DNA from: Ardenticatenales bacterium
GTDB taxonomy: Bacteria; Chloroflexota; Anaerolineae; Epilineales; Epilineaceae
Direction of reading: 5' to 3'
Length of the DNA: 64,000 nucleotides
NCBI GenBank assembly: GCA_020853525.1
Contig: JADYYS010000026.1
Span: 62,001 to 126,000 of the forward strand
In this document: positions 1-64,000 of the stretch, one piece after another
How the letters are laid out: every line of letters starts with the position of its first letter
Numbering within the stretch: the stretch's first letter is position 1
Program-made: the position numbers and the translations under genes
Notes under the pieces: model-generated
What the model was told of the DNA's origin: nothing
Database searches by the model: none
Seen by the model: the letters and a program-made list of their open reading frames with translations, nothing else

Positions 1-2
1 TC

Positions 3-404
3 CACGCTTCACTCATGCCCGCGCAGAAGGTCGACCGGCTGCGCGCGCTGGCCGACGACGGCCCGGTGGCCTTCGTGGGCGACGGCGTGAACGATGCGCC
101 GGCGCTCGCTGCGGCCGCGCTCGGCGTGGCGATGGGTGGCGCCGGGACGGATGTCGCGATGGAGACGGCGGACGTCGTGCTGATGGGCGATCGGATCGAG
201 CGACTCGTCGACGTCGTGGCGCTCGGCCGGGCGGCGCGGCGTACGGTGGCCCAGAACATCGTCTTCAGCGTCGGCGTGATCGTCATCCTCGCCGCCGCCA
301 CGATCGGCATCGGGGTGCCGCTGACGGTGGGCGTGCTGGCGCACGAAGGGAGCACGGTGCTGGTCGTGCTGAACGGGCTGCGGCTGTTGGGGTGGCGGGC
401 GTAG
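3..404 (+). CDS. Heavy-metal P1B-type ATPase, C-terminal fragment
   Basis: This is the last 133 residues of a cation-pumping P-type ATPase; the gene begins before the window. The hinge motif [10 protein letters not shown] (phosphorylation/ATP-binding domain, Mg-coordinating Asp) is followed by [20 protein letters not shown] and two final membrane helices. The last helix ends [16 protein letters not shown], a form typical of Zn/Cd/Co-exporting P1B pumps of the ZntA/CadA type. The DKTGT loop, CPx helix and any N-terminal metal domain lie outside the window, so the metal is inferred only from this last helix. The frame is open from base 3. It converges on the next gene with a 20-bp gap and no obvious terminator between them. 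Confidence 0.9.
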
Positions 405-424
405 GGCACGGCGTTGCCGCACCC

Positions 425-2794
425 CTACCAGGGGATAGCGCTGACCTTCCGGGTCGCCGCCACCCCATACCATACCTGTGACTCCACGGCCGCCATCCGC
501 GCCGCCGCCGCAGCCAGCACCGCCCGGCATCGATTGTCGCCGTCGTACTCGTAGCACAGCGCGTACGGCGGGACGACCTCCTTGCCGAGGCCCCAGACCG
601 TGACCCACAGGATCCGTTCGGCGACGAGCTCGCGCGCGGGCAGGGTCACGACCTCGTCGATGCCGGGGGCCAGGTCGCTCGACCAGCCCGGGCGGCTGGT
701 GTTCACATCGGACAACGGGTAGACGTACAGATCGAGGTCACCGGCGGACTTCGGCGGGACGCTCAGATAGACCTTCAGGCCGCTCGTGCGGCGGATCGCC
801 AGCACGAAGTTGTCCTGAACGTCCTCGACGCCGTCGGCGCGGCGCAGCCGGCCGGCGTATGCCGTGCGCGGGCACAGGACGCGGTTGTTTTGGCCGACGA
901 GGTGCTCGGCGCCCGTGCGGCGGTCGTTCGGCTCGGTCTGGTCGTCCATGAACCACGGCTGCGTGCAGAGCTGCCAGTGCTGCTGGAGGAGGAGCGGCAG
1001 GTAGGCCGGCTGGGTGGGCGTGTTCGTGGGCGTCGGGGTGTTCGTGGGCGTCGGGGTGTTCGTGGGCGTCGGGGTGTTCGTCGACGTCGGCGTGCGCGTC
1101 GGGGTGTCGGTCGGCGTCGGGGTATCGGTGGGCGTGATCGTCGCCGTTGCGGTGACGGATGACGTCGCGGTGGCCGTCGTCGTCACCTGCAGCGCCGGAC
1201 GGCCGGGCGAGCGGCCGAAGCCGGTGAGCGAATGCGCCAAGCCGGCGCGGGCGACATCGGCGGCGGCCGCAAGGTCGATGGCCGCGACCACCGGGCCGCG
1301 ACTCGGTCCGAAGCGAATCGCGGGTCGAACGGTTACGGGGCGATCCGGTGTCGCCGCGCCGTACGGTGCGGGCGGCGGCTTCTCGGTCGGCGGCTTCGGC
1401 TTATCCGTCGGCTCCGGCGGGGGCGATGTCGGCGCCGGCGGCGGCGCGGGCGGATCCGTCGGCTTGGGCTTGTTTCCGCCGCCGCCGCCACCACCGCCGG
1501 GATCCTCCCCGCCCGGCGGGCTCGTCGGCACTTCCGTCGGGGCGACGGTGGCCGCGACGGGCACGGTCGGCGGCGCGTACGTCCAGGTGGGCCAGGCGCG
1601 GAGCACGGGCTTCGTCGGCGCCGGCGCCGGGCCGAGGCTGATCGCCACCTGCACCGTGCTGCCGGGGGCGACGCTTGCGCCGGCCGCCGGCTCCTGGCTG
1701 ATCACGTAGCCGGGTGCGACGGTCGACGAGTACTGCTTGATGAACTCGCCCGTCAACCCGGTCCCGTTCAATGCTTGAAGGGCGTTCGTGCCGACCTCGT
1801 TCACGAGCTCGGGGACGGTGACGACGGCGTCCGTCGGACGCGGCGTCTCGGTGGGCACGGCCGTCGGGAGCGGCGTCTCGGACGGCACCGCGGTCGGCGG
1901 CTCCGGCGTCGGCGTCGGATGGGCGAAGACGCCGGCGACGGCGTTCATGTCAAGGCGCTGCCAGGGCCGGAAGATGAGAAGTGCCGCCGCGGCGAGGATG
2001 AGCGCGCTGGTGATGCCGACCTTGCCCCACTCGATCTCCGTCGCCTCGACCTGAGGTGCGCGCGCGGCGGACGGCGGCGGCGCCACCGGCACCGTCCGGG
2101 ATGCGGTCGCGAACGGATCGACGACGAGCGCGGTGATGTTGTCCCAGCCGCCGCGGGCGTTGGCCGCGGCCACGAGCTTCTCGGCCGCCTCCTGCGGTGC
2201 GCCGCTCCCGACCAGCTCCGCGATCTGCGGTTCGGCGACGAGCTGGTGCAGGCCGTCCGAGCAGACCAGGATGCGGTCGCCCGGCCCGAGCGGGATCGCG
2301 TCGGTGATCACGGGCCGGACTTCGGCGCCGCGCCCGAGGTGGGCACCGTCGGCGATGTCGTCCGTCAGGCGGTATGGGCGACCGTCTCGGATCAGGTACG
2401 CCCGGGGATCGCCGACATGGCCCACGAGGAGCTCGTCGCCGCGCAGCACCGCCGCCGCGAGCGCGCAGCCGGCATCCGCGTCATCGGGCCGTTCGGCCAG
2501 CTCGTTGCGCAGCGCGCGGTCGGCGGCGCCGATCGCCACGGCCAATGCATCCGCCCGGCCGTGCTCGATGACGGCGGCGTAGTACGCCCGGACGACGACC
2601 CGGATCGTCAGGTCGGCCAGAGCGGCGCCGCGATCGCGCGAGCCCATGCTGTCCACGACGACGTAGATCTGGCCGGCCAGATCGGCCAAGCGCGCGTCGT
2701 CCGGAAGGTAGAAGCCCAGCTTGTCCTGATTGACCTTTGACCCGCGGCCGGCGTCGGTCGCGTAGCCGAGGGTGGCATCGTGTTGCGCGGCCAC
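425..2794 (-). CDS. Membrane PP2C-type Ser/Thr phosphatase with extracellular PASTA and PPC-like domains
   Basis: 789 residues, GTG start with AAGGA upstream. Residues 1-228 form a PP2C phosphatase: VNQD near 21, metal Asp in VVDSMGS near 48 (the family usually has DGMGG), GDPRAYL near 129, CSDGL near 180 and GWDN near 217. A single membrane helix follows at about 259-276, then a Thr/Pro stalk and one PASTA domain (about 325-388; VTVPELVN...GYVISQEPAAG). After a Pro/Gly-rich linker come TPTPTNTPT repeats and a C-terminal domain with EPND, DNFVLAI and DLDLYVYP, resembling bacterial pre-peptidase C-terminal domains. Cytoplasmic phosphatase plus outside PASTA suggests dephosphorylation tied to cell-wall sensing. 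PASTA normally sits on the opposing Ser/Thr kinase, which is not in this window. Divergent from infA. Confidence 0.88.
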   Translation of the reverse strand: MAAQHDATLGYATDAGRGSKVNQDKLGFYLPDDARLADLAGQIYVVVDSMGSRDRGAALADLTIRVVVRAYYAAVIEHGRADALAVAIGAADRALRNELAERPDDADAGCALAAAVLRGDELLVGHVGDPRAYLIRDGRPYRLTDDIADGAHLGRGAEVRPVITDAIPLGPGDRILVCSDGLHQLVAEPQIAELVGSGAPQEAAEKLVAAANARGGWDNITALVVDPFATASRTVPVAPPPSAARAPQVEATEIEWGKVGITSALILAAAALLIFRPWQRLDMNAVAGVFAHPTPTPEPPTAVPSETPLPTAVPTETPRPTDAVVTVPELVNEVGTNALQALNGTGLTGEFIKQYSSTVAPGYVISQEPAAGASVAPGSTVQVAISLGPAPAPTKPVLRAWPTWTYAPPTVPVAATVAPTEVPTSPPGGEDPGGGGGGGGNKPKPTDPPAPPPAPTSPPPEPTDKPKPPTEKPPPAPYGAATPDRPVTVRPAIRFGPSRGPVVAAIDLAAAADVARAGLAHSLTGFGRSPGRPALQVTTTATATSSVTATATITPTDTPTPTDTPTRTPTSTNTPTPTNTPTPTNTPTPTNTPTQPAYLPLLLQQHWQLCTQPWFMDDQTEPNDRRTGAEHLVGQNNRVLCPRTAYAGRLRRADGVEDVQDNFVLAIRRTSGLKVYLSVPPKSAGDLDLYVYPLSDVNTSRPGWSSDLAPGIDEVVTLPARELVAERILWVTVWGLGKEVVPPYALCYEYDGDNRCRAVLAAAAARMAAVESQVWYGVAATRKVSAIPW
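1016..1090 (-). repeat. 18-bp tandem repeat inside the PP2C gene
   Basis: About four units of the 18-mer gtgttcgtgggcgtcggg (plus-strand reading) encode the TPTPTN stalk repeats of the PP2C-PASTA protein. Low-complexity coding repeat, prone to length change. Confidence 0.85.
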
Positions 2795-2986
2795 GGGTGA
2801 TCCTTCGGGCGCCGCCGGCGGTTCCGGCGGCCGTCGCGGCGCGGCGGACGATCCGCAGGCCGAGGCACGGTCTCAAAGTCTAGCCGACGCGCGCGCGGCG
2901 GGTCAAGGATGTCGGCCGCGCGGTTGCCGCGCTGCGCGCACGCGTCCGCCTCTGTCAGCGGCCGGTCGATCCGTGTCGGGATGTGC

Positions 2987-2992
2987 TATGAT
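2987..2992 (+). promoter_or_regulatory. Probable -10 box for infA
   Basis: TATGAT lies 74 bp before the infA start in the 272-bp divergent region between the PP2C gene and infA. No convincing -35 hexamer is visible 16-18 bp upstream. Confidence 0.45.
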
Positions 2993-3066
2993 CGTCGCTT
3001 GCGATGCCGCTCGCGGCGTGCCGGGCATCGGCTCGGCGCGCGGGTGGTGAAATCGGAGGAAACGCA

Positions 3067-3309
3067 TTGTCCACGGACGAAAAAATTGAAGTGGAGGGCG
3101 TCATCACGGAAGCCCTGCCCAACACGATGTTCAAGGTTGCACTCGACAACGACCATACGGTCCTGGCGTACCTGTCGGGCCGCATGAAGAAGTACTACAT
3201 CAAGGTACTGCTCGGCGATCGCGTGCGGGTCGAGCTGTCGCCGTACGATGCCACGCGCGGCCGGATCACATATCGCCACCGTGCCGGTGTCAACGGCCGC
3301 GCGAACTAG
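3067..3309 (+). CDS. infA: Translation initiation factor IF-1
   Basis: 80 residues, the normal size for IF-1, a single OB-fold (S1-like) protein that binds the 30S A site during initiation. Diagnostic stretches are [34 protein letters not shown] and [16 protein letters not shown]. The start is a TTG at 3067: GGAGGA (3055-3060) lies 6 nt upstream, and the protein aligns with the family from this codon, while the longer upstream frame does not. The gene stands alone rather than in a ribosomal protein operon. Its TAG stop is the TAG of the CTAG that begins the 79-bp palindromic element just downstream. Confidence 0.95.
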
Positions 3310-3384
3310 TACACCACCACTGGACACGCTCGGGATGGCTTCCGGAGTGCGGAGCCCCGAGATTCTGCAGTGGTGGTCTACTAG
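3306..3384 (+). repeat. 79-bp palindromic element, copy A
   Basis: The ends are 17-bp inverted repeats: CTAGTACACCACCACTG at 3306-3322 and CAGTGGTGGTCTACTAG at 3368-3384, which pair with one mismatch. The interior holds a second hairpin (GGCTTCCG / CGGAGCC). The CTAG at the left end supplies the infA stop codon. A same-length copy lies inverted at 59650-59728. The form (no coding capacity, fixed length, CTAG at both ends) fits a MITE-like or REP-like mobile element. Confidence 0.85.
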
Positions 3385-3445
3385 TACACCACCACTGGAC
3401 ACGCTCGGGATGGCTTCCGGAGTGCGGAGCCCCGGGATTCTGCAG
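3381..3445 (+). repeat. 79-bp palindromic element, copy B, lacking its right arm
   Basis: Starts at the CTAG that ends copy A, so the two share four bases. It is identical to copy A over 65 bp except for one base (CCCCGAGA becomes CCCCGGGA) and stops at CTGCAG, where the right inverted arm should begin. The next gene may draw its ribosome-binding region from the truncated edge. Confidence 0.85.
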
Positions 3446-3460
3446 GGGCGGCGTGCTCCC

Positions 3461-3973
3461 TTGCGCGGCCGGCGTCGCTTGGCGCGAAGCGCGATCATCT
3501 TGGCGCTTGCGATCGCGTCCGCCGGCTGCACGCGCCCGCGCCGCGGCGGCGTCCTGCCCGGTGCGCCGAACGCTGTCCCTTCCGCTGCCGCGACCGTCGC
3601 CGCCGACCGTGCCGCCGACGCCCCGGCATCTCCGGGAGCGGTTGCCGCGCCGGCGACGGACCCGACGCCGCTCCTCCGGATCAGCGCACCTGTCGCCGGA
3701 GCAGGCCTGACATCGCCCGTGCGCGTGCGCGGTGTCGTACGGCACGAGGACGGGCTGCTCTACGTTGCGCAGATCGTCGTCGCCGGGGCCACGCCCGAGC
3801 AGCGCGGCAATGCCCGGCTCACGCTTCAACCGGACGGGGCGTTCATCGTCGACGTCCCCTACACCCTCGAAGCGCCGGCCCCCGGGACCGTCGAGGTGTC
3901 GGCGGTCGATCCGGTCAGCGGCACCGTGGCCGAGACCGTGCGCGTGGCGGTGCAGCTCGCGGCGGCGCGCTAG
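3461..3973 (+). CDS. Lipoprotein with Gmad2-type immunoglobulin-like domain
   Basis: 170 residues from a TTG at 3461; a longer frame runs back through the palindromic element but is not believable as protein. The N-terminus (LRGRRRLARS, then a hydrophobic stretch and lipobox ASAGC, Cys about 23) is a lipoprotein signal. A low-complexity Ala/Pro linker follows. The C-terminal 100 residues (LLRISAPVAGAGLTSPVRV..., DGAFIVDVPYTLEAPAPGTV) match the Gmad2 domain found in extracytoplasmic and germination-associated proteins; its ligand is unknown. It ends 4 bp before the CcmAB fusion and is probably co-transcribed with it, but a role in cytochrome assembly is not shown. The start is uncertain because only GGGGCGG lies upstream. 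Confidence 0.7.
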   Translation: MRGRRRLARSAIILALAIASAGCTRPRRGGVLPGAPNAVPSAAATVAADRAADAPASPGAVAAPATDPTPLLRISAPVAGAGLTSPVRVRGVVRHEDGLLYVAQIVVAGATPEQRGNARLTLQPDGAFIVDVPYTLEAPAPGTVEVSAVDPVSGTVAETVRVAVQLAAAR

Positions 3974-3977
3974 CGCG

Positions 3978-5372
3978 GTGCCGATCGAACCCGCGTGCAC
4001 GGCGCGCGACATCGCCCACCGTTTCGGCCGGGTCCGGGTCCTCGACGGCATCGACCTGGATCTTCTGCCCGGCGAGTGCGTCGTGCTCAACGGCGCCAAC
4101 GGCTCCGGCAAGACGACGCTCCTGCGCATCCTTGCCGGGCTGCTTCACCCGCAACGGGGCACCGTCGCCCACGCGAACGGCCGGTCGATGCGCGTGGCCT
4201 TCGTCGGCCAGGCGCCCGGGCTGTACGCCGAACTGTCCACGATCGAGAACCTGGTCCTGTTCGCTGGGCTGCACCGCTTGGCCGAACCCGGTGATGCCGC
4301 AGCCGAGGCGCTCGATGCGTTCGGCCTCGCACACCGACCGGGGATGCGCACGCGCACCCTCTCGCGCGGCCAGCAGCAGCGACTTGCCCTCGCCCGCGCG
4401 TTCATGAGCGCGCCCGACATGATCCTGCTCGACGAGCCGTTCACGGCGCTCGACACGTCCGGCGGCGAGCTGCTCGACCGGGCGATCACGGCGGCCTGCG
4501 CCAACGGCGGCACGGTGCTGTTCGCGGCCCACGACGACGGGCATGCGCGCGGGCGGGCGGATCGGGTGTTGACGCTGGCGGACGGGCGGTTGCGGTCCGC
4601 GGCGGGACCGGGCCGCACGGTGCGTTCCCCGGAACCGACGGCGGAGCAGGACGACGTCGCGGCGCCGCCTCGACCGGCTGCAGGACGCGGCGGCCTCGGC
4701 GTGCCGCGGGGCGCCTGGTTGATCGCCCAGAAGGACGTGCGCACGGAGCTGCGCGGGCGCGAGCTCCTGCCGGCGCTCGGCGTGTTCGCCGCGCTGTGCG
4801 GGACGGTGCTGGCGTACGCCTTCAGCGACGTCACGCCCGACCTGCCGCGCGTCGCGCCCGGTGCCTACTGGGTGGCGCTCCTGTTCGGAGGGACGCTCGG
4901 ACTGGGGCGGATGATCGCCGCCGAGGTCGACGGCGACGCGTTGTCCGCGCTGCGGCTGACAGGCCTCGACGGGGGGGCGCTCTTTCTCGGCAAGTGGGCG
5001 GCGGCGACGGCATTCACGCTGGCCATCGCATGCGTGCTCGCGCCGCTGTGGGTCGCCTTGTTCGCGCTCCGCCCGGGCGACGTGCTCGGTCTTGCTGCGG
5101 TTGCGGCCGCCGGCGTGCCGGGTTGGGCCGCCGCCGGTGTCCTCGTGGCGGGCATCAGCGCCACGGCGCGCGGCCGCGAGGTGCTGCTGCCGATCCTCCT
5201 GTTCCCGCTGCTGCTGCCCCTCGTCCTCGCCGCCGTGCGCGCCACGGGCGGGGCGCTGGCCGGCGCGCCGCTGACCGACCTAGGACCCGCCTTGGCACTG
5301 ATGGCGGCGTACGACGTGATATTCTGTGTCGTGGGCTTCTGGCTGTTCCCGGTCGTCGTCGACAGTACGTGA
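3978..5372 (+). CDS. CcmA-CcmB fusion: heme exporter ATPase plus permease
   Basis: 464 residues from a GTG 4 bp after the previous stop. Residues 1-205 are an ABC ATPase: Walker A NGANGSGKTT (38-47), Q-loop FVGQAPGLY, signature LSRGQQQRLALARAF, Walker B MILLDEPFTALD, H-loop AAHDDGHA. After a 40-residue linker, residues about 245-464 hold a six-helix CcmB-type permease (LIAQKDVRTELRGRELL, GTLGLGRMIAAEVDGD, LPILLFPLLLPLVL). In System I cytochrome c maturation CcmA and CcmB act with CcmC to load and release heme-CcmE. They are normally separate genes; here one reading frame joins them. ccmC follows 58 bp downstream; CcmE, CcmF and CcmH are not in the window. Confidence 0.88.
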   Translation: MPIEPACTARDIAHRFGRVRVLDGIDLDLLPGECVVLNGANGSGKTTLLRILAGLLHPQRGTVAHANGRSMRVAFVGQAPGLYAELSTIENLVLFAGLHRLAEPGDAAAEALDAFGLAHRPGMRTRTLSRGQQQRLALARAFMSAPDMILLDEPFTALDTSGGELLDRAITAACANGGTVLFAAHDDGHARGRADRVLTLADGRLRSAAGPGRTVRSPEPTAEQDDVAAPPRPAAGRGGLGVPRGAWLIAQKDVRTELRGRELLPALGVFAALCGTVLAYAFSDVTPDLPRVAPGAYWVALLFGGTLGLGRMIAAEVDGDALSALRLTGLDGGALFLGKWAAATAFTLAIACVLAPLWVALFALRPGDVLGLAAVAAAGVPGWAAAGVLVAGISATARGREVLLPILLFPLLLPLVLAAVRATGGALAGAPLTDLGPALALMAAYDVIFCVVGFWLFPVVVDST

Positions 5373-5430
5373 GCGCGGCAGTCGTTGCCCTCGTCCCCCC
5401 GCCGATCGGTGGGATGCACAGCGGGAACGA

Positions 5431-6132
5431 ATGGGGATGGCAGGCGCGATGAGCGAACGAAACGACAGGCGGCTCGACCGCGCCGAGCGGGTGCTGGCGG
5501 GGGCGGCGGCGGCGGCGACGGCGATCGCAACGCTCTGGGTGTTCACGCGCTCACCCGACGAAGCGACGCTGCGCGAGACGATCCGCATCCTGTACGTCCA
5601 CGTCGGCGCCGCGTTCATGGCGTACGTGGCGTACGGGATCACGGCGACGGCGGCGATTCTGTACCTCTGGCGTCGCAACCGCCGCTTCGACCACGTCGCC
5701 GTGGCGGCGGCCGAGTGGAGCGTCGTCCTGTCCAGCATCACGCTGATCACGGGCAGCATCTGGGCCAAGGTCGCCTCGAACTGGTGGTGGCAGTGGAGCG
5801 ACCCGCGGCTCACGCTGACGCTGCTGCTGTGGTTCGTCTATGTCGGGTACCTCCTGCTCCGGCACGTCACGGACGGGGACCGCCGCGCGACGCTGTCCGC
5901 CGTCCTGGCGGTGGCAGCGATCCCGGCCGGCATCCTGAACCACTTCGCGACGCTCCTCTTTCGCACCGAGCATCCGCCGCCCATCCTGAACAGACCCGGC
6001 GGCGCCGCCGCCGATCCGGGGATCGTGCGTGCCGTCCTGCTGTCGCTCGTCGCCTACGCGCTGATCGTCGGATGGGGCATGTTGGCGCGCGTCCGGCTGG
6101 AAGCGGCGCGCGACGCGCTGGACGAGCCGTAG
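5431..6132 (+). CDS. ccmC: Cytochrome c maturation heme-handling protein CcmC
   Basis: About 233 residues with six predicted membrane helices. The family pattern is clear: IRILYVHVGAAFMAYVAY, LITGSIWAKVASNWWWQW (the periplasmic tryptophan-rich heme-binding loop), DPRLTLTLLLWFVYVGYLLLR and the conserved His in ILNHFATLLF. Its role is to present heme on the outer face of the membrane for CcmE, with CcmAB. Three in-frame ATGs (5431, 5437, 5449) are possible; 5431 has GGGAA 5 nt upstream, but 5449 (MSERNDRRLDRA) is equally reasonable. Probably transcribed with the CcmAB fusion. Confidence 0.88.
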   Translation: MGMAGAMSERNDRRLDRAERVLAGAAAAATAIATLWVFTRSPDEATLRETIRILYVHVGAAFMAYVAYGITATAAILYLWRRNRRFDHVAVAAAEWSVVLSSITLITGSIWAKVASNWWWQWSDPRLTLTLLLWFVYVGYLLLRHVTDGDRRATLSAVLAVAAIPAGILNHFATLLFRTEHPPPILNRPGGAAADPGIVRAVLLSLVAYALIVGWGMLARVRLEAARDALDEP

Positions 6133-6182
6133 GGACGTCGGCGCGCCTGTCGGCGGCGCGCGGGCGGCGGCGGACGGGGGGC

Positions 6183-6211
6183 TGGACTTCGCTCGAGCGG
6201 GTCGATAGAAT
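6183..6211 (+). promoter_or_regulatory. Probable promoter of the liv operon
   Basis: TGGACT (6183-6188), a 17-bp spacer, then TAGAAT (6206-6211), a fair sigma-70 type match, 39 bp before the livK start. AAGGAGG at 6234-6240 is the ribosome-binding site. Confidence 0.5.
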
Positions 6212-6249
6212 CGCGCCGCATTCCGTTCTCTGTAAGGAGGAGACGCGAC

Positions 6250-7560
6250 ATGAAGGTTCGACTCTCTGCGGCGGCGCTGTTGCTGCCGCTCTTCCTCGCC
6301 GTGGCGTGCGCGCCCGAGGAAGCCCCACCGTCCGACACGGCCGCACAGCCGACCGAAGCCGCCGCAGTCGGCGCCGAGTCCACCGCGCCCGCCGTGCCGG
6401 TGGCACCGGTGGCCGGCCCGCTCGGTGTCGTCGACATCGCCCCGGGGGATCCGATCAAGATCGCCTACATGCTCGTCGTCGCCGGCGACAACCAGACGCT
6501 CGGTCAGGATGCCAAGCGCGGCATCGAGCTCGCGATCGCCGATGCGCCGGAGCTCCTCGGCCACACCGTGGAGCTGACGGGCGAGGACTCGGGCTGCAAC
6601 GCCGAGGGCGGGCAGGCCGCTGCCACCAAGCTGGCGGCGGACAAGACGATCGTCGCCGTCATCGGCTCGTCGTGCTCCTCGGAGTCCGTGCCTGGTGCGC
6701 CGATCATCTCGGACGCCGGCCTGACGATGCTCTCGCCGTCGGCCACGGCGCCGATCCTCACGAATCCGGACAGCCGCGCGGCCGGCTTCTTCCGCACCGC
6801 GCACAACGACAAGGTGCAGGGCAAGGTCGGCGCCGACTTCGTCTTCACCGGCCTCGGCCTGAAGAAGGTCGCCACGATCAACGACGGCAGCCCGTACTCG
6901 GCCGGCCTCGTCGAGGCCTTCGAGGAGTCCTACAAGGCGCTCGGCGGCGAGGTCGTCGCCCACGAAGCGGTCAGCGACAAGGACACGGACATGCGGGCCG
7001 TCCTGACGACGATCGCCCAGTCCGGTCCCGAGTTCCTGTACTACCCGGTGTTCTCGGCCGGCGGCGGTTACATCACGACGCAGAAGGGCGAGATCGCCGG
7101 CCTCGAGACCGTGCCCGGAATGGGTGCCGACGGGATGTTCTCACCGGACTTCATCGAGGCCGCCGGCGACGCCGTCGACGGGATGTACCTCTCCAGCCCC
7201 GACTTCTCGGTCTTCGGCAGCGCCTACAAGGACAAGTTCCTCCCGGCGCACATGGCGGCGTACAACGAGAGCCCCATCAGCGCCTTCCACGCGCACGCGT
7301 ACGATGCGACGAACATCATCTACGCCGCGATCCAGAAGGTCGCCGTCCAGGACCCCGACGGCACGCTGCACATCGATCGCCAGCTGTTCCGCGACGCGAT
7401 CGCGGCGACGTCCGGCTTCCAGGGCCTGACCGGCAACCTGACGTGCGACGCGAACGGCGACTGCGCCGATCCGGTGCTCGCCGTCTACAAGATCAACCTC
7501 TCCGACGTCGAGGCAGGCAAGGGCCTGACCGAGATGGAGAAGGTCTGGCCGACCGAATAG
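6250..7560 (+). CDS. livK: Branched-chain amino acid ABC transporter, substrate-binding lipoprotein
   Basis: 436 residues. The signal peptide ends in lipobox LAVAC (Cys 20), followed by a Thr/Ala/Pro linker. From about residue 70 it is a type I periplasmic-binding fold of the LivJ/LivK (Peripla_BP_6) family: IKIAYMLVVAGDNQTLGQD, GIELAIADAP, IGSSCSSESVPGAPIISDAG, MLSPSATAPILT, YDATNIIYAAIQK. It captures a branched-chain amino acid or related solute and delivers it to LivHMGF. A very strong AAGGAGG lies 9 nt upstream, matching high expression. A hairpin separates it from livH, so the binding protein is probably made in excess over the membrane parts. The exact solute cannot be read from the sequence. 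Confidence 0.93.
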   Translation: MKVRLSAAALLLPLFLAVACAPEEAPPSDTAAQPTEAAAVGAESTAPAVPVAPVAGPLGVVDIAPGDPIKIAYMLVVAGDNQTLGQDAKRGIELAIADAPELLGHTVELTGEDSGCNAEGGQAAATKLAADKTIVAVIGSSCSSESVPGAPIISDAGLTMLSPSATAPILTNPDSRAAGFFRTAHNDKVQGKVGADFVFTGLGLKKVATINDGSPYSAGLVEAFEESYKALGGEVVAHEAVSDKDTDMRAVLTTIAQSGPEFLYYPVFSAGGGYITTQKGEIAGLETVPGMGADGMFSPDFIEAAGDAVDGMYLSSPDFSVFGSAYKDKFLPAHMAAYNESPISAFHAHAYDATNIIYAAIQKVAVQDPDGTLHIDRQLFRDAIAATSGFQGLTGNLTCDANGDCADPVLAVYKINLSDVEAGKGLTEMEKVWPTE

Positions 7561-7584
7561 TTCGAAACCGTCCCATGATGGAAG

Positions 7585-7626
7585 CGGGCGGCACGGACGC
7601 ACTTCTCGGCGCGTCCGTGCCGCCCG
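7585..7626 (+). terminator. Strong hairpin between livK and livH (attenuator or processing stem)
   Basis: A perfect 15-bp stem, GGGCGGCACGGACGC (7586-7600) with GCGTCCGTGCCGCCC (7611-7625), extended by one more C-G pair, with a 10-nt loop. It lies 25 bp after the livK stop. There is no U-tract, so partial termination or 3'-end protection of livK mRNA is more likely than full termination. Confidence 0.75.
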
Positions 7627-7678
7627 TCTGACTTCCTTGCCTGACCTGCACGACCGACTTCCCCACGCGAGGCCGACG

Positions 7679-8743
7679 ATGCGCCGCAGCACGACCGGTG
7701 AGCAGCTCGCCACGGCGATGCGCTGGCTGACCGCAATCGCGGTCGTCGGCGTGTTGATCTACGGTCCGTTCCAGATTCTCCGCTCCGGCAAGTACGGACC
7801 TGAGAACTGGATCGCGTTCGTGATCTTCGGCCTTTCGCAGGGCAGTCTGTACGCCCTGATCGCCCTCGGCTACACCCTCGTGTACGGTATCCTGCGGATG
7901 ATCAACTTCGCCCACGGCGAGGTCTTCATGAGCGGCGCGTACATCGGCTTCTTCGCCGCCGACGCGCTGAACCGCGCCGGTCGGCTCGACTCGACGGGCG
8001 GCGCGCTCCTCGGCCTCGCGGTCATCACGCTGGTCGCCGTGGCCGGCTCGACGACGATCGCGGTGCTCCTCGAGCGGATCGCCTACCGGCCGTTGCGGCG
8101 CGCGCCGCGGCTCGTGCCGCTGATCACCGCCATCGGGGCGTCGCTGTTCCTGCAGTACACGTTCAGCGGGCTCTTCGGGTCGGGGCTGCGAACGTATCCC
8201 ACGATCGATCTCCTCAAGGGCAGCTTCAGGGTCGGCAGCGTGCCGATCCTGAAGGTCCACGTCCTCGTCTTCGTCGCGGCCGTCGGCCTGATGACGGCGC
8301 TCTACCTGTTCGTCCAGCGCACGCGCGCCGGACGGGCGATGCGCGCCGTCTCCGAGGACAAGGACACGGCGGCGCTGATGGGGATCAACGTTGACGGCGT
8401 CATCGTCCAGACGTTCATGCTCGGCGGCGCGCTGGCCGGCGTGGCGGGCGTGCTGCACGCGCTGATCTACGGCCAGGTCGTGTTCAACATGGGCTTCCAG
8501 CCGGGCCTGAAGGCGTTCACCGCCGCGGTGCTCGGCGGCATCGGCAACGTGCCGGGAGCGATGCTCGGCGGCCTCTTCCTCGGCGTCGTCGAGTCGCTCG
8601 GTCCGGCGCTCTTCCTCGAGGGCCTCGGCATCCCGGCGCCGCACCAGCTGAAGGACGCGATCGCCTTCTCGCTCCTCGTCCTCGTCCTCGTCTTCCGCCC
8701 GACGGGCATCCTGGGCGAGCGCGTGGCGGAGAAGCGGGCGTGA
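7679..8743 (+). CDS. livH: Branched-chain amino acid ABC transporter permease LivH
   Basis: 354 residues, about eight membrane helices. Family signatures: GSLYALIALGYTLVYGILRMINFAHGEVFM near residues 60-90 and the cytoplasmic coupling segment RAMRAVSEDKDTAALMGINVD. It ends AFSLLVLVLVFRPTGILGE as usual. With LivM it forms the translocation path. The ATG at 7679 has GAGG 7 nt upstream; a TTG at 7637 would add 14 residues and is less likely. Its last four bases overlap the livM start (GTGA), indicating translational coupling. Confidence 0.93.
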   Translation: MRRSTTGEQLATAMRWLTAIAVVGVLIYGPFQILRSGKYGPENWIAFVIFGLSQGSLYALIALGYTLVYGILRMINFAHGEVFMSGAYIGFFAADALNRAGRLDSTGGALLGLAVITLVAVAGSTTIAVLLERIAYRPLRRAPRLVPLITAIGASLFLQYTFSGLFGSGLRTYPTIDLLKGSFRVGSVPILKVHVLVFVAAVGLMTALYLFVQRTRAGRAMRAVSEDKDTAALMGINVDGVIVQTFMLGGALAGVAGVLHALIYGQVVFNMGFQPGLKAFTAAVLGGIGNVPGAMLGGLFLGVVESLGPALFLEGLGIPAPHQLKDAIAFSLLVLVLVFRPTGILGERVAEKRA

Positions 8744-10650
8744 GCGCCGCACCTTCTCCGACGTCGACGTCAGCGGCGGCGCCGGCTCGGGGCACGGATG
8801 CGCGGCCGATGGCGGTCCTGACGCCCTACGGCCGCCGCGGCCTGATCGTCGGCGGCGTGATCGTGTTCCTCGGTCTCGTCGGCCTGCTCGAGGCGTTCAG
8901 CACGCGCTCGATCATCAACGTCCTTCGCACGGCAGGCGGCAAGCCGGTCGCCGTCACGCTGCTGAGCCTGCCCGAGCTCCTCGCGCTGATCGTGGCGTTC
9001 GTCGCCGTCCGCGGCCTCCTGCCGGCCCGCCCGCGCGCGCTCGACGCGTTCGGCGCCGTCGGCTGCGGCGCGGCGGCCAGCGCCGTCACGGCGGCGTTCG
9101 TCCGGCTCGGCCCGGCGCTGGGCGCCGGCGGCGACGGCTTCGAACTGCGGGACGTCTTCATCCACGCCACGCCCGAGCTGTTCGAGGTCCTCGGCAGCTT
9201 CGCCTGGCACCTGCCGCTCGCCGCGCTCGCCGCCGTCGCCGTCGCCTTCGTGCGCCCGGACGTCCGCCGCGCCGTCACCGCCGGCGCCATCGCCGTCGCG
9301 CTCGTCGGGGTGCTCAGCGACCACGTGACGATCCTGCTCGACCACAACGGCGTGCCGCGCGCCTCGACGGCGTGGTTCCTGCGCGGCAAGTCGCTGACCG
9401 TCGCCGGCGCGGCGACGCTCTTCGGAGGTGTGGCGGCGCTGCGTTGGCTGGGCGAGCGTTTCCGACCGGTCGCCGATCGGCGGCTGGCGGCCCGGCCGGC
9501 GCGCGACCGGCGCTGGCTGCGACGGGGCGGCATCGCGCTCGCCGGCGTGGCGCTCATCGCCCTGCCCCGCTTCGCCGGCTCGTACCACAGCGAGGTCCTC
9601 AACCAGGTCGGACTGTTCGTGCTGATGGGCCTCGGCCTGAACATCGTCGTCGGCTTCGCCGGCATGCTCGACCTCGGCTACGTCGCCTTCTTCGCCCTCG
9701 GGGCCTACACGATGGGCGTGCTGACGTCGCCCGAGAGCTTCCTGGCGGCCGCCACGGTACCGGGCGGACAGCCGGTCGGTCCGGTCGGTTTCTGGCTGGC
9801 GCTGCCCGTGTGCATCGTCGTCGCCGTCATCGCCGGCACCCTGCTCGGCGTGCCCGTCCTCAGCCTGCGCGGCGACTACCTGGCGATCGTCACGCTCGGC
9901 TTCGGCGAGATCATCCGGGTGCTGGCGCTCTCGGAATGGCTGAAGCCGTTCCTCGGCGGCTCGCTCGGCCTCAAGCGGATCCCGCCGATCAAGGTGCCGT
10001 GGCTGGCGATCGGCGACGGCTGCGCCGCACGCGGGATCGACGTGCCGCTGTGCGTCTACCGTCTGGCGATCGACGGCCCGGACAAGCCGCAGAAGCTGTT
10101 CTACATCCTCCTGGCCGGCTGCGTCGTCGCCGCGTTCGTCGCGCTGCGCCTGAAGGACTCCCGCCACGGCCGGGCCTGGATGGCGCTGCGCGAGGACGAG
10201 GACGTGGCGCAGGCGATGGGCATCGATCTGGTGCGCACGAAGCTCATGGCGTTCGCCATCGGCGCCGCGTTCAGCGGGCTGTCGGGCGCGATCTTCGCGC
10301 CGAAGCTCGTGTCGATCTTCCCGCACAGCTTCAATCTGCTGATCAGCATCAACATCCTGGCGCTGATCATCGTCGGCGGGATGGGCTCGATTCCGGGCGT
10401 GATCGTCGGCGCGCTCGCGCTCGTCGGGCTGCCGGAGCTGCTGCGCGAGTTCGCCGAGTACCGGCTGTGGGCCTACGGCATCGTCCTGGTCGTCATGATG
10501 CTCTACCGCCCCGAGGGGATGATCCCCAGCACCGCCACGCTGCGCGAGCTCCGTCCGGACGACGACGCGTCGCCTGGCGACGCCGCGAGCCCGTCGCCGG
10601 CGGGACCGGGAACGGCCGTCGCGGCCGCCGGCGCCGAGGCCCGCGCATGA
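8740..10650 (+). CDS. livM: Branched-chain amino acid ABC transporter permease LivM with long N-terminal membrane extension
   Basis: 636 residues, about twice the usual LivM. The ordinary LivM core starts near residue 287 (VGLFVLMGLGLNIVVGFAGMLDLGYVAFFALGAYTMG) and includes SLRGDYLAIVTLGFGEIIR and the coupling segment RAWMALREDEDVAQAMGID. Residues 1-285 hold roughly six extra hydrophobic segments that I cannot assign to a known domain. The start is a GTG overlapping the livH stop by 4 bp; no other start is compelling. The C-terminal 45 residues are a charged, Ala/Pro-rich tail. The stop overlaps the livG start (ATGA). Confidence 0.9.
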   Translation: MSAAPSPTSTSAAAPARGTDARPMAVLTPYGRRGLIVGGVIVFLGLVGLLEAFSTRSIINVLRTAGGKPVAVTLLSLPELLALIVAFVAVRGLLPARPRALDAFGAVGCGAAASAVTAAFVRLGPALGAGGDGFELRDVFIHATPELFEVLGSFAWHLPLAALAAVAVAFVRPDVRRAVTAGAIAVALVGVLSDHVTILLDHNGVPRASTAWFLRGKSLTVAGAATLFGGVAALRWLGERFRPVADRRLAARPARDRRWLRRGGIALAGVALIALPRFAGSYHSEVLNQVGLFVLMGLGLNIVVGFAGMLDLGYVAFFALGAYTMGVLTSPESFLAAATVPGGQPVGPVGFWLALPVCIVVAVIAGTLLGVPVLSLRGDYLAIVTLGFGEIIRVLALSEWLKPFLGGSLGLKRIPPIKVPWLAIGDGCAARGIDVPLCVYRLAIDGPDKPQKLFYILLAGCVVAAFVALRLKDSRHGRAWMALREDEDVAQAMGIDLVRTKLMAFAIGAAFSGLSGAIFAPKLVSIFPHSFNLLISINILALIIVGGMGSIPGVIVGALALVGLPELLREFAEYRLWAYGIVLVVMMLYRPEGMIPSTATLRELRPDDDASPGDAASPSPAGPGTAVAAAGAEARA

Positions 10651-11507
10651 GCGCCGTCCTCGAAGCCCGGCACGTCACGAAGCGCTTCGGCGGGCTGACC
10701 GCCGTCGACGACATGTCGCTCGCCATCCCCGAGGGCGTGATCTACAGCGTCATCGGCCCGAACGGCGCCGGCAAAACGACGTTCTTCAACTGCCTGACCG
10801 GCTTCTATCTGCCCGAGGAAGGGCAGATCGAGTTCGACGGCCGGCACCGGCTGGACGGGCGGCGGACGGACCAGATCACGCGGCTCGGCATCGCCCGGAC
10901 CTACCAGAACATCCGGCTCTTCCCGAACCTGACGGCCATCGAGAACATCCTCGTCGGCCAGCACAGCCACCTGCACGCGTCGCTGTGGGGCGTCATCTTC
11001 CGCACGCGCGCCGCGCGGCGCGAGGAGGCGGCGGCGCTGGACGAGGCCTGCCGCCTGCTCGACTTCGTCGGCCTGTCCGGCGACGGCGACGTGCTGGCCA
11101 AGCACCTGGCCTACGGCGATCAGCGCCGGCTCGAGATCGCCCGCGCGCTGGCCACCAAGCCCAAACTCCTGCTCCTCGACGAGCCGATGGCCGGCATGAA
11201 CCCGGCCGAGAAGGACACGATGATCGCCTTCATCCGCCGCCTGCGCGATGCCCTCGGCATCACGATCCTCCTGATCGAGCACGATATGAAGGTGGTCATG
11301 ACGATCTCGGACGGCATCAGCGTGATGGACTTCGGCCGCAAGATCGCCGAGGGCCGGCCGGCGGCGATCCAGCGCGATCCGCTCGTCATCGAGGCCTACC
11401 TCGGGCGCGGGGCGGTCGAGGCGGTCGAGGCGGTCGCGGCCGCCGACGGCGGAGCGGACCGCCGGCCAGCGTCGGGCGACCGGCCGACATCGCCCAACGA
11501 AGCGTAG
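10647..11507 (+). CDS. livG: Branched-chain amino acid ABC transporter ATP-binding protein LivG
   Basis: 286 residues. Walker A GPNGAGKTTF near 37, Q-loop YQNIRLFPNLTAIENI, signature LAYGDQRRLEIARAL (the LivG form of LSGGQ), Walker B LLLLDEPMAGMNP and H-loop LIEHDM. It powers LivHM together with LivF. The ATG overlaps the livM stop. The last 30 residues are an Ala/Glu-rich tail (VEAVEAVAAADGGAD) not seen in typical LivG. livF follows 9 bp downstream. Confidence 0.95.
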   Translation: MSAVLEARHVTKRFGGLTAVDDMSLAIPEGVIYSVIGPNGAGKTTFFNCLTGFYLPEEGQIEFDGRHRLDGRRTDQITRLGIARTYQNIRLFPNLTAIENILVGQHSHLHASLWGVIFRTRAARREEAAALDEACRLLDFVGLSGDGDVLAKHLAYGDQRRLEIARALATKPKLLLLDEPMAGMNPAEKDTMIAFIRRLRDALGITILLIEHDMKVVMTISDGISVMDFGRKIAEGRPAAIQRDPLVIEAYLGRGAVEAVEAVAAADGGADRRPASGDRPTSPNEA

Positions 11508-11516
11508 GGATACCGC

Positions 11517-12230
11517 ATGGCGCTGCTCGAGGTGCACGACGTCCACAGCCATTACGGCAACATCCACGCGCTCAAGGGCGTGTCGCTGACCGTCGACGAG
11601 GGCGAGATCGTCACGCTCATCGGCGCGAACGGCGCCGGCAAGAGCACCACGCTCCGGACGATTTCCGGCCTCATCCGGCCGAGCGCGGGCAGCGTGCGCC
11701 TCGGCGGGCGCGACATCGCCGCGCTGAAGCCGCACGCGATCGTCGCCGAGGGCGTCGTACACGTGCCGGAGGGCCGCGGCATCTTCGCCCGGCTGACCGT
11801 CGACGAGAACCTGTCGATCGGCGCCTTCATCCGCTCGGATGCGGCGGGCATCGCCGCCGATCTCGAGCGCGTGTTCGAAAGCTTCCCGCGCCTGAAGGAG
11901 CGCCGCCGCCAGGCCGGGGGCACGCTCTCCGGCGGCGAGCAGCAGATGCTGGCGATCGGACGCGGCCTGATGGCGCGCCCGCGCGTCTTGCTCCTCGACG
12001 AGCCGTCGATGGGCCTCGCGCCGATCCTCGTCGAGGAGATCTTCACGATCATCCGCCGCCTGAACGCCGAGGAGGGCACGACGATCCTCCTCGTCGAGCA
12101 GAACGCCCTGGCCGCGCTCGACGTGGCCCACCGCGGCTACGTCCTCGAGACCGGCGTCGTCCGCCTGAGCGGCCCGGCCGGCGATCTGAAGCGCGACCCG
12201 GCGGTCATCGAGGCGTATCTGGGGGTGTGA
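11517..12230 (+). CDS. livF: Branched-chain amino acid ABC transporter ATP-binding protein LivF
   Basis: 237 residues, standard LivF length. Walker A GANGAGKSTT near 38, VPEGRGIFARLTVDENL typical of LivF, signature LSGGEQQMLAIGRGL, Walker B VLLLDEPSMGLAP and H-loop LVEQNA (Gln/Glu-Gln form usual in LivF). It forms the second nucleotide-binding subunit of the importer. AGGGAT precedes the ATG at close spacing. Last gene of the operon; a long palindrome starts 60 bp after the stop. Confidence 0.95.
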   Translation: MALLEVHDVHSHYGNIHALKGVSLTVDEGEIVTLIGANGAGKSTTLRTISGLIRPSAGSVRLGGRDIAALKPHAIVAEGVVHVPEGRGIFARLTVDENLSIGAFIRSDAAGIAADLERVFESFPRLKERRRQAGGTLSGGEQQMLAIGRGLMARPRVLLLDEPSMGLAPILVEEIFTIIRRLNAEEGTTILLVEQNALAALDVAHRGYVLETGVVRLSGPAGDLKRDPAVIEAYLGV

Positions 12231-12289
12231 GGCCGATCCGCCGCACGGCCGCGCCGTTCGTCGCGATGATCGAACGCCCGCGCATCGCA

Positions 12290-12354
12290 GGGGCACCCCT
12301 TGTGGGTGCCCTCGTTGGCCGCGAATTGGACGAGGGCACCCACAAGCGTGCCCC
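12290..12354. repeat. Long palindromic repeat between convergent livF and phosphoesterase genes
   Basis: Arm 12290-12315 (GGGGCACCCCTTGTGGGTGCC then CTCGT) pairs with arm 12330-12354 almost without mismatch, leaving a 14-nt loop. It ends at the first base of the phosphoesterase stop codon. It could terminate transcription from both sides; its build resembles dispersed REP-like palindromes. Confidence 0.75.
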
Positions 12355-13094
12355 TACCAGCCGAACTCCAGCCGCGCCGCCAGCCGCGGCGGCAGCCCGG
12401 CCGCCAGGATCTTGGCCTGCGTCGCCTCGATGTCGTACGGTACGCGTTGCAGCGTGGCCGACCAGCCGTCGGCGTCCGTGTTCGTGAGGCGCAGGTAGCT
12501 GGCGCGCGCATCGCCGTCGCGCGGCTGGCCGACGCTGCCCGGGTTGAGCAGCCAGCGGCCGCCGACGAGGGACAGCGGCGTCTCGGCGATCAGCGGGTGG
12601 CGCACCGCGCCGTCGATCGCCTCGTCGTAGGCGGCCGGCACGTGCGTGTGGCCGAAGAGGCAGAGCGGCCCGCTGAAGCTGTCGAACGCCGCCTCGGCCA
12701 GTGCCGCGTTCAGGATGTACTCCCGGATCGGGCTGCGGGGGCTGGCGTGGACGAACGTGATGTCGCGCGCGGCATCGTCGAGGCGGGGTAGGCACGCGTT
12801 CAGGCGCGCACGCACGGCGTCGCTCAGCTGTGCGGTCGTCCACTCGGCGGCCTCGCGCGCCTCGGGGTTGAAGTCCGAGACATCGAGCTTCCCGAGCGCG
12901 GCATGGTCGTGGTTGCCGGCCAGCCAGACGGTGGGCGCCACGTCGATGAGCCGCTGGACGCACGCCTCGGGGTCGGGCCCATAGCCGACGGCATCGCCGA
13001 GGAACCAGACCTCGTCGAAAGGCCCGGCATGCGCCATCACCGCATCGAGGGCCTCGATGTTCGCATGGATATCGGACAGCACAACGACGTCCAA
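12354..13094 (-). CDS. Calcineurin-like metallophosphoesterase (YfcE/DUF2437-like)
   Basis: 246 residues from a TTG with GGAGG 6 nt upstream; the frame extends far further 5' but loses all family similarity. Metal-binding motifs in order: SDIHANIEAL, FLGDAVGYGPDP, AGNHDHA, FVHASPRSP, LFGHTHVP. These define a dimetal phosphodiesterase/phosphatase of the small YfcE-like class; the substrate is unknown. RWLLNPGSVGQPRDGD is the family's characteristic segment before the C-terminus. It converges with livF and diverges from tsaE. A possible -10 (TACCAT on the minus strand, 13113-13118) lies about 20 bp upstream. Confidence 0.88.
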   Translation of the reverse strand: MDVVVLSDIHANIEALDAVMAHAGPFDEVWFLGDAVGYGPDPEACVQRLIDVAPTVWLAGNHDHAALGKLDVSDFNPEAREAAEWTTAQLSDAVRARLNACLPRLDDAARDITFVHASPRSPIREYILNAALAEAAFDSFSGPLCLFGHTHVPAAYDEAIDGAVRHPLIAETPLSLVGGRWLLNPGSVGQPRDGDARASYLRLTNTDADGWSATLQRVPYDIEATQAKILAAGLPPRLAARLEFGW

Positions 13095-13243
13095 CGGGGG
13101 CCTCCGCACGTTGCGGCGATGGTAGCACAGGGCGTGCCCGGCTCCGGATCCGGCACGCGGCTCGCCGCGCCGCCGCCATCGCCGCCGTGACGGATCGCTG
13201 CCGCGGCGAACCGAACGGTCGCGCCCGATTCGATCACGACCCC

Positions 13244-13249
13244 TATAAT
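13244..13249 (+). promoter_or_regulatory. -10 box of tsaE, leaderless arrangement
   Basis: A perfect TATAAT ends 7 nt before the ATG at 13257, so the predicted transcription start falls on the start codon itself. No recognisable -35 or ribosome-binding site. Confidence 0.7.
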
Positions 13250-13256
13250 CCGCCGC

Positions 13257-13988
13257 ATGCTCCCCCCGACGCCCGGCCTCCCCGCTTCGCCAGGACGGTC
13301 CGTCGCCGACCGCCTCGAGCGCACGGCCCGCGACGCCGTCGCCACCCGTGCCGTCGGCGCCGCACTCGGCCGCTGCCTGCCGCGCGGTGCGCTCGTCACG
13401 CTGTCCGGCGGTCTCGGCGCCGGCAAGACGACGTTCGCACAGGGCATCGCCGGCGGCCTCGGGGTCACGGGGCGCGTTGCCAGTCCAACCTACACGATCC
13501 TCCACGGCTACGCGCTGCGTGCGCCGCGGGTCGGACCGGGTGAGCCTCCGGCGGCGGGCACCGTTCGACCCGCGGCTGCCGCTGCGCTCGACCCGGAAGC
13601 CGGGCAGTTCGTGCACGTCGACTTGTACCGCGTCCGCTCGGCCGTCGAGGCGCTCGAGCTCGGCCTCGACGAGTGCCGCGCCGACGGCGATGTCGTCGTC
13701 GTCGAGTGGCCCGAGCATGCCGACGGCGCACTGGGCGAAGCGGACGTCGCGGTGACGCTGGTCGAGATCCTGGGGCCGGACGAACGGCCCGACGCGGACC
13801 GCGAATCGGACCGCGAATCGGATCGCGAATCGGATCGCGTTGCGGTCGGCGATGCGCCCGATGGCGCCGATTCCGGCCGGCTCGAAGCGCCCACCGAACG
13901 CCGCATCGTCCTCACCGCCTCGACCGAAGCCGGGCGATCGATCCTTGCCTGCTTCGCCACGGATGGGCCGCAGCGTGCCCGCTCGTGA
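13257..13988 (+). CDS. tsaE: tRNA t6A biosynthesis ATPase TsaE
   Basis: 243 residues, longer than the usual ~150. Walker A SGGLGAGKTTFAQG near residues 44-57, the TsaE-specific VASPTYTILHGY, then after an inserted loop HVDLYRVRSAVEALELGL and VVVVEWPEH. TsaE binds the TsaB-TsaD complex and drives turnover in making threonylcarbamoyl-A37 of ANN-decoding tRNAs. Two insertions explain the size: about 30 residues after PTYTI, and a repeated DRES run (12-bp DNA repeat, 13797-13840) near 180. The start is the ATG directly downstream of TATAAT. The next gene encodes its partner TsaB, 10 bp after this stop. Confidence 0.93.
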   Translation: MLPPTPGLPASPGRSVADRLERTARDAVATRAVGAALGRCLPRGALVTLSGGLGAGKTTFAQGIAGGLGVTGRVASPTYTILHGYALRAPRVGPGEPPAAGTVRPAAAAALDPEAGQFVHVDLYRVRSAVEALELGLDECRADGDVVVVEWPEHADGALGEADVAVTLVEILGPDERPDADRESDRESDRESDRVAVGDAPDGADSGRLEAPTERRIVLTASTEAGRSILACFATDGPQRARS

Positions 13989-13998
13989 GGCAGCCCCG

Positions 13999-15171
13999 GT
14001 GAACGCCGGCACGTGGCTGGCCATCGACACGGCGACGGACATGGCCGGCATCGCGGTTTGCCGTGCGGAGCGCGTCGTCAGCGAGCGCACGTGGTCGAGC
14101 CGCCGCCACCACACGCGCCAGCTGGCGCCGGCCGTCGCCGACGCGCTGGCAGAGGCCGGCCTTGGCGTCGCGGACCTGGAGGGCATCGCGGTGGCGATCG
14201 GGCCGGGCTCGTACACCGGACTGCGGATCGGGCTCAGCTTGGCCAAGGGGCTTTCGCTCGGCGCTGCCCATGCCCGCCCGGGCGGGCGGCCGGTGGCCGT
14301 CATCGGCATCCCGACGCTGGACATCGTGGCCGCACCGCTCTCGCCGCCCGAGGGCGTGCGCATGGTGCCGCTCTGGGCGGTGCTGGAAGCCGGCCGCGGC
14401 CGCGTGATCGCCGCGCGCTACGGGGCGGACGGCGGGGGGAGCGACCGGCCGGACGCCCGGACGTTGGTGGTCTGGACGGTCGATGATCTCGTCCATCGCG
14501 TCGCGCCCGGTGACTGGGTGGCCGGCGAGCTGTCGGCGGAGGCGCGCGCCGCGCTCGAGGCAACGGGGGCGCGCGTGCTGCCGGCGGCGGCGGGTCTGCG
14601 GCGACCGGGCTGGCTGGCGCACCTCGGCCGGCAGCAGCTGCACCACGGCCCGCCGCCCGACATGGCGGCACTCTCACCGATTTACAGCGGCGGCCAGCCG
14701 GCCCCGCCGCCGCTGCCGTCCGCCGCCGTCGTGGTGCGCCCGATGACCGCCGACGACGTTGCGGCCGTCACGCAGCTGCACGACCGCGCGTTCATGCGCG
14801 TCCTCGATGCACAGCACTTCAGCCGCGAGCTGACGAACCCGATCGCCACGACGGTCGTGGCGGTGCTCGGCGACGGCTCGATCGTCGGATTCGCCGGGCT
14901 GTGGCGGCAGGTCGACGAAGGCCACGTGATGACGATCGGCGTCGAGCCGCGGCTCCAGAGCCGCGGGATCGGCGGACGCCTGCTGGCGCGCCTCGTCGAC
15001 ATCGCGGCGGCGGACGGGCTGGCCGCGCTCACGCTCGAGGTGCGCGACGGTAACGCGGCCGCGCAGGCCCTCTACCGGCGCTTCGGCTTCGAGGTCGTCG
15101 GCCGTCGCCCGCGCTACTACTCGGACACGGGCGAGGACGCGCTGATCATGACGCGGCGCATCTCGGCCTGA
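13999..15171 (+). CDS. tsaB-rimI: TsaB-RimI fusion: t6A biosynthesis protein joined to GNAT acetyltransferase
   Basis: 390 residues. Residues 1-235 are TsaB (LAIDTATDMAGIAV, LAPAVADAL, GPGSYTGLRIGLSLAKGLS), the scaffold that pairs with TsaD for threonylcarbamoyl transfer to tRNA. From about 240 a GNAT domain begins (VVVRPMTADDVAAVTQLHDRAF); its acetyl-CoA loop is QSRGIGGRLL and it ends LEVRDGNAAAQALYRRFGF, as in RimI, which acetylates the N-terminal Ala of ribosomal protein S18. tsaB and rimI are often neighbours; here they are one protein. The GTG at 13999 with TGAGG 8 nt upstream is preferred; a GTG at 13975 overlapping tsaE is the alternative. tsaD is not nearby. Confidence 0.9.
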   Translation: MNAGTWLAIDTATDMAGIAVCRAERVVSERTWSSRRHHTRQLAPAVADALAEAGLGVADLEGIAVAIGPGSYTGLRIGLSLAKGLSLGAAHARPGGRPVAVIGIPTLDIVAAPLSPPEGVRMVPLWAVLEAGRGRVIAARYGADGGGSDRPDARTLVVWTVDDLVHRVAPGDWVAGELSAEARAALEATGARVLPAAAGLRRPGWLAHLGRQQLHHGPPPDMAALSPIYSGGQPAPPPLPSAAVVVRPMTADDVAAVTQLHDRAFMRVLDAQHFSRELTNPIATTVVAVLGDGSIVGFAGLWRQVDEGHVMTIGVEPRLQSRGIGGRLLARLVDIAAADGLAALTLEVRDGNAAAQALYRRFGFEVVGRRPRYYSDTGEDALIMTRRISA

Positions 15172-15228
15172 TGCGGCCGGCGAGCGGTCGGTGGCTGCGG
15201 GCCGGACGCCGTGGCGAGACGATTAAAT

Positions 15229-15267
15229 GCGGCGACGCCGGATGGGATCCATCCGGCGTCGCGCCGC
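15229..15267. terminator. Bidirectional terminator after tsaB-rimI and the first small peptide gene
   Basis: Long stem: GCGGCGACGCCGGATGG (15229-15245) pairs with 15249-15267 with a two-base bulge and a 3-nt loop. Read on the minus strand the stem is followed by ATTTAATCG, a U-rich tail rare in this sequence, so it suits the end of the minus-strand peptide transcript as well as tsaB-rimI. Confidence 0.7.
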
Positions 15268-15364
15268 AGAGCAGAGAGAGCTGTTGCGACCGCCTGTCGC
15301 GGTGGTAGGCTGACCTGGACCGGCGGTCGCTCGAGCGATGTCGTGGGGGTTCGGCCGGCGGGCG

Positions 15365-15442
15365 TCAGTTGCCCGAGAAGCCGAGCGTCTCGCACCAAGC
15401 CAGCAGAAGCATGACCGTCAGAATGATGATTCCAGTGCTCAT
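15365..15442 (-). CDS. 25-residue hydrophobic peptide, paralogue 1
   Basis: ATG with GGAGG 7 nt upstream (15450-15454), 25 codons, TGA stop. The peptide is one hydrophobic segment (GIIILTVMLLLAW) followed by CETLGFSGN, predicted to cross or insert in the membrane. It aligns without gaps from the initiator Met to the peptides at 15657-15740 and 16082-16159; invariant in all three are M1, I7, T9, L13, L14, A15, C17, L20, G21 and S23. A GTTCGGT/ACCGAAC inverted repeat lies at 15473-15495, and a hairpin with a U-rich tail follows the stop. Not recognised as a known family; size and layout recall Ibs/Ldr type I toxins. Function unknown. Confidence 0.6.
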   Translation of the reverse strand: MSTGIIILTVMLLLAWCETLGFSGN

Positions 15443-15656
15443 GTCCAAACCTCCAAATGGTGTGCGGTGGTCGTTCGGTGCCCGTGAAACCGAACCAATC
15501 GACCCATCGGTCCGGGCATCGACGCCGTGTTCGTGAGCACTATGACGTCATCTAACCGCAATGGATACGCGAGCGGTTCAACGAATCGTCGGTACCCGTC
15601 CCTGCGTCGCACGGACCACGCCGAAACGCGAATCTGCGGTCAAGCAGGGGCGCACG

Positions 15657-15740
15657 CTACGAGGCATCCCCGCTGCGGCCGAGCATCTCGCACCACGCCA
15701 ACAACAGGACCATCGTCACGATCACGAGCATGCTTTCCAT
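15657..15740 (-). CDS. 27-residue hydrophobic peptide, paralogue 2
   Basis: ATG preceded by AAAGGGG, 27 codons, TAG stop. Reads MESMLVIVTMVLLLAWCEML then GRSGDAS. It shares 14 of 25 aligned positions with paralogue 1, including the run LLLAWCE, at the same distance from the start codon. The frame is open further upstream, but the similarity begins exactly at this Met, which fixes the start. It is separated from paralogue 1 by 214 bp and from paralogue 3 by 341 bp, so each is probably its own transcript. GTATCC (minus strand, 15816-15821) lies 76 bp upstream; the other two genes have the same hexamer upstream. Function unknown. Confidence 0.6.
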   Translation of the reverse strand: MESMLVIVTMVLLLAWCEMLGRSGDAS

Positions 15741-15919
15741 CGTTCGATCCCCTTTCCCGCGGCCATGGCGCCACGGGTTGCCCCTTCGCCCGTTAGAACG
15801 CGCCGCACCGCAGCCGGATACGGCCGGAAATGAGTGCCCGCCAAGCGTTCGCCGTGGTCGCCGTGAGGACGATGCGTCGCGGACGACGACCGGTCCCCGA
15901 AGGCGTCGGGGCAAAGAGA

Positions 15920-15950
15920 GACGCCGCCGGGCAACATGCTCGGCGGCGTC
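15920..15950 (-). terminator. Terminator of small peptide gene 3
   Basis: Perfect 10-bp stem GACGCCGCCG (15920-15929) / CGGCGGCGTC (15941-15950) with an 11-nt loop. On the minus strand it is followed by TCTCTTTG, a pyrimidine/U-rich tail, placing it as the end of the transcript from 16159. Confidence 0.65.
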
Positions 15951-16081
15951 CATTCTCGGGTCCGGCGTCCGACCGCAATGGGCGCGGTCGACAGCGGAAG
16001 CTCAAACTCGATCCGAATTCGGTTGGAATCGCCTCGCGGCGATGGGGCGGCCGCCGGTGCGGCCGACTCGGAGCGAGCGGC

Positions 16082-16159
16082 CTACTGCTGCGAGAGGCCG
16101 AGGCCATCACAGGCCGCCAACAGCACCATCACGGTCAAGATCACGAGTCCAGTTGCCAT
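16082..16159 (-). CDS. 25-residue hydrophobic peptide, paralogue 3
   Basis: ATG with GGAGG 6 nt upstream (16166-16170), 25 codons, TAG stop. Hydrophobic core GLVILTVMVLLAAC followed by DGLGLSQQ. It matches paralogue 1 at 15 of 25 residues; many of the codon differences are silent or conservative, which points to selection on the protein. The Trp of the AWCE motif is Ala here and Glu is Asp, but the Cys is kept. GTATCC (minus strand, 16228-16233) lies 69 bp upstream, and a hairpin terminator follows at 15920-15950. Function unknown; a small membrane peptide or type I toxin-like product is the working idea. Confidence 0.6.
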   Translation of the reverse strand: MATGLVILTVMVLLAACDGLGLSQQ

Positions 16160-16304
16160 CACGGTCCTCCAATGCGTCGGTCAGAATCAACCCAATGTGC
16201 GTGATAGGACGCAGGACGACCCACTGCGGATACGCGGTACACCTGACGCGCCGCTGACCGCCGCCTGACGCATCCCGTTCGCGTCCCTTTGACCGACGCA
16301 GACG

Positions 16305-16832
16305 TCAGGCCATGACCCCCACGAGCAGCGCCGCCGCCGCCCCGATCGCCCCGCCCGCGGCGACGTCCGTCGCGAAGTGCACCCCGAGCCGCATCCGGGC
16401 GTACGCCACCGCCGCGACGACCGCCGCGAGCACCCACCACGGCGGCACGAACGGCACGCCGGCCGGCGCGGCCAGGCGGGCGAGCGCGACGGCGGTGTAG
16501 ACGACCTGTGCGGTGTGGCTGCTCGGGAACGACGAGTCCGGCGGCCGCCCGCCCACCCTGGACACGCCGCCGACGACCTCGTACGGCCGCCGCCGCCGCG
16601 TCGCCGCCTTGAGGACGAACGCCACCGCCCGCACCGCCACCGCGCCCGCGAGCGCCCACAGGACGGGCGGCGCGAAGTCGACGGCCCACGCTGCGGCGCA
16701 CCACAGCGCAACGTGCGCCGGGAACAGGCCGAGGTGACTCACGAGGCGGACGACGGGCTCGAGCGCCGCGGGCAGCGGGTGGTTGCGGAGCGTGTGGGCG
16801 ATGCGGTGGTCGAGGGCGACGAGGGGGTTCAT
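16305..16832 (-). CDS. PAP2-family membrane phosphatase
   Basis: 175 residues from the ATG at 16832 (MNPLVALDHRIAHTL); the frame extends upstream over arginine-rich, non-membrane sequence that is not credible. The three PAP2 phosphatase motifs are present: KAATRRRRP (KX6RP), PSSHTA and ARMRLGVHFATD (SRX5HX3D with Ala for Ser). Five to six membrane helices. Enzymes of this type dephosphorylate lipid phosphates such as undecaprenyl-pyrophosphate or phosphatidate; the specificity is not readable. Divergent from the YfhO-like gene, starting 142 bp away. Confidence 0.88.
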   Translation of the reverse strand: MNPLVALDHRIAHTLRNHPLPAALEPVVRLVSHLGLFPAHVALWCAAAWAVDFAPPVLWALAGAVAVRAVAFVLKAATRRRRPYEVVGGVSRVGGRPPDSSFPSSHTAQVVYTAVALARLAAPAGVPFVPPWWVLAAVVAAVAYARMRLGVHFATDVAAGGAIGAAAALLVGVMA

Positions 16833-16961
16833 GGGTACCGGTGCCTTCGGGGTGGTCGACCGCGACGCGTTCGCGGGGATCCGCGGCTGCAGTCGCCGCC
16901 TGGGGTGCCTTGCGGGCCGCCGCGCGCCGGCAAAAGGCAGGCGCCAAGTCGTCGGCAATGG

Positions 16962-16967
16962 TACCCT
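16962..16967 (+). promoter_or_regulatory. Possible -10 box, leaderless arrangement (YfhO-like gene)
   Basis: TACCCT ends 7 nt before the ATG at 16975, the same spacing as at tsaE, the M28 peptidase and the DinG-like gene. Weak alone; supported by the recurring pattern. Confidence 0.4.
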
Positions 16968-16974
16968 ACGCCGC

Positions 16975-19611
16975 ATGTCCCCCCGCCTCGCCCGCCTGCG
17001 CCCGCTCGCCCCGCCCGCCGCGTGCCTCGCCCTGGCCATCGTGCTGCTCTGGCCGGCGCTCACGCCCAAACTTGCAGATCGCCTCTACATCGGCGGCTCG
17101 GGCGAGGACTTCCTGCGGCAGGTCTTCCCGTGGCGCGCGTTCGTGGCGGGCACGTGGGCCGGCGGCAAGGTGCCGCTGTGGAACCCGCACCAGTACGCCG
17201 GCACGCCGGCGTTGGCCGATCCGCAGCTGGCCGTGCTCTATCCGTGGCGGCTGCTGCAGATCCCGTTCGCCGTCGGCGGCCGCACGCTGCCGCTGTGGAC
17301 GGTCACGGTCGAGGCCGTGGCGCACCTGGCGCTCGGCGCGTTCTTCACGGGCGCCCTCGCCCGCCGCCTCGGCGCCTCGCGCCCCGCCGCCGCCCTCGCG
17401 GCCGCCACGTTCGGTGCCGGCGGCTACCTGACGGGCTATCCGATCGTCCAGCTGGCGGTGCTCGACACGGCGGTGTGGCTGCCCGGGACGCTGACAGCGC
17501 TCGTCGCGGCGACAACAGGGGCGGCGACGACGGGGGCGACGACGACGACGGGGGCGGCGCGGCGGCGGTGGGCGGCGATGGCGGCGGTCGCGACGGCGCT
17601 GGCCGTGTTCGCGGGACACGCGCAGACGGCCGGGTTCGTCGTGGCGGCGGGGATGCTCTGGCTCCTCGCCGCGTGCGCGCGCCTTGTGCGCCCTGACGGA
17701 CCTGCGCCGGCGGCGGCGGATGGGGCTGCAGCGTCGTCGGCACGAATCACCGTGATTTCGGCACAGATCACAGGGAAATCGGCGCCGATCGCTGTGGATC
17801 GCGCGCCGATCGCGTCCCAACTTGGCGCGACCGCGGCGACGGGCGCGATCTGGCTGGCGCTCGCCGCCACGCTGTCGGCCGTCCAGTGGGGCCCGACGCT
17901 CGCGTTCGCCCGCCAGGCCTCGCGCACGCTCAGCGCGGGCGAGGTGCTGGCCGGTCTGCCGGTCCGCGACATCGTCCAACTCTTCGCACCACACGTCGTC
18001 AGCCAGTGGTCGCCGCTCTACGTCGGCATCGTGCCGCTCGTGCTCGCGCTCTGGGGCGCGCTGCGCGCCCGGACCGGCCGCTTCTGGCTCGCGCTGGCCG
18101 CCGGCGCGTGGCTGTTCGCCCTCGGCGGCAACGGCCCGTTGTTCCCGGTGCTCCTGAAGGTCGTCCCCGCGTTCGCGACGTTCCGCCACCAGGAGCGTGC
18201 GGCCGTCCTCGTCGCCGTCGGCCTGGCCGTCGCCGCCGCGCTGTCGCTGGACGCTGCCGTCGCGCGCCGGCGTGAGGTCGGGCGCGTGTTCGCGGGTGTG
18301 TGGGCCGTCGCGACGGCCGGCGCCCTGATCGCCCAGCTGGGGTTCGCTCAACTCGATTGGGCCGACGCCCTGACGTTCACCGCCCTCATCGCAGTCGCCG
18401 CATCAATCGTCTGCCTCGCCCCGCGCCGCTTCGACGCGCGCGTCGCGACGCTCGCCCTCGTCGCGATCACGGTCTTCGACCTCGCCAGCACGAACCGCGG
18501 CCGCGCGCTCGGCCACGCCGACGCGGCGGCGCTCGACGCCGCGGCCGACCCGCGCGCGGCGGCGCTGCTGCCGCATGCGCGCGAGGGGCGCGTGAGCACG
18601 GAAGGGCGGCTGTCGGCCGGGCCGAACGCGGCCAGCGTGCTCGGGCTGTACGACGTGACGGGGGACAGCCCGCTGCACTTCAAGGCCGTCGAGGACCTCG
18701 TCACGACGGCGCCGGAGATCGTGTGGTGGAAGATATTGGGGGTGCGGTATGCGGTGACGGAGCCGCGGAAGGGGGCGGAGGGGCTGTTGAAGCCGTTGGC
18801 GGATGCTGACAACAGCGAGAGGGCGGGTCTGAGACCCGCCCCTACACGATCGAACCGGGGCGACACGGCCGCGACAGCCAACGTGAACGGGAACCACGAC
18901 GTCGAACCGGGCAGCCGGGCGAACGACACAGGCGGCGTAGGGGCGGGTCTGAGACCCGCCCCCACACGGGCGAACTCGGGCGAAACGACGGGACCGTCCA
19001 CCGCCGGGCAAGCGTTCGAGGTGCAGTTGCTGGGCGCGCCGGCTTGGTTCGTCCCGCGACTAGAGGTGGTTGAGGGTCCGTGGACGCCCGAGCCGGACTT
19101 CAATCCATACCGAGTCGGAATCGTTGCCAGCCTGCCCGGTGAACCGCGCGATGGTCTGGCCGTGCGGCGCACGCCAAACGCCCCGCCCATGGACCTTGCG
19201 GCGCTCGCCGACGGCATAGCAAACACGACGCGACTCGTCGCATTGGAGCCGGGCCGGATCGCCGTCGACCTGCTCAGCGACCGGCCGGGATGGCTTGCCC
19301 TCTCGACGGCCGCCGACCCTGCAGGCGGCTGGGTAGCGCGGGTGACGACTTGGTCAATTTCGGGCGATGGCACCGTCGCGCCATCATCCGCGACGACGAT
19401 GCCCCCCGTGTTCATCCTCGACCGCGCAATCCTCGGCGTGAACATCCCCACCGCCGGCCTCTCGCGCATCGAATGGACCTACCGCCCCCGCTCCGTTACC
19501 CTTGGCGCCTGGCTCACGCTGCTGGGCCTCGTCGGTCTCGTCGCACTGCTGGGAGAAGAACGATGGCAGCGATGGCGGGAGCGCCCGCGGGTGCGTCGGA
19601 CATCGCGGTAA
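16975..19611 (+). CDS. YfhO-like polytopic membrane protein (probable glycosyltransferase-related)
   Basis: 878 residues. It begins with a signal-anchor helix, then the YfhO-family region LRQVFPWRAFVAGTWAGGKVPLWNPHQYAG and ALADPQLAVLYP, followed by about ten membrane helices to roughly residue 520 and a large outside domain ending in a last helix (LGAWLTLLGLVGLVALLGE). YfhO proteins are linked to sugar modification of lipoteichoic acid or other envelope glycans; that role here is inference. Two in-frame palindromic repeats (18821-18841 and 18940-18962) each encode AGLRPAPTR in the outside part, apparently tolerated insertions. A Thr/Ala-rich stretch near 17510-17560 and a degenerate repeat at 17746-17815 are also low complexity. 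Overlaps nadK by 49 bp. Confidence 0.75.
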   Translation: MSPRLARLRPLAPPAACLALAIVLLWPALTPKLADRLYIGGSGEDFLRQVFPWRAFVAGTWAGGKVPLWNPHQYAGTPALADPQLAVLYPWRLLQIPFAVGGRTLPLWTVTVEAVAHLALGAFFTGALARRLGASRPAAALAAATFGAGGYLTGYPIVQLAVLDTAVWLPGTLTALVAATTGAATTGATTTTGAARRRWAAMAAVATALAVFAGHAQTAGFVVAAGMLWLLAACARLVRPDGPAPAAADGAAASSARITVISAQITGKSAPIAVDRAPIASQLGATAATGAIWLALAATLSAVQWGPTLAFARQASRTLSAGEVLAGLPVRDIVQLFAPHVVSQWSPLYVGIVPLVLALWGALRARTGRFWLALAAGAWLFALGGNGPLFPVLLKVVPAFATFRHQERAAVLVAVGLAVAAALSLDAAVARRREVGRVFAGVWAVATAGALIAQLGFAQLDWADALTFTALIAVAASIVCLAPRRFDARVATLALVAITVFDLASTNRGRALGHADAAALDAAADPRAAALLPHAREGRVSTEGRLSAGPNAASVLGLYDVTGDSPLHFKAVEDLVTTAPEIVWWKILGVRYAVTEPRKGAEGLLKPLADADNSERAGLRPAPTRSNRGDTAATANVNGNHDVEPGSRANDTGGVGAGLRPAPTRANSGETTGPSTAGQAFEVQLLGAPAWFVPRLEVVEGPWTPEPDFNPYRVGIVASLPGEPRDGLAVRRTPNAPPMDLAALADGIANTTRLVALEPGRIAVDLLSDRPGWLALSTAADPAGGWVARVTTWSISGDGTVAPSSATTMPPVFILDRAILGVNIPTAGLSRIEWTYRPRSVTLGAWLTLLGLVGLVALLGEERWQRWRERPRVRRTSR
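18821..18841. repeat. Palindromic repeat inside coding sequence, copy 1
   Basis: Perfect 10-bp arms GGGCGGGTCT and AGACCCGCCC around one G. With its flank (CCCTACACGATCGAACCGGG) it forms a unit of about 50 bp repeated at 18940, translated in frame as AGLRPAPTRSNRGD. Confidence 0.9.
18940..18962. repeat. Palindromic repeat inside coding sequence, copy 2
   Basis: Arms GGGGCGGGTCT and AGACCCGCCCC around one G, followed by CCACACGGGCGAACTCGGGC, the same flank as copy 1 with several changes. Translated as GAGLRPAPTRANSGE. Copies are 119 bp apart. Confidence 0.9.
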
Positions 19612-20498
19612 CGACGATGGGGGTCGGCTGGCCGGGTCCGGGGCGGCGGGCCGGTGTCTTCTACCACCCGCGCGTCGCCGAGTCGCGGGCGCTGGCCGAC
19701 CGGTTGGCCGAGGCGCTGACGGCCGCGGGCGCCGAACCGCTCGTGGCGGATGCGTGGCAGGACATCGAAGCGCTCGATGGCTGTGTCATGTCCAGCGACT
19801 GGCTGATCGTGCTCGGCGGGGACGGGACGATGCTGCGCGTGGCGCGGCTGGCGGCGGCGGCCGATGTGCCGCTGATCGGCGTGAACTACGGGCGGCTCGG
19901 GTTCCTGACCGAGATCGAGCCGGCGCATGCCATCGCCATCCTGCCGCGGCTGCTGGCGGGCGATGTCGCGATCGAGGAGCGCGTGCTCCTGCGCTGCACG
20001 GGAATGATCGGCGGCCAGCCGATCGGCCCGCTGGATGCCGTCAACGACGTCTTCGTCGGCCGCGGCCGCGTCTCGCGCCCGGTGCGCCTCGACACCGCGA
20101 TCGACGGCGCGCCCTACCTGCGCTATTTCGCTGACGGCTTGATCGTGGCCACGCCCACCGGCTCGACGGCCTACAGCCTCTCGGCCGGCGGCCCGGTCGT
20201 CGACCCGACGATGGCGGCCATCGTCGTGACGCCCGTCGTGCCGCACCCGGTGCCGATCAAGACGCTCGTCCTGGCGCCCGAGCGCGTCGTGGACATCGTC
20301 GTCCGCACGGACTACGACGCGATCCTGTCCATCGACGGCGGCCCGGCCCACGACCTGGCCGACGGCGACCACGTCCGCGTCGGCCTGAGCCCGCACCGCG
20401 CCCGCTTCATGCGTCTCGGCGCGGCCGGCGACTTCTACTCCGGCCTCGTCGAACGGCTCCACCGCGGCAAGTCCATCCGGCCGCGCGAGGCCCAGTGA
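19563..20498 (+). CDS. nadK: NAD kinase
   Basis: 311 residues. Phosphorylates NAD to NADP with ATP or polyphosphate, in the cytoplasm. Motifs: LGGDGTMLRVARLAA near 85-99 (GGDGT active-site loop), GVNYGRLGFLTEIEP, AVNDVFVGRGR (usually NE, here ND), FADGLIVATPTGSTAYSLSAGGPVVDP and IDGGPAHDL. The ATG at 19563 has GGGAGAAG 4 nt upstream and lies inside the 3' end of the preceding gene; an ATG at 19617 would shorten it by 18 residues. The following B-box protein starts 10 bp after the stop, suggesting co-transcription. Confidence 0.93.
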   Translation: MAAMAGAPAGASDIAVTTMGVGWPGPGRRAGVFYHPRVAESRALADRLAEALTAAGAEPLVADAWQDIEALDGCVMSSDWLIVLGGDGTMLRVARLAAAADVPLIGVNYGRLGFLTEIEPAHAIAILPRLLAGDVAIEERVLLRCTGMIGGQPIGPLDAVNDVFVGRGRVSRPVRLDTAIDGAPYLRYFADGLIVATPTGSTAYSLSAGGPVVDPTMAAIVVTPVVPHPVPIKTLVLAPERVVDIVVRTDYDAILSIDGGPAHDLADGDHVRVGLSPHRARFMRLGAAGDFYSGLVERLHRGKSIRPREAQ

Positions 20499-20508
20499 GG
20501 CCGGCGCG

Positions 20509-21126
20509 ATGACCGAGCGTACGACGGATCCCGCAGACGTGTCGACATCGGCATCGGATGCCCGCGAACCGCAGCAGCACGCGGCGACACCGGCTGCCCC
20601 GTCCGTGGGCGGCGCCGAGCCGCCCGTGCTGCACTGCACCTGGCACCCCGACCGCGAGACCGTGCTGCGCTGCGCCCGCTGCGACCGGCCGATGTGCACC
20701 GACTGCGCGCGCAGACACCCGGTGGGGCTGCGGTGCAAGGAGTGCATCAAGGAGACGCGCTCGCCGCTCTACAAGGTGGAGCCGCGCGGCTACGTGCTGA
20801 GCGCCGTCGCCGGCGCGGCGGCGGGCGTTGCGGCGGCGACGGTGGCGCAGATGGCGTTTGCGCTGATCGGCGGCTTCTTCCAGTTGTTCCTGGCGTTCAT
20901 CCTCGGCAGCAGCCTCGGCACCGGGATCGGCGACGTGGTGGGCCGCGCGGCGGGGCGCAAGCGCGGGCGCGGGCTGATGGTGGTGGCGGGCGGGGCGGTC
21001 ATCGTCGGCACCGCGATCGTGGCCGTCGTCACGTGGCAGTTCGCCGGGCTGTCGCGCGTGCCGCTGCTCGGCCTCATCGTCTACACCGTGCTGGCGACGA
21101 GCGCGGCGGCGGCGCGGTTGCGGTGA
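20509..21126 (+). CDS. B-box zinc-finger membrane protein of unknown function
   Basis: 205 residues. A disordered N-terminus (1-40) is followed by a Cys/His cluster CTWHPDRETVLRCARC, CTDCARRHP and CKEC near 44-80, the pattern of bacterial B-box-type zinc fingers that often precede rhomboid or other membrane domains. From residue 95 there are four hydrophobic helices rich in Ala/Gly with GSSLGTGIGDVVGRAAGRKRGRG between them. There is no rhomboid catalytic Ser/His motif. It sits between nadK and the flavoprotein, 10-14 bp from each, so it is probably in their operon. Role unknown. Confidence 0.75.
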   Translation: MTERTTDPADVSTSASDAREPQQHAATPAAPSVGGAEPPVLHCTWHPDRETVLRCARCDRPMCTDCARRHPVGLRCKECIKETRSPLYKVEPRGYVLSAVAGAAAGVAAATVAQMAFALIGGFFQLFLAFILGSSLGTGIGDVVGRAAGRKRGRGLMVVAGGAVIVGTAIVAVVTWQFAGLSRVPLLGLIVYTVLATSAAAARLR

Positions 21127-21139
21127 GGGGGGCCTGCTG

Positions 21140-22846
21140 ATGGTCCGCATCACCGACCTCCGACTCCCCCTCGCGCACCCCACGGACGCCCTCCGCGCCG
21201 CCATCGCCGCTCGTCTCGGCGTGCCGGAAACGGACGTGGTGTCCGTGAAGGTCTTCAAGCGCAGCGTCGATGCGCGCAAGCCGCGCGCGCTGCTCTTCGT
21301 CTATACCGTCGACTGCGCGGTGCAGGGCGAGGCGGCGGTGCTGAGGCGGCTCGCCGCCGATCGGCGCGTCGGGCCATCGCCGGACACGGACTATCGCTTC
21401 GTCGCCCGCGCGCCGGAGGACTACTACGCGTCGGCGACGGCGTCGGCGTTGCCGTCGCTCGACGCCCCGCTGCGCCCGGTGATCGTCGGCTTCGGCCCGT
21501 GCGGCATCTTCTGCGCGCTCGTCCTGGCGCAGATGGGGCTGCGGCCGATCGTCCTCGAGCGCGGCAAGAAGGTGCGCGAGCGGACGCAGGACACGTGGGG
21601 CCTGTGGCGGCGCGGGGTGCTGGACCCGGAGTCCAACGTGCAGTTCGGCGAGGGCGGGGCGGGCACGTTCTCGGACGGCAAGCTCTGGAGCCAGATCAGC
21701 GACCCGCGCCACCTGACGCGCAAGGTCCTTACCGAGTTCGTGAAGGCCGGCGCGCCCGAGGAGATCCTCTTCGTTCAGAAGCCGCACATCGGCACGTTCC
21801 GGCTCGTGAAGGTCGTCGAGAACATGCGCGCCGAGATCGATCGGCTGGGCGGCGAGATCCGCTTCGAGCAGCGCGTGACGGATGTGCGGATCGAGGACGG
21901 TCGGATGCGTGGCGTCGTCGTCGCGAGCGGCGACGAGATTCGCGCCGATCACGTCGTGCTCGCGCTCGGCCATAGCGCGCGGGACACGTTCGCCGTGCTG
22001 CACGGCCGCGGCGTCCACATGGAAGCCAAGCCGTTCGCCGTGGGCTACCGGATCGAGCACCCGCAGTCCGTCATCGACCGTGCCCGGTTCGGACCGAACG
22101 CCGGCAACCCGCTCCTCGGGCCGGCGGATTACCGGCTGGTCCACCACGCGTCCAACGGCCGCGCCGTCTACAGCTTCTGCATGTGCCCCGGCGGCACCGT
22201 CGTCGCGGCCACGTCCGAGGCCGGCTGCGTCGTCACGAACGGCATGAGCCAGTACGCGCGCAAGGAGCGCAACGCGAACGCCGGCATCGTCGTCGGTATC
22301 GCGCCGGAGGACTACGCGGCCGATCCGAACGCGCCCGGCCCGGTCAGCCCGCTGGATGGCATCGCCCTTCAGCGACGCTACGAGGCACGCGCCTTCGAGC
22401 TGGGCGGCGGCGACTACGCCGCGCCCGGCCAGCTCGTCGGCGACTTCCTGGCCGGCCGGCCATCGAGGGCGTTCGGCGACGTCCTGCCGTCCTACACGCC
22501 CGGCGTGCGGCCCGCGGACTTCGACGAGCGCGACGCGCGTGGCAACGCCAGCCTGCCGGACTACGCGATCGCCGCGATCCGCGAAGCGCTGCCGGCGTTC
22601 GAGCGGCAGATCGCTCGCTTCGCGATGCACGACGCCGTGCTGACGGGCGTCGAAACGCGCACCTCGTCGCCGCTGCGGATGCCGCGCGGGTTGGACTACC
22701 AGAGCGTGAACGTGCGGGGTCTGTATCCGGCGGGCGAAGGGGCGGGGTACGCGGGGGGGATCATGAGCGCGGGGGTGGATGGGATCGAGGTGGCGGAGGC
22801 GGTGGGGCGGGGGATGCTGGGGGCGTCGCCTGGCGCGACGGGCTGA
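21140..22846 (+). CDS. FAD-dependent dehydrogenase of the COG2509 type
   Basis: 568 residues. An N-terminal ferredoxin-like domain (1-110; LRLPLAHPTDALRAAIAARL, VFKRSVDARKPRALLFVYTVD) precedes a two-dinucleotide-binding-domain flavoprotein: VIVGFGPCGIFCALVLAQMG (FAD loop, with GPCG for the common GAGP/GPAG), VLERGKKVRERT, VQFGEGGAGTFSDGKL, FCMCPGGTVVAATSEAG and the C-terminal GLYPAGEGAGYAGGIMSAGVDG that closes the FAD site. The architecture matches COG2509 proteins, widespread and uncharacterised oxidoreductases. GAGGGGGG lies 7 nt before the ATG. Probably the last gene of the nadK operon; a link with NADP supply is only suggestive. Confidence 0.82.
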   Translation: MVRITDLRLPLAHPTDALRAAIAARLGVPETDVVSVKVFKRSVDARKPRALLFVYTVDCAVQGEAAVLRRLAADRRVGPSPDTDYRFVARAPEDYYASATASALPSLDAPLRPVIVGFGPCGIFCALVLAQMGLRPIVLERGKKVRERTQDTWGLWRRGVLDPESNVQFGEGGAGTFSDGKLWSQISDPRHLTRKVLTEFVKAGAPEEILFVQKPHIGTFRLVKVVENMRAEIDRLGGEIRFEQRVTDVRIEDGRMRGVVVASGDEIRADHVVLALGHSARDTFAVLHGRGVHMEAKPFAVGYRIEHPQSVIDRARFGPNAGNPLLGPADYRLVHHASNGRAVYSFCMCPGGTVVAATSEAGCVVTNGMSQYARKERNANAGIVVGIAPEDYAADPNAPGPVSPLDGIALQRRYEARAFELGGGDYAAPGQLVGDFLAGRPSRAFGDVLPSYTPGVRPADFDERDARGNASLPDYAIAAIREALPAFERQIARFAMHDAVLTGVETRTSSPLRMPRGLDYQSVNVRGLYPAGEGAGYAGGIMSAGVDGIEVAEAVGRGMLGASPGATG

Positions 22847-22878
22847 GCAGACGTGTCGCCAGGTTGTCGCGGCTGCCC

Positions 22879-22907
22879 TTGGCGCCCCCAGGCCGGTCGC
22901 GTATGCT
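22879..22907 (+). promoter_or_regulatory. Promoter of the Uma2-family gene
   Basis: TTGGCG (22879-22884), 17-bp spacer, TATGCT (22902-22907), a good sigma-70 match, about 70 bp before the start at 22978. Confidence 0.6.
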
Positions 22908-22977
22908 TGCCCCGCAGGTCAGAGACGGCCAACCACGCGCCCCATCCGGCTCCCGCACGCTCCGAGGAGACCGCGTC

Positions 22978-23625
22978 ATGACGATCGCCAGCCCGACCCA
23001 GGCCACCAAGCCGCGTCCGCGCGCACGGCGGCGCGCCTGGAAGCTGCGCGTCGACCAGCATCGCCTGGCCGACCTCTTGCCGGCGCAGGGCGAGTGGACG
23101 GCGGACGACTATCTGTGGCTGACGCGGAGCACGAACCACCTCATCGAGTGGGCGGATGGCTGGATCGAGGAGCTGCCGATGCCGACTTCGACGCATCAAC
23201 GTGTTCTCTTGGGCCTGACCAAGATGCTGGACGCTTGGATGGTGCCGCAAGGCGGGATCGTCTTGTTCTCGCCGCTGCGGATGCGCGTCTCCGAACGGCG
23301 GTTTCGCGAACCGGACCTACTGGCACTACGCGACGCCACGGACGGTCGGTACGGAGATGACCATTGGATAGGTGCTGACCTCGTTCTCGAAATCATCAGC
23401 CCAGGCAACGCCGAGCACGACCTCGTCACCAAGCGCGCCGAATACGCCGAGGCGCGCATCCCGGAGTACTGGATCGTCGATCCGGATGCCGAGATCGTGA
23501 TCGTGCTGACGCTGGACGGCGTGGCGTACCGCGAGCACGGGCGGTTCGGGCGCGGGGAGACGGCGACGTCGCCGCTTCTCGCCGGCTTCACCGTGGCCAT
23601 CGAGGACATCTTCGCCGCACCCTGA
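22978..23625 (+). CDS. Uma2-family (DUF820) putative PD-(D/E)XK nuclease
   Basis: 215 residues, GAGGAGA 7 nt before the ATG. The family fold is visible: LIEWADGWIEELPMPTSTHQ, FREPDLLALR (the PD of the PD-(D/E)XK core), LVLEIISPGN (E-x-S), DLVTKRAEYAEARIPEYWIVDP and a closing GLLAGFTV-like strand. Uma2 proteins are numerous in cyanobacteria and Chloroflexota; their biological role is unsettled and nuclease activity is inferred from the fold. A 47-residue basic N-terminal segment (KPRPRARRRAWKLR) is extra. It has its own promoter and no clear partner gene. Confidence 0.85.
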   Translation: MTIASPTQATKPRPRARRRAWKLRVDQHRLADLLPAQGEWTADDYLWLTRSTNHLIEWADGWIEELPMPTSTHQRVLLGLTKMLDAWMVPQGGIVLFSPLRMRVSERRFREPDLLALRDATDGRYGDDHWIGADLVLEIISPGNAEHDLVTKRAEYAEARIPEYWIVDPDAEIVIVLTLDGVAYREHGRFGRGETATSPLLAGFTVAIEDIFAAP

Positions 23626-23698
23626 CCGCCTGGGCACGACGTGGGGTCGTCCGCGACTCTCCCGTCTCCCGCCGCCGACCCTCAGCCTTAGCCCATCC

Positions 23699-23727
23699 TT
23701 TACCTGCCGCACCGCCTCCGCTACGAT
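23699..23727 (+). promoter_or_regulatory. Probable recN promoter
   Basis: TTTACC (23699-23704), 17-bp spacer, TACGAT (23722-23727); predicted leader of about 105 nt. No LexA-type operator was recognised in the 215-bp intergenic region. Confidence 0.45.
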
Positions 23728-23840
23728 CGTGCCGCACGGATGTTCACATCACCGCCGCGCCGCCCGACTCATCCCACCGCCCGGCCCATCACTCTGCGTC
23801 ACCGCGATCGATCCCGTCCCTCCCCGGACCCGTAAGCCCC

Positions 23841-25565
23841 ATGCTCGTCGAGCTTGCCATCCGCGACTACGCGATCATCGATGACCTGCGCCTCCGTCTG
23901 GCAGGGGGCTTCAACGTGCTCACCGGCGAGACCGGGGCCGGCAAGTCGATCATCGTCGGCGCGCTGGGCTTGCTGCTCGGCGAGCGCGCCGAGTCCAGCG
24001 CCGTGCGGGCCGGCGCCGATCGGGCCCTCATCGAGGGCGTGTTCGAGCCCGGCGCGCGGGCGGATGCGCTCCGCCCCATCTTGGAAGCGTACGGCATCGA
24101 CGAGGATCCGGTCCTGATCGTCGCCCGCGAGGTGCACGCCGAAGGGCGATCGACCGGGCGGATCAACGGCCGGGCCGTGCCGGTGCGCGCGCTGGCGGAG
24201 CTCGGCGCGCTGATCGTGGATGTCCACGGCCAGAGCGACAACGTCTCGCTGAAGCGCGAGGCCGTCCACATCGACCTGCTGGACGCCTATGCCGGCATCG
24301 AGGCGGACCGCGCCCGGCTGGCCGGCCGCGTTCGGCGGTGGCGGGCCGCCGGCGAGGAGCTGGCGGCGCTGCAGGCCGACGAGGCCGCGCTCATGCGCCG
24401 CGCCGACCTGCTTCGCTTCCAGGTCGACGAGATCGGTGCTGCGGCGCTCGATGCCGACGAGGCCGAGGCGCTCAAGGCCGAACGTGCCCGGCTGGCGAAT
24501 GCGGAGCGCCTCGGCGCCCTGGCCGACGGTGCCTGGCAGGCGCTGAAGGGCGACGACGAGACGCCGGGCGCCCTCGATCGGATCGACGCCGCGGCCCGCG
24601 CCGCCGACGACATCCGCAGCGTCGACCCGTCCGTCGCCGACGTCGGCGAGGCGCTGGCCGCCGCGCTCGAGAGCCTCGGCAGCGCGGCTTCCACGCTGCG
24701 CGGCTACCGCGACCGACTCGAAGCGGATCCGGAGCGGCTGGCGGCCGTGGACGAGCGGCTCGACCTCATCGGGACGCTCAAGCGCAAGTATGGTGCCGAC
24801 GTGGCCGACGTGCTGGCCTTTGCCGAGCGCGCGGCGGACGAGCTTGCCCACCTCTCCGGTGCCACGGCGCGGATCGGCGCGCTGGAGGCCGAGCGGGCGG
24901 CGCTGCTCGTCGAGATCGGCGCGGACAGCGCCAAGCTGTCGGCAGCCCGGTCCGCGGCCGGCCAGCGGCTGGCGGACGCCGTCGTCGTCGAGCTCGGGGA
25001 CCTCGGCATGGCGGGCAGCCGGTTCGATATCGCCCAGACGCGGCGGGCGGACGACGCCGGCGCGCCCACGCCGGACGGCGCCTTTGCGTTCGACGAGCGC
25101 GGTGTCGACCGTGTGGCGTTCCAGGTGAGCACGAACCCGGGCGAGCCGCTCCTGCCGCTCGCGGCCGTGGCGTCCGGCGGCGAGACGGCGCGGATCATGT
25201 TGGCTCTCAAACGCATTCTTACGGCTGCCGACCGCGTCCCGACGCTCGTCTTCGACGAGGTGGACGCCGGGATCGGCGGGCGGATCGGCGACGTCGTCGG
25301 GCGCAAGCTCTGGCAGCTCGGGCGGCACCACCAGGTGCTGTGCGTCACCCACTTGCCCCAGGTTGCCGTGTTCGGCGACGTGCACCACCACGTGCGCAAG
25401 ACGGCCGTGGACGGGCGAACGCGGACCGTCGTCGAACGACTGGGCGACGCCGATCGGCTGGGCGAGGTCACGGCGATGCTCGGCGCGGCGTCCGACGCCG
25501 GGCGGCAGAACGCCGCCGAACTGCTGGCGGCGACCGCGGCGTGGAAGGACGAGCAGCCCGCGTGA
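23841..25565 (+). CDS. recN: DNA repair protein RecN
   Basis: 574 residues, the usual RecN size. This SMC-like ATPase acts early in double-strand break repair, bridging DNA ends for RecA. N-terminal half: MLVELAIRDYAIIDDLRLRL, Walker A LTGETGAGKSIIVGAL near 29-44, VDVHGQSDN. A long Ala/Arg/Glu/Leu-rich coiled coil fills about 150-360. C-terminal half: TNPGEPLLPLAAVASGGETARIMLALKRIL (signature), VFDEVDAGIGGRIGDVVGRKL (Walker B and D-loop) and CVTHLPQVA. All catalytic elements are intact. It stands as a single gene. Confidence 0.95.
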   Translation: MLVELAIRDYAIIDDLRLRLAGGFNVLTGETGAGKSIIVGALGLLLGERAESSAVRAGADRALIEGVFEPGARADALRPILEAYGIDEDPVLIVAREVHAEGRSTGRINGRAVPVRALAELGALIVDVHGQSDNVSLKREAVHIDLLDAYAGIEADRARLAGRVRRWRAAGEELAALQADEAALMRRADLLRFQVDEIGAAALDADEAEALKAERARLANAERLGALADGAWQALKGDDETPGALDRIDAAARAADDIRSVDPSVADVGEALAAALESLGSAASTLRGYRDRLEADPERLAAVDERLDLIGTLKRKYGADVADVLAFAERAADELAHLSGATARIGALEAERAALLVEIGADSAKLSAARSAAGQRLADAVVVELGDLGMAGSRFDIAQTRRADDAGAPTPDGAFAFDERGVDRVAFQVSTNPGEPLLPLAAVASGGETARIMLALKRILTAADRVPTLVFDEVDAGIGGRIGDVVGRKLWQLGRHHQVLCVTHLPQVAVFGDVHHHVRKTAVDGRTRTVVERLGDADRLGEVTAMLGAASDAGRQNAAELLAATAAWKDEQPA

Positions 25566-25621
25566 CCTGCGCGGATCGCCCGCGGCGCCGCATGCCATTA
25601 GCCTGAAAAGCGACGTGTGTC

Positions 25622-25649
25622 TTGACCCGTTTCTCTTTACGGGTATACT
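25622..25649 (+). promoter_or_regulatory. Strong promoter of the 65-residue protein gene
   Basis: TTGACC (25622-25627), 16-bp spacer, GGG-TATACT (25644-25649). Among the closest matches to consensus in the window. It implies an untranslated leader of about 150 nt before the start at 25807. Confidence 0.7.
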
Positions 25650-25806
25650 CGCTTCCGTACTTCCTGCCCGACGGCCCCGTCCCCCACCTGATCGGCGACC
25701 CCAACGGGTCACCGTATCGCCGACCGCAGGCACTTCGTCTGAGGAAAGCGTGCCAAGCCGCGGGGCCGGTCTCGCGGGCGCAGAAACCACTAAGGAGAGA
25801 TGCCAA

Positions 25807-26004
25807 ATGGCCTTCAGCACACAGAACAGCAAGGGCACCACCTACTTCCTGCACGCCAAGGACGTCACGCTGCGTGGCGGCCGGCAGCAGCGCCTGTTCT
25901 ACTTCGCCAAGGCAGCCAGCACCGGTTCGCTCGACGCCGTGCCCGATGGCTACATGGTTGCCGAGTCCAAGAACGGCTTGCCCGTCCTCAAGAAGAAGGT
26001 CTAG
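25807..26004 (+). CDS. Conserved 65-residue protein of unknown function
   Basis: 65 residues: MAFSTQNSKGTTYFLHAKDV, LRGGRQQRLFYFAK, then VPDGYMVAESKNGLPVLKKK. AAGGAGA lies 8 nt upstream, an excellent ribosome-binding site, and a near-consensus promoter and a strong terminator flank it, so it is likely an abundant single-gene transcript. I recall similar small proteins (TTYYLHxKDVTLRGG... GLPFLKKK) in Chloroflexota and some Actinobacteria, without assigned function. The basic, compact, Gly/Lys-rich make-up would fit a nucleic-acid or ribosome-associated protein, but that is a guess. Confidence 0.8.
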   Translation: MAFSTQNSKGTTYFLHAKDVTLRGGRQQRLFYFAKAASTGSLDAVPDGYMVAESKNGLPVLKKKV

Positions 26005-26060
26005 GTCATCTCTGACCGGAACGCGGCGCTTCGCGGCGCCGTGCCCACACAGGCCATCGA

Positions 26061-26094
26061 CACGCCCCTCGCCCGGCAACGGGCGGGGGGCGTG
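26061..26094 (+). terminator. Terminator of the 65-residue protein gene
   Basis: A 15-bp stem, CACGCCCCTCGCCCG (26061-26075) with CGGGCGGGGGGCGTG (26080-26094), one G-U pair, capped by a GCAA tetraloop. No U-tract, as for most stems in this sequence. Confidence 0.75.
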
Positions 26095-26165
26095 CTGCAT
26101 GTGGGGCGCGGCGCTGCGTCGCTCCGCCTGGGCGGCGACGGCGATGCCGTGATCGACACCCCGCG

Positions 26166-28439
26166 ATGACCACCCCCCTCGGCAGCCGCGTCGCCCCCGG
26201 CACGCCCGCCGACATCGCGGCGCGCTTCCGTGCGTGGGTGGCCGAGACCGGCCTGACGCTCTACCCGGCCCAGAACGAGGCGATCGACGCGCTGTTTGCC
26301 GGCCGCCACGTCATCCTGGACACCCCGACGGGCTCGGGCAAGACCCTTGTCGCCACAGCGCTGCAGTTCAAGGCGTTCTGCGACGGCGAGCGCTCGTTCT
26401 ACACGGCGCCGCTCAAGGCGCTCGTGAACGAGAAGTTCTTTGCACTGTGCCACCTGTTCGGAGCGGCGGACGTCGGCATGCTGACCGGCGATGCCGCCAT
26501 CAACCACGACGCCCCGGTCATCGTCTGCACGGCCGAGATCCTGTCGAACATGTGCGTGCGCGGGACGGGCGAGCCGCCGCGGTGCGTGGTGATGGACGAG
26601 TTCCACTACTACGACGACCACGAACGCGGGGCCGCGTGGCAAGTGCCGCTCGTCAGCCTGCCGGACACGCAGTTCCTGCTGATGAGCGCGACGCTCGGCG
26701 ACATGCAGCCGCTGATCGAGCGCCTCGAGGCGGACACCGGACGGCCGGCCACGTGGGTGACGTCCTCGTTCCGCCCCGTCCCGCTGGACTACGTCTACCG
26801 TGACACGACGTTGGACGTCACCGTCCGCCACCTCATCCGCTCGAACCTCGTGCCGGCCTATATCGTGAACTTCACGCAGCGACAGTGCGCCGAGCAGGCA
26901 CAGGCGCTGACGAGCATCGACGCGCTCTCCAACGACGAGAAGCGGCACCTGAACGAGGTCCTCTCCGATGCCGACCTGGCGACGCCGTACGGCAAGACGA
27001 TGCGCCACCTGCTGCGGCAAGGCGTCGGCATCCACCACGCCGGGCTCCTGCCGCGCTATCGCCTGCTCGTCGAGCAGCTGGCGCAGGCCGGACTCTTGAA
27101 GGTGGTCTGCGGTACGGACACGCTCGGCGCCGGCGTGAACCTGCCGATCCGTACCGTCGTCTTCACCGGCCTCTCGAAGTACGACGGCGAGAAGGTCCGG
27201 ATCCTGCGCGTGCGAGACTTCAAGCAGATCGCCGGCCGGGCCGGCCGGAAGGGCTTCGACGACCGCGGGACCGTGGTCTGCCAGGCACCGCAACACGTCA
27301 TCGACAACAAGCGCAAGACGGATCAGATGGTCCGCAAGGGCGCCGGCCGCGGACGCAAGGCCGCCACGTCGCGCCCCAAGCCGCCGCCGCGCGATGCCGT
27401 GCTCTGGACACCGGAGACGTTCGAGCGCCTGATCGCCCAGCCGCCCGAACCGCTCCAGTCCCGCTTCCGGATCACGATGGGCATGCTCCTCGACGCGCTG
27501 AACGGCGGGATCGAGGCGACATCCGCCGCATTCGCCACATCGGCGACATCGGCGACAGCCGTGACGACGGCGCCGGCAACCGGGACCGTCGTCGGTCCCG
27601 GCGAGGCAGCACGGGGCGATGAGAACGCGGCCCCCGGCTACGCCACGCTCGTCGGCCTGATCGGCCGCAGCCACGACGGCCTGGCGCGGCGCCAACGGCA
27701 CCTCAAGCGCGCCGCATCGCTCTTTCGCAGCCTGCGCTCGGCGGGGATCATCGCTGTCCACGGTACCCCGCACGGCGGGCACGTGGCCGTCGATCCGGAT
27801 CTCCAGGCGGACTTCACGCTCCACCATGCGCTCTCGCTCTTTCTGGCGGACGCCGTCGCGGGCCTGGACGGTCGCGGCCGGCGGTACCCGCTGGACGTGC
27901 TGAGCCTCGTCGAGGCGATCCTGGAGCCGCCCGTCGTCGTCCTGCGCGCCCAGGCCGAGCACGCCAAGCGCGCGCTGCTCGATCGGCTGAAGATGCAGCG
28001 CGTCCCGTACGAGGACCGCCATCGCCAGCTCCAGGCCGTCAGCTACCCGCAGCCGATGGCGGAGTACCTGGCGGCGTCGCTCGAAGAGTTCGCGAAGAGC
28101 CACCCCTGGGTGCAGCACGAGGATGTGACCCCCAAGTCCATCGTCCGCGACATGCTCGAGCACGCGGACGACTTCGGCGGCTACGTCCGGCGCTACGGCA
28201 TCGAGCGCAACGAGGGCACGCTGCTGCGCTACATCGGCGAGGTCTGGCGGGCGCTCGCGCGGTCCGTGCCGGACGTCTACAAGACGCAGGCGATCTTCGA
28301 CATCGAGGTCGCGCTGCGGACGCTCATCCTGACGACGGATGCGAGCCTGCTCAGCGAGTGGGAGCGCGTGCAGGCGGAGCAGGCGGCGAAGGCGTTGGAC
28401 ATGCAGACGGTGGCGGCGGGGTTGGCAACCACCGAATGA
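26166..28439 (+). CDS. Ski2-like DExH helicase with C-terminal DUF3516
   Basis: 757 residues. Helicase core: Q-type N-terminus (LTLYPAQNEAIDALFAG), motif I LDTPTGSGKT near 56, motif Ia TAPLKALVNEK, motif II MDEFHYYDD (DExH), motif III LMSATLGD, then VGIHHAGLLPRYR, VCGTDTLGAGVNLPIRT and motif VI QIAGRAGRKGFDDRG. The C-terminal 350 residues (RFRITMGMLLDAL, DFTLHHALSLFL, DDFGGYVRRYGIERNEG) form DUF3516, seen in bacterial helicases related to Ski2/Mtr4. Such proteins probably unwind RNA or DNA for processing; the exact substrate is unknown. A low-complexity SATSATAVTTAPATGT insert lies near 460-480. The stop overlaps the next start (ATGA). Confidence 0.88.
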   Translation: MTTPLGSRVAPGTPADIAARFRAWVAETGLTLYPAQNEAIDALFAGRHVILDTPTGSGKTLVATALQFKAFCDGERSFYTAPLKALVNEKFFALCHLFGAADVGMLTGDAAINHDAPVIVCTAEILSNMCVRGTGEPPRCVVMDEFHYYDDHERGAAWQVPLVSLPDTQFLLMSATLGDMQPLIERLEADTGRPATWVTSSFRPVPLDYVYRDTTLDVTVRHLIRSNLVPAYIVNFTQRQCAEQAQALTSIDALSNDEKRHLNEVLSDADLATPYGKTMRHLLRQGVGIHHAGLLPRYRLLVEQLAQAGLLKVVCGTDTLGAGVNLPIRTVVFTGLSKYDGEKVRILRVRDFKQIAGRAGRKGFDDRGTVVCQAPQHVIDNKRKTDQMVRKGAGRGRKAATSRPKPPPRDAVLWTPETFERLIAQPPEPLQSRFRITMGMLLDALNGGIEATSAAFATSATSATAVTTAPATGTVVGPGEAARGDENAAPGYATLVGLIGRSHDGLARRQRHLKRAASLFRSLRSAGIIAVHGTPHGGHVAVDPDLQADFTLHHALSLFLADAVAGLDGRGRRYPLDVLSLVEAILEPPVVVLRAQAEHAKRALLDRLKMQRVPYEDRHRQLQAVSYPQPMAEYLAASLEEFAKSHPWVQHEDVTPKSIVRDMLEHADDFGGYVRRYGIERNEGTLLRYIGEVWRALARSVPDVYKTQAIFDIEVALRTLILTTDASLLSEWERVQAEQAAKALDMQTVAAGLATTE

Positions 28440-29368
28440 CCCCCCGCCTCCGCGCCGACCTCGCCCTCCTGGCCGTCACCGCCGTCTGGGGTGCGACGTT
28501 CGTCATGGTGAAGGACGCCGTCGCGGTCGTGCCGCCGATGACATTCAATGCCGTGCGCTGCCTGATGGCCGGCGCGGTGCTCGTGGCGCTCGGCTGGCGG
28601 CGGCTGGTGCGTCTGGACCGGCGGCTCGTCGTGGCCGGCATTGGCGTCGGACTGGCGCTGACCGCCGGCTACTCGCTCCAGGTGTTCGGCCTGCAGACGA
28701 CGACGCCGGCGCGGGCGGGATTCCTCACGGGCCTGGCGGTGGTCTTCGTGCCGTTCCTGAACTGGCCGGTACTGCGGCGCCTGCCGCTGGCGGGCGATGT
28801 GGTCGCCGCCGTCGTCGCGGTCATCGGCGTGGCGCTGCTGAGCGTGCAGGCGCTGCCGGTGGCGTTCGGTGCGGCTGCCGCAGGCACGTCGTCGACGTCT
28901 TGGCAGCTCGGGCTGAACGACGGAGACTGGATGATCCTCGGCTGCGCCGTCGCGTTTGCCGTTCAGATCGTTGCGCTGGGCCGCTACGCGCCGGATGCCG
29001 ATCCGATGGCCCTCGCGACGGTGGAGATTCTGACGATGGCGGTCGTCTGCACGCTCGTGGCGCCGTTTGCGGCGCCGGGCGGGCGGCTGATGGGCGAAGC
29101 GTCGTCGTGGCTGGCCGTGCCGGGCAACGTCTGGTTCGCCGCATGGTTCACCGGCGTGCTCGCCACGGCTGTCGCGTTCGTCGTCCAGGCATCGGCGCAG
29201 CGGTTCACGAGCCCAGAGCGGACGGCGCTCGTGTTCGCGGGCGAGCCCGTGTTCGCGGCGGCGGCGAGCTGGTGGTGGATGGGGGAGCGGATGGGGCCGC
29301 TGGGCTGGGTGGGGGGGGCGCTGATCGTGGGGGCGATGGTGATTGGGGGGCGGAGCGGGGGCGGCTGA
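28436..29368 (+). CDS. EamA/DMT-superfamily transporter
   Basis: 310 residues with ten hydrophobic segments in two EamA repeats. Repeat 1: LLAVTAVWGATFVMVKDAV, NAVRCLMAGAVLVAL, AGYSLQVFGLQTTTPARAGFLTGLAVVFVP. Repeat 2: WMILGCAVAFAVQIVALGRY, ATAVAFVVQASAQRFTSPERTALVFAGEPVFAA, then GALIVGAMVIGG. DMT transporters export amino acids or other small metabolites; the substrate is not predictable. The start overlaps the helicase stop by 4 bp, so the two are translationally coupled although unrelated in function. It converges on the secreted protein gene at 29411. Confidence 0.9.
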   Translation: MTPRLRADLALLAVTAVWGATFVMVKDAVAVVPPMTFNAVRCLMAGAVLVALGWRRLVRLDRRLVVAGIGVGLALTAGYSLQVFGLQTTTPARAGFLTGLAVVFVPFLNWPVLRRLPLAGDVVAAVVAVIGVALLSVQALPVAFGAAAAGTSSTSWQLGLNDGDWMILGCAVAFAVQIVALGRYAPDADPMALATVEILTMAVVCTLVAPFAAPGGRLMGEASSWLAVPGNVWFAAWFTGVLATAVAFVVQASAQRFTSPERTALVFAGEPVFAAAASWWWMGERMGPLGWVGGALIVGAMVIGGRSGGG

Positions 29369-29396
29369 CGCGCGTCCCTTCCGACGGGCTTCCGTG

Positions 29397-29414
29397 GTAG
29401 GACAGCCCTCCTAC
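29397..29414. terminator. Small hairpin between convergent genes
   Basis: GTAGGA (29397-29402) and TCCTAC (29409-29414) form a 6-bp stem with a 6-nt loop, covering the stop codon of the minus-strand gene. Weak as a terminator. Confidence 0.3.
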
Positions 29415-30523
29415 GAACTGACGCGCTCGGACGAGACCGCCAGCGGTAACCACACCCGCCCGCCGACGTATGGCGTGAGCACCATGAACCCGCCCTGGGT
29501 CAGCGGGACAACTACCCGGCCGTCCGGCAGGGGTGCCGGTATGCCGACTCCTTCCGAACCACGCCACCACTCCTGCGGCCGCTGTAGCCCGCCGTGCCGC
29601 TCGAAGGCAGTGAGTGCCATCGTTGGATTCGAGCCGCCCGGCCAGTAACTCGAGCTCACGAGATAGACCCATTCGGTACCGGCCACGAGGTGATGTTCGT
29701 CGTTGTAGTGGCAGTACGATCGGCCAATCTCCTTCGGCGTCAAGGGCTCCGCAAGGCCGAATGCGATCGCGAAGCATGGACTCTTGGGCCGTCCGGCCCA
29801 GCCTGCGACGCCGCCGACGGCCACGAGCTGTCGGTTAACAGGGTCGACTGTGAACAGCTTCGGAGCCCAGAAATTGTGGTGAACTTCGTCGGGATCGAAA
29901 GCCAGCACAGCGTCCCGTCGTATGGGTGGCCCTGGCTCGCGTGGATCGACGAGGCTGAATCGACCCTCCATCCACGCGTAGACGGTGCCGTCGATCGCCC
30001 CGAGTTGCGGTTCCATGTTCCACTGGCCGATACTTGCCCGAAGGCTGAGGTCGTCGCCCACACTGTCTACGATCGACAGCCCCGTCGATGCCACGGCCAC
30101 GAACGCGCGCGCACCGTCGATCGCGATGCGCGTGACGGGATGGGGGGACCCTTCGGAAGGCAAGAGGTCGATACGGCGCTCTCGGACGAGCGTATCGGGC
30201 GCCGGCCGGTCGAACGCGTGCAACCGCCCGTGCGCGTCGCCGGCCCAGAGACGGTCACGGTCCACGGCCAGCGCGGTGATGTCGGCCCCTATCGAGCCGA
30301 TGGGTCGGACGGCGGGCGGATCGACCTCAAGATCGAGCACGACGATGGACTGGCCGCTGCCCATGAACACGTCGGCACCATCGGTGGCCGCTGCCGCAAA
30401 GTGGGTGCCGGGCATCGCGACGACCGTCTGATGGATGAACACGGTGCCGGTTGTGCTCGGCCCGCCTACTACCTGGCTGAGCACCCCCCATCCCATCGCC
30501 GCGGCGATCGCCATCGAGCCCAT
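29411..30523 (-). CDS. Secreted beta-propeller-like protein, function unknown
   Basis: 370 residues. The ATG at 30523 has AAGGGAG 9 nt upstream; a GTG at 30532 touches that site and is unlikely. A hydrophobic N-terminal segment (MAIAAAMGWGVLSQVVGG) should act as signal peptide or anchor. The rest is a series of short beta-strand blocks: GADVFMGSGQSIVVLDLE, ADITALAVDRDRLWAGDAHG, RIAIDGARAFVAVASTGLSI, GTVYAWMEGRFSLVD, DGRVVVPLTQGGFMVLTP. The repeated Ala-Asp/Gly plus hydrophobic strand pattern resembles WD40/YVTN-type propellers, though no catalytic motif is seen. Lower GC and less biased codon use than its neighbours may mean recent arrival. It lies 69 bp downstream of the ABC exporter genes on the same strand. 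Confidence 0.6.
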   Translation of the reverse strand: MGSMAIAAAMGWGVLSQVVGGPSTTGTVFIHQTVVAMPGTHFAAAATDGADVFMGSGQSIVVLDLEVDPPAVRPIGSIGADITALAVDRDRLWAGDAHGRLHAFDRPAPDTLVRERRIDLLPSEGSPHPVTRIAIDGARAFVAVASTGLSIVDSVGDDLSLRASIGQWNMEPQLGAIDGTVYAWMEGRFSLVDPREPGPPIRRDAVLAFDPDEVHHNFWAPKLFTVDPVNRQLVAVGGVAGWAGRPKSPCFAIAFGLAEPLTPKEIGRSYCHYNDEHHLVAGTEWVYLVSSSYWPGGSNPTMALTAFERHGGLQRPQEWWRGSEGVGIPAPLPDGRVVVPLTQGGFMVLTPYVGGRVWLPLAVSSERVSS

Positions 30524-30592
30524 CTTCCACACTCCCTTCAGTCGCCCCAGAAGTCAGGCCAACGGCCTGCGGGCGACGCGCTCAAATCGCTT

Positions 30593-32608
30593 CTACGTGG
30601 ACGGTGTCTGTGACCCCTCGTGGGAGGCATCCGGGTCCTGCGACGGGGTCTGGACGTCGATCGGGTTGCCGGCGGCGTCGCCGATCTTGCCGTTGCCCCC
30701 GACGCCGGCGGTTGCAGCGGGAAGGTGGGCCGGCTGCAGCGACGGGTTTGCTACCTCCACCCCTTCGAACTGGCTCGCGTACAACCGCGCGTACGCCCCG
30801 CCGGCCGCGAGAAGCGATTCGTGTGTCCCGCGCTCGACGATCCGCCCCTGCTCCAGCACGATCACCTGATCCGCATCCCGGATCGTCGACAGGCGGTGGG
30901 CGATGACGAAGCTCGTGCGGCCGGCGAGCAGCTTGGCCAGCGCGGCCTGGATCAGGCGCTCCGTGCGCGTGTCGACGCTGCTCGTGGCCTCGTCGAGGAT
31001 GAGGATGCGCGGGTCGGAGAGCGCGGCGCGGGCGATGGCCAGGAGCTGGCGTTGGCCTTGGCTCAGGCCGGCGCCGCGTTCGCCGAGGACGGTGTCCCAG
31101 CCGTCGGACAGGCCGGCGACGAAGCCGTCGACGTGGGCCAGGGCGGCGGCGGCCTTGACCTCGTCGTCCGTGGCGTCCGGGCGGCCGTAGCGGATGTTCT
31201 CGAGGACGGACGCGGCGAACAGGAACGTGTCCTGGAGGACCATCCCGATCTGGGAGCGCAGGCTGGCCTGCGTCACGTCCCGCACGTCGTGGCCGTCGAT
31301 CGTCAGCCGGCCGGCGGTGACGTCCCAGAAGCGCGGGATCAGGTTGATCAGCGTCGTCTTGCCGGCGCCGGTCGGGCCGACGATCGCCACGGTCTGGCCG
31401 GGCTCGGCCACGAGGTCGATTCCCGAGAGGATCGGACGGCCGGCCGTGTACTCGGCGCCGACGCCGTCGAACACGACGCGGCCGCGCACCGGAGGCAAGG
31501 CGACGGCACTCGGGGCGTCCGTGATCTCCATCGGCTCGTCGAGAAATCCGAAGATCCGCTCGGCGCCGGCGATCGCGTTCTGAAGGTTCGTCCAGAGCAG
31601 GGCGATGTTTTGAATCGGCTGCGACAGCCGCTGGCTGTAGCCGATGAATGCCACGACGAGACCGACCGTGAACAGCGTCCCGAAGACCGGCGTCCCGCGC
31701 GTGGCCCACACCGAGCCGAAGCCGACGACGAGGGCGATGGACAACCAGCCCAGGAGCTCGAGCGTCGGGCCGAGAGCGGACGTGTACGCCACGGCGCGCA
31801 CGTTCGCGTCGCGGTTCGCCTGGTTCGTGCGGGCGAAGCTGGCGATGTTCTCGTCTTCGCGGCCGAACGCCTGGACCTCGCGCACGCCGGCGATGCTCTC
31901 CTGCAGATCGGCGCTCACCGCGCCGAGCTCGCGGCGGCTGACACGGAAGGCGGCGCGGGCGCGGCCGGACAGGAAGCGCGTGGCCAGCACCATGAACGGC
32001 ACCATCGCCAGCGCCAGCAGCGCGTACACCACGTTCGCCTGCGCCATCGCCACGGTGAGCAGGGCGATCTGCAGGACGCTGCCGATCACCTGGACGAGGG
32101 CGAAGTTCACCGCCTGCTGCAGCGTGTCGGCATCGCTCGTCAGGCGGCTCATCACGTCGCCGACCTCGTGCTTCGTGTGCCAGCTCATCGACAGGCGGTG
32201 GATCTGGTCGAAGATCTCGGTACGGACCTTGACGAGCACCCGCTGGCCGACGCGGCTCATCGCGTAGAACATGACGCCCGCCATGGCCGCGCCGATGACG
32301 TACAGCAGGGCGATGGACCCCACGAGCCGACCGAGCCCCGCCGCGTCCTGCCCCGGGTTATCCGTCCACCAGCACGCGGCGGCCGACGCCTTGCCGACGG
32401 CCAAATAGCAGTCGACGGCCTGGCCGATGAGGCCCGGCGTGATCGCCACGGTCGCGCTTTGGACGATGACGAGCGCGGCGACGACGACAAGTGCCCCTGT
32501 GTGCGGCCGGAAGTAGCGCCCGAGCCGCCGCAGCGTCGCGCCGACGCGCGTCGGCTTGCGGACCTCGCTGTCGAAGAACCGCCGGCCGCCGTCCATGCCG
32601 CCGATCAC
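30593..32608 (-). CDS. ABC exporter half-transporter, catalytic partner (heterodimer subunit 2)
   Basis: 671 residues: an N-terminal six-helix ABC membrane domain (LGRYFRPHTGALVVVAALVI; coupling region SWHTKHEVGDVMSRLTSDAD) and a C-terminal ATPase. Walker A VGPTGAGKTTLINL, Walker B RILILDEATSSVDTRTE with catalytic Glu, H-loop VIAHRLSTIRDAD; the signature is non-canonical, LSQGQRQLLAIARA. Paired with the upstream subunit this gives one full ATP site (its Glu and His with the partner's LSGGQ) and one degenerate site, the pattern of heterodimeric exporters such as TM287/288. The substrate could be a lipid or drug. GTG start overlapping the partner's stop. The 60-residue Ser/Pro/Gly-rich C-terminal tail is unusual. 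Confidence 0.9.
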   Translation of the reverse strand: MIGGMDGGRRFFDSEVRKPTRVGATLRRLGRYFRPHTGALVVVAALVIVQSATVAITPGLIGQAVDCYLAVGKASAAACWWTDNPGQDAAGLGRLVGSIALLYVIGAAMAGVMFYAMSRVGQRVLVKVRTEIFDQIHRLSMSWHTKHEVGDVMSRLTSDADTLQQAVNFALVQVIGSVLQIALLTVAMAQANVVYALLALAMVPFMVLATRFLSGRARAAFRVSRRELGAVSADLQESIAGVREVQAFGREDENIASFARTNQANRDANVRAVAYTSALGPTLELLGWLSIALVVGFGSVWATRGTPVFGTLFTVGLVVAFIGYSQRLSQPIQNIALLWTNLQNAIAGAERIFGFLDEPMEITDAPSAVALPPVRGRVVFDGVGAEYTAGRPILSGIDLVAEPGQTVAIVGPTGAGKTTLINLIPRFWDVTAGRLTIDGHDVRDVTQASLRSQIGMVLQDTFLFAASVLENIRYGRPDATDDEVKAAAALAHVDGFVAGLSDGWDTVLGERGAGLSQGQRQLLAIARAALSDPRILILDEATSSVDTRTERLIQAALAKLLAGRTSFVIAHRLSTIRDADQVIVLEQGRIVERGTHESLLAAGGAYARLYASQFEGVEVANPSLQPAHLPAATAGVGGNGKIGDAAGNPIDVQTPSQDPDASHEGSQTPST

Positions 32609-34530
32609 GAGGCCACCGCCGCATGCGGCGCCGCGTCGTCCACGAGCTGGCTCGCGACGATTTCGACGTACGTCGGGCTCGACTCGAGCAGCTCGGCGTG
32701 TGTCCCTCTGGCTGCGATCGTGCCCTTGTCCAGCACGAGGATCACGTCGGCCCGCCGAACCGTGCTGACGCGCTGGGCGATGACGAAGCTCGTCCGACCC
32801 TCCATCAGCGCATCGAGCGCCCGCTGGATCGCCAGCTCCGTCGTCAGGTCGACGGCCGACGTCGCGTCGTCCAGGATGAGGATCCGCGGGTCCATCAGGA
32901 TCGCGCGGGCGATCGCGATCCGCTGCTTCTGGCCGCCGGAGAGCGTCGTGCCCCGCTCGCCGACCGGCGTATCGTAGCCCTCGGGCAGCGCCTCGATGAA
33001 CGCCGCGGCCTGCGCCGCCTGCGCGGCGGCGCGCACGTCGTCTTCGCCGGCCTCCGGGCGGCCGAAGGCGATGTTGTCGCGGATCGTGCCGGAGAACAGC
33101 GTCGTCTCCTGGAGGACGATGCCGACCTGACGGCGCAGGCTCTCGAGCGTGATGTCGCGCACGTCGCGGCCGTCGATCGTCACCGCGCCCTCCGTGGCGT
33201 CGTAGAAGCGCGGGATGAGGTTGATGATCGTCGACTTGCCGCTGCCGGTGGCCCCGAGGAGCGCCACGGTCTGGCCGGGCGCGGCCTCGAACGAGACGCC
33301 CCGCAGGATCGCATCGCCGCTTCGGAAGTAGCGGAACGTGACGTCCTCGAAGGCCACGCGGCCCAGGGCGACCGCCAGCGGCTGGGCATCGGGGCGGTCG
33401 ATGATCTCGCTCTGGGTGTCGAGGATCTCGAAGATCCGGCCGGCCGACGTGTTCGCCTGCGCCAGGAGCGCCACGATGAAGCCGAGCTGGCCGATCGGCA
33501 GGAAGGCGAAGATCAGGTAGAGCTGGAACGTGTTCCATGCGCCGATCGACATCCCGCCCGACTGCACCTCGAGGCCGCCGAACCAGACGACGAGCGCCTG
33601 GCCGAGGTTGGCGGTGAGGAAGACGGCCGGGAAGAGGAAGCTCAGCACGCGGCTGGCCTTCAGCTGCTGGACCATGAGCGCCTCGGCGGACGCCTTGAAG
33701 CGGGCCTTCTCGCGGTCCTCGCGCGCGAACGCGCGCACGACGCGGATGCCGGCGAGGTTCTCCTGGAGGACCGAGTTCATCAGCCCGAGGCGCATCTGGA
33801 CCTGGCCGAACAGCGGCTGCACGATCCGACCGAACAGGACGAACAGCCCGATGGCCACCGGCAGGATCGGCACGACGACCCACGTCGCGCGGGCGTTGAT
33901 CGAGAACAGGATCGCCAGGATCCCGACGAGCATGAGGAGCGCTTGGAGCGCGATGACGAAGCCCTGGCCGAGGAACATCCGGACCTTCTCGACGTCGTCC
34001 GTGGCGCGAACCATCAGCTGGCCGGTCTGATTGCGGTCGTGGTAGCTGAACGAGAGCCGCTGGATCTTGCTGAACAGGTCGTTGCGCATGGAAAGGGCGA
34101 CGTTCTGGCTGGCGACCTCGGCCAGGAACCCCTGGCCGAACGCGAAGAGCGCGCGCACCGCCCCGACGGCGACGATACCGCCCACGGCCCAGTAGAGCGG
34201 CGTAAGGTCGACGGCCGGTCCGCCGGCGTGTACGAGCTGCTTCGTGGCGTGCCCGGCATCGCCGATGAGCTTGGCGCCGCCGCTGCCGCGCGCCGCGTCC
34301 GCCGCTCGAACGACGTCGATGATCTGCTGGACGAGCAGTGGGATCGCCAGCTGGCACGCGGTGGCGACGGCCACCGCGGCGTACGTCGTCAGCGCGATCT
34401 TGCGCTGCTGATTGAGAAACGCGATCGCGCGGCGCAGGCCGCCGGGCTGGGCGCCGGACGGTTGTCCACGCGCGTCGGCGGGCGCCGGCGCCGGGCCCTG
34501 GCGCGACAAGGGAGGTGCGGCCGTCGTCAT
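32605..34530 (-). CDS. ABC exporter half-transporter with degenerate ATP site (heterodimer subunit 1)
   Basis: 641 residues. Membrane domain about 35-340 (NQQRKIALTTYAAVAVATAC; SFSYHDRNQTGQLMVRATDD; NSVLQENLAGIRVVRAFARE), ATPase from about 390: Walker A LGATGSGKSTIINLIPRFYD, signature TTLSGGQKQRIAIARAIL, Walker B RILILDDATSAVD (Asp where catalytic Glu is expected) and H-loop VIAQRVSTVRRAD (Gln for His). These two changes mark it as the degenerate-site subunit. Its ATG overlaps the stop of the polymerase gene (ATGA) and its stop overlaps the next start, so polymerase and both exporter subunits form one translationally coupled operon. A 68-residue insertion (AADAARGSGGAKLIGD) widens the first outside loop. 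Confidence 0.92.
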   Translation of the reverse strand: MTTAAPPLSRQGPAPAPADARGQPSGAQPGGLRRAIAFLNQQRKIALTTYAAVAVATACQLAIPLLVQQIIDVVRAADAARGSGGAKLIGDAGHATKQLVHAGGPAVDLTPLYWAVGGIVAVGAVRALFAFGQGFLAEVASQNVALSMRNDLFSKIQRLSFSYHDRNQTGQLMVRATDDVEKVRMFLGQGFVIALQALLMLVGILAILFSINARATWVVVPILPVAIGLFVLFGRIVQPLFGQVQMRLGLMNSVLQENLAGIRVVRAFAREDREKARFKASAEALMVQQLKASRVLSFLFPAVFLTANLGQALVVWFGGLEVQSGGMSIGAWNTFQLYLIFAFLPIGQLGFIVALLAQANTSAGRIFEILDTQSEIIDRPDAQPLAVALGRVAFEDVTFRYFRSGDAILRGVSFEAAPGQTVALLGATGSGKSTIINLIPRFYDATEGAVTIDGRDVRDITLESLRRQVGIVLQETTLFSGTIRDNIAFGRPEAGEDDVRAAAQAAQAAAFIEALPEGYDTPVGERGTTLSGGQKQRIAIARAILMDPRILILDDATSAVDLTTELAIQRALDALMEGRTSFVIAQRVSTVRRADVILVLDKGTIAARGTHAELLESSPTYVEIVASQLVDDAAPHAAVAS

Positions 34531-37500
34531 TTCACATCGTCCCAGTTGTCCCCGACCCCGACCTCCACCACGAGCGGCGGGTCGAGCGGATAGGCGGTTT
34601 CCATCGTCGTGCGCACGAGGTCGATGACGCGCGGCACCTCGGCCTCGGGCGCTTCGAGCACGAGCTCGTCGTGCACCTGCAACAGGAGGCGAGCGTTCAG
34701 CTTCTCGGCGGCGAGCTTGGCGTGGATGTGGATCATCGCGATCTTGATGATGTCGGCCGCCGTGCCCTGGATCGGGTGGTTGATCGCCTCGCGCTCGGCC
34801 GAGGCCTGGAGCATCCGCGTCCGGCCGTCGGCCGTCGTCGATCGCAGGATCGGGAAGGCGCGGCGGCGGCCGAGGAGCGTCGTTACGTAGCCCTGATCCT
34901 TGGCGAGCTGCTTGGTCGTGGCGATGTAGTGCGCGATGCCCGGGAAGCGCGTGAAGTAGGCATCGACGAACTGTTTGGCTTCGGCCAGCGGGATGCCCGC
35001 CTGCTCGGCCAGGCTGCGGGCGCCCATGCCGTAGAGCAGGCCGAAGTTCACCCGCTTGGCGAACGAGCGCTGGTCTGAGGTCACGGCCTCCGGCGCGATG
35101 CCGAGCACCGTCGCCGCCGTCGCGCGGTGAATGTCCTCGCCGCCCCGGAACGCGTCCACGAGACCGGCGTCCTTCGTGATGTGCGCCGTGATCCGGAGCT
35201 CGACCTGCGAGTAGTCCGCGGCGATCAGCTTCCAGCCGGGCGGCACGATGAATGCCTGGCGAACCTCCTTGCCGAGATCGGTGCGGATCGGGATGTTCTG
35301 GAGGTTGGGGTCGGTGGAGGCCAAGCGGCCGCTGACGGCGCCGGTCTGGTTGAACGACGTATGCACGCGGCCGGTGGCGGGCTTGACGAGCTTGGGCAGG
35401 GCATCCAGGTACGTGCCCTTCAGCTTGGAGAGCTGCCGGTGCTCGAGCGCCAGGTCGACGACCGGGTGGGCGCCGCGCAGGCTCTCGAGGACGTCGGCGG
35501 CCACGGACGTTCTTCCGGTGGCGGTCTTGCGGGCGCCGGGCGCGGTCAGGCCGAGGGTGTTGAACAGGATCTCGCCGAGCTGCTGCGGCGAGCTGAGGTT
35601 GAAGTCGACGCCGACCGCTGCGCGCACCTCGTCCTCGATCTCGTGCAGCCGTGCTCCCAGTCGCTCGCTCATCGCGCCCAACCTCGCGACGTCGATGAGC
35701 ACGCCGGCGCGCTCCATGTCCACGAGGACGGGCACGAGCGGCACGTCGACCTCGGTCAACAGCGCGCGCAGCCCAAGCGCGTCGAGCTCGTCCGACTGCT
35801 TGTTCAACAGCCGCAGCGTGACGTCGGCGTCCGCCGCCGCATACGGCGCGGCATGCGAGATGTCGACGTGGTCCATCGTGATCTGGTGCTTGCCGGTGCC
35901 GAGCAGCTCGGAGATCTCCGTCATCCGCACGCCGAGCTTGCTCCCGGCCAGCGTCTTCAGACCCATCCGGCCGCCGGGGTCGATGAGGAACTCGGCCAGC
36001 ATCGTATCGTACGTCACCCCCCGGACGTCGATGCCGTGCTGTGCGAGGACGACGACGTCGTACTTGGCGTTGTGGCCTACCTTGGGCCGCGCCGGGTCTT
36101 CGAGCACCGGCCGCAGCGCGGCGAGCACATCGGCCATCGCCAGCTGCTCGCCCTCGGCGTGCCCGACCGGCACGTACCAGCCTGCGCCCTCGGTCACGGC
36201 AAACGAGAGGCCGACGAGCGCGGCGTCCAGTGGGTCGGTCGCCGTCGTCTCGGTGTCGAAGGCGATGATCGGCGCGGTGGACAGGGCCGCGACGAGGGCG
36301 TCGAGGCCGGCGCGGTCGCGGACGATCGCCGTGGCGGTGATGTCGGCGGGAGGCGGGACGGGCGGGCCGTCCGCTTCGGCTTCCGGGAACATCGCCAGCT
36401 GCGCCGGCTGCGACGATACCGCGCGGGAGGACCGCCTCGCGGCGGCGCCCGGCGTCCCGGTCCCGGCCGGGGGCCCCGACGAAGTCCCCGCAGCCGCCCC
36501 GTCGCCCGCCGCACCCGCGCCGATGCCGCCGGGCGGCAGGCGGTGGCGGATCGAGCGGAACTCGAGGCGGTCGAAGAGATCCAGGACGGGGCCGACGTCG
36601 TAGCTGTGGACGGCACACTTCTCCCATGTGACGTCCAGCGGCACGTCCGTGCGGATCGTCACGAGGTCCTTGGACAGGAACGCCATGTCGCGGCCGGCGT
36701 CGAGGGCGTTCTGGGCGCGGGGCGGCGTGACCTCGTCCAGGTGCGCGTAGATCCCCTCGACCGTGCCGTACGCCTTCAGCAGCTGCCCCGCGCCCTTCTC
36801 GCCGATCCCGCGCACGCCCGGGATGTTGTCGCTCGAATCCCCTTTGAGCGCCTTGAAGTCGATCAGCTGCGCCGGCGTCAGCCCGTCGTAGCGCGCCGCG
36901 ACGGCGGCCTCGTCCCAGATCGCGATGTCGCTCCACAGCCGGCCGGGCGACATCACGCGCACGTGCGGGCGGATCAGCTGGAACGAGTCCGAGTCGCCGG
37001 TGACGATCAGGACGTCGATTCCGTCGGCCGCGGCGCGGTGGGCGATGGTGCCGAGGATGTCGTCCGCCTCGTAGCCTTCGGCCGTGAGCGCCGGGATGTC
37101 GAACGCCTCGACGAGCTCGCGGATCAGGTCGATCTGGGGCACGAGCTCGTCGGGCATCTTCATGCGCGTGCCCTTGTACGCGGCGAACAGGTCGTCGCGG
37201 AACGTCCGCCCGAGGTCGAACGCCACGGCCAGGTAGTCCGGCCGCTCGTCGATCCAGGTCTTGATCAGCATGTTCGCGAAGCCGTACACCGCGTTCGTGT
37301 ACGTTCCGCCGGCCGTCGAGAACGACGGCTTGCCGTGGCGGTCGACGTGCGGGAGGCCGTAGAAGGCGCGGTAGGCGAGGCTGTGGCCGTCGATGATGAT
37401 GAGCTTGCGGGGGCGGGAGGGGGGTGTGGGGGAGGGTGGGGGGGGGGAGGCGGGGACGTCGGGGGTCATTTGGCGGTCGGCGTCTGTGAGGGGGGTGGCA

Positions 37501-38312
37501 CGGGACGTGATGTAGGCGGCGTCGATGGGCAGGTACCGTGTTGCGGCGTCCAGCGCCACGCACAGCGGCGCGTGGTCGCTGGCGCCCTTGCCGCTCCGCT
37601 CGTACCGATCGACGGCTGCCGCGACCAGCCGGCCTGCGAGCGGCGCGGTCGTCCAGATGTGATCGATCCGCAGGCCGTCGTCCTTGTCGAAGCCCTGGCC
37701 CTGGTAGTCCCACCATGACCAGACTCCGCCCGCCGGATGACGGCGGCGGAAGAGGTCGACGAGGCCCCGGTCGCCGATGCGGGCGAGGGCCGCGCGGGCC
37801 TCGCGGTGGCACAGGACGCTCTCGGCCCAGCGGGCCGGGTTCCCGACATCGCCGTCGTCGGGGGCCACGTTGAAGTCGCCGCACAGCGCCAACGGCTCGT
37901 CGGGCGCGTGGTGGGCGGCCAGGTAGCGCTCGAGGCGGGCCATCCAGGCGAGCTTGTAGACCCACTTGTCGCTGCCGACGGTCTCGCCGTTCGGGAAGTA
38001 GGCAGACAGCACGCGCACGCCCTGCACCGTGCCGGCGATCAGACGTGCCTGCGGGTCGTCGACGCCGTCGTCCAGGCCGATGCGGACGTCCGTGATCGGG
38101 GTGCGCGAAAGGATCGCCACACCGTTGTAGGCGCGCATGCCGTGGATCGCGGCGTGGTACCCGGCCGCCTCGACGGCCGCCAGCGGGAACGCCTCGTCGA
38201 CGACCTTCAGCTCCTGCAGGCACACGACGTCCGGCTCCGCGGCAGCCAACCAGGCCAGCAGCCGTTCCTCGCGCACCTTGATCGAGTTCACGTTCCAGGT
38301 CGCGATGAGCAT
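34527..38312 (-). CDS. xthA-polA: Exonuclease III-DNA polymerase I fusion
   Basis: A single 1261-residue frame. Residues 1-258 are an exonuclease III-type AP endonuclease: TWNVNS, VCLQELK (Glu34), GDFNVAP, RIDHIW and ASDHAPL. A Pro-rich linker (about 265-300) leads to complete DNA polymerase I: 5' nuclease (IIDGHSLAYRAFYGLP, TGDSDSFQL, LKGDSSDNIPGVRGIG), intact 3'-5' proofreading site (FDTETT, GHNAKYD, YAAADAD), and polymerase motifs A (ADYSQVELRIT), B (RSFAKRVNFGLLYG) and C (LLQVHDELVLE). AP incision followed by nick translation are consecutive base-excision repair steps. Start ATG 38312 with AAGGTG upstream. An internal ATG at 37469 would give a normal 980-residue PolA; a TGA overlaps it in another frame, so a one-base error in G-runs could have created the fusion. 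Confidence 0.85.
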   Translation of the reverse strand: MLIATWNVNSIKVREERLLAWLAAAEPDVVCLQELKVVDEAFPLAAVEAAGYHAAIHGMRAYNGVAILSRTPITDVRIGLDDGVDDPQARLIAGTVQGVRVLSAYFPNGETVGSDKWVYKLAWMARLERYLAAHHAPDEPLALCGDFNVAPDDGDVGNPARWAESVLCHREARAALARIGDRGLVDLFRRRHPAGGVWSWWDYQGQGFDKDDGLRIDHIWTTAPLAGRLVAAAVDRYERSGKGASDHAPLCVALDAATRYLPIDAAYITSRATPLTDADRQMTPDVPASPPPPSPTPPSRPRKLIIIDGHSLAYRAFYGLPHVDRHGKPSFSTAGGTYTNAVYGFANMLIKTWIDERPDYLAVAFDLGRTFRDDLFAAYKGTRMKMPDELVPQIDLIRELVEAFDIPALTAEGYEADDILGTIAHRAAADGIDVLIVTGDSDSFQLIRPHVRVMSPGRLWSDIAIWDEAAVAARYDGLTPAQLIDFKALKGDSSDNIPGVRGIGEKGAGQLLKAYGTVEGIYAHLDEVTPPRAQNALDAGRDMAFLSKDLVTIRTDVPLDVTWEKCAVHSYDVGPVLDLFDRLEFRSIRHRLPPGGIGAGAAGDGAAAGTSSGPPAGTGTPGAAARRSSRAVSSQPAQLAMFPEAEADGPPVPPPADITATAIVRDRAGLDALVAALSTAPIIAFDTETTATDPLDAALVGLSFAVTEGAGWYVPVGHAEGEQLAMADVLAALRPVLEDPARPKVGHNAKYDVVVLAQHGIDVRGVTYDTMLAEFLIDPGGRMGLKTLAGSKLGVRMTEISELLGTGKHQITMDHVDISHAAPYAAADADVTLRLLNKQSDELDALGLRALLTEVDVPLVPVLVDMERAGVLIDVARLGAMSERLGARLHEIEDEVRAAVGVDFNLSSPQQLGEILFNTLGLTAPGARKTATGRTSVAADVLESLRGAHPVVDLALEHRQLSKLKGTYLDALPKLVKPATGRVHTSFNQTGAVSGRLASTDPNLQNIPIRTDLGKEVRQAFIVPPGWKLIAADYSQVELRITAHITKDAGLVDAFRGGEDIHRATAATVLGIAPEAVTSDQRSFAKRVNFGLLYGMGARSLAEQAGIPLAEAKQFVDAYFTRFPGIAHYIATTKQLAKDQGYVTTLLGRRRAFPILRSTTADGRTRMLQASAEREAINHPIQGTAADIIKIAMIHIHAKLAAEKLNARLLLQVHDELVLEAPEAEVPRVIDLVRTTMETAYPLDPPLVVEVGVGDNWDDVK

Positions 38313-38639
38313 CGACTTCACCTTGGCGTTGTGGCGACTTCGCGCCGGCGGGCGCGGCCGCTTCCGTCGTCGGGCGACGACGCGAACGCACGGCACCCCG
38401 TCCGTAGCCGGCTTCAGCCAGCGTCGCTATTGTAGCCCGGCGACTTATCGCCGGGCGCCCGCATGGCGGTGCGTTCGCCGACCCGCGTCCACCTCAATCC
38501 CACACTGCCCGAATCTCTTCGCCCCGCCACCCGTTATAGCCTATGCTTCTCGTCACGATCACGGTTTGCAGGCCTGTGTTCGCGGGGATGGGTTCACGCG
38601 AATGGCAGGCCAGGGGACTCACAGGGGGCCATACGCGCC
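38313..38639. other. 327-bp divergent intergenic region
   Basis: No coding frame is credible. It holds a perfect palindrome (38435-38456) and, toward the plus-strand phosphoesterase, a weak promoter TTCGCC (38518-38523), 18-bp spacer, TATGCT (38542-38547), giving a leader of about 85 nt. Confidence 0.5.
38435..38456. repeat. Perfect palindrome, REP-like
   Basis: GCCCGGCGA (38435-38443), loop CTTA, TCGCCGGGC (38448-38456). Preceded by TGTA. Looks like one of several dispersed GC-rich palindromes in this genome. Confidence 0.7.
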
Positions 38640-39404
38640 ATGCGGACGCTGTTCATCGGCGACGTGCACGGCTGCGCCCAGGCGCTGTCCGCGCTGCTTG
38701 CCCGCCTCGACTATGACCGGCACACGGACCGTCTCTACCTCACCGGCGATGCGTTCTCGCGCGGCCCCGACCCGCTCGGCGTCTGGGACATCGTGCGCGC
38801 CACCGGCGCCGAGATGGTGCTGGGCAACCACGACGACTGGCTGATCCGGCTGCTGGAGGACCGCCTCTCCGGCGGCACGCTCTGCCTCGAGAAGGACAAG
38901 GATCGCGATCAGGTCGCGGCCCTGTGGCCCGTCGCCGACGACGTGCTCGTCTGGCTCAAGGCCCGCCCGCTGTTCATCGATACGCCCGAGTTCCTGCTCG
39001 TGCATGCCGGCGTCCACCCGAAGGCCGGCTTGGCGGGCACGGACCGGTCGCAGCTCCTGACGATCCGGCTCTGGCCGCCCGCCAAGGGCATCATCGGGCC
39101 GCGCTGGCACGACTTCTACGAGCCCGCCGACAAGCCGATCATCTTCGGGCACGACGCGCCCGGCGGCCTCGTCGTCAAGCGCCGCCGGGACGGCACGCCG
39201 TACGCCGTCGGGTTGGACTCGGGCTGCGTTTACGGGCGTTCGCTGACGGGCTACGTCCTGGAGGACGATCGGTTTGTCCAGGTGCCCGGCTGGGAGGACT
39301 CGCCCTGGCGCCCGGAGGCGCCGGCGCCGACCGCGCCCGCCTGGCGACCCGGTGGGCGACCCGGTGCCGCGCCGCTCGGCGCGCCTGCGTCACCGAACGG
39401 CTGA
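38640..39404 (+). CDS. Serine/threonine-phosphatase-like metallophosphoesterase
   Basis: 254 residues. PPP/ApaH-type motifs: FIGDVHGCAQAL, LTGDAFSRGPDPLG (families usually have GDxVDRGP; here Ser replaces the second Asp), VLGNHDDWLIRLLEDR, LVHAGVHPKAGL, IFGHDAPGGL and GLDSGCVYG. The dimetal centre appears complete, so it is probably active as a phosphatase or dinucleoside polyphosphate hydrolase. The last 30 residues are a Pro/Ala/Gly tail. The site-2 protease gene starts 3 bp after the stop, so they are co-transcribed. Confidence 0.85.
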   Translation: MRTLFIGDVHGCAQALSALLARLDYDRHTDRLYLTGDAFSRGPDPLGVWDIVRATGAEMVLGNHDDWLIRLLEDRLSGGTLCLEKDKDRDQVAALWPVADDVLVWLKARPLFIDTPEFLLVHAGVHPKAGLAGTDRSQLLTIRLWPPAKGIIGPRWHDFYEPADKPIIFGHDAPGGLVVKRRRDGTPYAVGLDSGCVYGRSLTGYVLEDDRFVQVPGWEDSPWRPEAPAPTAPAWRPGGRPGAAPLGAPASPNG

Positions 39405-39407
39405 CCC

Positions 39408-40496
39408 GTGCGCTGGTCGATCAAGCTGGGACGTCCGTTCGGCATCGACATCTACATCCACGCCACGTTCGTCCTGCTGCTCGCGTATCTGGGCGTCTCG
39501 ACCTATCTGCGGGATCGCAGCGTCGCTGCCGCGTTCGAGGGCGTCGTCTTCTTCGTCCTCCTCTTCGGCTGCGTCCTGCTGCATGAGCTCGGCCACGCCG
39601 TCGCCGCCCGCCGCTACGGCATCCCGACGCGCGACATCACGCTCTACCCGATCGGCGGCGTTGCGCGCCTCGAGCGGATGCCGTCCGAACCGCGGCAGGA
39701 GCTCGTCGTCGCCGTAGCCGGACCGCTCGTGAACGTGGCCATCTTCGCCGCGCTGTTCGCCTGGCTCGGCGCGACCGGCTCATGGATCCCGCTCGGCGGT
39801 CTGAGCACGGCCACCGGCCCGCTCCTGGAGCGGCTGGCCGTGATCAACCTCTCGCTGGCCGTCTTCAACATGATCCCTGCGTTCCCGATGGACGGCGGCC
39901 GCGTCCTGCGCGCCCTCCTGGCGCTGCGCCTGCCCTACGCCCACGCCACCCGCGTGGCCGCCAGTCTCGGTCAGGGCATCGCGCTCCTGTTCGGCTTGCT
40001 CGGCCTGTTCGGAAACCCGATCCTGTTGTTCATCGCCTTCTTCGTCTGGATCGCAGCCGGGCAGGAGGCCGGCGCGGTGCAGGCGCAGGCCGCCCTCGGC
40101 GGGATCCCGGTCCGAGCGGCGATGCTGACGCGCTTCGACGTCGTCGCACCGTCCGACCCGCTGCATCGCGTGACGACGCTGATCCTCTCCGGCAGCCAAG
40201 CCGACTTCCCGGTCGTCGATGACGACGTGCTCGTCGGCGTCGTGCTGCGCACCGAACTCTTCGCCGCCCTCCACCGCCAGGCGCTCGACACGCCCGTCGC
40301 CGACCTCATGCGACGCGACTTCCCGCGCGCCCATGCCGACGAACCGCTCATCGACGTCGTGGGCCGGATGCAGGGCGCCCGCATCCAGGTCGTGCCCGTG
40401 GAGTCCGACGGCCGGCTCGTCGGCTTGTTGACGATCGAAAACGTCGGCGAGTTCCTGGCGATCCAGGCCGCCGGCCCGCGCACGCGCGATCGCTGA
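39408..40496 (+). CDS. Site-2-type membrane metalloprotease with two CBS domains (M50B)
   Basis: 362 residues, GTG start. N-terminal SIKLGRPFGIDIYIHATF is typical of the Rip/SpoIVFB-like CBS group. The zinc site is HELGH at 59-63 and NMIPAFPMDGGRVL near 154-167 supplies the third ligand Asp. About six membrane helices to residue 220, then a pair of CBS domains (VRAAMLTRFDVVAPSDPLHR... and VADLMRRDFPRAHADEPLID...), likely binding an adenine nucleotide. It should cut a membrane substrate within the bilayer, such as an anti-sigma factor, under nucleotide control; no substrate gene is adjacent. It converges on cinA with 6 bp between. Confidence 0.92.
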   Translation: MRWSIKLGRPFGIDIYIHATFVLLLAYLGVSTYLRDRSVAAAFEGVVFFVLLFGCVLLHELGHAVAARRYGIPTRDITLYPIGGVARLERMPSEPRQELVVAVAGPLVNVAIFAALFAWLGATGSWIPLGGLSTATGPLLERLAVINLSLAVFNMIPAFPMDGGRVLRALLALRLPYAHATRVAASLGQGIALLFGLLGLFGNPILLFIAFFVWIAAGQEAGAVQAQAALGGIPVRAAMLTRFDVVAPSDPLHRVTTLILSGSQADFPVVDDDVLVGVVLRTELFAALHRQALDTPVADLMRRDFPRAHADEPLIDVVGRMQGARIQVVPVESDGRLVGLLTIENVGEFLAIQAAGPRTRDR

Positions 40497-40502
40497 CGGC
40501 CC

Positions 40503-41732
40503 TCACCCGATCGCGCGACGCACCCCATCCACCGCCGCCGCCACCGCCCGGCTCGGCCCGCTGTCCGGGTGGCCGGCGTGCGCCAACGTCGTCGTCGTCG
40601 TGCCGTGCGGTGTGGCGAGGCAGACATCGATCCGCCCTGCTTCGGGCGATGGGTGCGCCGGATCGCCCGCCCGCCGCAGGCTGACGCCGACGACAACCTC
40701 GACCGCGCGGGACCGGCGGGCGGCCGCAACGGCGGCCTCGAGCGCTGCGGCGGAGAGCGTGTCCGTCACGACCTCGACGCCCGCGCACACATCGCCCGCC
40801 CCTGCCAGCGCCGCCGCCAGCGCCCCGCCGACGCCCGCCTCCACGCCGGCGATACGCCAACCGCGCGCGGCGAGGGCGGCGGCCACCACGCCGGGCAGCG
40901 TGTCGTCGTCCGCCCCGAACACGGCGTCGCCGAGCCGCTCCCGAATCGCGGCCTCGACGGGCGCGATGCGTCCGTCCGCTTCCGCGGCGTTCGCCGCGCG
41001 TGCCGTCAGCCGGACATCGACGACGCCAAGGTGCGCCGCCAGCCCGACCGCCAGCGTCCCGTCCTGCGGTACCGCGGTGACGACGTCGTGGATCGCCGCA
41101 TCCAGCGCCGACTCGCCGATGCCGGCGCAGTGCAGCGTGCGCAGCCAGAGCCGTTCGGTCAGGCCGAAGCGCGCCACGAGCAGCGCCAGCACGGCATGCT
41201 CGGTCAGGTAGCGCATCTCGCGCGGCACGCCCGGCAGGCAGATCACGCACGCGCCGCGGACGTCGAGGGCAAACGCCGGCGCCGTCCCGACCGGGTTGGG
41301 GATGACGTGCGCTCCGAAGGGCACGAATGCCTGTGCGCGGTTGTTGTCCGTCGGGACGCGGCCGAAGCGCTCGAACATCGTCGTGATCGACGCCCAGAGA
41401 TCGGGTTGGAACACCGTCGGGACGCCGGCGGCGAGCGCTGCGGCTTCGCGCGTCGGGTCGTCGAACGTCGGCCCGAGGCCGCCCGTCGTGACCACGATCC
41501 GGGCGCGCGCCGCCGCTTCGCGGATCACGGCGGCCACGCCCTCGACGGCGTCCCCGACCGTGGTCTGGCGCGTCACGGCGACGCCGATCGTGCGCAGCGC
41601 GCGGGCGAGATCCCGGCCGTTCGTGTCGAGCGACTCGCCAAGCACGAGCTCGTCGCCGATCGTCACGATCTCGGCGGTGACGGGGATGGTCGGTGCCGCC
41701 GGTTCGCCCGCGTCGTGCCGAACGTTCGACAC
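40503..41732 (-). CDS. cinA: CinA-family protein with degenerate amidohydrolase domain
   Basis: 409 residues. Residues 15-180 are the MoCF-like CinA N-domain (AEIVTIGDELVLGESLDTNG, VVTTGGLGPTFDDPTREA, NPVGTAPAF), associated with ADP-ribose/NAD-derivative pyrophosphatase activity. A middle domain follows, then from about 275 a CinA C-terminal fold. In active nicotinamide-nucleotide amidohydrolases that segment begins ESCTGGLL with a catalytic Ser; here it reads VEAGVGGALAAALAGAGDVCAG, losing the Ser and Thr. The C-terminal activity is therefore probably lost, though the fold seems kept. GTG start. It follows the SDR gene by 19 bp. Confidence 0.85.
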   Translation of the reverse strand: MSNVRHDAGEPAAPTIPVTAEIVTIGDELVLGESLDTNGRDLARALRTIGVAVTRQTTVGDAVEGVAAVIREAAARARIVVTTGGLGPTFDDPTREAAALAAGVPTVFQPDLWASITTMFERFGRVPTDNNRAQAFVPFGAHVIPNPVGTAPAFALDVRGACVICLPGVPREMRYLTEHAVLALLVARFGLTERLWLRTLHCAGIGESALDAAIHDVVTAVPQDGTLAVGLAAHLGVVDVRLTARAANAAEADGRIAPVEAAIRERLGDAVFGADDDTLPGVVAAALAARGWRIAGVEAGVGGALAAALAGAGDVCAGVEVVTDTLSAAALEAAVAAARRSRAVEVVVGVSLRRAGDPAHPSPEAGRIDVCLATPHGTTTTTLAHAGHPDSGPSRAVAAAVDGVRRAIG

Positions 41733-41751
41733 GATCGTTGCTCAGTGCCTG

Positions 41752-42528
41752 CTAGCGCGCCAGGTACCCGCCATCGACGTTCAGCGTCGTGCCGGTGACG
41801 AACGCCGAGGCGTCCGATGCCAGCCACACGACGGCCTCGGCGATCTCTTCCGGCAAACCGAGGCGGTTCATCGGATGGCGGCTGGCCAGCTTGGCCTGCG
41901 CCGCCTCGTCGAACGGGATGCCGCTCTTGGACAGGATCGGCGTCACCACGAAGCCGGGCGCGACGGCGTTCACGCGCACGCCGGCGCCGGCATACTCCAG
42001 CGCGCCGGTCTGCGTCAGGCCGATGACGCCGTGCTTGGAGGCCACGTACGGCGCCGCCCCGTTCAAGCCGACGTGTCCGGCGATCGAGGCGATGTTGATG
42101 ATCGAGCCGCCGTTCCCGTGCCCCGCCATCGCCTGCAGCTCGGCGCGCATGCACAGGAAGACGCCCGTCAGGTCGATCGCCACGACCTTGTTCCACTCGT
42201 CGAGCGGGTAGTCGCCGATCTTGGCCGCCGCGCCGGCGATCCCGGCGCAGTTGCACGCCGCGCGCAGCTCGCCGATCGCGCTTGCCTGGTCGATCATCGC
42301 TTGTACGCTGGCCTCGTCCGTCACGTCGGCAACGATCGGCGTGCAGCACCCGCCGGCCTGGCGGATGAGGGCGGTCGTTTCTTCGACGGCGGCGGCGGAG
42401 ATGTCGGCTGCCGCCACGCACGCGCCGGCGCGCGCAAACGCCTGCGCCGTCGCCCGGCCGATGCCGCTGCCGGCGCCGGTGACGAGCGCAACTCCGTTTT
42501 CCAGACTGGACTTCGTCGATCCGGACAT
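41752..42528 (-). CDS. Short-chain dehydrogenase/reductase
   Basis: 258 residues, typical classical SDR. NAD(P) motif LVTGAGSGIGRATAQAFARA near 16-35, ADVTD, CNCAGIAGAA (NNAG motif with Cys in the second position), catalytic Ser in NIASIAG, YVASKHG (Tyr and Lys), and VNAVAPGFVVTPI. Ends TTLNVDGGYLAR. The Asp in AAADIS after strand 2 suggests NAD rather than NADP. The substrate is unknown. The ATG at 42528 has GGGGGA upstream. Preceded by its own promoter and a ~165-nt leader; cinA follows in the same direction. Confidence 0.92.
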   Translation of the reverse strand: MSGSTKSSLENGVALVTGAGSGIGRATAQAFARAGACVAAADISAAAVEETTALIRQAGGCCTPIVADVTDEASVQAMIDQASAIGELRAACNCAGIAGAAAKIGDYPLDEWNKVVAIDLTGVFLCMRAELQAMAGHGNGGSIINIASIAGHVGLNGAAPYVASKHGVIGLTQTGALEYAGAGVRVNAVAPGFVVTPILSKSGIPFDEAAQAKLASRHPMNRLGLPEEIAEAVVWLASDASAFVTGTTLNVDGGYLAR

Positions 42529-42829
42529 CGTGAATCCCCCTGCGTCGGACACGGCGCGCCCAAGCTGACGAGGCGCGCAGATGGTGTTGTCGTGCGAATG
42601 GGCGGCGTGCGTCCCGGCGGGGCAGCATGCGGCCCGGCTGGCGTGGCTTGGCCGCGCGCGGGGCCGGGCCGGACGTGTCTGCTGCGGCGAGACGGAGCGG
42701 AGCATAACGCGGCGGGCGGGTTTTTCCAAGAACGCGTCGAGCGAACACGATCGCCGCGTGGCGCTGCATCGAACCGCAGCGTCGGGCGGGAGCGGAGCGA
42801 GCGCCGGCGGCTGAGCGACGCCGCCGAGG
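42529..42829 (-). promoter_or_regulatory. 301-bp upstream region with promoter of the SDR gene
   Basis: Minus-strand TTGGAA (42724-42729), 17-bp spacer, TATGCT (42701-42706). The predicted leader of about 165 nt contains a perfect 7-bp stem GCGCGCC/GGCGCGC near 42556-42581 close to the start codon, which could affect translation. No coding frame is convincing. Confidence 0.55.
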
Positions 42830-43693
42830 TCAACTCCCCTCGTCAACGCCCTCCTCAACCCCCCGCCACACCCGCTCCGTCCACCCGCGCACGTCGGCTT
42901 CCATGGCCGCGTCGTTCGGCCAGAACGTCGACAGCTGCGACCGGTGGGCCGCGACGGCCGCGACCTTGGCCGCGACGTCGCCATCGCCGACCGCCAGCGT
43001 GTCGTCGACGGCCAGGAGCGACCTCGGTTCGGCGGCGAGCGCGCGGGCCGCGGCGCCGGGGGTGCGGGCGTATGGGTAATCGGCAAAGTACCGGACCGCA
43101 CGGCGGGCCCGCCATGCCGCCAGTTCACCTGCCGCGCGGGCCATGCGGTGGTCGACGTGCCCGCCGATCGCCAGCGGGACGAGCCACCGCACGTCCGGCG
43201 CCAGCGGGCCGATGCCGGCCAGCGTCTCGGCCGCCGCCCGGCCGAGCGTCGCCTCGCGACGGTGAGGGGGGCCGAAGAGCGCCGTCTCATCGGCATACGG
43301 CCAGAGCGAGCGGCCGCGGTGATGGATCGTGCGATAGATCGCGTCCGCGACATCCAACGTCCAGCTCTCGGCGCCGAGGATCGCGTTCGCGTGCCGGTCC
43401 TCGGCCCGGCGCGCCTCGACGACGGCTGCGGCATCGCCCCACTGCGCGCCGGCGGCCACGGCCCAGCGGGCGTGGTGGGCCGCGGCGAACGGCGAGAGCG
43501 GACCCGGCGCGGGCGCGCCGCCGCACAGCGTGGCCACGACGACGCGCTGCCCGTCGGCGGTCCAGCGGTGGAGCGCCGCACCGAGCGAGAGCGCGGCGTC
43601 GTCGAAGTGGGGCGAGAGGACGACGACGTCGATCGGGCCGTCGCTCGCTGCGTCCGGTGCGGCAAGCGACACGACGGCACGTGGGCTCATCAT
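42830..43693 (-). CDS. PIG-L family deacetylase
   Basis: 287 residues from ATG 43693 (the next codon is also ATG). Zinc site of the PIG-L/MshB family: VVVLSPHFDDAALSLG near 25-40 (usual HPDDE; here HFDDA, keeping His and both Asp) and IGGHVDHRMAR (HxDH). Intervening TLCGGAP, AAHHARW and RRAEDRHANAILGA fit the fold. Members remove N-acetyl groups from GlcNAc-type sugars in glycolipid, mycothiol- or bacillithiol-like pathways; the substrate here is unknown. Divergent from the M28 peptidase gene with 196 bp between. Confidence 0.88.
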   Translation of the reverse strand: MMSPRAVVSLAAPDAASDGPIDVVVLSPHFDDAALSLGAALHRWTADGQRVVVATLCGGAPAPGPLSPFAAAHHARWAVAAGAQWGDAAAVVEARRAEDRHANAILGAESWTLDVADAIYRTIHHRGRSLWPYADETALFGPPHRREATLGRAAAETLAGIGPLAPDVRWLVPLAIGGHVDHRMARAAGELAAWRARRAVRYFADYPYARTPGAAARALAAEPRSLLAVDDTLAVGDGDVAAKVAAVAAHRSQLSTFWPNDAAMEADVRGWTERVWRGVEEGVDEGS

Positions 43694-43876
43694 GAACGTC
43701 GCCGGCGCCGTGCGGTCGACGCCGGTCGGATGCGCCTCGCGCGGATGGTCGATGCGCGGATGGCCGATGGTGGTTGCAGGACCGGTTGCGCCGCCACGGC
43801 TCTCCCCCCGGCAGGCACGACGACGATGCGGCCGAAATCTTAGCGCGTCCTCACCGGAGACGATGCGTTCGCACCG

Positions 43877-43882
43877 TATAAT
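43877..43882 (+). promoter_or_regulatory. -10 box of the M28 peptidase gene, leaderless arrangement
   Basis: A perfect TATAAT ends 7 nt before ATG 43890, exactly as at tsaE. No ribosome-binding site. Confidence 0.7.
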
Positions 43883-43889
43883 CGCCGCC

Positions 43890-45536
43890 ATGCCGATCAT
43901 CGAGGACCTGCGGACACCACGACCGACCGCCCCGCTGCCGGCTCGTCGCCGCGTCGCCGCGCGATCCGCCGCGCTTGCCGCCGCCGCCCTCGCCGTCGCC
44001 GCCGGCTGCCGCGGCGCTCCTGCACCCGAAGAGCGCGCTGAGTCGACGGCCGCCAGCGTCGTCGCCGGCACGCCCGAGGCGCCGGTTGCGCCGGGTGCGC
44101 TGCCGACGTACACGCTCGGCCCGCCGGGCGTCGTGAGCCCACCGACGGCGGGCAGCGCTGCCGGATCGTCCGTTGCGCCGGGGGGCGGTGGGGTGGCGCT
44201 TCCATCCAACGGCAACCCCCTGCCGGCCGAAGGGCTGCCGGCGCCGACGCCGCGCCCGAGCGCGGCGGTGGCCGCGGAGGGCCCGCCGCCGACGGATCCG
44301 GCGATCGTCGACCTGATGGGCGCCGTCTCGGCGGACCGCTTGCGCGCCGACGTCGCCAAGTTGGCCTCGTTCGGCACGCGCCATGCGCTCTCGAGTCCCG
44401 AGGGCGGCGCACGCGGCGTCGGGGCGGCGCGGCAGTGGCTGCGCGAGAGCTTCGAGCAGATCGGGCGCGGTTCGGCCAGCCAGATCGTGGCCCAGGCCGA
44501 ACCCTTCCCGCTGACGTTTGCCGGACGCTCGACGGAGCAGCAGAACGTCGTGGCCACCCTGACCGGCATCGGGCGCGACAAGCGGTTCGTCTACGTCGTC
44601 GCCCACTACGACTCCCGTACGACCGCCCAGGACGACGGGGCGAGCGACGCGCCCGGCGCTTCCGACAACGGGTCGGGCACGGCGGCGCTCCTCGAGCTGG
44701 CGCGGGTCATGGGCCGACGGCAGTGGGACGCCACGGTGCGGCTGCTGGCGACCGCGGCCAAGGAGGAGGGCCAGTTCGGCGCCAAGCACCATGCGGCCCA
44801 CGCACGCGCGCTCGGCCTCGGGATCGTCGCCGTGCTGAACAACGACATCGTCGGCGGCGCGGCCGGCGCCGGTGGGGCGCGGCAGCCGGCGAGCGTGCGC
44901 GCCTTCTCTGCCGGCGCGGACGAAGGGCCTTCCCGGCGCCTGGCGCGCTACGCGGCCGTCATCGCCGGACGCTACGCCGGCGCGCTGGCGTCGCCCGCCG
45001 GGCCGCTGGCCGTGGCGCCCGTTCCGACGGCGGACATCGATGCCGAAGGCGGGGATCACCTGGCCTTCACGGATGCCGGCTTCCCGGCGATCCGTCTGAT
45101 GGACGCCGTCGAGGATGCGGCCCGCCGGCACGCTGCCTCCGACACCGCCGACCGTCTCGACCCGGCCCACCACGCCGCCGTCGTCCGGCTGAACGTCGCC
45201 GTCATCGCCAACTTGGCCCTCGCGCCGGTCGGCGAGGCGGCGGCGCCGCGGCTCGTGGTGGAGGCGGGGACGGCCGGGACGGGGGCGGGGGCGTCGGGAG
45301 CCGCGGGAGGGGAGCGCTTGCGGGTCACGTGGGATGCGCTCGCGAATCCCGACATCAAAGGCTACTACGTCGCCTGGCGCCTGGCGGGCGAAGCGGTGTA
45401 CCGTGCCGTCCAGTGGTCACCGGGCGTCGAGGCGGTGATCGACGGCGTGCCGGCGGGGGCGGAGGTGCGGGTGGCGGTGGCGGGGAGCGATGATCTCGGT
45501 CACATGGGGGTGTTTGGGGCGGAAGGGGGGCGGTAG
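43890..45536 (+). CDS. M28-family zinc aminopeptidase, lipoprotein
   Basis: 548 residues. An arginine-rich start (RRRVAARS) and hydrophobic stretch end in lipobox AVAAGC (Cys 40), then a long Pro/Ala linker to about 150. The M28 domain follows: VYVVAHYDSR (zinc His), DDGASDAPGASDNGSGTAALLE (Asp bridging both zincs), ATAAKEEGQFGAKHHA (general base and zinc Glu), VLNNDIVGG and DAEGGDHLAFTDAGFPAIR (last His). A C-terminal fibronectin-III-like domain (RVTWDALANPDIKGYYVAWR) occupies about 470-548. Acts outside the membrane on peptides, probably from the amino end. Start codon placed by the TATAAT box and signal peptide. Confidence 0.9.
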   Translation: MPIIEDLRTPRPTAPLPARRRVAARSAALAAAALAVAAGCRGAPAPEERAESTAASVVAGTPEAPVAPGALPTYTLGPPGVVSPPTAGSAAGSSVAPGGGGVALPSNGNPLPAEGLPAPTPRPSAAVAAEGPPPTDPAIVDLMGAVSADRLRADVAKLASFGTRHALSSPEGGARGVGAARQWLRESFEQIGRGSASQIVAQAEPFPLTFAGRSTEQQNVVATLTGIGRDKRFVYVVAHYDSRTTAQDDGASDAPGASDNGSGTAALLELARVMGRRQWDATVRLLATAAKEEGQFGAKHHAAHARALGLGIVAVLNNDIVGGAAGAGGARQPASVRAFSAGADEGPSRRLARYAAVIAGRYAGALASPAGPLAVAPVPTADIDAEGGDHLAFTDAGFPAIRLMDAVEDAARRHAASDTADRLDPAHHAAVVRLNVAVIANLALAPVGEAAAPRLVVEAGTAGTGAGASGAAGGERLRVTWDALANPDIKGYYVAWRLAGEAVYRAVQWSPGVEAVIDGVPAGAEVRVAVAGSDDLGHMGVFGAEGGR

Positions 45537-45552
45537 GCACATCGGCGGATCG

Positions 45553-46455
45553 CTACGCTGATCGCCTCCCCAACCACCGCAGCACCCCGTCCACGCTCAC
45601 CCCGAACGGGTTCGCCGCCTCGAACCGCGCCAACTCCGCCGCGTCCACGCCCGCCTCCAACGCCCGTGCCCGCGACCACTCGACATAATGGCTCAATATC
45701 GCGTCGCGATCGGCACCCTCGGCCTGCCGCGCGCCGATGAAGGCGACGACGTCGCTCAGCTCCTCGCGCAGGCGCTCGAAGTGCCATCGGCCGTCCGCGA
45801 CCGCGCCGAAGTGGGTCAGGTAGAGCGTCGTCGCCGGCAGGGCATCGCACTCCGCGACCAGTCGGTCCATCGTCGCCCGCCATGCGTCGGGATCGAACTC
45901 CGGCGGCACCGCCGGCACGGCCACCAGCCGGCTGCCCGGCAGCCGCACGCCCCCCGCATCGCCCGTGAACAGCGCGTCGCCGACGCGCCAGGCGTGGTGG
46001 TGCTTGGCGTGGCCGGGCGTGGCGATCGCGCGGAACGTGAGCCCGGCCACCGCGACGGTCGCGCCGTCCTCGACCGCGATCACCCGATCGGCGGGCGCCG
46101 GCAGAATGTCGCCCCACAGCCGGTCCATCGCGTCGCCGTAGATCCGCGTCGCGCTGGCGATGAGGCGCGACGGGTCGACGAGGTGCGGCGCGCCGACGGG
46201 GTGGACGTGGATCGGCACGCCCTGCCGCGCCAGCCATCCCGCCGCGCCGGCATGGTCGAGGTGGATGTGCGTCACCAGCACGCCGGCCAGCTCGGCCGGA
46301 TGGACGCCGAGCGCCGCCAGCCCTTCGACGAGCGCCGGCAGTGTCGATCCGGGCCCGGTCTCGACGAGCGCCCACCCGTCCGGCCCTTCGACGGCGAACG
46401 CGGCGACGGCGTGGTCGAGGGCCATGAAGTTCAGGTCGAGGATGTGAACGCGCAC
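45553..46455 (-). CDS. Metallo-beta-lactamase-fold hydrolase
   Basis: 300 residues, GTG start with GAGGGAAA upstream. Zinc-binding motifs of the MBL fold: LVTHIHLDHAGAAGWLA (HxHxDH, near 61-67), PGHAKHHHAWRVG (third His), LFTGDAGG (bridging Asp) and YLTHFGAV (last His). The order and the C-terminal helical part (HFERLREELSDVVAFI) recall the glyoxalase-II-like/YflN group, so a small thioester, lactone or phosphoester substrate is likely. Divergent from the DUF4230 gene with 66 bp between. Confidence 0.9.
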   Translation of the reverse strand: MRVHILDLNFMALDHAVAAFAVEGPDGWALVETGPGSTLPALVEGLAALGVHPAELAGVLVTHIHLDHAGAAGWLARQGVPIHVHPVGAPHLVDPSRLIASATRIYGDAMDRLWGDILPAPADRVIAVEDGATVAVAGLTFRAIATPGHAKHHHAWRVGDALFTGDAGGVRLPGSRLVAVPAVPPEFDPDAWRATMDRLVAECDALPATTLYLTHFGAVADGRWHFERLREELSDVVAFIGARQAEGADRDAILSHYVEWSRARALEAGVDAAELARFEAANPFGVSVDGVLRWLGRRSA

Positions 46456-46509
46456 GGGTTTCCCTCGTCATCCGGCCGACGGAAGCTAGCCGCGCGGCCG
46501 CGGGCCGCC

Positions 46510-46515
46510 TATTCT
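46510..46515 (+). promoter_or_regulatory. -10 box of the DUF4230 gene, leaderless arrangement
   Basis: TATTCT ends 6 nt before ATG 46522. No ribosome-binding site. Confidence 0.55.
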
Positions 46516-46521
46516 AGTGCG

Positions 46522-47364
46522 ATGACGACCGACGATCCCTCCGAACACCGTCCGCCAACCCTCCGCAGCACGCCGCCGCGCGCGTCGACGCTGTCGCGAC
46601 AGCGCTCGCCCGAGGATGACGTGCCGCACGCGTCGCGCCTGCCGCGCACCGGCCGCTCGTGGCCCGTCATCGCGGCGGCCGTCTTCGTCGCGGGCGTCGG
46701 TGCGATCCTCGTCGTCGCCGCGCTGATCCTCTACGGCCTGTACCGCCGCGGCGACGCGTTCCTCGACGATGTCTCGAACGCGTTCAGCCCGCGGCCGAAC
46801 CCGACGCCGGCGCTGACCGCCAAGGCCGTCATCGTCGAGCGGCTGCAGGAGGCGGCCGAGTTGACGACGATGGTCTACACGCTCGAGACCGTCGTCTCGG
46901 AGTCGCAGTCCCGCGAGATCGGCGGCTTCACGATCGGCTCGACCGAGCTGCTCTACATCGCCAACGGCCAGGTCCGGGCCGGCGTCGACTTGTCCAAGTT
47001 GCGAGAGGGCGATCTCGACATCGAACGCCGCTCGGGCGAACCGTTCGGGCCGGAAGCCGAGTCCGTGACCGTCGAACTCCCGGCGCCGGAGATCCTCGGC
47101 GCCGCGCTCGACGTCGAACGCTCCCGCGTCTACGACCTGCGCCGCAGCCTCTTCGGCCCGGTCGACCCCGACCTCCAGTCCCGCGCCGAGCGCTACGCCC
47201 TCACCCGCATCGTGGAGGGCGCCTGCGAGGCCGACGTGTTGGCGCAGGCGAACGAACGGGCGTCCACCGCCGTCCGCGCCGTCCTCGAGGCGGCCGGCGC
47301 GGGCGACGTAACCGTCCGGACGCGCCCCCCCGGGCCATGCCGATGGCCACCAACGCCCCCGTGA
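46522..47364 (+). CDS. Membrane-anchored DUF4230 protein
   Basis: 280 residues: a disordered Arg/Pro/Ser-rich cytoplasmic N-terminus, one membrane helix at about 49-73 (VIAAAVFVAGVGAILVVAAL), then an outside domain matching DUF4230 (IVERLQEAAELTTMVYTLET, LLYIANGQVRAGVDLSKLRE, VELPAPEILGAALD, RVYDLRRSLFGP and a C-terminal helix LARIVEGACEADVLAQANE-like). The function of the family is unknown. The last 17 residues are Pro/Arg-rich. It converges with efp; no clear terminator is visible in the 62-bp gap. Confidence 0.8.
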   Translation: MTTDDPSEHRPPTLRSTPPRASTLSRQRSPEDDVPHASRLPRTGRSWPVIAAAVFVAGVGAILVVAALILYGLYRRGDAFLDDVSNAFSPRPNPTPALTAKAVIVERLQEAAELTTMVYTLETVVSESQSREIGGFTIGSTELLYIANGQVRAGVDLSKLREGDLDIERRSGEPFGPEAESVTVELPAPEILGAALDVERSRVYDLRRSLFGPVDPDLQSRAERYALTRIVEGACEADVLAQANERASTAVRAVLEAAGAGDVTVRTRPPGPCRWPPTPP

Positions 47365-47426
47365 CACCTCCACCCACGGCCCAGCGTCATGGGGGTGGGA
47401 TCATGGGCGAGGCATCGAGGACGGGA

Positions 47427-47993
47427 CTACGCTCCCTTGACCCGCGTCACGTACGCTCCGGTCCGCGTGTCGATTCGCAGGATCGACCCCGTCTCGACGA
47501 AGAACGGTACGTTCACCATCACGCCGTTCGCCAGCTTGACCGGCTTCGTGCCGCCCGAGGACGTGTCGCCCTTGAATCCGGGCGGCGCCTCGGTCACCTC
47601 GATGTCGACGGTCGTCGGGAGCTCGATCCGGATCGCCTTGCCTTCGTGCATCGCCAGCTGCAGCTCCATGTTCTCGATGAGCCACGGCGCGGCGTCGCCG
47701 ATCTGATCGCGCGGCACGACGGGCTGCTCGAAGCTCTCGAGGTCCATGAAGTGGAACAGGTCGCCGTCGGTGTAGAGGAATTGCACGCGGCGGTTCTCCA
47801 GCCGGATGTCCTGAAGGCGCTCGTTTGAGTTGAACGAGCGCTCGAACTGGGCGCCGCTATCGAGGTTGCGGATCTTGGCCTTGACGGTTGCGCCGCCGCG
47901 GCCCATCTTGATCAGGCTCTGGTCGATACACTCGTACAAGGCGCCGTCCAAGTCGACGACCATTCCCCGGCGCAGTTGAGCGGCTTCGATCAT
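47427..47993 (-). CDS. efp: Translation elongation factor P
   Basis: 188 residues, standard three-domain EF-P that relieves ribosome stalling at polyproline. N-domain LRRGMVVDLDGALYECID, tip loop KMGRGGATVKAKIRNL; domains II/III include FMDLESFEQPVV, LPTTVDIEVTEAPPGFKGDT and GVMVNVPFFVETGSILRIDTRTGAY. The residue at the tip (position 32) is Arg, not Lys, so lysylation by EpmA would not apply. Proline-rich proteins in the window (the PP2C stalk, the polymerase linker) are likely clients. It lies 53 bp downstream of the DinG-like gene, with a possible own promoter in the gap. Confidence 0.95.
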   Translation of the reverse strand: MIEAAQLRRGMVVDLDGALYECIDQSLIKMGRGGATVKAKIRNLDSGAQFERSFNSNERLQDIRLENRRVQFLYTDGDLFHFMDLESFEQPVVPRDQIGDAAPWLIENMELQLAMHEGKAIRIELPTTVDIEVTEAPPGFKGDTSSGGTKPVKLANGVMVNVPFFVETGSILRIDTRTGAYVTRVKGA

Positions 47994-48046
47994 CGTCCAT
48001 CCATCCCTTCGTCATCGAATCCGCACAACTTTACAGGACAGGCGCC

Positions 48047-50863
48047 TCACGACGCCAGATTCGCGACGGCGCCCGCCGCGCGGCCATCGGTCGCCTCCGT
48101 CGCCATCCAATCGTGGGCGATGAACGCCAGATCGGCCAGCGGCGCGCGGCGGCGGGTCATCTCCGGCAGCGCGTCGAGGAACGTGCTGCCGTAGCGCTTC
48201 GTCATGACCCGGCCGTCGAGGACGGCGATGATGCCACGGTCGGCGCGGGTGCGGATCAGCCGGCCGACGCCCTGGCGGAAGCGGAGGAGCGCCTGCGGGA
48301 TCGAGAGATCGTTGAACGCGTCGTCCAGTCGCTCGGAGCGCGCGGCGAACAGCGGGTCGGTCGGGACGTCGAACGGCAGGCGGGTGATCACGAGGCAGCT
48401 GAGCGCTTCGCCGGGGATGTCGATGCCCTCCCAGAACGAGCGCGTGCCGAGCAGCATCGTCGGCGTCTCGGGGTCGACGAACGTGCCGAGCAGCGTGTTG
48501 CGCGAGCCGTCCAGCCCTTGGCCGATCACCGTGACCCCGGCGTCGCCGAGCGGCGAGCGAATCGCGTGGTAGGTCTCGCGGAGCGAGGCGTGCGACGTGA
48601 AGAGGACCATCGTCCGCCCGCGCATCGCCGTTCCGAGCGCAATGAGCGCGCGGTCGAGGGCGCGCTGGTGGTCCGGCCGATTCGGCTCGGGCATGTCCGT
48701 CGGGACGTAGAGGAGCGCCTGGCGCTCGTAGTCGAACGGGCTCTCGACGACGAGATCGGCCGCGTCCGGTAGCTGGAGCCGATCGCGGGCAAAGTCGAAG
48801 TCGGGCGCCCGGAGCGTGGCCGAGGTGAGGACGAGCGTCTCCTTGTCGGCAAACAGCTGCCGCGCCAGCGTCGGCCCAACCTCCAGCGGCGCCACGTGCA
48901 GCGCCTGCCGCCCCTGGCCGTCGGCGGCGGCCCAGACCACGTCGTCACCCCGCGGAGCGGCGACGGCGCGGTCGAGGCCCTCGATGAGCGTCTCGAGCGC
49001 GCCGAGGGCGTCGCGCAGGTCGGCGACGATCGGGTCACCATCCGCCAGGTCGCCTTCGATCGCCACGATGCCGCCGAGCAGGCGCCGGCCGGCATCGTGC
49101 ATCGCCGCCAGCGCCGTGCGCGCGTCGTCCCAGGCCAGCTCGACGGCCGACCAGTCCGGGCTGTGGCGGACGGCCTCGGTGATCCGCTTGTCGACGATCC
49201 GGCGCTCGTCCGTCACCTGGAGGAACTCCGCGAGCGCGTCGAACAGCCGGCCGACGCCGGCATCGGCGTCCGCGCGGCCGCCGGTCATGCGCGCCAGCTG
49301 ATCCAGCAGAGCCGAGGCGGCGGCGCGCGTGATCGGCGCCATCCGCAACAGCTCGAGCGCCGTCGTCAGACGCGTGGCCAGGGTGCCGCGGCTCTTGGCT
49401 GCCAGTGCCGCCACGGCATCCTGCAGCTGCGTCCGCCCGGCCGAGAAGCTGAGCACGTCGGTGGCGACGTCCTCCAAGTGGTGCGCCTCGTCGATGATCA
49501 GGTGCTTGTAGGGCGGCAGGATTCCGCGGCCGCTGTCGGCCTGCACCATGTCGCTCGCCAGCAGCGCGTGGTTGACCACGACGATGTGGCTGGCGAAGGC
49601 GCGGCTGCGGGCGCGGTGGAGCCAGCACTCGCCGCGGGCGGCGTAGGCGCAGCGGTCGCCCGTGCATGCACCGCCGTCGGCGCAGAGCTGCCGCCACGTG
49701 CGCTCGTCCTCGGGCCGCAGCGCGAGCTCGACGCGGTCGCCGGTCGTGGTGGTCGGTGCCCAGACGAGCACCTTGGCCAAGGCGCGCACGGTCTCGGCAT
49801 CCAGGTCGTCGCGTTGGAGGAGCGTGTCGAGCCGGCTGCGACAGAGGTAGTTGTCCCGTCCTTTGAGCATCGCAAAGCGCAGCCCGTCGTCCGTGAGCGA
49901 CCGCACGAGCGGCAGGTCCTTGGAGACGAGCTGATCCTGCAGTGTGATCGTATGGGTGCTGACGATGACCGGGCAGCCGTTCGCCAGCGCATAGGCGGCC
50001 GCCGGGAGGAGGTAGGCAAGGCTCTTGCCGGTGCCGGTTCCGGCCTCGATGAGCACTTGGTCGCCATCGTTCAGCGCCCGCACGACCTCGGCCAGCATCG
50101 CCTGCTGGCCGGGCCGATCCTCGTACGCGGTCAAGGAGCTCGCCAGCGCCCCGCTCGGCGCGAGCAGGGCGCCCACCGTGGCGGCGTCGATCTCGACGCG
50201 GCGCGGGCTGCTCTTCAGCGCGGCGCCAAGCGAAGCCGACCCGATCTGGCGCGGCATGGCGGCGGGCAGCGGGTCGGCCGCGGCGGCGATGAACACGCGA
50301 CCGGAGCCCCAACGCGTGCGCGTCGACAGGCGCTCGATGGCGGTCAAGGTGGCCGGCGGGAGGCGCCGGGCGCGCTCGACGAGCGCTTCGAACAGCGCGC
50401 GGCTCGTTCGGGCGTCGGGCAGGGCGCGGTGGTTGGGGTCGCCGTCGAGGGCGAGGAACGCCGCCAGATGGCCGAGGCTGAAGCGGCGGGCTTCCGGGAC
50501 GAGGATCGTCGCCAACTCGTGCGTGTCGATCGCATCGCCCGGCGGCGTCCATCCGGCGCGCTTGAGGAATCCGAGGTCGAAGCCCACGTTGTGCCCGACG
50601 ACGGGCGCCGCCCCGACGAACGCGGTGAGCTCGGCCAGGACCGGGCCGATGGGCGGCGCCTCCACGAGGTCGATCGTGCGAATGCCGGTCAACTGCTCGA
50701 TCCGGTGGGACAGCGCGATGCCTGGTTGAACCAGGGACGTGAACTCGCCGAGGATCCGCCCGTCGGCGAACCTGACCGCGCCGACCTCGATGATCGCGTC
50801 GCGGTCGGCGTTCAGACCCGTGGTTTCGAGGTCGAGGCTGACGTAGGTGGTGGCGGTGGACAT
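48047..50863 (-). CDS. dinG: DinG-like helicase with N-terminal DEDD exonuclease domain
   Basis: 938 residues. Residues 5-170 are a DnaQ-type 3'-5' exonuclease: VSLDLETTGLNADRDAIIEVG, GHNVGFDLGFLKRAG and HRALPDARTS. From about 255 an XPD/DinG superfamily 2 helicase: EDRPGQQAMLAEVV, Walker A LIEAGTGTGKSLAYLLPAA, four Cys for an Fe-S cluster (NYLC, LCADGGACTGDRC, GEC), IIDEAHHLEDVA (DEAH), LTSATLRAPD, GTRSFWEGIDIPG and QGVGRLIRTRADRG. This matches Gram-positive YpvA/DinG-type proteins, which act on structured DNA such as R-loops. ATG 50863 sits 7 nt after TACAAT; the frame is open upstream but without similarity. Confidence 0.92.
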   Translation of the reverse strand: MSTATTYVSLDLETTGLNADRDAIIEVGAVRFADGRILGEFTSLVQPGIALSHRIEQLTGIRTIDLVEAPPIGPVLAELTAFVGAAPVVGHNVGFDLGFLKRAGWTPPGDAIDTHELATILVPEARRFSLGHLAAFLALDGDPNHRALPDARTSRALFEALVERARRLPPATLTAIERLSTRTRWGSGRVFIAAAADPLPAAMPRQIGSASLGAALKSSPRRVEIDAATVGALLAPSGALASSLTAYEDRPGQQAMLAEVVRALNDGDQVLIEAGTGTGKSLAYLLPAAAYALANGCPVIVSTHTITLQDQLVSKDLPLVRSLTDDGLRFAMLKGRDNYLCRSRLDTLLQRDDLDAETVRALAKVLVWAPTTTTGDRVELALRPEDERTWRQLCADGGACTGDRCAYAARGECWLHRARSRAFASHIVVVNHALLASDMVQADSGRGILPPYKHLIIDEAHHLEDVATDVLSFSAGRTQLQDAVAALAAKSRGTLATRLTTALELLRMAPITRAAASALLDQLARMTGGRADADAGVGRLFDALAEFLQVTDERRIVDKRITEAVRHSPDWSAVELAWDDARTALAAMHDAGRRLLGGIVAIEGDLADGDPIVADLRDALGALETLIEGLDRAVAAPRGDDVVWAAADGQGRQALHVAPLEVGPTLARQLFADKETLVLTSATLRAPDFDFARDRLQLPDAADLVVESPFDYERQALLYVPTDMPEPNRPDHQRALDRALIALGTAMRGRTMVLFTSHASLRETYHAIRSPLGDAGVTVIGQGLDGSRNTLLGTFVDPETPTMLLGTRSFWEGIDIPGEALSCLVITRLPFDVPTDPLFAARSERLDDAFNDLSIPQALLRFRQGVGRLIRTRADRGIIAVLDGRVMTKRYGSTFLDALPEMTRRRAPLADLAFIAHDWMATEATDGRAAGAVANLAS

Positions 50864-50870
50864 GGGCGGG

Positions 50871-50876
50871 ATTGTA
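50871..50876 (-). promoter_or_regulatory. -10 box of the DinG-like gene, leaderless arrangement
   Basis: TACAAT on the minus strand, followed by CCCGCCC (7 nt) and the ATG. No ribosome-binding site. Confidence 0.65.
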
Positions 50877-51077
50877 ACAGATGTTCGACGGCACGATGGC
50901 GACGCTGCGACGCCGAACGACCGCCGTGTGCCGCGGATCGCGGCCATGTGCCGGATTCGCGGCGGCGGGGGAACGTGAAGCGCCCATTGGGGTGACACAG
51001 TCGGATGAAGGACGTGCGAGTCCGGCGTGCCGGACCGGAACGACGTCCGGACGCAACCTCGGAAGCAGGAGTCCGCC

Positions 51078-52283
51078 ATGCCAGCCCACGCCACCGTCAC
51101 CCGAACCCTCGTCCGAGCCCTCGCGATCCCGGCGCTCGCCGCGTCGATGGTCCTGGCGCAGGCCGCCGCCCGGCCGCCCGTGCCGATCGCCCATGCCCAG
51201 CCGCCGCCCGCCACGCCGTCGGCGGAGGGCCCGTGCTCGATCGTCGATGCCGCCGCCACCACCGACCCCGCCGCCGTGCCGATCGGCGGCACCGTGCGGT
51301 TGACGCTCTCATGGCGGTGGCGCTGTTCCGGCGAGCGCTCACAGCGCGACGTCCTCGTCGTCGCCGATCCGTCCAGCGCGCTGGCGGAGATCGATCCCCA
51401 CGCGCACGTGTTCCTCCACTCGCTGCACCTGGCGCTGGCCTCCTTTGCCGATCGCGTCGGATCGGCGGGCAGCCATCGGTTCGGGACGGTGCTGGCCGGC
51501 TGTCCGGCCACCGTCCCGTCGCCGCTCGCGTCGGGCGCGGCCGCCCACGAGGCGTGGCGTGCCGGCCTGGCGAACTTCCCGGTAACCAAGCAGCGCGACA
51601 TGCTCGGCGCTCTCGACCTCGCCCGCCAAGCGCTCGTCGACAACCCTCCGGCGCCGGGCGGTCCGTCGCCGGTTGTCGTCGTCGTCGACAGCGGCGGCTC
51701 CGAGTGCGGCGGTGGGGCGCAGCCCGCCACCACGGCGTACGAAGCGGCTTGCCAGCGCGTTCGGGACACGGGTGCGACCGTCGCCGTCGTTGCGACACGC
51801 CGTTCGCAAGGACGGCTCGGCCGATGCAACTCCCCGGGCTGGCTCTTCCGCTCGTCGTCCGACAGCGGCGCGGACCTGCCGGCGATCCTGAACGAGGTGT
51901 TCGAGCGCACGGCGGTGCCCGGCGCGCCGACGACGGCGGAGACGAGGATCGCCCTGGCGACGAGTGACTGGGACCTCGTTCAGACCGTCCCGACCGCCGA
52001 CGTCACGTTCCCGGAAGTCCTGTGGCTCCAGCCGGTCGAGCAGGCGGAATCCGGCGCGGTGGCCGTTTCCGCGGTGCTGCGCGCCTGGCGCGATGCGATC
52101 ACCGGGCGGCGCCCGGTGGCGGTCGAGGGACTCGGCGGACCGTCCGCCGGCTTGATGGGCCCCGAGGGCAACGTGACGACGATCGACTTCGATGCGCCGC
52201 CGGTCTGCATCTACACGCGTGGGCACGGGTTGGCGGAATGCGGCGTGCGGGAGCCGGTCTTCCTGCCTCTCGGCGTGCGGTGA
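51078..52283 (+). CDS. Secreted protein with VWA-like central region, function unknown
   Basis: 401 residues, CAGGAG upstream of ATG. Signal peptide (LVRALAIPALAASMVLAQAAA) then a mature domain with Cys residues spaced across it. The middle (RDVLVVADPSSALAEIDPHA, MLGALDLARQALVDNP, PSPVVVVVDSGGSECGGG, ACQRVRDTGATVAVVA) follows the strand-helix order of a von Willebrand A fold, but the DxSxS metal site is incomplete (DPSSA). It ends EPVFLPLGVR, like many Chloroflexota secreted proteins. The CAP-domain gene follows 79 bp downstream. Probably a surface binding protein. Confidence 0.65.
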   Translation: MPAHATVTRTLVRALAIPALAASMVLAQAAARPPVPIAHAQPPPATPSAEGPCSIVDAAATTDPAAVPIGGTVRLTLSWRWRCSGERSQRDVLVVADPSSALAEIDPHAHVFLHSLHLALASFADRVGSAGSHRFGTVLAGCPATVPSPLASGAAAHEAWRAGLANFPVTKQRDMLGALDLARQALVDNPPAPGGPSPVVVVVDSGGSECGGGAQPATTAYEAACQRVRDTGATVAVVATRRSQGRLGRCNSPGWLFRSSSDSGADLPAILNEVFERTAVPGAPTTAETRIALATSDWDLVQTVPTADVTFPEVLWLQPVEQAESGAVAVSAVLRAWRDAITGRRPVAVEGLGGPSAGLMGPEGNVTTIDFDAPPVCIYTRGHGLAECGVREPVFLPLGVR

Positions 52284-52362
52284 CGCGGTTCGGCTTGACG
52301 ATATGGTGAGGCGATGACGATCATTGGCTCCCGTCCGCCGCCGTGCCCGCAGGAGCCCTGGA

Positions 52363-53385
52363 ATGGCCGCATGCCCCGCCTTCCGTGCCCGTTGGAACCG
52401 CCCCGTCGTGCTTGCCTTCGCGCTCGCAGCCGCAGCCGCAGCCGCAGCCCTGTTCGCACCGCCGCTCCTGCCGGCCGCCGCGGGCGCGACCCGCCGCGCC
52501 CGCGCCGAGGAACCCGCCACCGCTGCCGCCGCCGAGGACATGCTCGGCCGCCTGAACGCCGCCCGCACGGCCAACGGCCTGCGGCCGTACCGTTCATCGC
52601 CGCTCCTCGCCGCGGTTGCCGCCGCCCACGCCCGCGAGGTCGCGGAGAACAACCACTACTCCCACACCGGCCTCGACGGCCGCTCCGCCAGGCAGCGGAT
52701 GGCCGATGCCGGCTACGGCGCCGGGCACGGCGGCGTGCGCACGAGCGAGAACTTCGTCGCCCGCTCGACGGTGGAAGAGGGCTTCCAGTGGCTGATGGAC
52801 GACCCGGGCCATCGTCCGAACATGCTCGACGCCCAGTTCCGCGAGGTCGGGGTGGGCGCAGCGCCGACGCGGTTCGGTTTCGTCTGGGTGCTCGATTTCG
52901 GGATGTACGACGGGGTCGACGACCTGACGGCCCCGACCGTGCCGCCTACGGTACCGCCCACGGTACCGCCCACGGTCCCGCCGACGTTGCCCTCTACGGT
53001 GCCGCCCACGGTGCCGCCCACGGTGCCGCCCACGGTGCCGGCCGCGACGGTCACCGTCGCGGCCGCCGCCACCGAAGTCGTCTCCGCGACAACCGTGGTC
53101 ACGGCCACGGCGTTGCCGACGGGCACCGCGGACATCACGGCGGGCATGCCGTCCAGCACGACGACGGCCTTGACCGACACCGTCGCCCGCGCGACGACCG
53201 CAGCGCCGACGTCGGCGAGTGGTGTCACGCCGCCAACCCGGGGCCCGCTTCCGACAGCCGAGCCGGCGGCGCCCACGGGCGGGCTTTCGGCCGCCGGCAT
53301 CGGCATGGGGGTGTTCGCTCTTCTCGTCGTGGTCGGCCTGCTGGCATGGGCCTCGACTCGTCCGGGCTTCGCACGCCGTCGCTGA
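52363..53385 (+). CDS. Surface-anchored CAP-domain (SCP/PR1) protein
   Basis: 340 residues; the ATG at 52363 has AGGAG 7 nt upstream. Signal peptide 10-45, CAP domain about 58-185: LGRLNAARTANGLRPYRSSP, ENNHYSHTGLDGRSARQRM (CAP His), GVRTSENFVARSTVEEGF (Glu), GHRPNMLDAQFREVGVGAA (second His). Then TVPP repeats (12-bp DNA repeat, 52936-53040), a Thr/Ala stalk and a C-terminal membrane helix (IGMGVFALLVVVGLLAW) before ARRR. It is a stalked membrane-anchored extracellular protein; CAP domains bind lipids or ions, and a specific role cannot be assigned. Confidence 0.85.
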   Translation: MAACPAFRARWNRPVVLAFALAAAAAAAALFAPPLLPAAAGATRRARAEEPATAAAAEDMLGRLNAARTANGLRPYRSSPLLAAVAAAHAREVAENNHYSHTGLDGRSARQRMADAGYGAGHGGVRTSENFVARSTVEEGFQWLMDDPGHRPNMLDAQFREVGVGAAPTRFGFVWVLDFGMYDGVDDLTAPTVPPTVPPTVPPTVPPTLPSTVPPTVPPTVPPTVPAATVTVAAAATEVVSATTVVTATALPTGTADITAGMPSSTTTALTDTVARATTAAPTSASGVTPPTRGPLPTAEPAAPTGGLSAAGIGMGVFALLVVVGLLAWASTRPGFARRR

Positions 53386-53419
53386 CGATCGACCGCTGGC
53401 CGACCGCCGCCACCCCCGC

Positions 53420-53425
53420 TATCAT
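53420..53425 (+). promoter_or_regulatory. Possible pyrG -10 box
   Basis: TATCAT about 55 bp before the pyrG start; no clear -35. The short C-rich leader shows no obvious attenuator. Confidence 0.35.
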
Positions 53426-53438
53426 CGAACCCCGGTGA

Positions 53439-55196
<1,758 letters not shown>

Positions 55197-55209
55197 CACG
55201 GAGCGCCGC

Positions 55210-55788
55210 ATGAACCTCGCCGATCAGCCGACGGCCGACCGCATCGCGATCATCGGCGTCCTCATCGAGCGCCTGCCGGACTACCTGGCCACCGACGCCC
55301 TGTTCCTGCCGGTCATGGCCGAGCACGGCGGCCGCCATGATCCGATCTCGCTCACGCTCGGCGTGCTCCTGGATGCGCTCGATGCCCTCGCCGCCGCCGC
55401 GCCTCCGGAGGCCCGCGCACTCGAGGTCCGGCTGCATGCCGCGGCGGCGCTCCATCCGGACGCGTATGCCGCCAAGCTCCACCGTGAGCTGCGCAGTGCT
55501 GTTGCGGTCTGGAAGGCCACGGCCGACGACCTCGTGCGCGAGCCGGAGCGCGGGGGCGATGGCTGGCACGAAGCGGCGCGGCAGCGCACGCGGGCGGCCC
55601 AGATCCTCGTCGAACTCGAACGCATCGGCGTCGCCCCCCAGCCGGCGGCGCAGGCATCGCTGTCCGCCGCCGATGCCGCCGCGCGCCCGAACACCGTCCC
55701 CGCGCCCTTTGCGGGGCGTCCGCTCGATGCCGGGCGCTTTCCGGTCGAGCGGTTCTGGTGGCTCTGGCGGAGACCCGCCGCCGACTGA
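55210..55788 (+). CDS. Hypothetical protein downstream of pyrG
   Basis: 192 residues, mostly helical and Ala-rich: DRIAIIGVLIERLPDYLATD, FLPVMAEHGGRHDPISLTLG, LEVRLHAAAALHPDAYAAKL, AVAVWKATADDLVREPE, then a loop and a closing PVERFWWLWRRP. No known domain is recognised, no signal peptide or membrane segment. GC pattern and codon use match the neighbours. Close spacing to pyrG suggests co-transcription. Third-position GC and the lack of competing frames support it as a real gene. Confidence 0.7.
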   Translation: MNLADQPTADRIAIIGVLIERLPDYLATDALFLPVMAEHGGRHDPISLTLGVLLDALDALAAAAPPEARALEVRLHAAAALHPDAYAAKLHRELRSAVAVWKATADDLVREPERGGDGWHEAARQRTRAAQILVELERIGVAPQPAAQASLSAADAAARPNTVPAPFAGRPLDAGRFPVERFWWLWRRPAAD

Positions 55789-55903
55789 AACCGGACGATC
55801 GCACGGCCGTACCTTGCGCCGACCGGCGATCCCGATTGCGAATCCGATCTCGAACCCAAATCCGATTGCGATCGAACCGTCCGAGATTCATGGCGCCGCC
55901 CCC

Positions 55904-55931
55904 TTGACGTTCGCCGATTCTCGGTTATAAT
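55904..55931 (+). promoter_or_regulatory. Consensus promoter before the LPXTG-protein cluster
   Basis: TTGACG (55904-55909), 16-bp spacer, perfect TATAAT (55926-55931), followed by an unusually AT-rich TTTAGTTAGTTTTGTGTTTAG. The best sigma-70 type promoter in the window. Confidence 0.8.
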
Positions 55932-55937
55932 CTCGTT

Positions 55938-56244
55938 TAGTTAGTTTTGTGTTTAGAGCTGTAGCCCTTGCCCGCCTCTCTCGTTCGTGCTTGCTTTCCT
56001 TTCGGTGTCGGCTCGACCGGCTCCGAAAGAGGTGGGGGGTCGTCCACAGGTGCGTGGTGTCGTCGCTCGCGGCGGCGCCACGCACCGGGCGCCATGGATC
56101 GTCCGGTTGGACAGCGGCGGACAATCCGGGCATCATGGCTTCTAAACGTGTTTCTAACTAATGTGACGGTAACCGAGTCGACACGGATCGCAGCGCGGAC
56201 AACCGCCCGCTCGCGGCCACACCGGATCGAAGCAGGACCATCCG
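55938..56244 (+). ncRNA. Long structured leader or small RNA before the surface-protein genes
   Basis: About 307 nt between the promoter and the first start codon, with no coding frame I believe. Elements: TTAGTTAG (55937-55944) and its complement CTAACTAA (56154-56161), with related flanks (TTTAGAGC / CTTCTAAAC), could close a ~225-nt domain; stem CTTTCGG/CCGAAAG at 55999-56029; a 16-bp stem with G-U pairs at 56049-56064 / 56071-56086 with loop GCTCGC. This could be a cis-regulatory leader of the 56245 gene or a separate RNA ending near 56165. No known riboswitch, RNase P, SRP or tmRNA signature was recognised. Confidence 0.45.
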
Positions 56245-57255
56245 ATGCGCTCTTCACGCCCGCTCTGGTCATCCAACCGCCCGCCAAGTTCCGCCCCGAT
56301 CGCCGGGGCGCGTGTGGCGGTGTGGCTGGCTGCGGCGGTGCTGGGGATCGCACTGGGGCTGAACGTCGGCCTGCCGCTGCCCCATCCGCCCCTTGCGCCG
56401 CGCGGCCAGGCGCAGTCGAACCAGGCCGAGGTCGCGGTCCTCGTGTTCCCTGACCTCGAGGGCGACGGCGCCTTCGCGCCGGACTGCATCGGCTGCGACG
56501 GCACGTTCTCATCGGGTGACCGGCTCTTTGCCGAGCGGGACCCGCTGCCGCGGCTCGACGTCACGCTGACGGACGCTTCCGGCACCGAGCTGACGATGCA
56601 CACCCGCGCCGTCGAGCCCGGTCGTCAGGAAACGCTGTTCCGCGTCGATCAGCCGGGCGCGTACACCGTGACGCTCCGCACGCTGCCGCCCGCGTGGCAG
56701 CTCTGTCCGAACACTGCACAGGACCACACCGTCGTGGCGGCCGACTTCGACGGGACGACGCGCCGCGCCGCCGTCCGCTTGGCGCTCACGCACGGCTGCC
56801 GCCGCCTGGCAGACGCCGCGACTCCCACCACCGATGCGCCGGGCGCGGCCACCGAACCGGCCGAGGTCACGGCCGAGGCCACGGCCGACGTCACGGCCGC
56901 ACCGCCAACATCGACGGCGTCTGCGGCCGCCGCGCCCGTCGCCGGCTCGGTCGCCGACGAGAGCGAGCGAGCACCCGCCGCCGTCGGCGGTGTGACCGGC
57001 CAAGCGATCGGCGGGGACACGGACGCTCGCATCGCGGGCCACGGTGTTGCCGGCCCGCTCGGGGGCGCCAAGAGCGACGTTTCGAGCGCCCGCATGTTCC
57101 CGCAAACGGGCCGATCCGGTGCCGCACGGCCATCCCGCTCGGCCGCGTTCGTTCTCCTGGCCGTGCTCGCGGCCGCGCTCGGTGCCGGCGGCCGACAAAT
57201 CCGACGAAGACCCCTCTCGCGCCACTCGGGCCCACGGCCCGAACGGCTGCGCTGA
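56245..57255 (+). CDS. Sortase-type surface protein 1 with FPQTG signal
   Basis: 336 residues. Signal peptide (VAVWLAAAVLGIALGLNVGL), then a prealbumin-like domain of about 130 residues (EVAVLVFPDLEGDGAFAPDC, IGCDGTFSSGDRLFAERDPL, PPAWQLCPNT) that is related to the N-domains of the next two genes (shared DCxxC-x-G, DPLP, W-x2-C). A Thr/Ala-rich stalk leads to FPQTG (285-289), a hydrophobic segment (SAAFVLLAVLAAALGA) and basic tail, the layout of a sortase sorting signal with Phe for Leu. First of three tandem paralogues; it has only GCAGGA before the ATG. Its ligand is unknown. Confidence 0.72.
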   Translation: MRSSRPLWSSNRPPSSAPIAGARVAVWLAAAVLGIALGLNVGLPLPHPPLAPRGQAQSNQAEVAVLVFPDLEGDGAFAPDCIGCDGTFSSGDRLFAERDPLPRLDVTLTDASGTELTMHTRAVEPGRQETLFRVDQPGAYTVTLRTLPPAWQLCPNTAQDHTVVAADFDGTTRRAAVRLALTHGCRRLADAATPTTDAPGAATEPAEVTAEATADVTAAPPTSTASAAAAPVAGSVADESERAPAAVGGVTGQAIGGDTDARIAGHGVAGPLGGAKSDVSSARMFPQTGRSGAARPSRSAAFVLLAVLAAALGAGGRQIRRRPLSRHSGPRPERLR

Positions 57256-57296
57256 CCGACGACCCCGCTCGACCCTTGCAAAGGATGGACCAACCC

Positions 57297-58442
57297 ATGC
57301 GTACCCACTTCCGACTGTTCCTCTCGATCCTGGTCGCGCTTGTCGCGACCGCCGGCTTGGCCGGGACGCTGCACGCGGCGCCCGCGGCGCAAGACGGAGA
57401 CTTCACGATCTCGCTCGTGGCGTTCGTCGACGTCGCCGGAGGCGGCACCGCCGACTGCCCGGGGTGCAACGGCGAATACGACGCCGAGGACGAGTCGTTT
57501 GCCGCGGGCAATCCGCTCGGTGAGATGGAGTTCGTCGTCCGCGACATGGCGGGCGCCGAAGTCAGCCGCACGGTGACGACGCAGCTGCTCGGCCTGCAGC
57601 GCGCCCAATTCACCGTACCGGCGATCGACGTCGACGAGTCCTATACGCTGGAGCTCGTTGCGCCGCCGTCCGGTTGGCAGCTCTGCACCGGCGAGTCGGG
57701 CACTCGGACGATCCCGTTCGACGCGTTCGTGATCGACAGCGCGCGTGAGGACTTCCACTTCTTCCTGGGCTGCGACCGGCCCACCGATGAACCGACGGCG
57801 CCGGTCGATGCCACCGCCACGCCGCTGCCGTCGGACCCGACCGCGACCGCTCGGCCGGATGACGGCGGCGACGACGATGGCGATGACGGCGACGACGACG
57901 GTGATGACGATGACAACGACAAACCCGCCGAGGGCGCGCCGGCTGCAGCCCAGTCCGTCGCCCCGGCCGTCGTTCAGGGCGGCCAGCCGACGGGCGGCCG
58001 TGGCGAGATCCGCGGCGTCGCGTTCATCGACGAGAACCAGAACGGCCACATCGAGGGCATGGAGGGCGGCATCGGCGACGTTCTCGTCCGACTCGAAGGC
58101 AACGGGCTCGACCTCGTCTTCAAGACGCTGCCGACCGGGCAGTTCAGCTTCTCGAATCTGGCTCCCGGTACCTACAACGTGCTCGTCGTGGCCGGCGGCG
58201 GCGCACAGATCACGACACCGTCGTTCTACCGGGTCCTGGTGAACGGCGACGTGATCCAGGGGGTAGACTTCGGGTTCACCAGCCGCCCGCGCGGACCGGC
58301 GCCGCGCGCCTACAACCCTCGCCTGCCGTCGACCGGCATCGCCGACGTGCCGATGGCGCCGCTGTTCGGTGGGCTCGCCCTTGCCCTGGGCGGCCTTGCC
58401 GGGCTCGGCATGGTGGCGGAACGTCGCCGCCGGCAGGCTTAG
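57297..58442 (+). CDS. LPXTG surface protein 2 with SdrD B-like domain
   Basis: 381 residues. Signal peptide (LFLSILVALVATAGLAGTLHA), paralogous N-domain (FTISLVAFVDVAGGGTADCPG, PPSGWQLCTGE), an acidic spacer of mostly Asp at about 187-210, an SdrD B/Cna B-type domain (GEIRGVAFIDENQNGHIEGM, GNGLDLVFKTLPTGQFSFSN, APGTYNVLV), and sorting signal LPSTG (343-347) followed by IADVPMAP, a hydrophobic helix and ERRRR. Sortase should link it covalently to the cell wall. AAGGA lies 11 nt before the ATG. The gap of 41 bp from gene 1 and 110 bp to gene 3 suggests one transcript. Confidence 0.82.
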   Translation: MRTHFRLFLSILVALVATAGLAGTLHAAPAAQDGDFTISLVAFVDVAGGGTADCPGCNGEYDAEDESFAAGNPLGEMEFVVRDMAGAEVSRTVTTQLLGLQRAQFTVPAIDVDESYTLELVAPPSGWQLCTGESGTRTIPFDAFVIDSAREDFHFFLGCDRPTDEPTAPVDATATPLPSDPTATARPDDGGDDDGDDGDDDGDDDDNDKPAEGAPAAAQSVAPAVVQGGQPTGGRGEIRGVAFIDENQNGHIEGMEGGIGDVLVRLEGNGLDLVFKTLPTGQFSFSNLAPGTYNVLVVAGGGAQITTPSFYRVLVNGDVIQGVDFGFTSRPRGPAPRAYNPRLPSTGIADVPMAPLFGGLALALGGLAGLGMVAERRRRQA

Positions 58443-58552
58443 TCGAAGCAATCCACCCGCGCGCATCGGCCGCGCGGGACCACCGATCCGACGCGGGCCG
58501 GCCCGGACGGCCGCTCGCCAAGATGGACCACGTTTGAAAGGACGGAGCACCC

Positions 58553-59653
58553 ATGCGCACCACGCTTCCCTTGCGAGCCCTCGTCGCCGTTCTGGCGGCC
58601 CTCTTCATCACCGGCACCGTCAGCGGCCGCCTCTACGCCGCCCCGTCGGCGCAGGGCACGATCGGGCTGATCATCATCGGCCATGTCGACGTCGACGGCG
58701 GCCCCGATCCCGACTGTCCGACGTGCAACGGCAGCAGCCAGAACTCGTCCGAAGATCCGGGCGACACGGACTACGCCGACACCGACCCGCTGCCCGAGAT
58801 CGAGTTCATCGTCCTCGACATCGACGGCAACGAGGTCGGGCGGGGCACGACGACGTCCCAGGGCAACGCCCTCCAGCTCCTCAGCCTCGACGTCGCCGAG
58901 CTCGGTCCGGACGAGGAGTACACGATCGAGATCGTCTCCGGCCCCGACGGCTGGGAGGCGTGCCGCGGCGAGACCAGCCAGACGATCGGTGAAGCGGAGA
59001 TCGGTCCGGCCGGCAACGGCCGCCTGGACTTCTTCTTCTACAAGTCCGAGTTCTGCCAGACCCTCCAGACGCCGACGGCCGATCCGGGCATGACCGCAAC
59101 GCCCGACCCGAACGTGACGGTGGACCCGAACGCCACGCCCATGCCGACCGCGACGCGCAAGCCGAGCAGCGGCGGCGGCAGCGAGCGGCACAAGGACAAG
59201 GAGCAGAGGCTCGGCGCGATCGCGGGCGTCGCGTTCATCGACGAGAACCAGAACGGCGTCATCGATCCGGGTGAGCCCGGCCTCGACCACGTCGGGGTGA
59301 ACATTCACGGCGGCGGTCTGCAGAAGGTCTGGGTCACCGGTGGACCGGGCAACTACAGCTTCGACGGCCTCGGTGTCGGCGAGTACGAGGTGTTCATCCA
59401 GCCCGGCGCCGAGTGGAAGATCACAACCCCGTCGCGCTACCGCGTGAAGGTCAACGGCAACCATGTCGTCGGCATCGACTTCGGGCTCGTCCGCGTCGGC
59501 GCCAAGGCTCCGGCCAGGGCCAGTGCCAGCGTTCGCCTGCCGGCCACCGGCATTGCCGACATGCCGCTCGCGCCCGCGCTCGGCGGCTTGGCGACGCTGC
59601 TCGGCGGTCTGGCCGCCCTCGGCTTCGTGTTCGAGCGCCGGCGCCACAGCTAG
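58553..59653 (+). CDS. LPXTG surface protein 3 with SdrD B-like domain
   Basis: 366 residues. Signal peptide (LRALVAVLAALFITGTVSG), N-domain (IGLIIIGHVDVDGGPDPDCP, GPDGWEACRGE), Thr/Pro spacer, basic GGGSERHKDKEQRLG segment, SdrD B-like domain (AIAGVAFIDENQNGVIDPGE, GPGNYSFDGLGVGEYEVF), then LPATG (329-333), IADMPLAP, hydrophobic helix and ERRRHS. Very close to protein 2 from the B domain to the end, so a recent duplication is likely. Where protein 2 is acidic, this spacer is basic. Its TAG stop is the TAG of the CTAG starting the inverted 79-bp element. Confidence 0.82.
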   Translation: MRTTLPLRALVAVLAALFITGTVSGRLYAAPSAQGTIGLIIIGHVDVDGGPDPDCPTCNGSSQNSSEDPGDTDYADTDPLPEIEFIVLDIDGNEVGRGTTTSQGNALQLLSLDVAELGPDEEYTIEIVSGPDGWEACRGETSQTIGEAEIGPAGNGRLDFFFYKSEFCQTLQTPTADPGMTATPDPNVTVDPNATPMPTATRKPSSGGGSERHKDKEQRLGAIAGVAFIDENQNGVIDPGEPGLDHVGVNIHGGGLQKVWVTGGPGNYSFDGLGVGEYEVFIQPGAEWKITTPSRYRVKVNGNHVVGIDFGLVRVGAKAPARASASVRLPATGIADMPLAPALGGLATLLGGLAALGFVFERRRHS

Positions 59654-59728
59654 TACCCTACCACTGTAGCGTCTGGGGGTTCCCCACTCGGGGGGCCACC
59701 ACGAGCGTGATCAGTGGTGGTGTACTAG
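59650..59728 (-). repeat. 79-bp palindromic element, copy C (inverted)
   Basis: CTAGTACCCTACCACTG (59650-59666) and CAGTGGTGGTGTACTAG (59712-59728) are inverted ends. The interior matches the reverse complement of copy A at most positions, including the inner hairpin (GGTTCCCC / GGGGGGCC), where paired bases have changed together. It is exactly 79 bp like copy A and again begins on a CTAG that gives the upstream gene its stop codon. Confidence 0.85.
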
Positions 59729-59749
59729 CCGAAAGGCCGTCGTCTGCGC

Positions 59750-59755
59750 TAGCCT
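59750..59755 (+). promoter_or_regulatory. Possible -10 box of the subtilase gene
   Basis: TAGCCT ends 6 nt before a GTG (59762) and 9 nt before the ATG (59765), in line with the leaderless pattern elsewhere. Weak alone. Confidence 0.35.
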
Positions 59756-59764
59756 CATGGTGTG

Positions 59765-62700
59765 ATGGGCTTGCTCCACGGCCGCGCGTCCGGCTCGCCT
59801 CTCGGGCGGGCCGGCGCGCTGGCCGTCGTACTTCTTGCACTCTCGCCGGCCGCCTCGGAGCGGTCGGCGATGGTCGTTGGCGTGCACACGCACGCCGCGG
59901 CGGTGCATGCTTCGTCTCGGTCGCCCGCGCAGCCGCCGTCACTACCTGCCGCGCTACGGCCGTCGCCACCGCAGTCACCGCAATCCCCGCCGCCGGCCTC
60001 CCCGTCGACGCTCCGGCCGATGATCGTCCGCGTCCGTGCCACCGAGCCGGCCGACGTCATCGCGATCCGCGCCGGCGTTGCCGGCGACAGCGGCCGCCTG
60101 GCCCGCCGCGCACGCCGCGCCGACGTCTGGGCAGCCCTTGTGGCGGCCGGTGAGGCCGATCTGGCACCGCTGGACAGCATGCTGGCCGAGCTCGGGCGTG
60201 CCGGCCATGTCGCGCGCATCCAGCGGTTTCCGGTCGGGCACGCGGTCGCGGTGTGGGCCGATGAAACGGCCGCGACGCGCCTGCGGTCCGCGCCCGGCGT
60301 GCTGGATGTCGCCGCCGAGGGTCGACACCGCCTCGCTGCGGCGCGGATGCGCTCGGTGAGCATCGTGCCGCCGGCGCCGGCCGCCGCCGGCCGGCTCGGT
60401 GCCGTCGGCGCGCCGGAGGCGTGGCGTCGCGGCATCACCGGCGACGGCGTCGTCATCGCCGTCTTCGATGCCGGTGTGGACTGGCTTCATCCGGCCCTGA
60501 GCAGCCGCTACCGCGGTCGCGACGGCGACCATTCCTACGACTGGGCCGATTTCGTCGGGTACACGAACCGACCCGGCGACGGTCTGGGACACGGTACGGC
60601 CGTCGCCGCGCTGGCCGTCGGCGTGGACCGCGCGCTGGCGTACGGCGTTGCGCCGTCGGCGGAATGGATTGCCGTGCGCGCGTTCGACGACCAAGGAGCA
60701 GCGGGCGACGCGATCCTGCTTCGCAGCGCCGAATGGCTGATGGCGCCGACGAATCTCAAGCTGCAGGAACCGCGCCCCGACCTCGCCCCGGATGTCATCA
60801 ATGCCTCGTGGACGCTCGAAAACGGCGTCGACCCACTGTTTGCGCCCATCCTGTCGGCGTGGCGTCAGCTCGGCATCACCGCGGTCTTTGCCGCCGGCAA
60901 CGACGACAGCGACATCGGCCCGACCGGGACAATCCGAATGCCGGCTGCCGCGGCGGATGCGATCGCCGTCGGCGCGGTCGACGATGCGGGCCGGTCCTGG
61001 CGCCGTTCGCTGGGCGGCCCGACCTGGGATGGCCGGATCAAGCCGGACGTCGTCGCCCCGGGCGTCGAGGTATACACCGCCGGTCTCGATTCCGGCTTCG
61101 ATCGCAAGGACGGCACGTCGATGGCCGCCCCGCAGGTCAGCGGCGCCGCGGCGTTGATGCTCGCCGCGGCGCCGGACCTGACGCCGGACGATGTCGCCCA
61201 GATCCTGCGTCGCACCGCGACGGATGGCGGCGCCGCCGGACCCGACCCGCAATACGGCTTCGGTCGCCTGGCCGCGGATCGTGCGGCCGCCGCAGCGGCG
61301 CTCAGCGGGCGTGTCGTCGGACGCATCCGCGGTGCGGACGGCCCCATTCCGCTCGCCCGGGTGACGCTCGGTCAAGGCGCGTCCAGCTGGACCGCCTTCG
61401 CCGACGCCGGCGGTGCGTTCGGCATGGCCGTTCCGGCAGGCCGCTGGCCGGTCGCGGTGCGCGCCTCGGGCTGGCGCGCCGGACCCATGAACCCGGTGAC
61501 GGTCGGCGTCGAGGACGATGTCACGACGGCGATCGACATCCAGCTCGAGGCCGCGCCGGGCGCCGCGCTCAGCGGAACGGTCGTCGACGCCTTCGGTGCG
61601 CCGCTGGGTGGGGCACGGGTCGAGGCCGTGGATACCGGTACGGATCCATCGGCCGTCGCGCTCGCGCCGCCGCCGATGGCGGATGCCGGCACCGTTCCGC
61701 CGGCCGCCGACGCGCCGGTCTCGGCGGTGGCGGATCCGGCCGGCCGCTTCACCTTGCGCGTGCCGTCCGACACGGCGCTGCTCCGCGTGCGGGCCGCTGG
61801 CCATCGATCCATCACCGCCACCGTCCCGGCCGCGAGCCCGTGGCACGTGACGCTCGGCGCGGCGCCGCGCATCCTGCTCGTCGATGCCGACGCCTGGATG
61901 GGCGACGGCCAGCGGATCTGGCCGTACGCGGCGCGCGCGCTCGACACCGCCGGCTATGCACGCGGCGATGCCGTCGACGTTTGGACAATCGATGCGCCGA
62001 AGGATCCGCTTCCGCCGCCGGCGGATCGCTCGCCGTACGATATCGTCGTCTGGTCCCATCTCTTCGGCTCTCCGGGCAGTCTCGAGCGGCTGCGCGGCGA
62101 TCAAGAGGTCACCGAATGGCTGACGGCGTGGGTCGCGGCCGGCCGCCGGCTGCTCGTGAGCGGTCAGGACATCGGGCAGTGGGATTCGGGCGAAGGATCG
62201 GCCCGGCTGGCGCCGATGTTCTTTCGCGACGTCCTCGGCGCGCGCTTTGTCGCCACCGACGCCGGGACGAACATGGCGACCGGCCTGGACTTCCTTGGCG
62301 GCTTGAGCCTCCGGCTTGCGTCGCCCGGCGCGTATCCCAAGGGCGGCCGCCACAAGCCGGATGTCGTCGCGGTGGCGATCTCGGAGGCGCGCCCGATTCT
62401 CAGCTACCGCGGCGGTGACGCCGCCGGCGTGGCGGTCGACTCGCCTGTCGGTCGGCGCGCGTACGTGGCCTTTGGCCCCGAGAGCGCAGGCGACGCGGCC
62501 GCGCTGGCGCGCATGTTCGGCGGCCTGATCGGCTGGCTGACACCGCCCCGACTCACCGTGCGGGCCGATCCGGCGATCGTGCGCACCGGCGGGACCGTCG
62601 ATCTGACGGTGACCGCCGCGGGTCCCCGCGCCGCCACGGACGCCGCGCTGCGCCTGGATCGACCGCTCTGGCTGGTCGTGGCTGCGGACGACCTGCCGGC

Positions 62701-64000
62701 CGGCTGGGCACAGGCCGAGGACGGCGCGCTGACGTGGCGCGGCCGATTGCCGGCCGACATGCCGGCCCACTGGACGATCCCGGCCACCGTGCACCCATTG
62801 GCCGCCGGTCGCCAGAGCGTGACCGCCACGTTGACCGCCGCCGGCGCGCCGATCACGGCCACGACGGCCGTCGAGGTCGCTGCGCCGCGGCTGTCGTCCC
62901 GCTCGACGCTCGAGGTCTTGCCCGCGCGGCTGGCCGTTCCCGGTCCCGTCCGCGTCGTCCTCAAGGTCGTCAACGACGGAACGCTTCGCGCGGTGGCGCC
63001 GCTCGTTCGGATCGGGCAACTGCCCGTCGGGCTCCGACCGCTGACGGATACGCTGACCGCCTCGCTCGGCGTGGCCGCCTGGCTGCCCGACCCGAACGAC
63101 GGGGCACTCTGGACCGGCGACCTGGCGCCGAACGTCACGGTCACCATTGCATTCGAAGCCGTCGTGGACGTCATGGCCGGGGAGCAGGCGGTGGTCCGGG
63201 CCACGATCGACACGAATGCCATCGATCGAGCAGTGCTCAACAGCGGCGTTCGAATCGGCGGACCGGTGCTGGCGCTCGCGGGACCGATGCGCTCCGCGCC
63301 GGCCGTATGGGTGTCCGGGCGGGGCGCCGTGCTGACGGTGCCCCTCGTGAACCTCGGGCGCGCCGCTGCCGAGGCGTCCCTCCGATTGGCGCTGCCGCCC
63401 GGCATCGAACCCCCCGAGCGCCCGAACGGCCGGTGGGACGCGACGACGCGCATGCTGACCCTGCTGATCACCGTTCCACCCGGCGCGACGCTGATGCTTG
63501 AGGTGCCGCTGGTCATCACGGCTGACGCAACGCCCGGTGCCCGCGCCATCCGACTGTACGCGGACGACGGCCTTGCGCCGCCGAACGTGTGGACGGCTGA
63601 CTTCACCACCGATGTCCGGCGCTTCGACCTCCGGCCCTCACGGCTCGTCGTTGCACCGGACGCCGTCGGCTCCGGCCAGCCGACGAGCGTCACGCTGTTC
63701 GTCGGCAACTTCGGCGATGCGGCCGTCGACGCGCATGCCGCGCTCGCGCTGCCGCCCTCGCTCGTGGCCGACGAGCGAAGCCTCCGCGTCACCAGCGGCC
63801 GGGTGCAATGGGATGTCGCCAACGTGGCGTGGGATGTCCGAATTCCGCCGGCGGCCGAGGACTACGTCGCCGTTCCGGAGCGTCGGACCGCCGACTGGCC
63901 ACCCGCCCCCGGCGGCTCGGCGCTCCCGGCTGCCGATGGCGCCGGCGGGCGCCCGCCCGTTCCGGTCGGGGTGCCGGCGCCGTTCTTCGCGGAGGTCGTC
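59765..64000 (+). CDS. Large secreted subtilisin-like (S8) protease, 3' truncated by window end
   Basis: At least 1412 residues, open to the window edge; a GTG one codon earlier is an alternative start. Signal-type N-terminus (AGALAVVLLALSPAAS), Pro-rich segment, then an inhibitor I9-like propeptide region. Catalytic triad of the subtilase fold: Asp235 (IAVFDAGVDW), His276 (GLGHGTAVA), Ser452 (DGTSMAAPQVSG), with oxyanion Asn379 (FAAGNDDSD). Then two carboxypeptidase-regulatory-like domains (about 515-700), a Rossmann-like region (ILLVDADAWMGDGQRIW; YDIVVWSHLFG) and serial DUF11/CARDB-like beta domains to the edge. Probably a cell-surface protease acting on extracellular protein. It follows the LPXTG cluster but is separated by the palindromic element. 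Confidence 0.88.
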   Translation, partial: MGLLHGRASGSPLGRAGALAVVLLALSPAASERSAMVVGVHTHAAAVHASSRSPAQPPSLPAALRPSPPQSPQSPPPASPSTLRPMIVRVRATEPADVIAIRAGVAGDSGRLARRARRADVWAALVAAGEADLAPLDSMLAELGRAGHVARIQRFPVGHAVAVWADETAATRLRSAPGVLDVAAEGRHRLAAARMRSVSIVPPAPAAAGRLGAVGAPEAWRRGITGDGVVIAVFDAGVDWLHPALSSRYRGRDGDHSYDWADFVGYTNRPGDGLGHGTAVAALAVGVDRALAYGVAPSAEWIAVRAFDDQGAAGDAILLRSAEWLMAPTNLKLQEPRPDLAPDVINASWTLENGVDPLFAPILSAWRQLGITAVFAAGNDDSDIGPTGTIRMPAAAADAIAVGAVDDAGRSWRRSLGGPTWDGRIKPDVVAPGVEVYTAGLDSGFDRKDGTSMAAPQVSGAAALMLAAAPDLTPDDVAQILRRTATDGGAAGPDPQYGFGRLAADRAAAAAALSGRVVGRIRGADGPIPLARVTLGQGASSWTAFADAGGAFGMAVPAGRWPVAVRASGWRAGPMNPVTVGVEDDVTTAIDIQLEAAPGAALSGTVVDAFGAPLGGARVEAVDTGTDPSAVALAPPPMADAGTVPPAADAPVSAVADPAGRFTLRVPSDTALLRVRAAGHRSITATVPAASPWHVTLGAAPRILLVDADAWMGDGQRIWPYAARALDTAGYARGDAVDVWTIDAPKDPLPPPADRSPYDIVVWSHLFGSPGSLERLRGDQEVTEWLTAWVAAGRRLLVSGQDIGQWDSGEGSARLAPMFFRDVLGARFVATDAGTNMATGLDFLGGLSLRLASPGAYPKGGRHKPDVVAVAISEARPILSYRGGDAAGVAVDSPVGRRAYVAFGPESAGDAAALARMFGGLIGWLTPPRLTVRADPAIVRTGGTVDLTVTAAGPRAATDAALRLDRPLWLVVAADDLPAGWAQAEDGALTWRGRLPADMPAHWTIPATVHPLAAGRQSVTATLTAAGAPITATTAVEVAAPRLSSRSTLEVLPARLAVPGPVRVVLKVVNDGTLRAVAPLVRIGQLPVGLRPLTDTLTASLGVAAWLPDPNDGALWTGDLAPNVTVTIAFEAVVDVMAGEQAVVRATIDTNAIDRAVLNSGVRIGGPVLALAGPMRSAPAVWVSGRGAVLTVPLVNLGRAAAEASLRLALPPGIEPPERPNGRWDATTRMLTLLITVPPGATLMLEVPLVITADATPGARAIRLYADDGLAPPNVWTADFTTDVRRFDLRPSRLVVAPDAVGSGQPTSVTLFVGNFGDAAVDAHAALALPPSLVADERSLRVTSGRVQWDVANVAWDVRIPPAAEDYVAVPERRTADWPPAPGGSALPAADGAGGRPPVPVGVPAPFFAEVV

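What the first reader, a model, noticed from the sequence alone, without database searches (positions are those of the whole stretch)
15365..16159. Three tandem paralogous 25-27 residue membrane peptides in an otherwise empty 1.1-kb region
Between tsaB-rimI and the PAP2 gene there is no normal gene, yet three short minus-strand frames (15365-15442, 15657-15740, 16082-16159) each have a ribosome-binding site and align without gaps from the start Met: M1, I7, T9, L13, L14, A15, C17, L20, G21, S23 are invariant, and pairwise identity of paralogue 1 to 2 and 3 is 14-15 of 25. Each seems a separate transcript; two have clear hairpin terminators. The hexamer GTATCC occurs 121, 76 and 69 bp upstream of the three starts. 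Tandem tiny hydrophobic peptides recall the Ibs/Ldr type I toxins, but the conserved Cys-acid-x-Leu-Gly tail is not one I know.
Basis: partly seen in the sequence, partly recalled or inferred. Interest (0 to 1): 0.82.

Follow-up and report, generated by a model that had tools for sequence, protein, structure and literature searches.

The report
Unannotated family of tiny membrane peptides
A stretch of bacterial chromosome that looks empty holds three copies of a 25-residue membrane peptide; the same peptide family recurs, under selection, in related Anaerolineae bacteria but is absent from every family library searched, so it is a real and unnamed gene family whose function (membrane regulator or mild toxin) has still to be tested.

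Summary
Three minus-strand ORFs (15365-15442, 15657-15740, 16082-16159) in a 1.13-kb intergenic region encode paralogous 25-27-aa single-TM peptides. A profile built only from other genomes ranks exactly these three first among 1401 short window ORFs. Homologues occur in 6 of 7 genomes held of the same order (1-4 copies each) and one MAG of another order. None was found in phages, plasmids or viral contigs, and no Pfam, NCBIfam, PHROGs, PADLOC or Rfam family matches. Orthologue pairs show purifying selection (pN/pS 0.21-0.33). Copies lie in three recurrent chromosomal settings, so inheritance looks largely vertical. Most copies have a Shine-Dalgarno site and a downstream hairpin terminator; a CGTATC element precedes 6 of 14. 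Signature: M-x-[ST], 10-12 hydrophobic residues, then W-C-[DENQ]-[T]-x-G, with R/K at the end in most relatives but not in the window copies. Best reading: a new family of stand-alone single-pass membrane microproteins, probably N-out/C-in, presenting the W-C tail to a partner at the cytoplasmic face. Main rival: type I toxin (tiny, hydrophobic, tandem, monocistronic), but no antisense-RNA signature was found and toxicity is untested. The family is well supported; its function is inferred.

The parts
15365..15442 (-). Peptide 1, MSTGIIILTVMLLLAWCETLGFSGN (25 aa)
   Evidence: orthologue in G001 80% identical
15657..15740 (-). Peptide 2, MESMLVIVTMVLLLAWCEMLGRSGDAS (27 aa)
16082..16159 (-). Peptide 3, MATGLVILTVMVLLAACDGLGLSQQ (25 aa); Ala in place of the family Trp
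15450..15454 (-). Shine-Dalgarno GGAGG of peptide 1
   Evidence: sequence
15749..15753 (-). weaker Shine-Dalgarno-like AGGGG of peptide 2
   Evidence: sequence
16166..16170 (-). Shine-Dalgarno GGAGG of peptide 3
   Evidence: sequence
15563..15569 (-). CGTATCC upstream element of peptide 1
15816..15822 (-). CGTATCC upstream element of peptide 2
16228..16234 (-). CGTATCC upstream element of peptide 3
15232..15262 (-). 14-bp perfect hairpin with tail CGCATTTAA, probable terminator after peptide 1 (T-run modest; possibly also ends peptide 2 read-through)
15920..15950 (-). hairpin followed by TCTCTTTG, probable terminator after peptide 3
13840..15171 (+). context: TsaB-RimI ORF (TsaD/TsaB-like plus GNAT domains), convergent with the peptide genes; same neighbour in two other genera of the family
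16305..17069 (-). context: PAP2 phosphatase-family frame upstream of peptide 3

Best explanation
These are three copies of a new family of stand-alone membrane microproteins (23-27 aa). Shown or strongly indicated by sequence: they are genes under protein-level selection, with ribosome-binding sites, most copies followed by their own terminator, duplicated within genomes and inherited at a few conserved chromosomal places. Inferred: each peptide inserts as one short helix in the cytoplasmic membrane, N-terminus out (neutral or acidic) and C-terminus in (R/K-rich in most relatives), leaving the tail W-C-[D/E/N/Q]-[T]-x-G at the cytoplasmic interface. The tail and one helix face would bind a larger membrane protein or sister peptides and tune its activity when the peptide's own promoter is induced, as known small regulatory membrane proteins do. 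The diverged paralogues would serve different conditions or partners.
For: Independent profile picks exactly the three. Homologues in 6 of 7 genomes of the order and in one MAG of another order. pN/pS 0.21, 0.28, 0.33 for orthologue pairs with near-saturated synonymous sites, third-position bias, no stops although 40-46% of simulated equal divergences gain one. Conserved W-C/G positions in 15 members; hydrophobic core mean KD 2.2-2.9 over 15 residues. Downstream hairpin plus T-run beats all shuffles in 8 of 14 units and strong hairpins follow two more; RBS. Three recurrent settings: beside tsaB/rimI in three genera, divergent from an LTD-domain secreted protein in G004, G005, G006, near a DUF123 gene in G005 and G006. 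Retention of specific residues at conserved sites, no match in phages, plasmids or viral contigs and lack of an antitoxin signature favour a host function over an addiction module.
Against: No expression data; no partner identified; no neighbouring gene common to all members. Topology is inferred from charge only, and the window's own peptides have no net positive tail. Trp and Cys are each lost once (window peptide 3; G004 member). Tandem, monocistronic, intergenic organisation is equally typical of type I toxins.
Confidence: 0.5

Rival explanations
1. A new family of type I toxins: each peptide depolarises the membrane when made, and an unrecognised antisense or trans RNA keeps its translation low.
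For: Tiny, hydrophobic, single TM; tandem and multi-copy in intergenic DNA; own promoter region and terminator. ZorO was found by searching for exactly such tandem small hydrophobic proteins, type I toxins usually have a cytosolic, positively charged C-terminus and several carry a Cys (PMC8309996). Ldr repeats are three in tandem (PMC4147584).
Against: No direct repeat between upstream DNA and the 5'UTR above shuffles apart from the paralogous ORFs themselves and one 11-nt match in G004, i.e. no sign of an IstR/OrzO-type divergent sRNA; no consistent antisense terminator; no Rfam family; mRNA folding and SD pairing not unusual across members; no mobile-element association; window copies lack the positive tail. 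A cis-overlapping Sib-like antisense RNA is not excluded by any of this.
Confidence: 0.33
2. Small constitutive subunits of a membrane complex (like CydX or KdpF), genetically unlinked from their complex.
For: Size and single TM; protein-level conservation.
Against: No shared operon or neighbour; 1-4 diverged copies per genome, stand-alone; no Pfam/NCBIfam match.
Confidence: 0.1
3. Minimal lipoproteins (entericidin-like): the Cys is a lipidated +1 residue and the hydrophobic stretch a signal peptide.
For: Peptide 3 reads LLAAC-D, a valid lipobox; weak NCBIfam hits to entericidins (E 0.06, 0.22).
Against: 14 of 15 members have W before the Cys/Ser, which a lipobox does not allow; no positive n-region; one member has Ser for Cys.
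Confidence: 0.04
4. Chance ORFs, or non-coding RNAs whose ORFs are incidental.
For: Short frames; no expression data.
Against: Codon-level selection, independent profile recovery, homologues in related genera and families.
Confidence: 0.03

Closest known systems
Ibs/Sib, Ldr/Rdl and Zor/Orz type I toxin-antitoxin loci of E. coli
   Same: 19-35-aa hydrophobic single-TM peptides, tandem or multi-copy, intergenic, independently transcribed
   Different: No sequence similarity found; conserved W-C-[D/E/N] tail; no antitoxin RNA signature detected; conserved at chromosomal loci across families of one bacterial order
Small regulatory membrane proteins (e.g. AcrZ, MgtS, KdpF, CydX; from own knowledge)
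   Same: Single-TM, about 25-50 aa; AcrZ- and MgtS-type genes stand alone and act by binding a larger membrane protein
   Different: No homology to the Pfam or NCBIfam models; no partner known; several paralogues per genome
Entericidins EcnA/EcnB
   Same: Tandem small membrane-associated peptides with a C-[N/D/E]-T motif after a hydrophobic stretch
   Different: No lipobox in 14 of 15 members, no positive n-region, only weak sub-threshold matches

Membership tests
Type I toxin (Ibs/Ldr/Zor class) | Short (<60 aa) hydrophobic peptide with one predicted TM segment | tested here: met
   23-27 aa, best 15-residue KD 2.2-2.9
Type I toxin (Ibs/Ldr/Zor class) | Stand-alone transcript, often tandem copies in intergenic DNA | tested here: met
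   Tandem in G000, G001, G005; terminators; peptide 2 lacks its own terminator; transcripts are predicted, not measured
Type I toxin (Ibs/Ldr/Zor class) | Antisense/trans RNA antitoxin complementary to the toxin mRNA | tested here: inconclusive
   No divergent-sRNA complementarity signature, no consistent antisense terminator, no Rfam hit; a fully overlapping antisense RNA cannot be seen this way
Type I toxin (Ibs/Ldr/Zor class) | mRNA structure that hides the ribosome-binding site | tested here: inconclusive
   SD unpaired probability 0.13-0.66, no consistent MFE z-score, transcript ends assumed
Type I toxin (Ibs/Ldr/Zor class) | Overexpression arrests growth or depolarises the membrane | not testable with these tools
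   needs experiment
Type I toxin (Ibs/Ldr/Zor class) | Sequence homology to a named toxin family | tested here: not met
   No Pfam, NCBIfam, PHROGs or PADLOC match of weight
Entericidin / minimal lipoprotein | Lipobox [LVI][ASTVI][GAS]C and positive n-region | tested here: not met
   Trp precedes the Cys/Ser in 14 of 15 members; N-terminal charge 0 or -1
KdpF/CydX-type subunit | Gene in the operon of its complex | tested here: not met
   Different neighbours, stand-alone units
KdpF/CydX-type subunit | Match to the Pfam/NCBIfam model | tested here: not met

The most novel reading that the evidence does not exclude
A previously unrecognised, protein-conserved family of stand-alone ~25-aa membrane regulators, defined by a cytoplasmic juxtamembrane W-C-[D/E/N]-[T]-x-G tail that docks on a specific membrane target, kept as several diverged paralogues per cell under a shared promoter element (CGTATC), and missed because the genes are too short to be annotated.
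Probability: 0.4. Interest if true: 0.65.

Novelty: new member of a known kind. Interest (0 to 1): 0.5.

Why it matters
It adds a selected gene family with a recognisable motif to Chloroflexota, a phylum whose microproteins are little studied, and shows that a 25-aa gene can be followed across families of an order by profile and synteny. The conserved Trp-Cys tail gives a concrete target for point mutants, and the tandem paralogues make toxin versus regulator directly testable with one induction experiment.

Tried and rejected
Lipoprotein reading (only peptide 3 fits a lipobox). Leader/attenuator peptide: no gene consistently follows, terminators end the unit, and the window copies converge on rimI. 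Functional link to the LTD-domain secreted protein: divergent from the peptide in G004/G005/G006, but the LTD family is multi-copy and its other copies lack peptides, so it marks synteny only. Divergent antisense sRNA by direct-repeat search: nothing convincing. Genome-wide regulon of CGTATCCN(3,4)GYGG: 10 sites against 8 for the control pattern, the others checked mostly inside long frames; uninformative. Class- and phylum-wide profile hits in long frames, e.g. a lipoprotein signal peptide in G672, rejected. Weak hits with short frames in G199 and G443 left as unproven. De novo motif search beyond CGTATC barely beat shuffles.

Full report
What was checked. Their alignment has the ten invariant columns claimed and 14/25 and 15/25 identities. 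Peptides 1 and 3 have GGAGG 6-7 nt before ATG; peptide 2 has a weaker purine run. Hairpins that look like terminators follow peptide 1 (15232-15262) and peptide 3 (15920-15950) but not peptide 2, so the units are P3 alone, then P2 and P1, possibly together. In the window CGTATC occurs 15 times on the two strands; judged by position against the listed ORFs, the only ones in clear intergenic DNA are the three upstream of these starts.

Is it real? In its own genome the three-row profile finds only these three (next E 1.27). In relatives it finds G001 (E 1.9e-11), two places in G002, G006 and G005. Widening the profile gives 14 members: G000 three, G001 two in tandem, G002 two, G005 four (two in tandem), G006 two, G004 one. 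G003 has none detectable at 83% completeness. One MAG of another order (G331, 63% complete) has MDTVLLMMVLCMLLVWCATEGSAGR with a TTG start (E 1e-5 with a profile that did not contain it); contamination or horizontal transfer cannot be excluded. About 396 genomes of the class and 400 of the phylum gave nothing else convincing; strong-looking exceptions lie in long frames such as a lipoprotein signal peptide. A profile made without any window sequence ranks the three peptides first, second and third among 1401 short window ORFs, with the next hit at E 4.9. G001 is named 'Anaerolineae bacterium isolate OFTM155', so the lineage is Chloroflexota, Anaerolineae.

Is it coding? Peptide 1 and its G001 orthologue differ at 22 of 72 nucleotides, 14 of them third positions; pN/pS is 0.21, and none of 5000 random placements of as many changes kept as many residues (19 of 24). 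G005/G006 pairs give 0.28 and 0.33 (P 0.009 and 0.03). Synonymous sites are near saturation while the frame stays open. Paralogue pairs in the window are also constrained (0.55).

Anatomy. Fifteen members: Met; one to three small polar or acidic residues, usually [S/E/D]T; 10-12 hydrophobic residues; then L-[VAL]-W-C-[D/E/N/Q/S/A]-[T]-x-G and a short tail ending in R/K in most copies outside the window genome. Trp is lost once (window peptide 3), Cys once (G004, Ser). N-terminal charge is 0 or -1; the tail is up to +2 in G005/G006 but 0 or -1 in the window genome. By the positive-inside rule (established knowledge) this suggests N-out/C-in, more safely for the relatives than for the window copies. 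Most units carry a sense-strand hairpin terminator: 8 of 14 beat all shuffles, two more have strong hairpins. A CGTATC element lies 75-127 nt upstream in 6 of 14 (binomial P 2.6e-7 before allowing for the choice of hexamer and for one orthologous pair); G001's first copy has CGTACC. Whether it is a promoter or an operator is unknown.

Setting. Copies sit beside tsaB/rimI in three genera of the family (G000, G001, G002). In G004, G005 and G006 a copy is divergent from a secreted LTD-domain protein (37% identity G005/G004, 60% over the C-terminal part G006/G005). In G005 and G006 a copy lies near a DUF123 gene. This is largely vertical inheritance with duplication. No member was seen in phages, plasmids or viral contigs.

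How it works. Shown by sequence: protein-coding, selected, stand-alone, duplicated, strongly hydrophobic. Inferred: one membrane helix, cytoplasmic W-C tail. The choice between regulator and toxin rests on indirect signs. For a toxin: size, tandem copies, monocistronic units, and the C-terminal charge and Cys listed as common features of type I toxins (PMC8309996); ZorO was found with the same search logic. Against: no complementarity of the divergent-sRNA kind, no consistent antisense terminator, no hidden-SD pattern, no Rfam antitoxin, no mobile-element link, and conservation of particular residues at conserved chromosomal sites across families. I put regulator-type microprotein at about 0.5 and type I toxin at about 0.33. 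Overexpressed hydrophobic peptides can be harmful in any case (PMC9860968, notes membrane depolarisation by de novo small hydrophobic proteins), so a toxicity test needs physiological expression.

Known families. No Pfam, NCBIfam, PHROGs, PADLOC or PDB-sequence match of weight. The weak entericidin hits (E 0.06, 0.22) reflect a hydrophobic stretch before Cys; the lipobox test fails in 14 of 15. The family is therefore new as a family, while the kind of thing, a single-TM microprotein gene, is known.

Noticed in passing
window 13840-15171 +: TsaB and RimI domains lie in one 443-aa ORF here (a possible fusion), whereas in G001 (L039) the corresponding tsaB end and rimI appear in different frames.
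   Followed up: partly
L044:2452-4485 -, L042:2104-4212 -, L062:2735-4735 +: A multi-copy family of secreted proteins (N[PG]xFEG-type domains plus C-terminal Lamin Tail Domain) is present in all 7 genomes of the order; one copy is divergent from a peptide gene in G004, G005 and G006.
   Followed up: partly
L170:3838-3915 -: A clear family member with a TTG start in a MAG of another order (G331), between an amidase and an AAA/LuxR-like gene: wider spread, horizontal transfer or MAG contamination.
   Followed up: partly
window 15563-15569, 15816-15822, 16228-16234 -: CGTATCC upstream element followed by G(C/T)GG after 3-4 nt; CGTATC is also upstream of copies in G001, G005 and G006. No known promoter or operator was identified for it.
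   Followed up: partly
L090 (G199:C738:27098-27133), L116 (G443:C692:7663-7710): Very short frames containing ...LLLVWCSKFQYLS and SIISIALLITWCNTYGSWAQPST in other lineages: possible distant members or chance.
   Followed up: no
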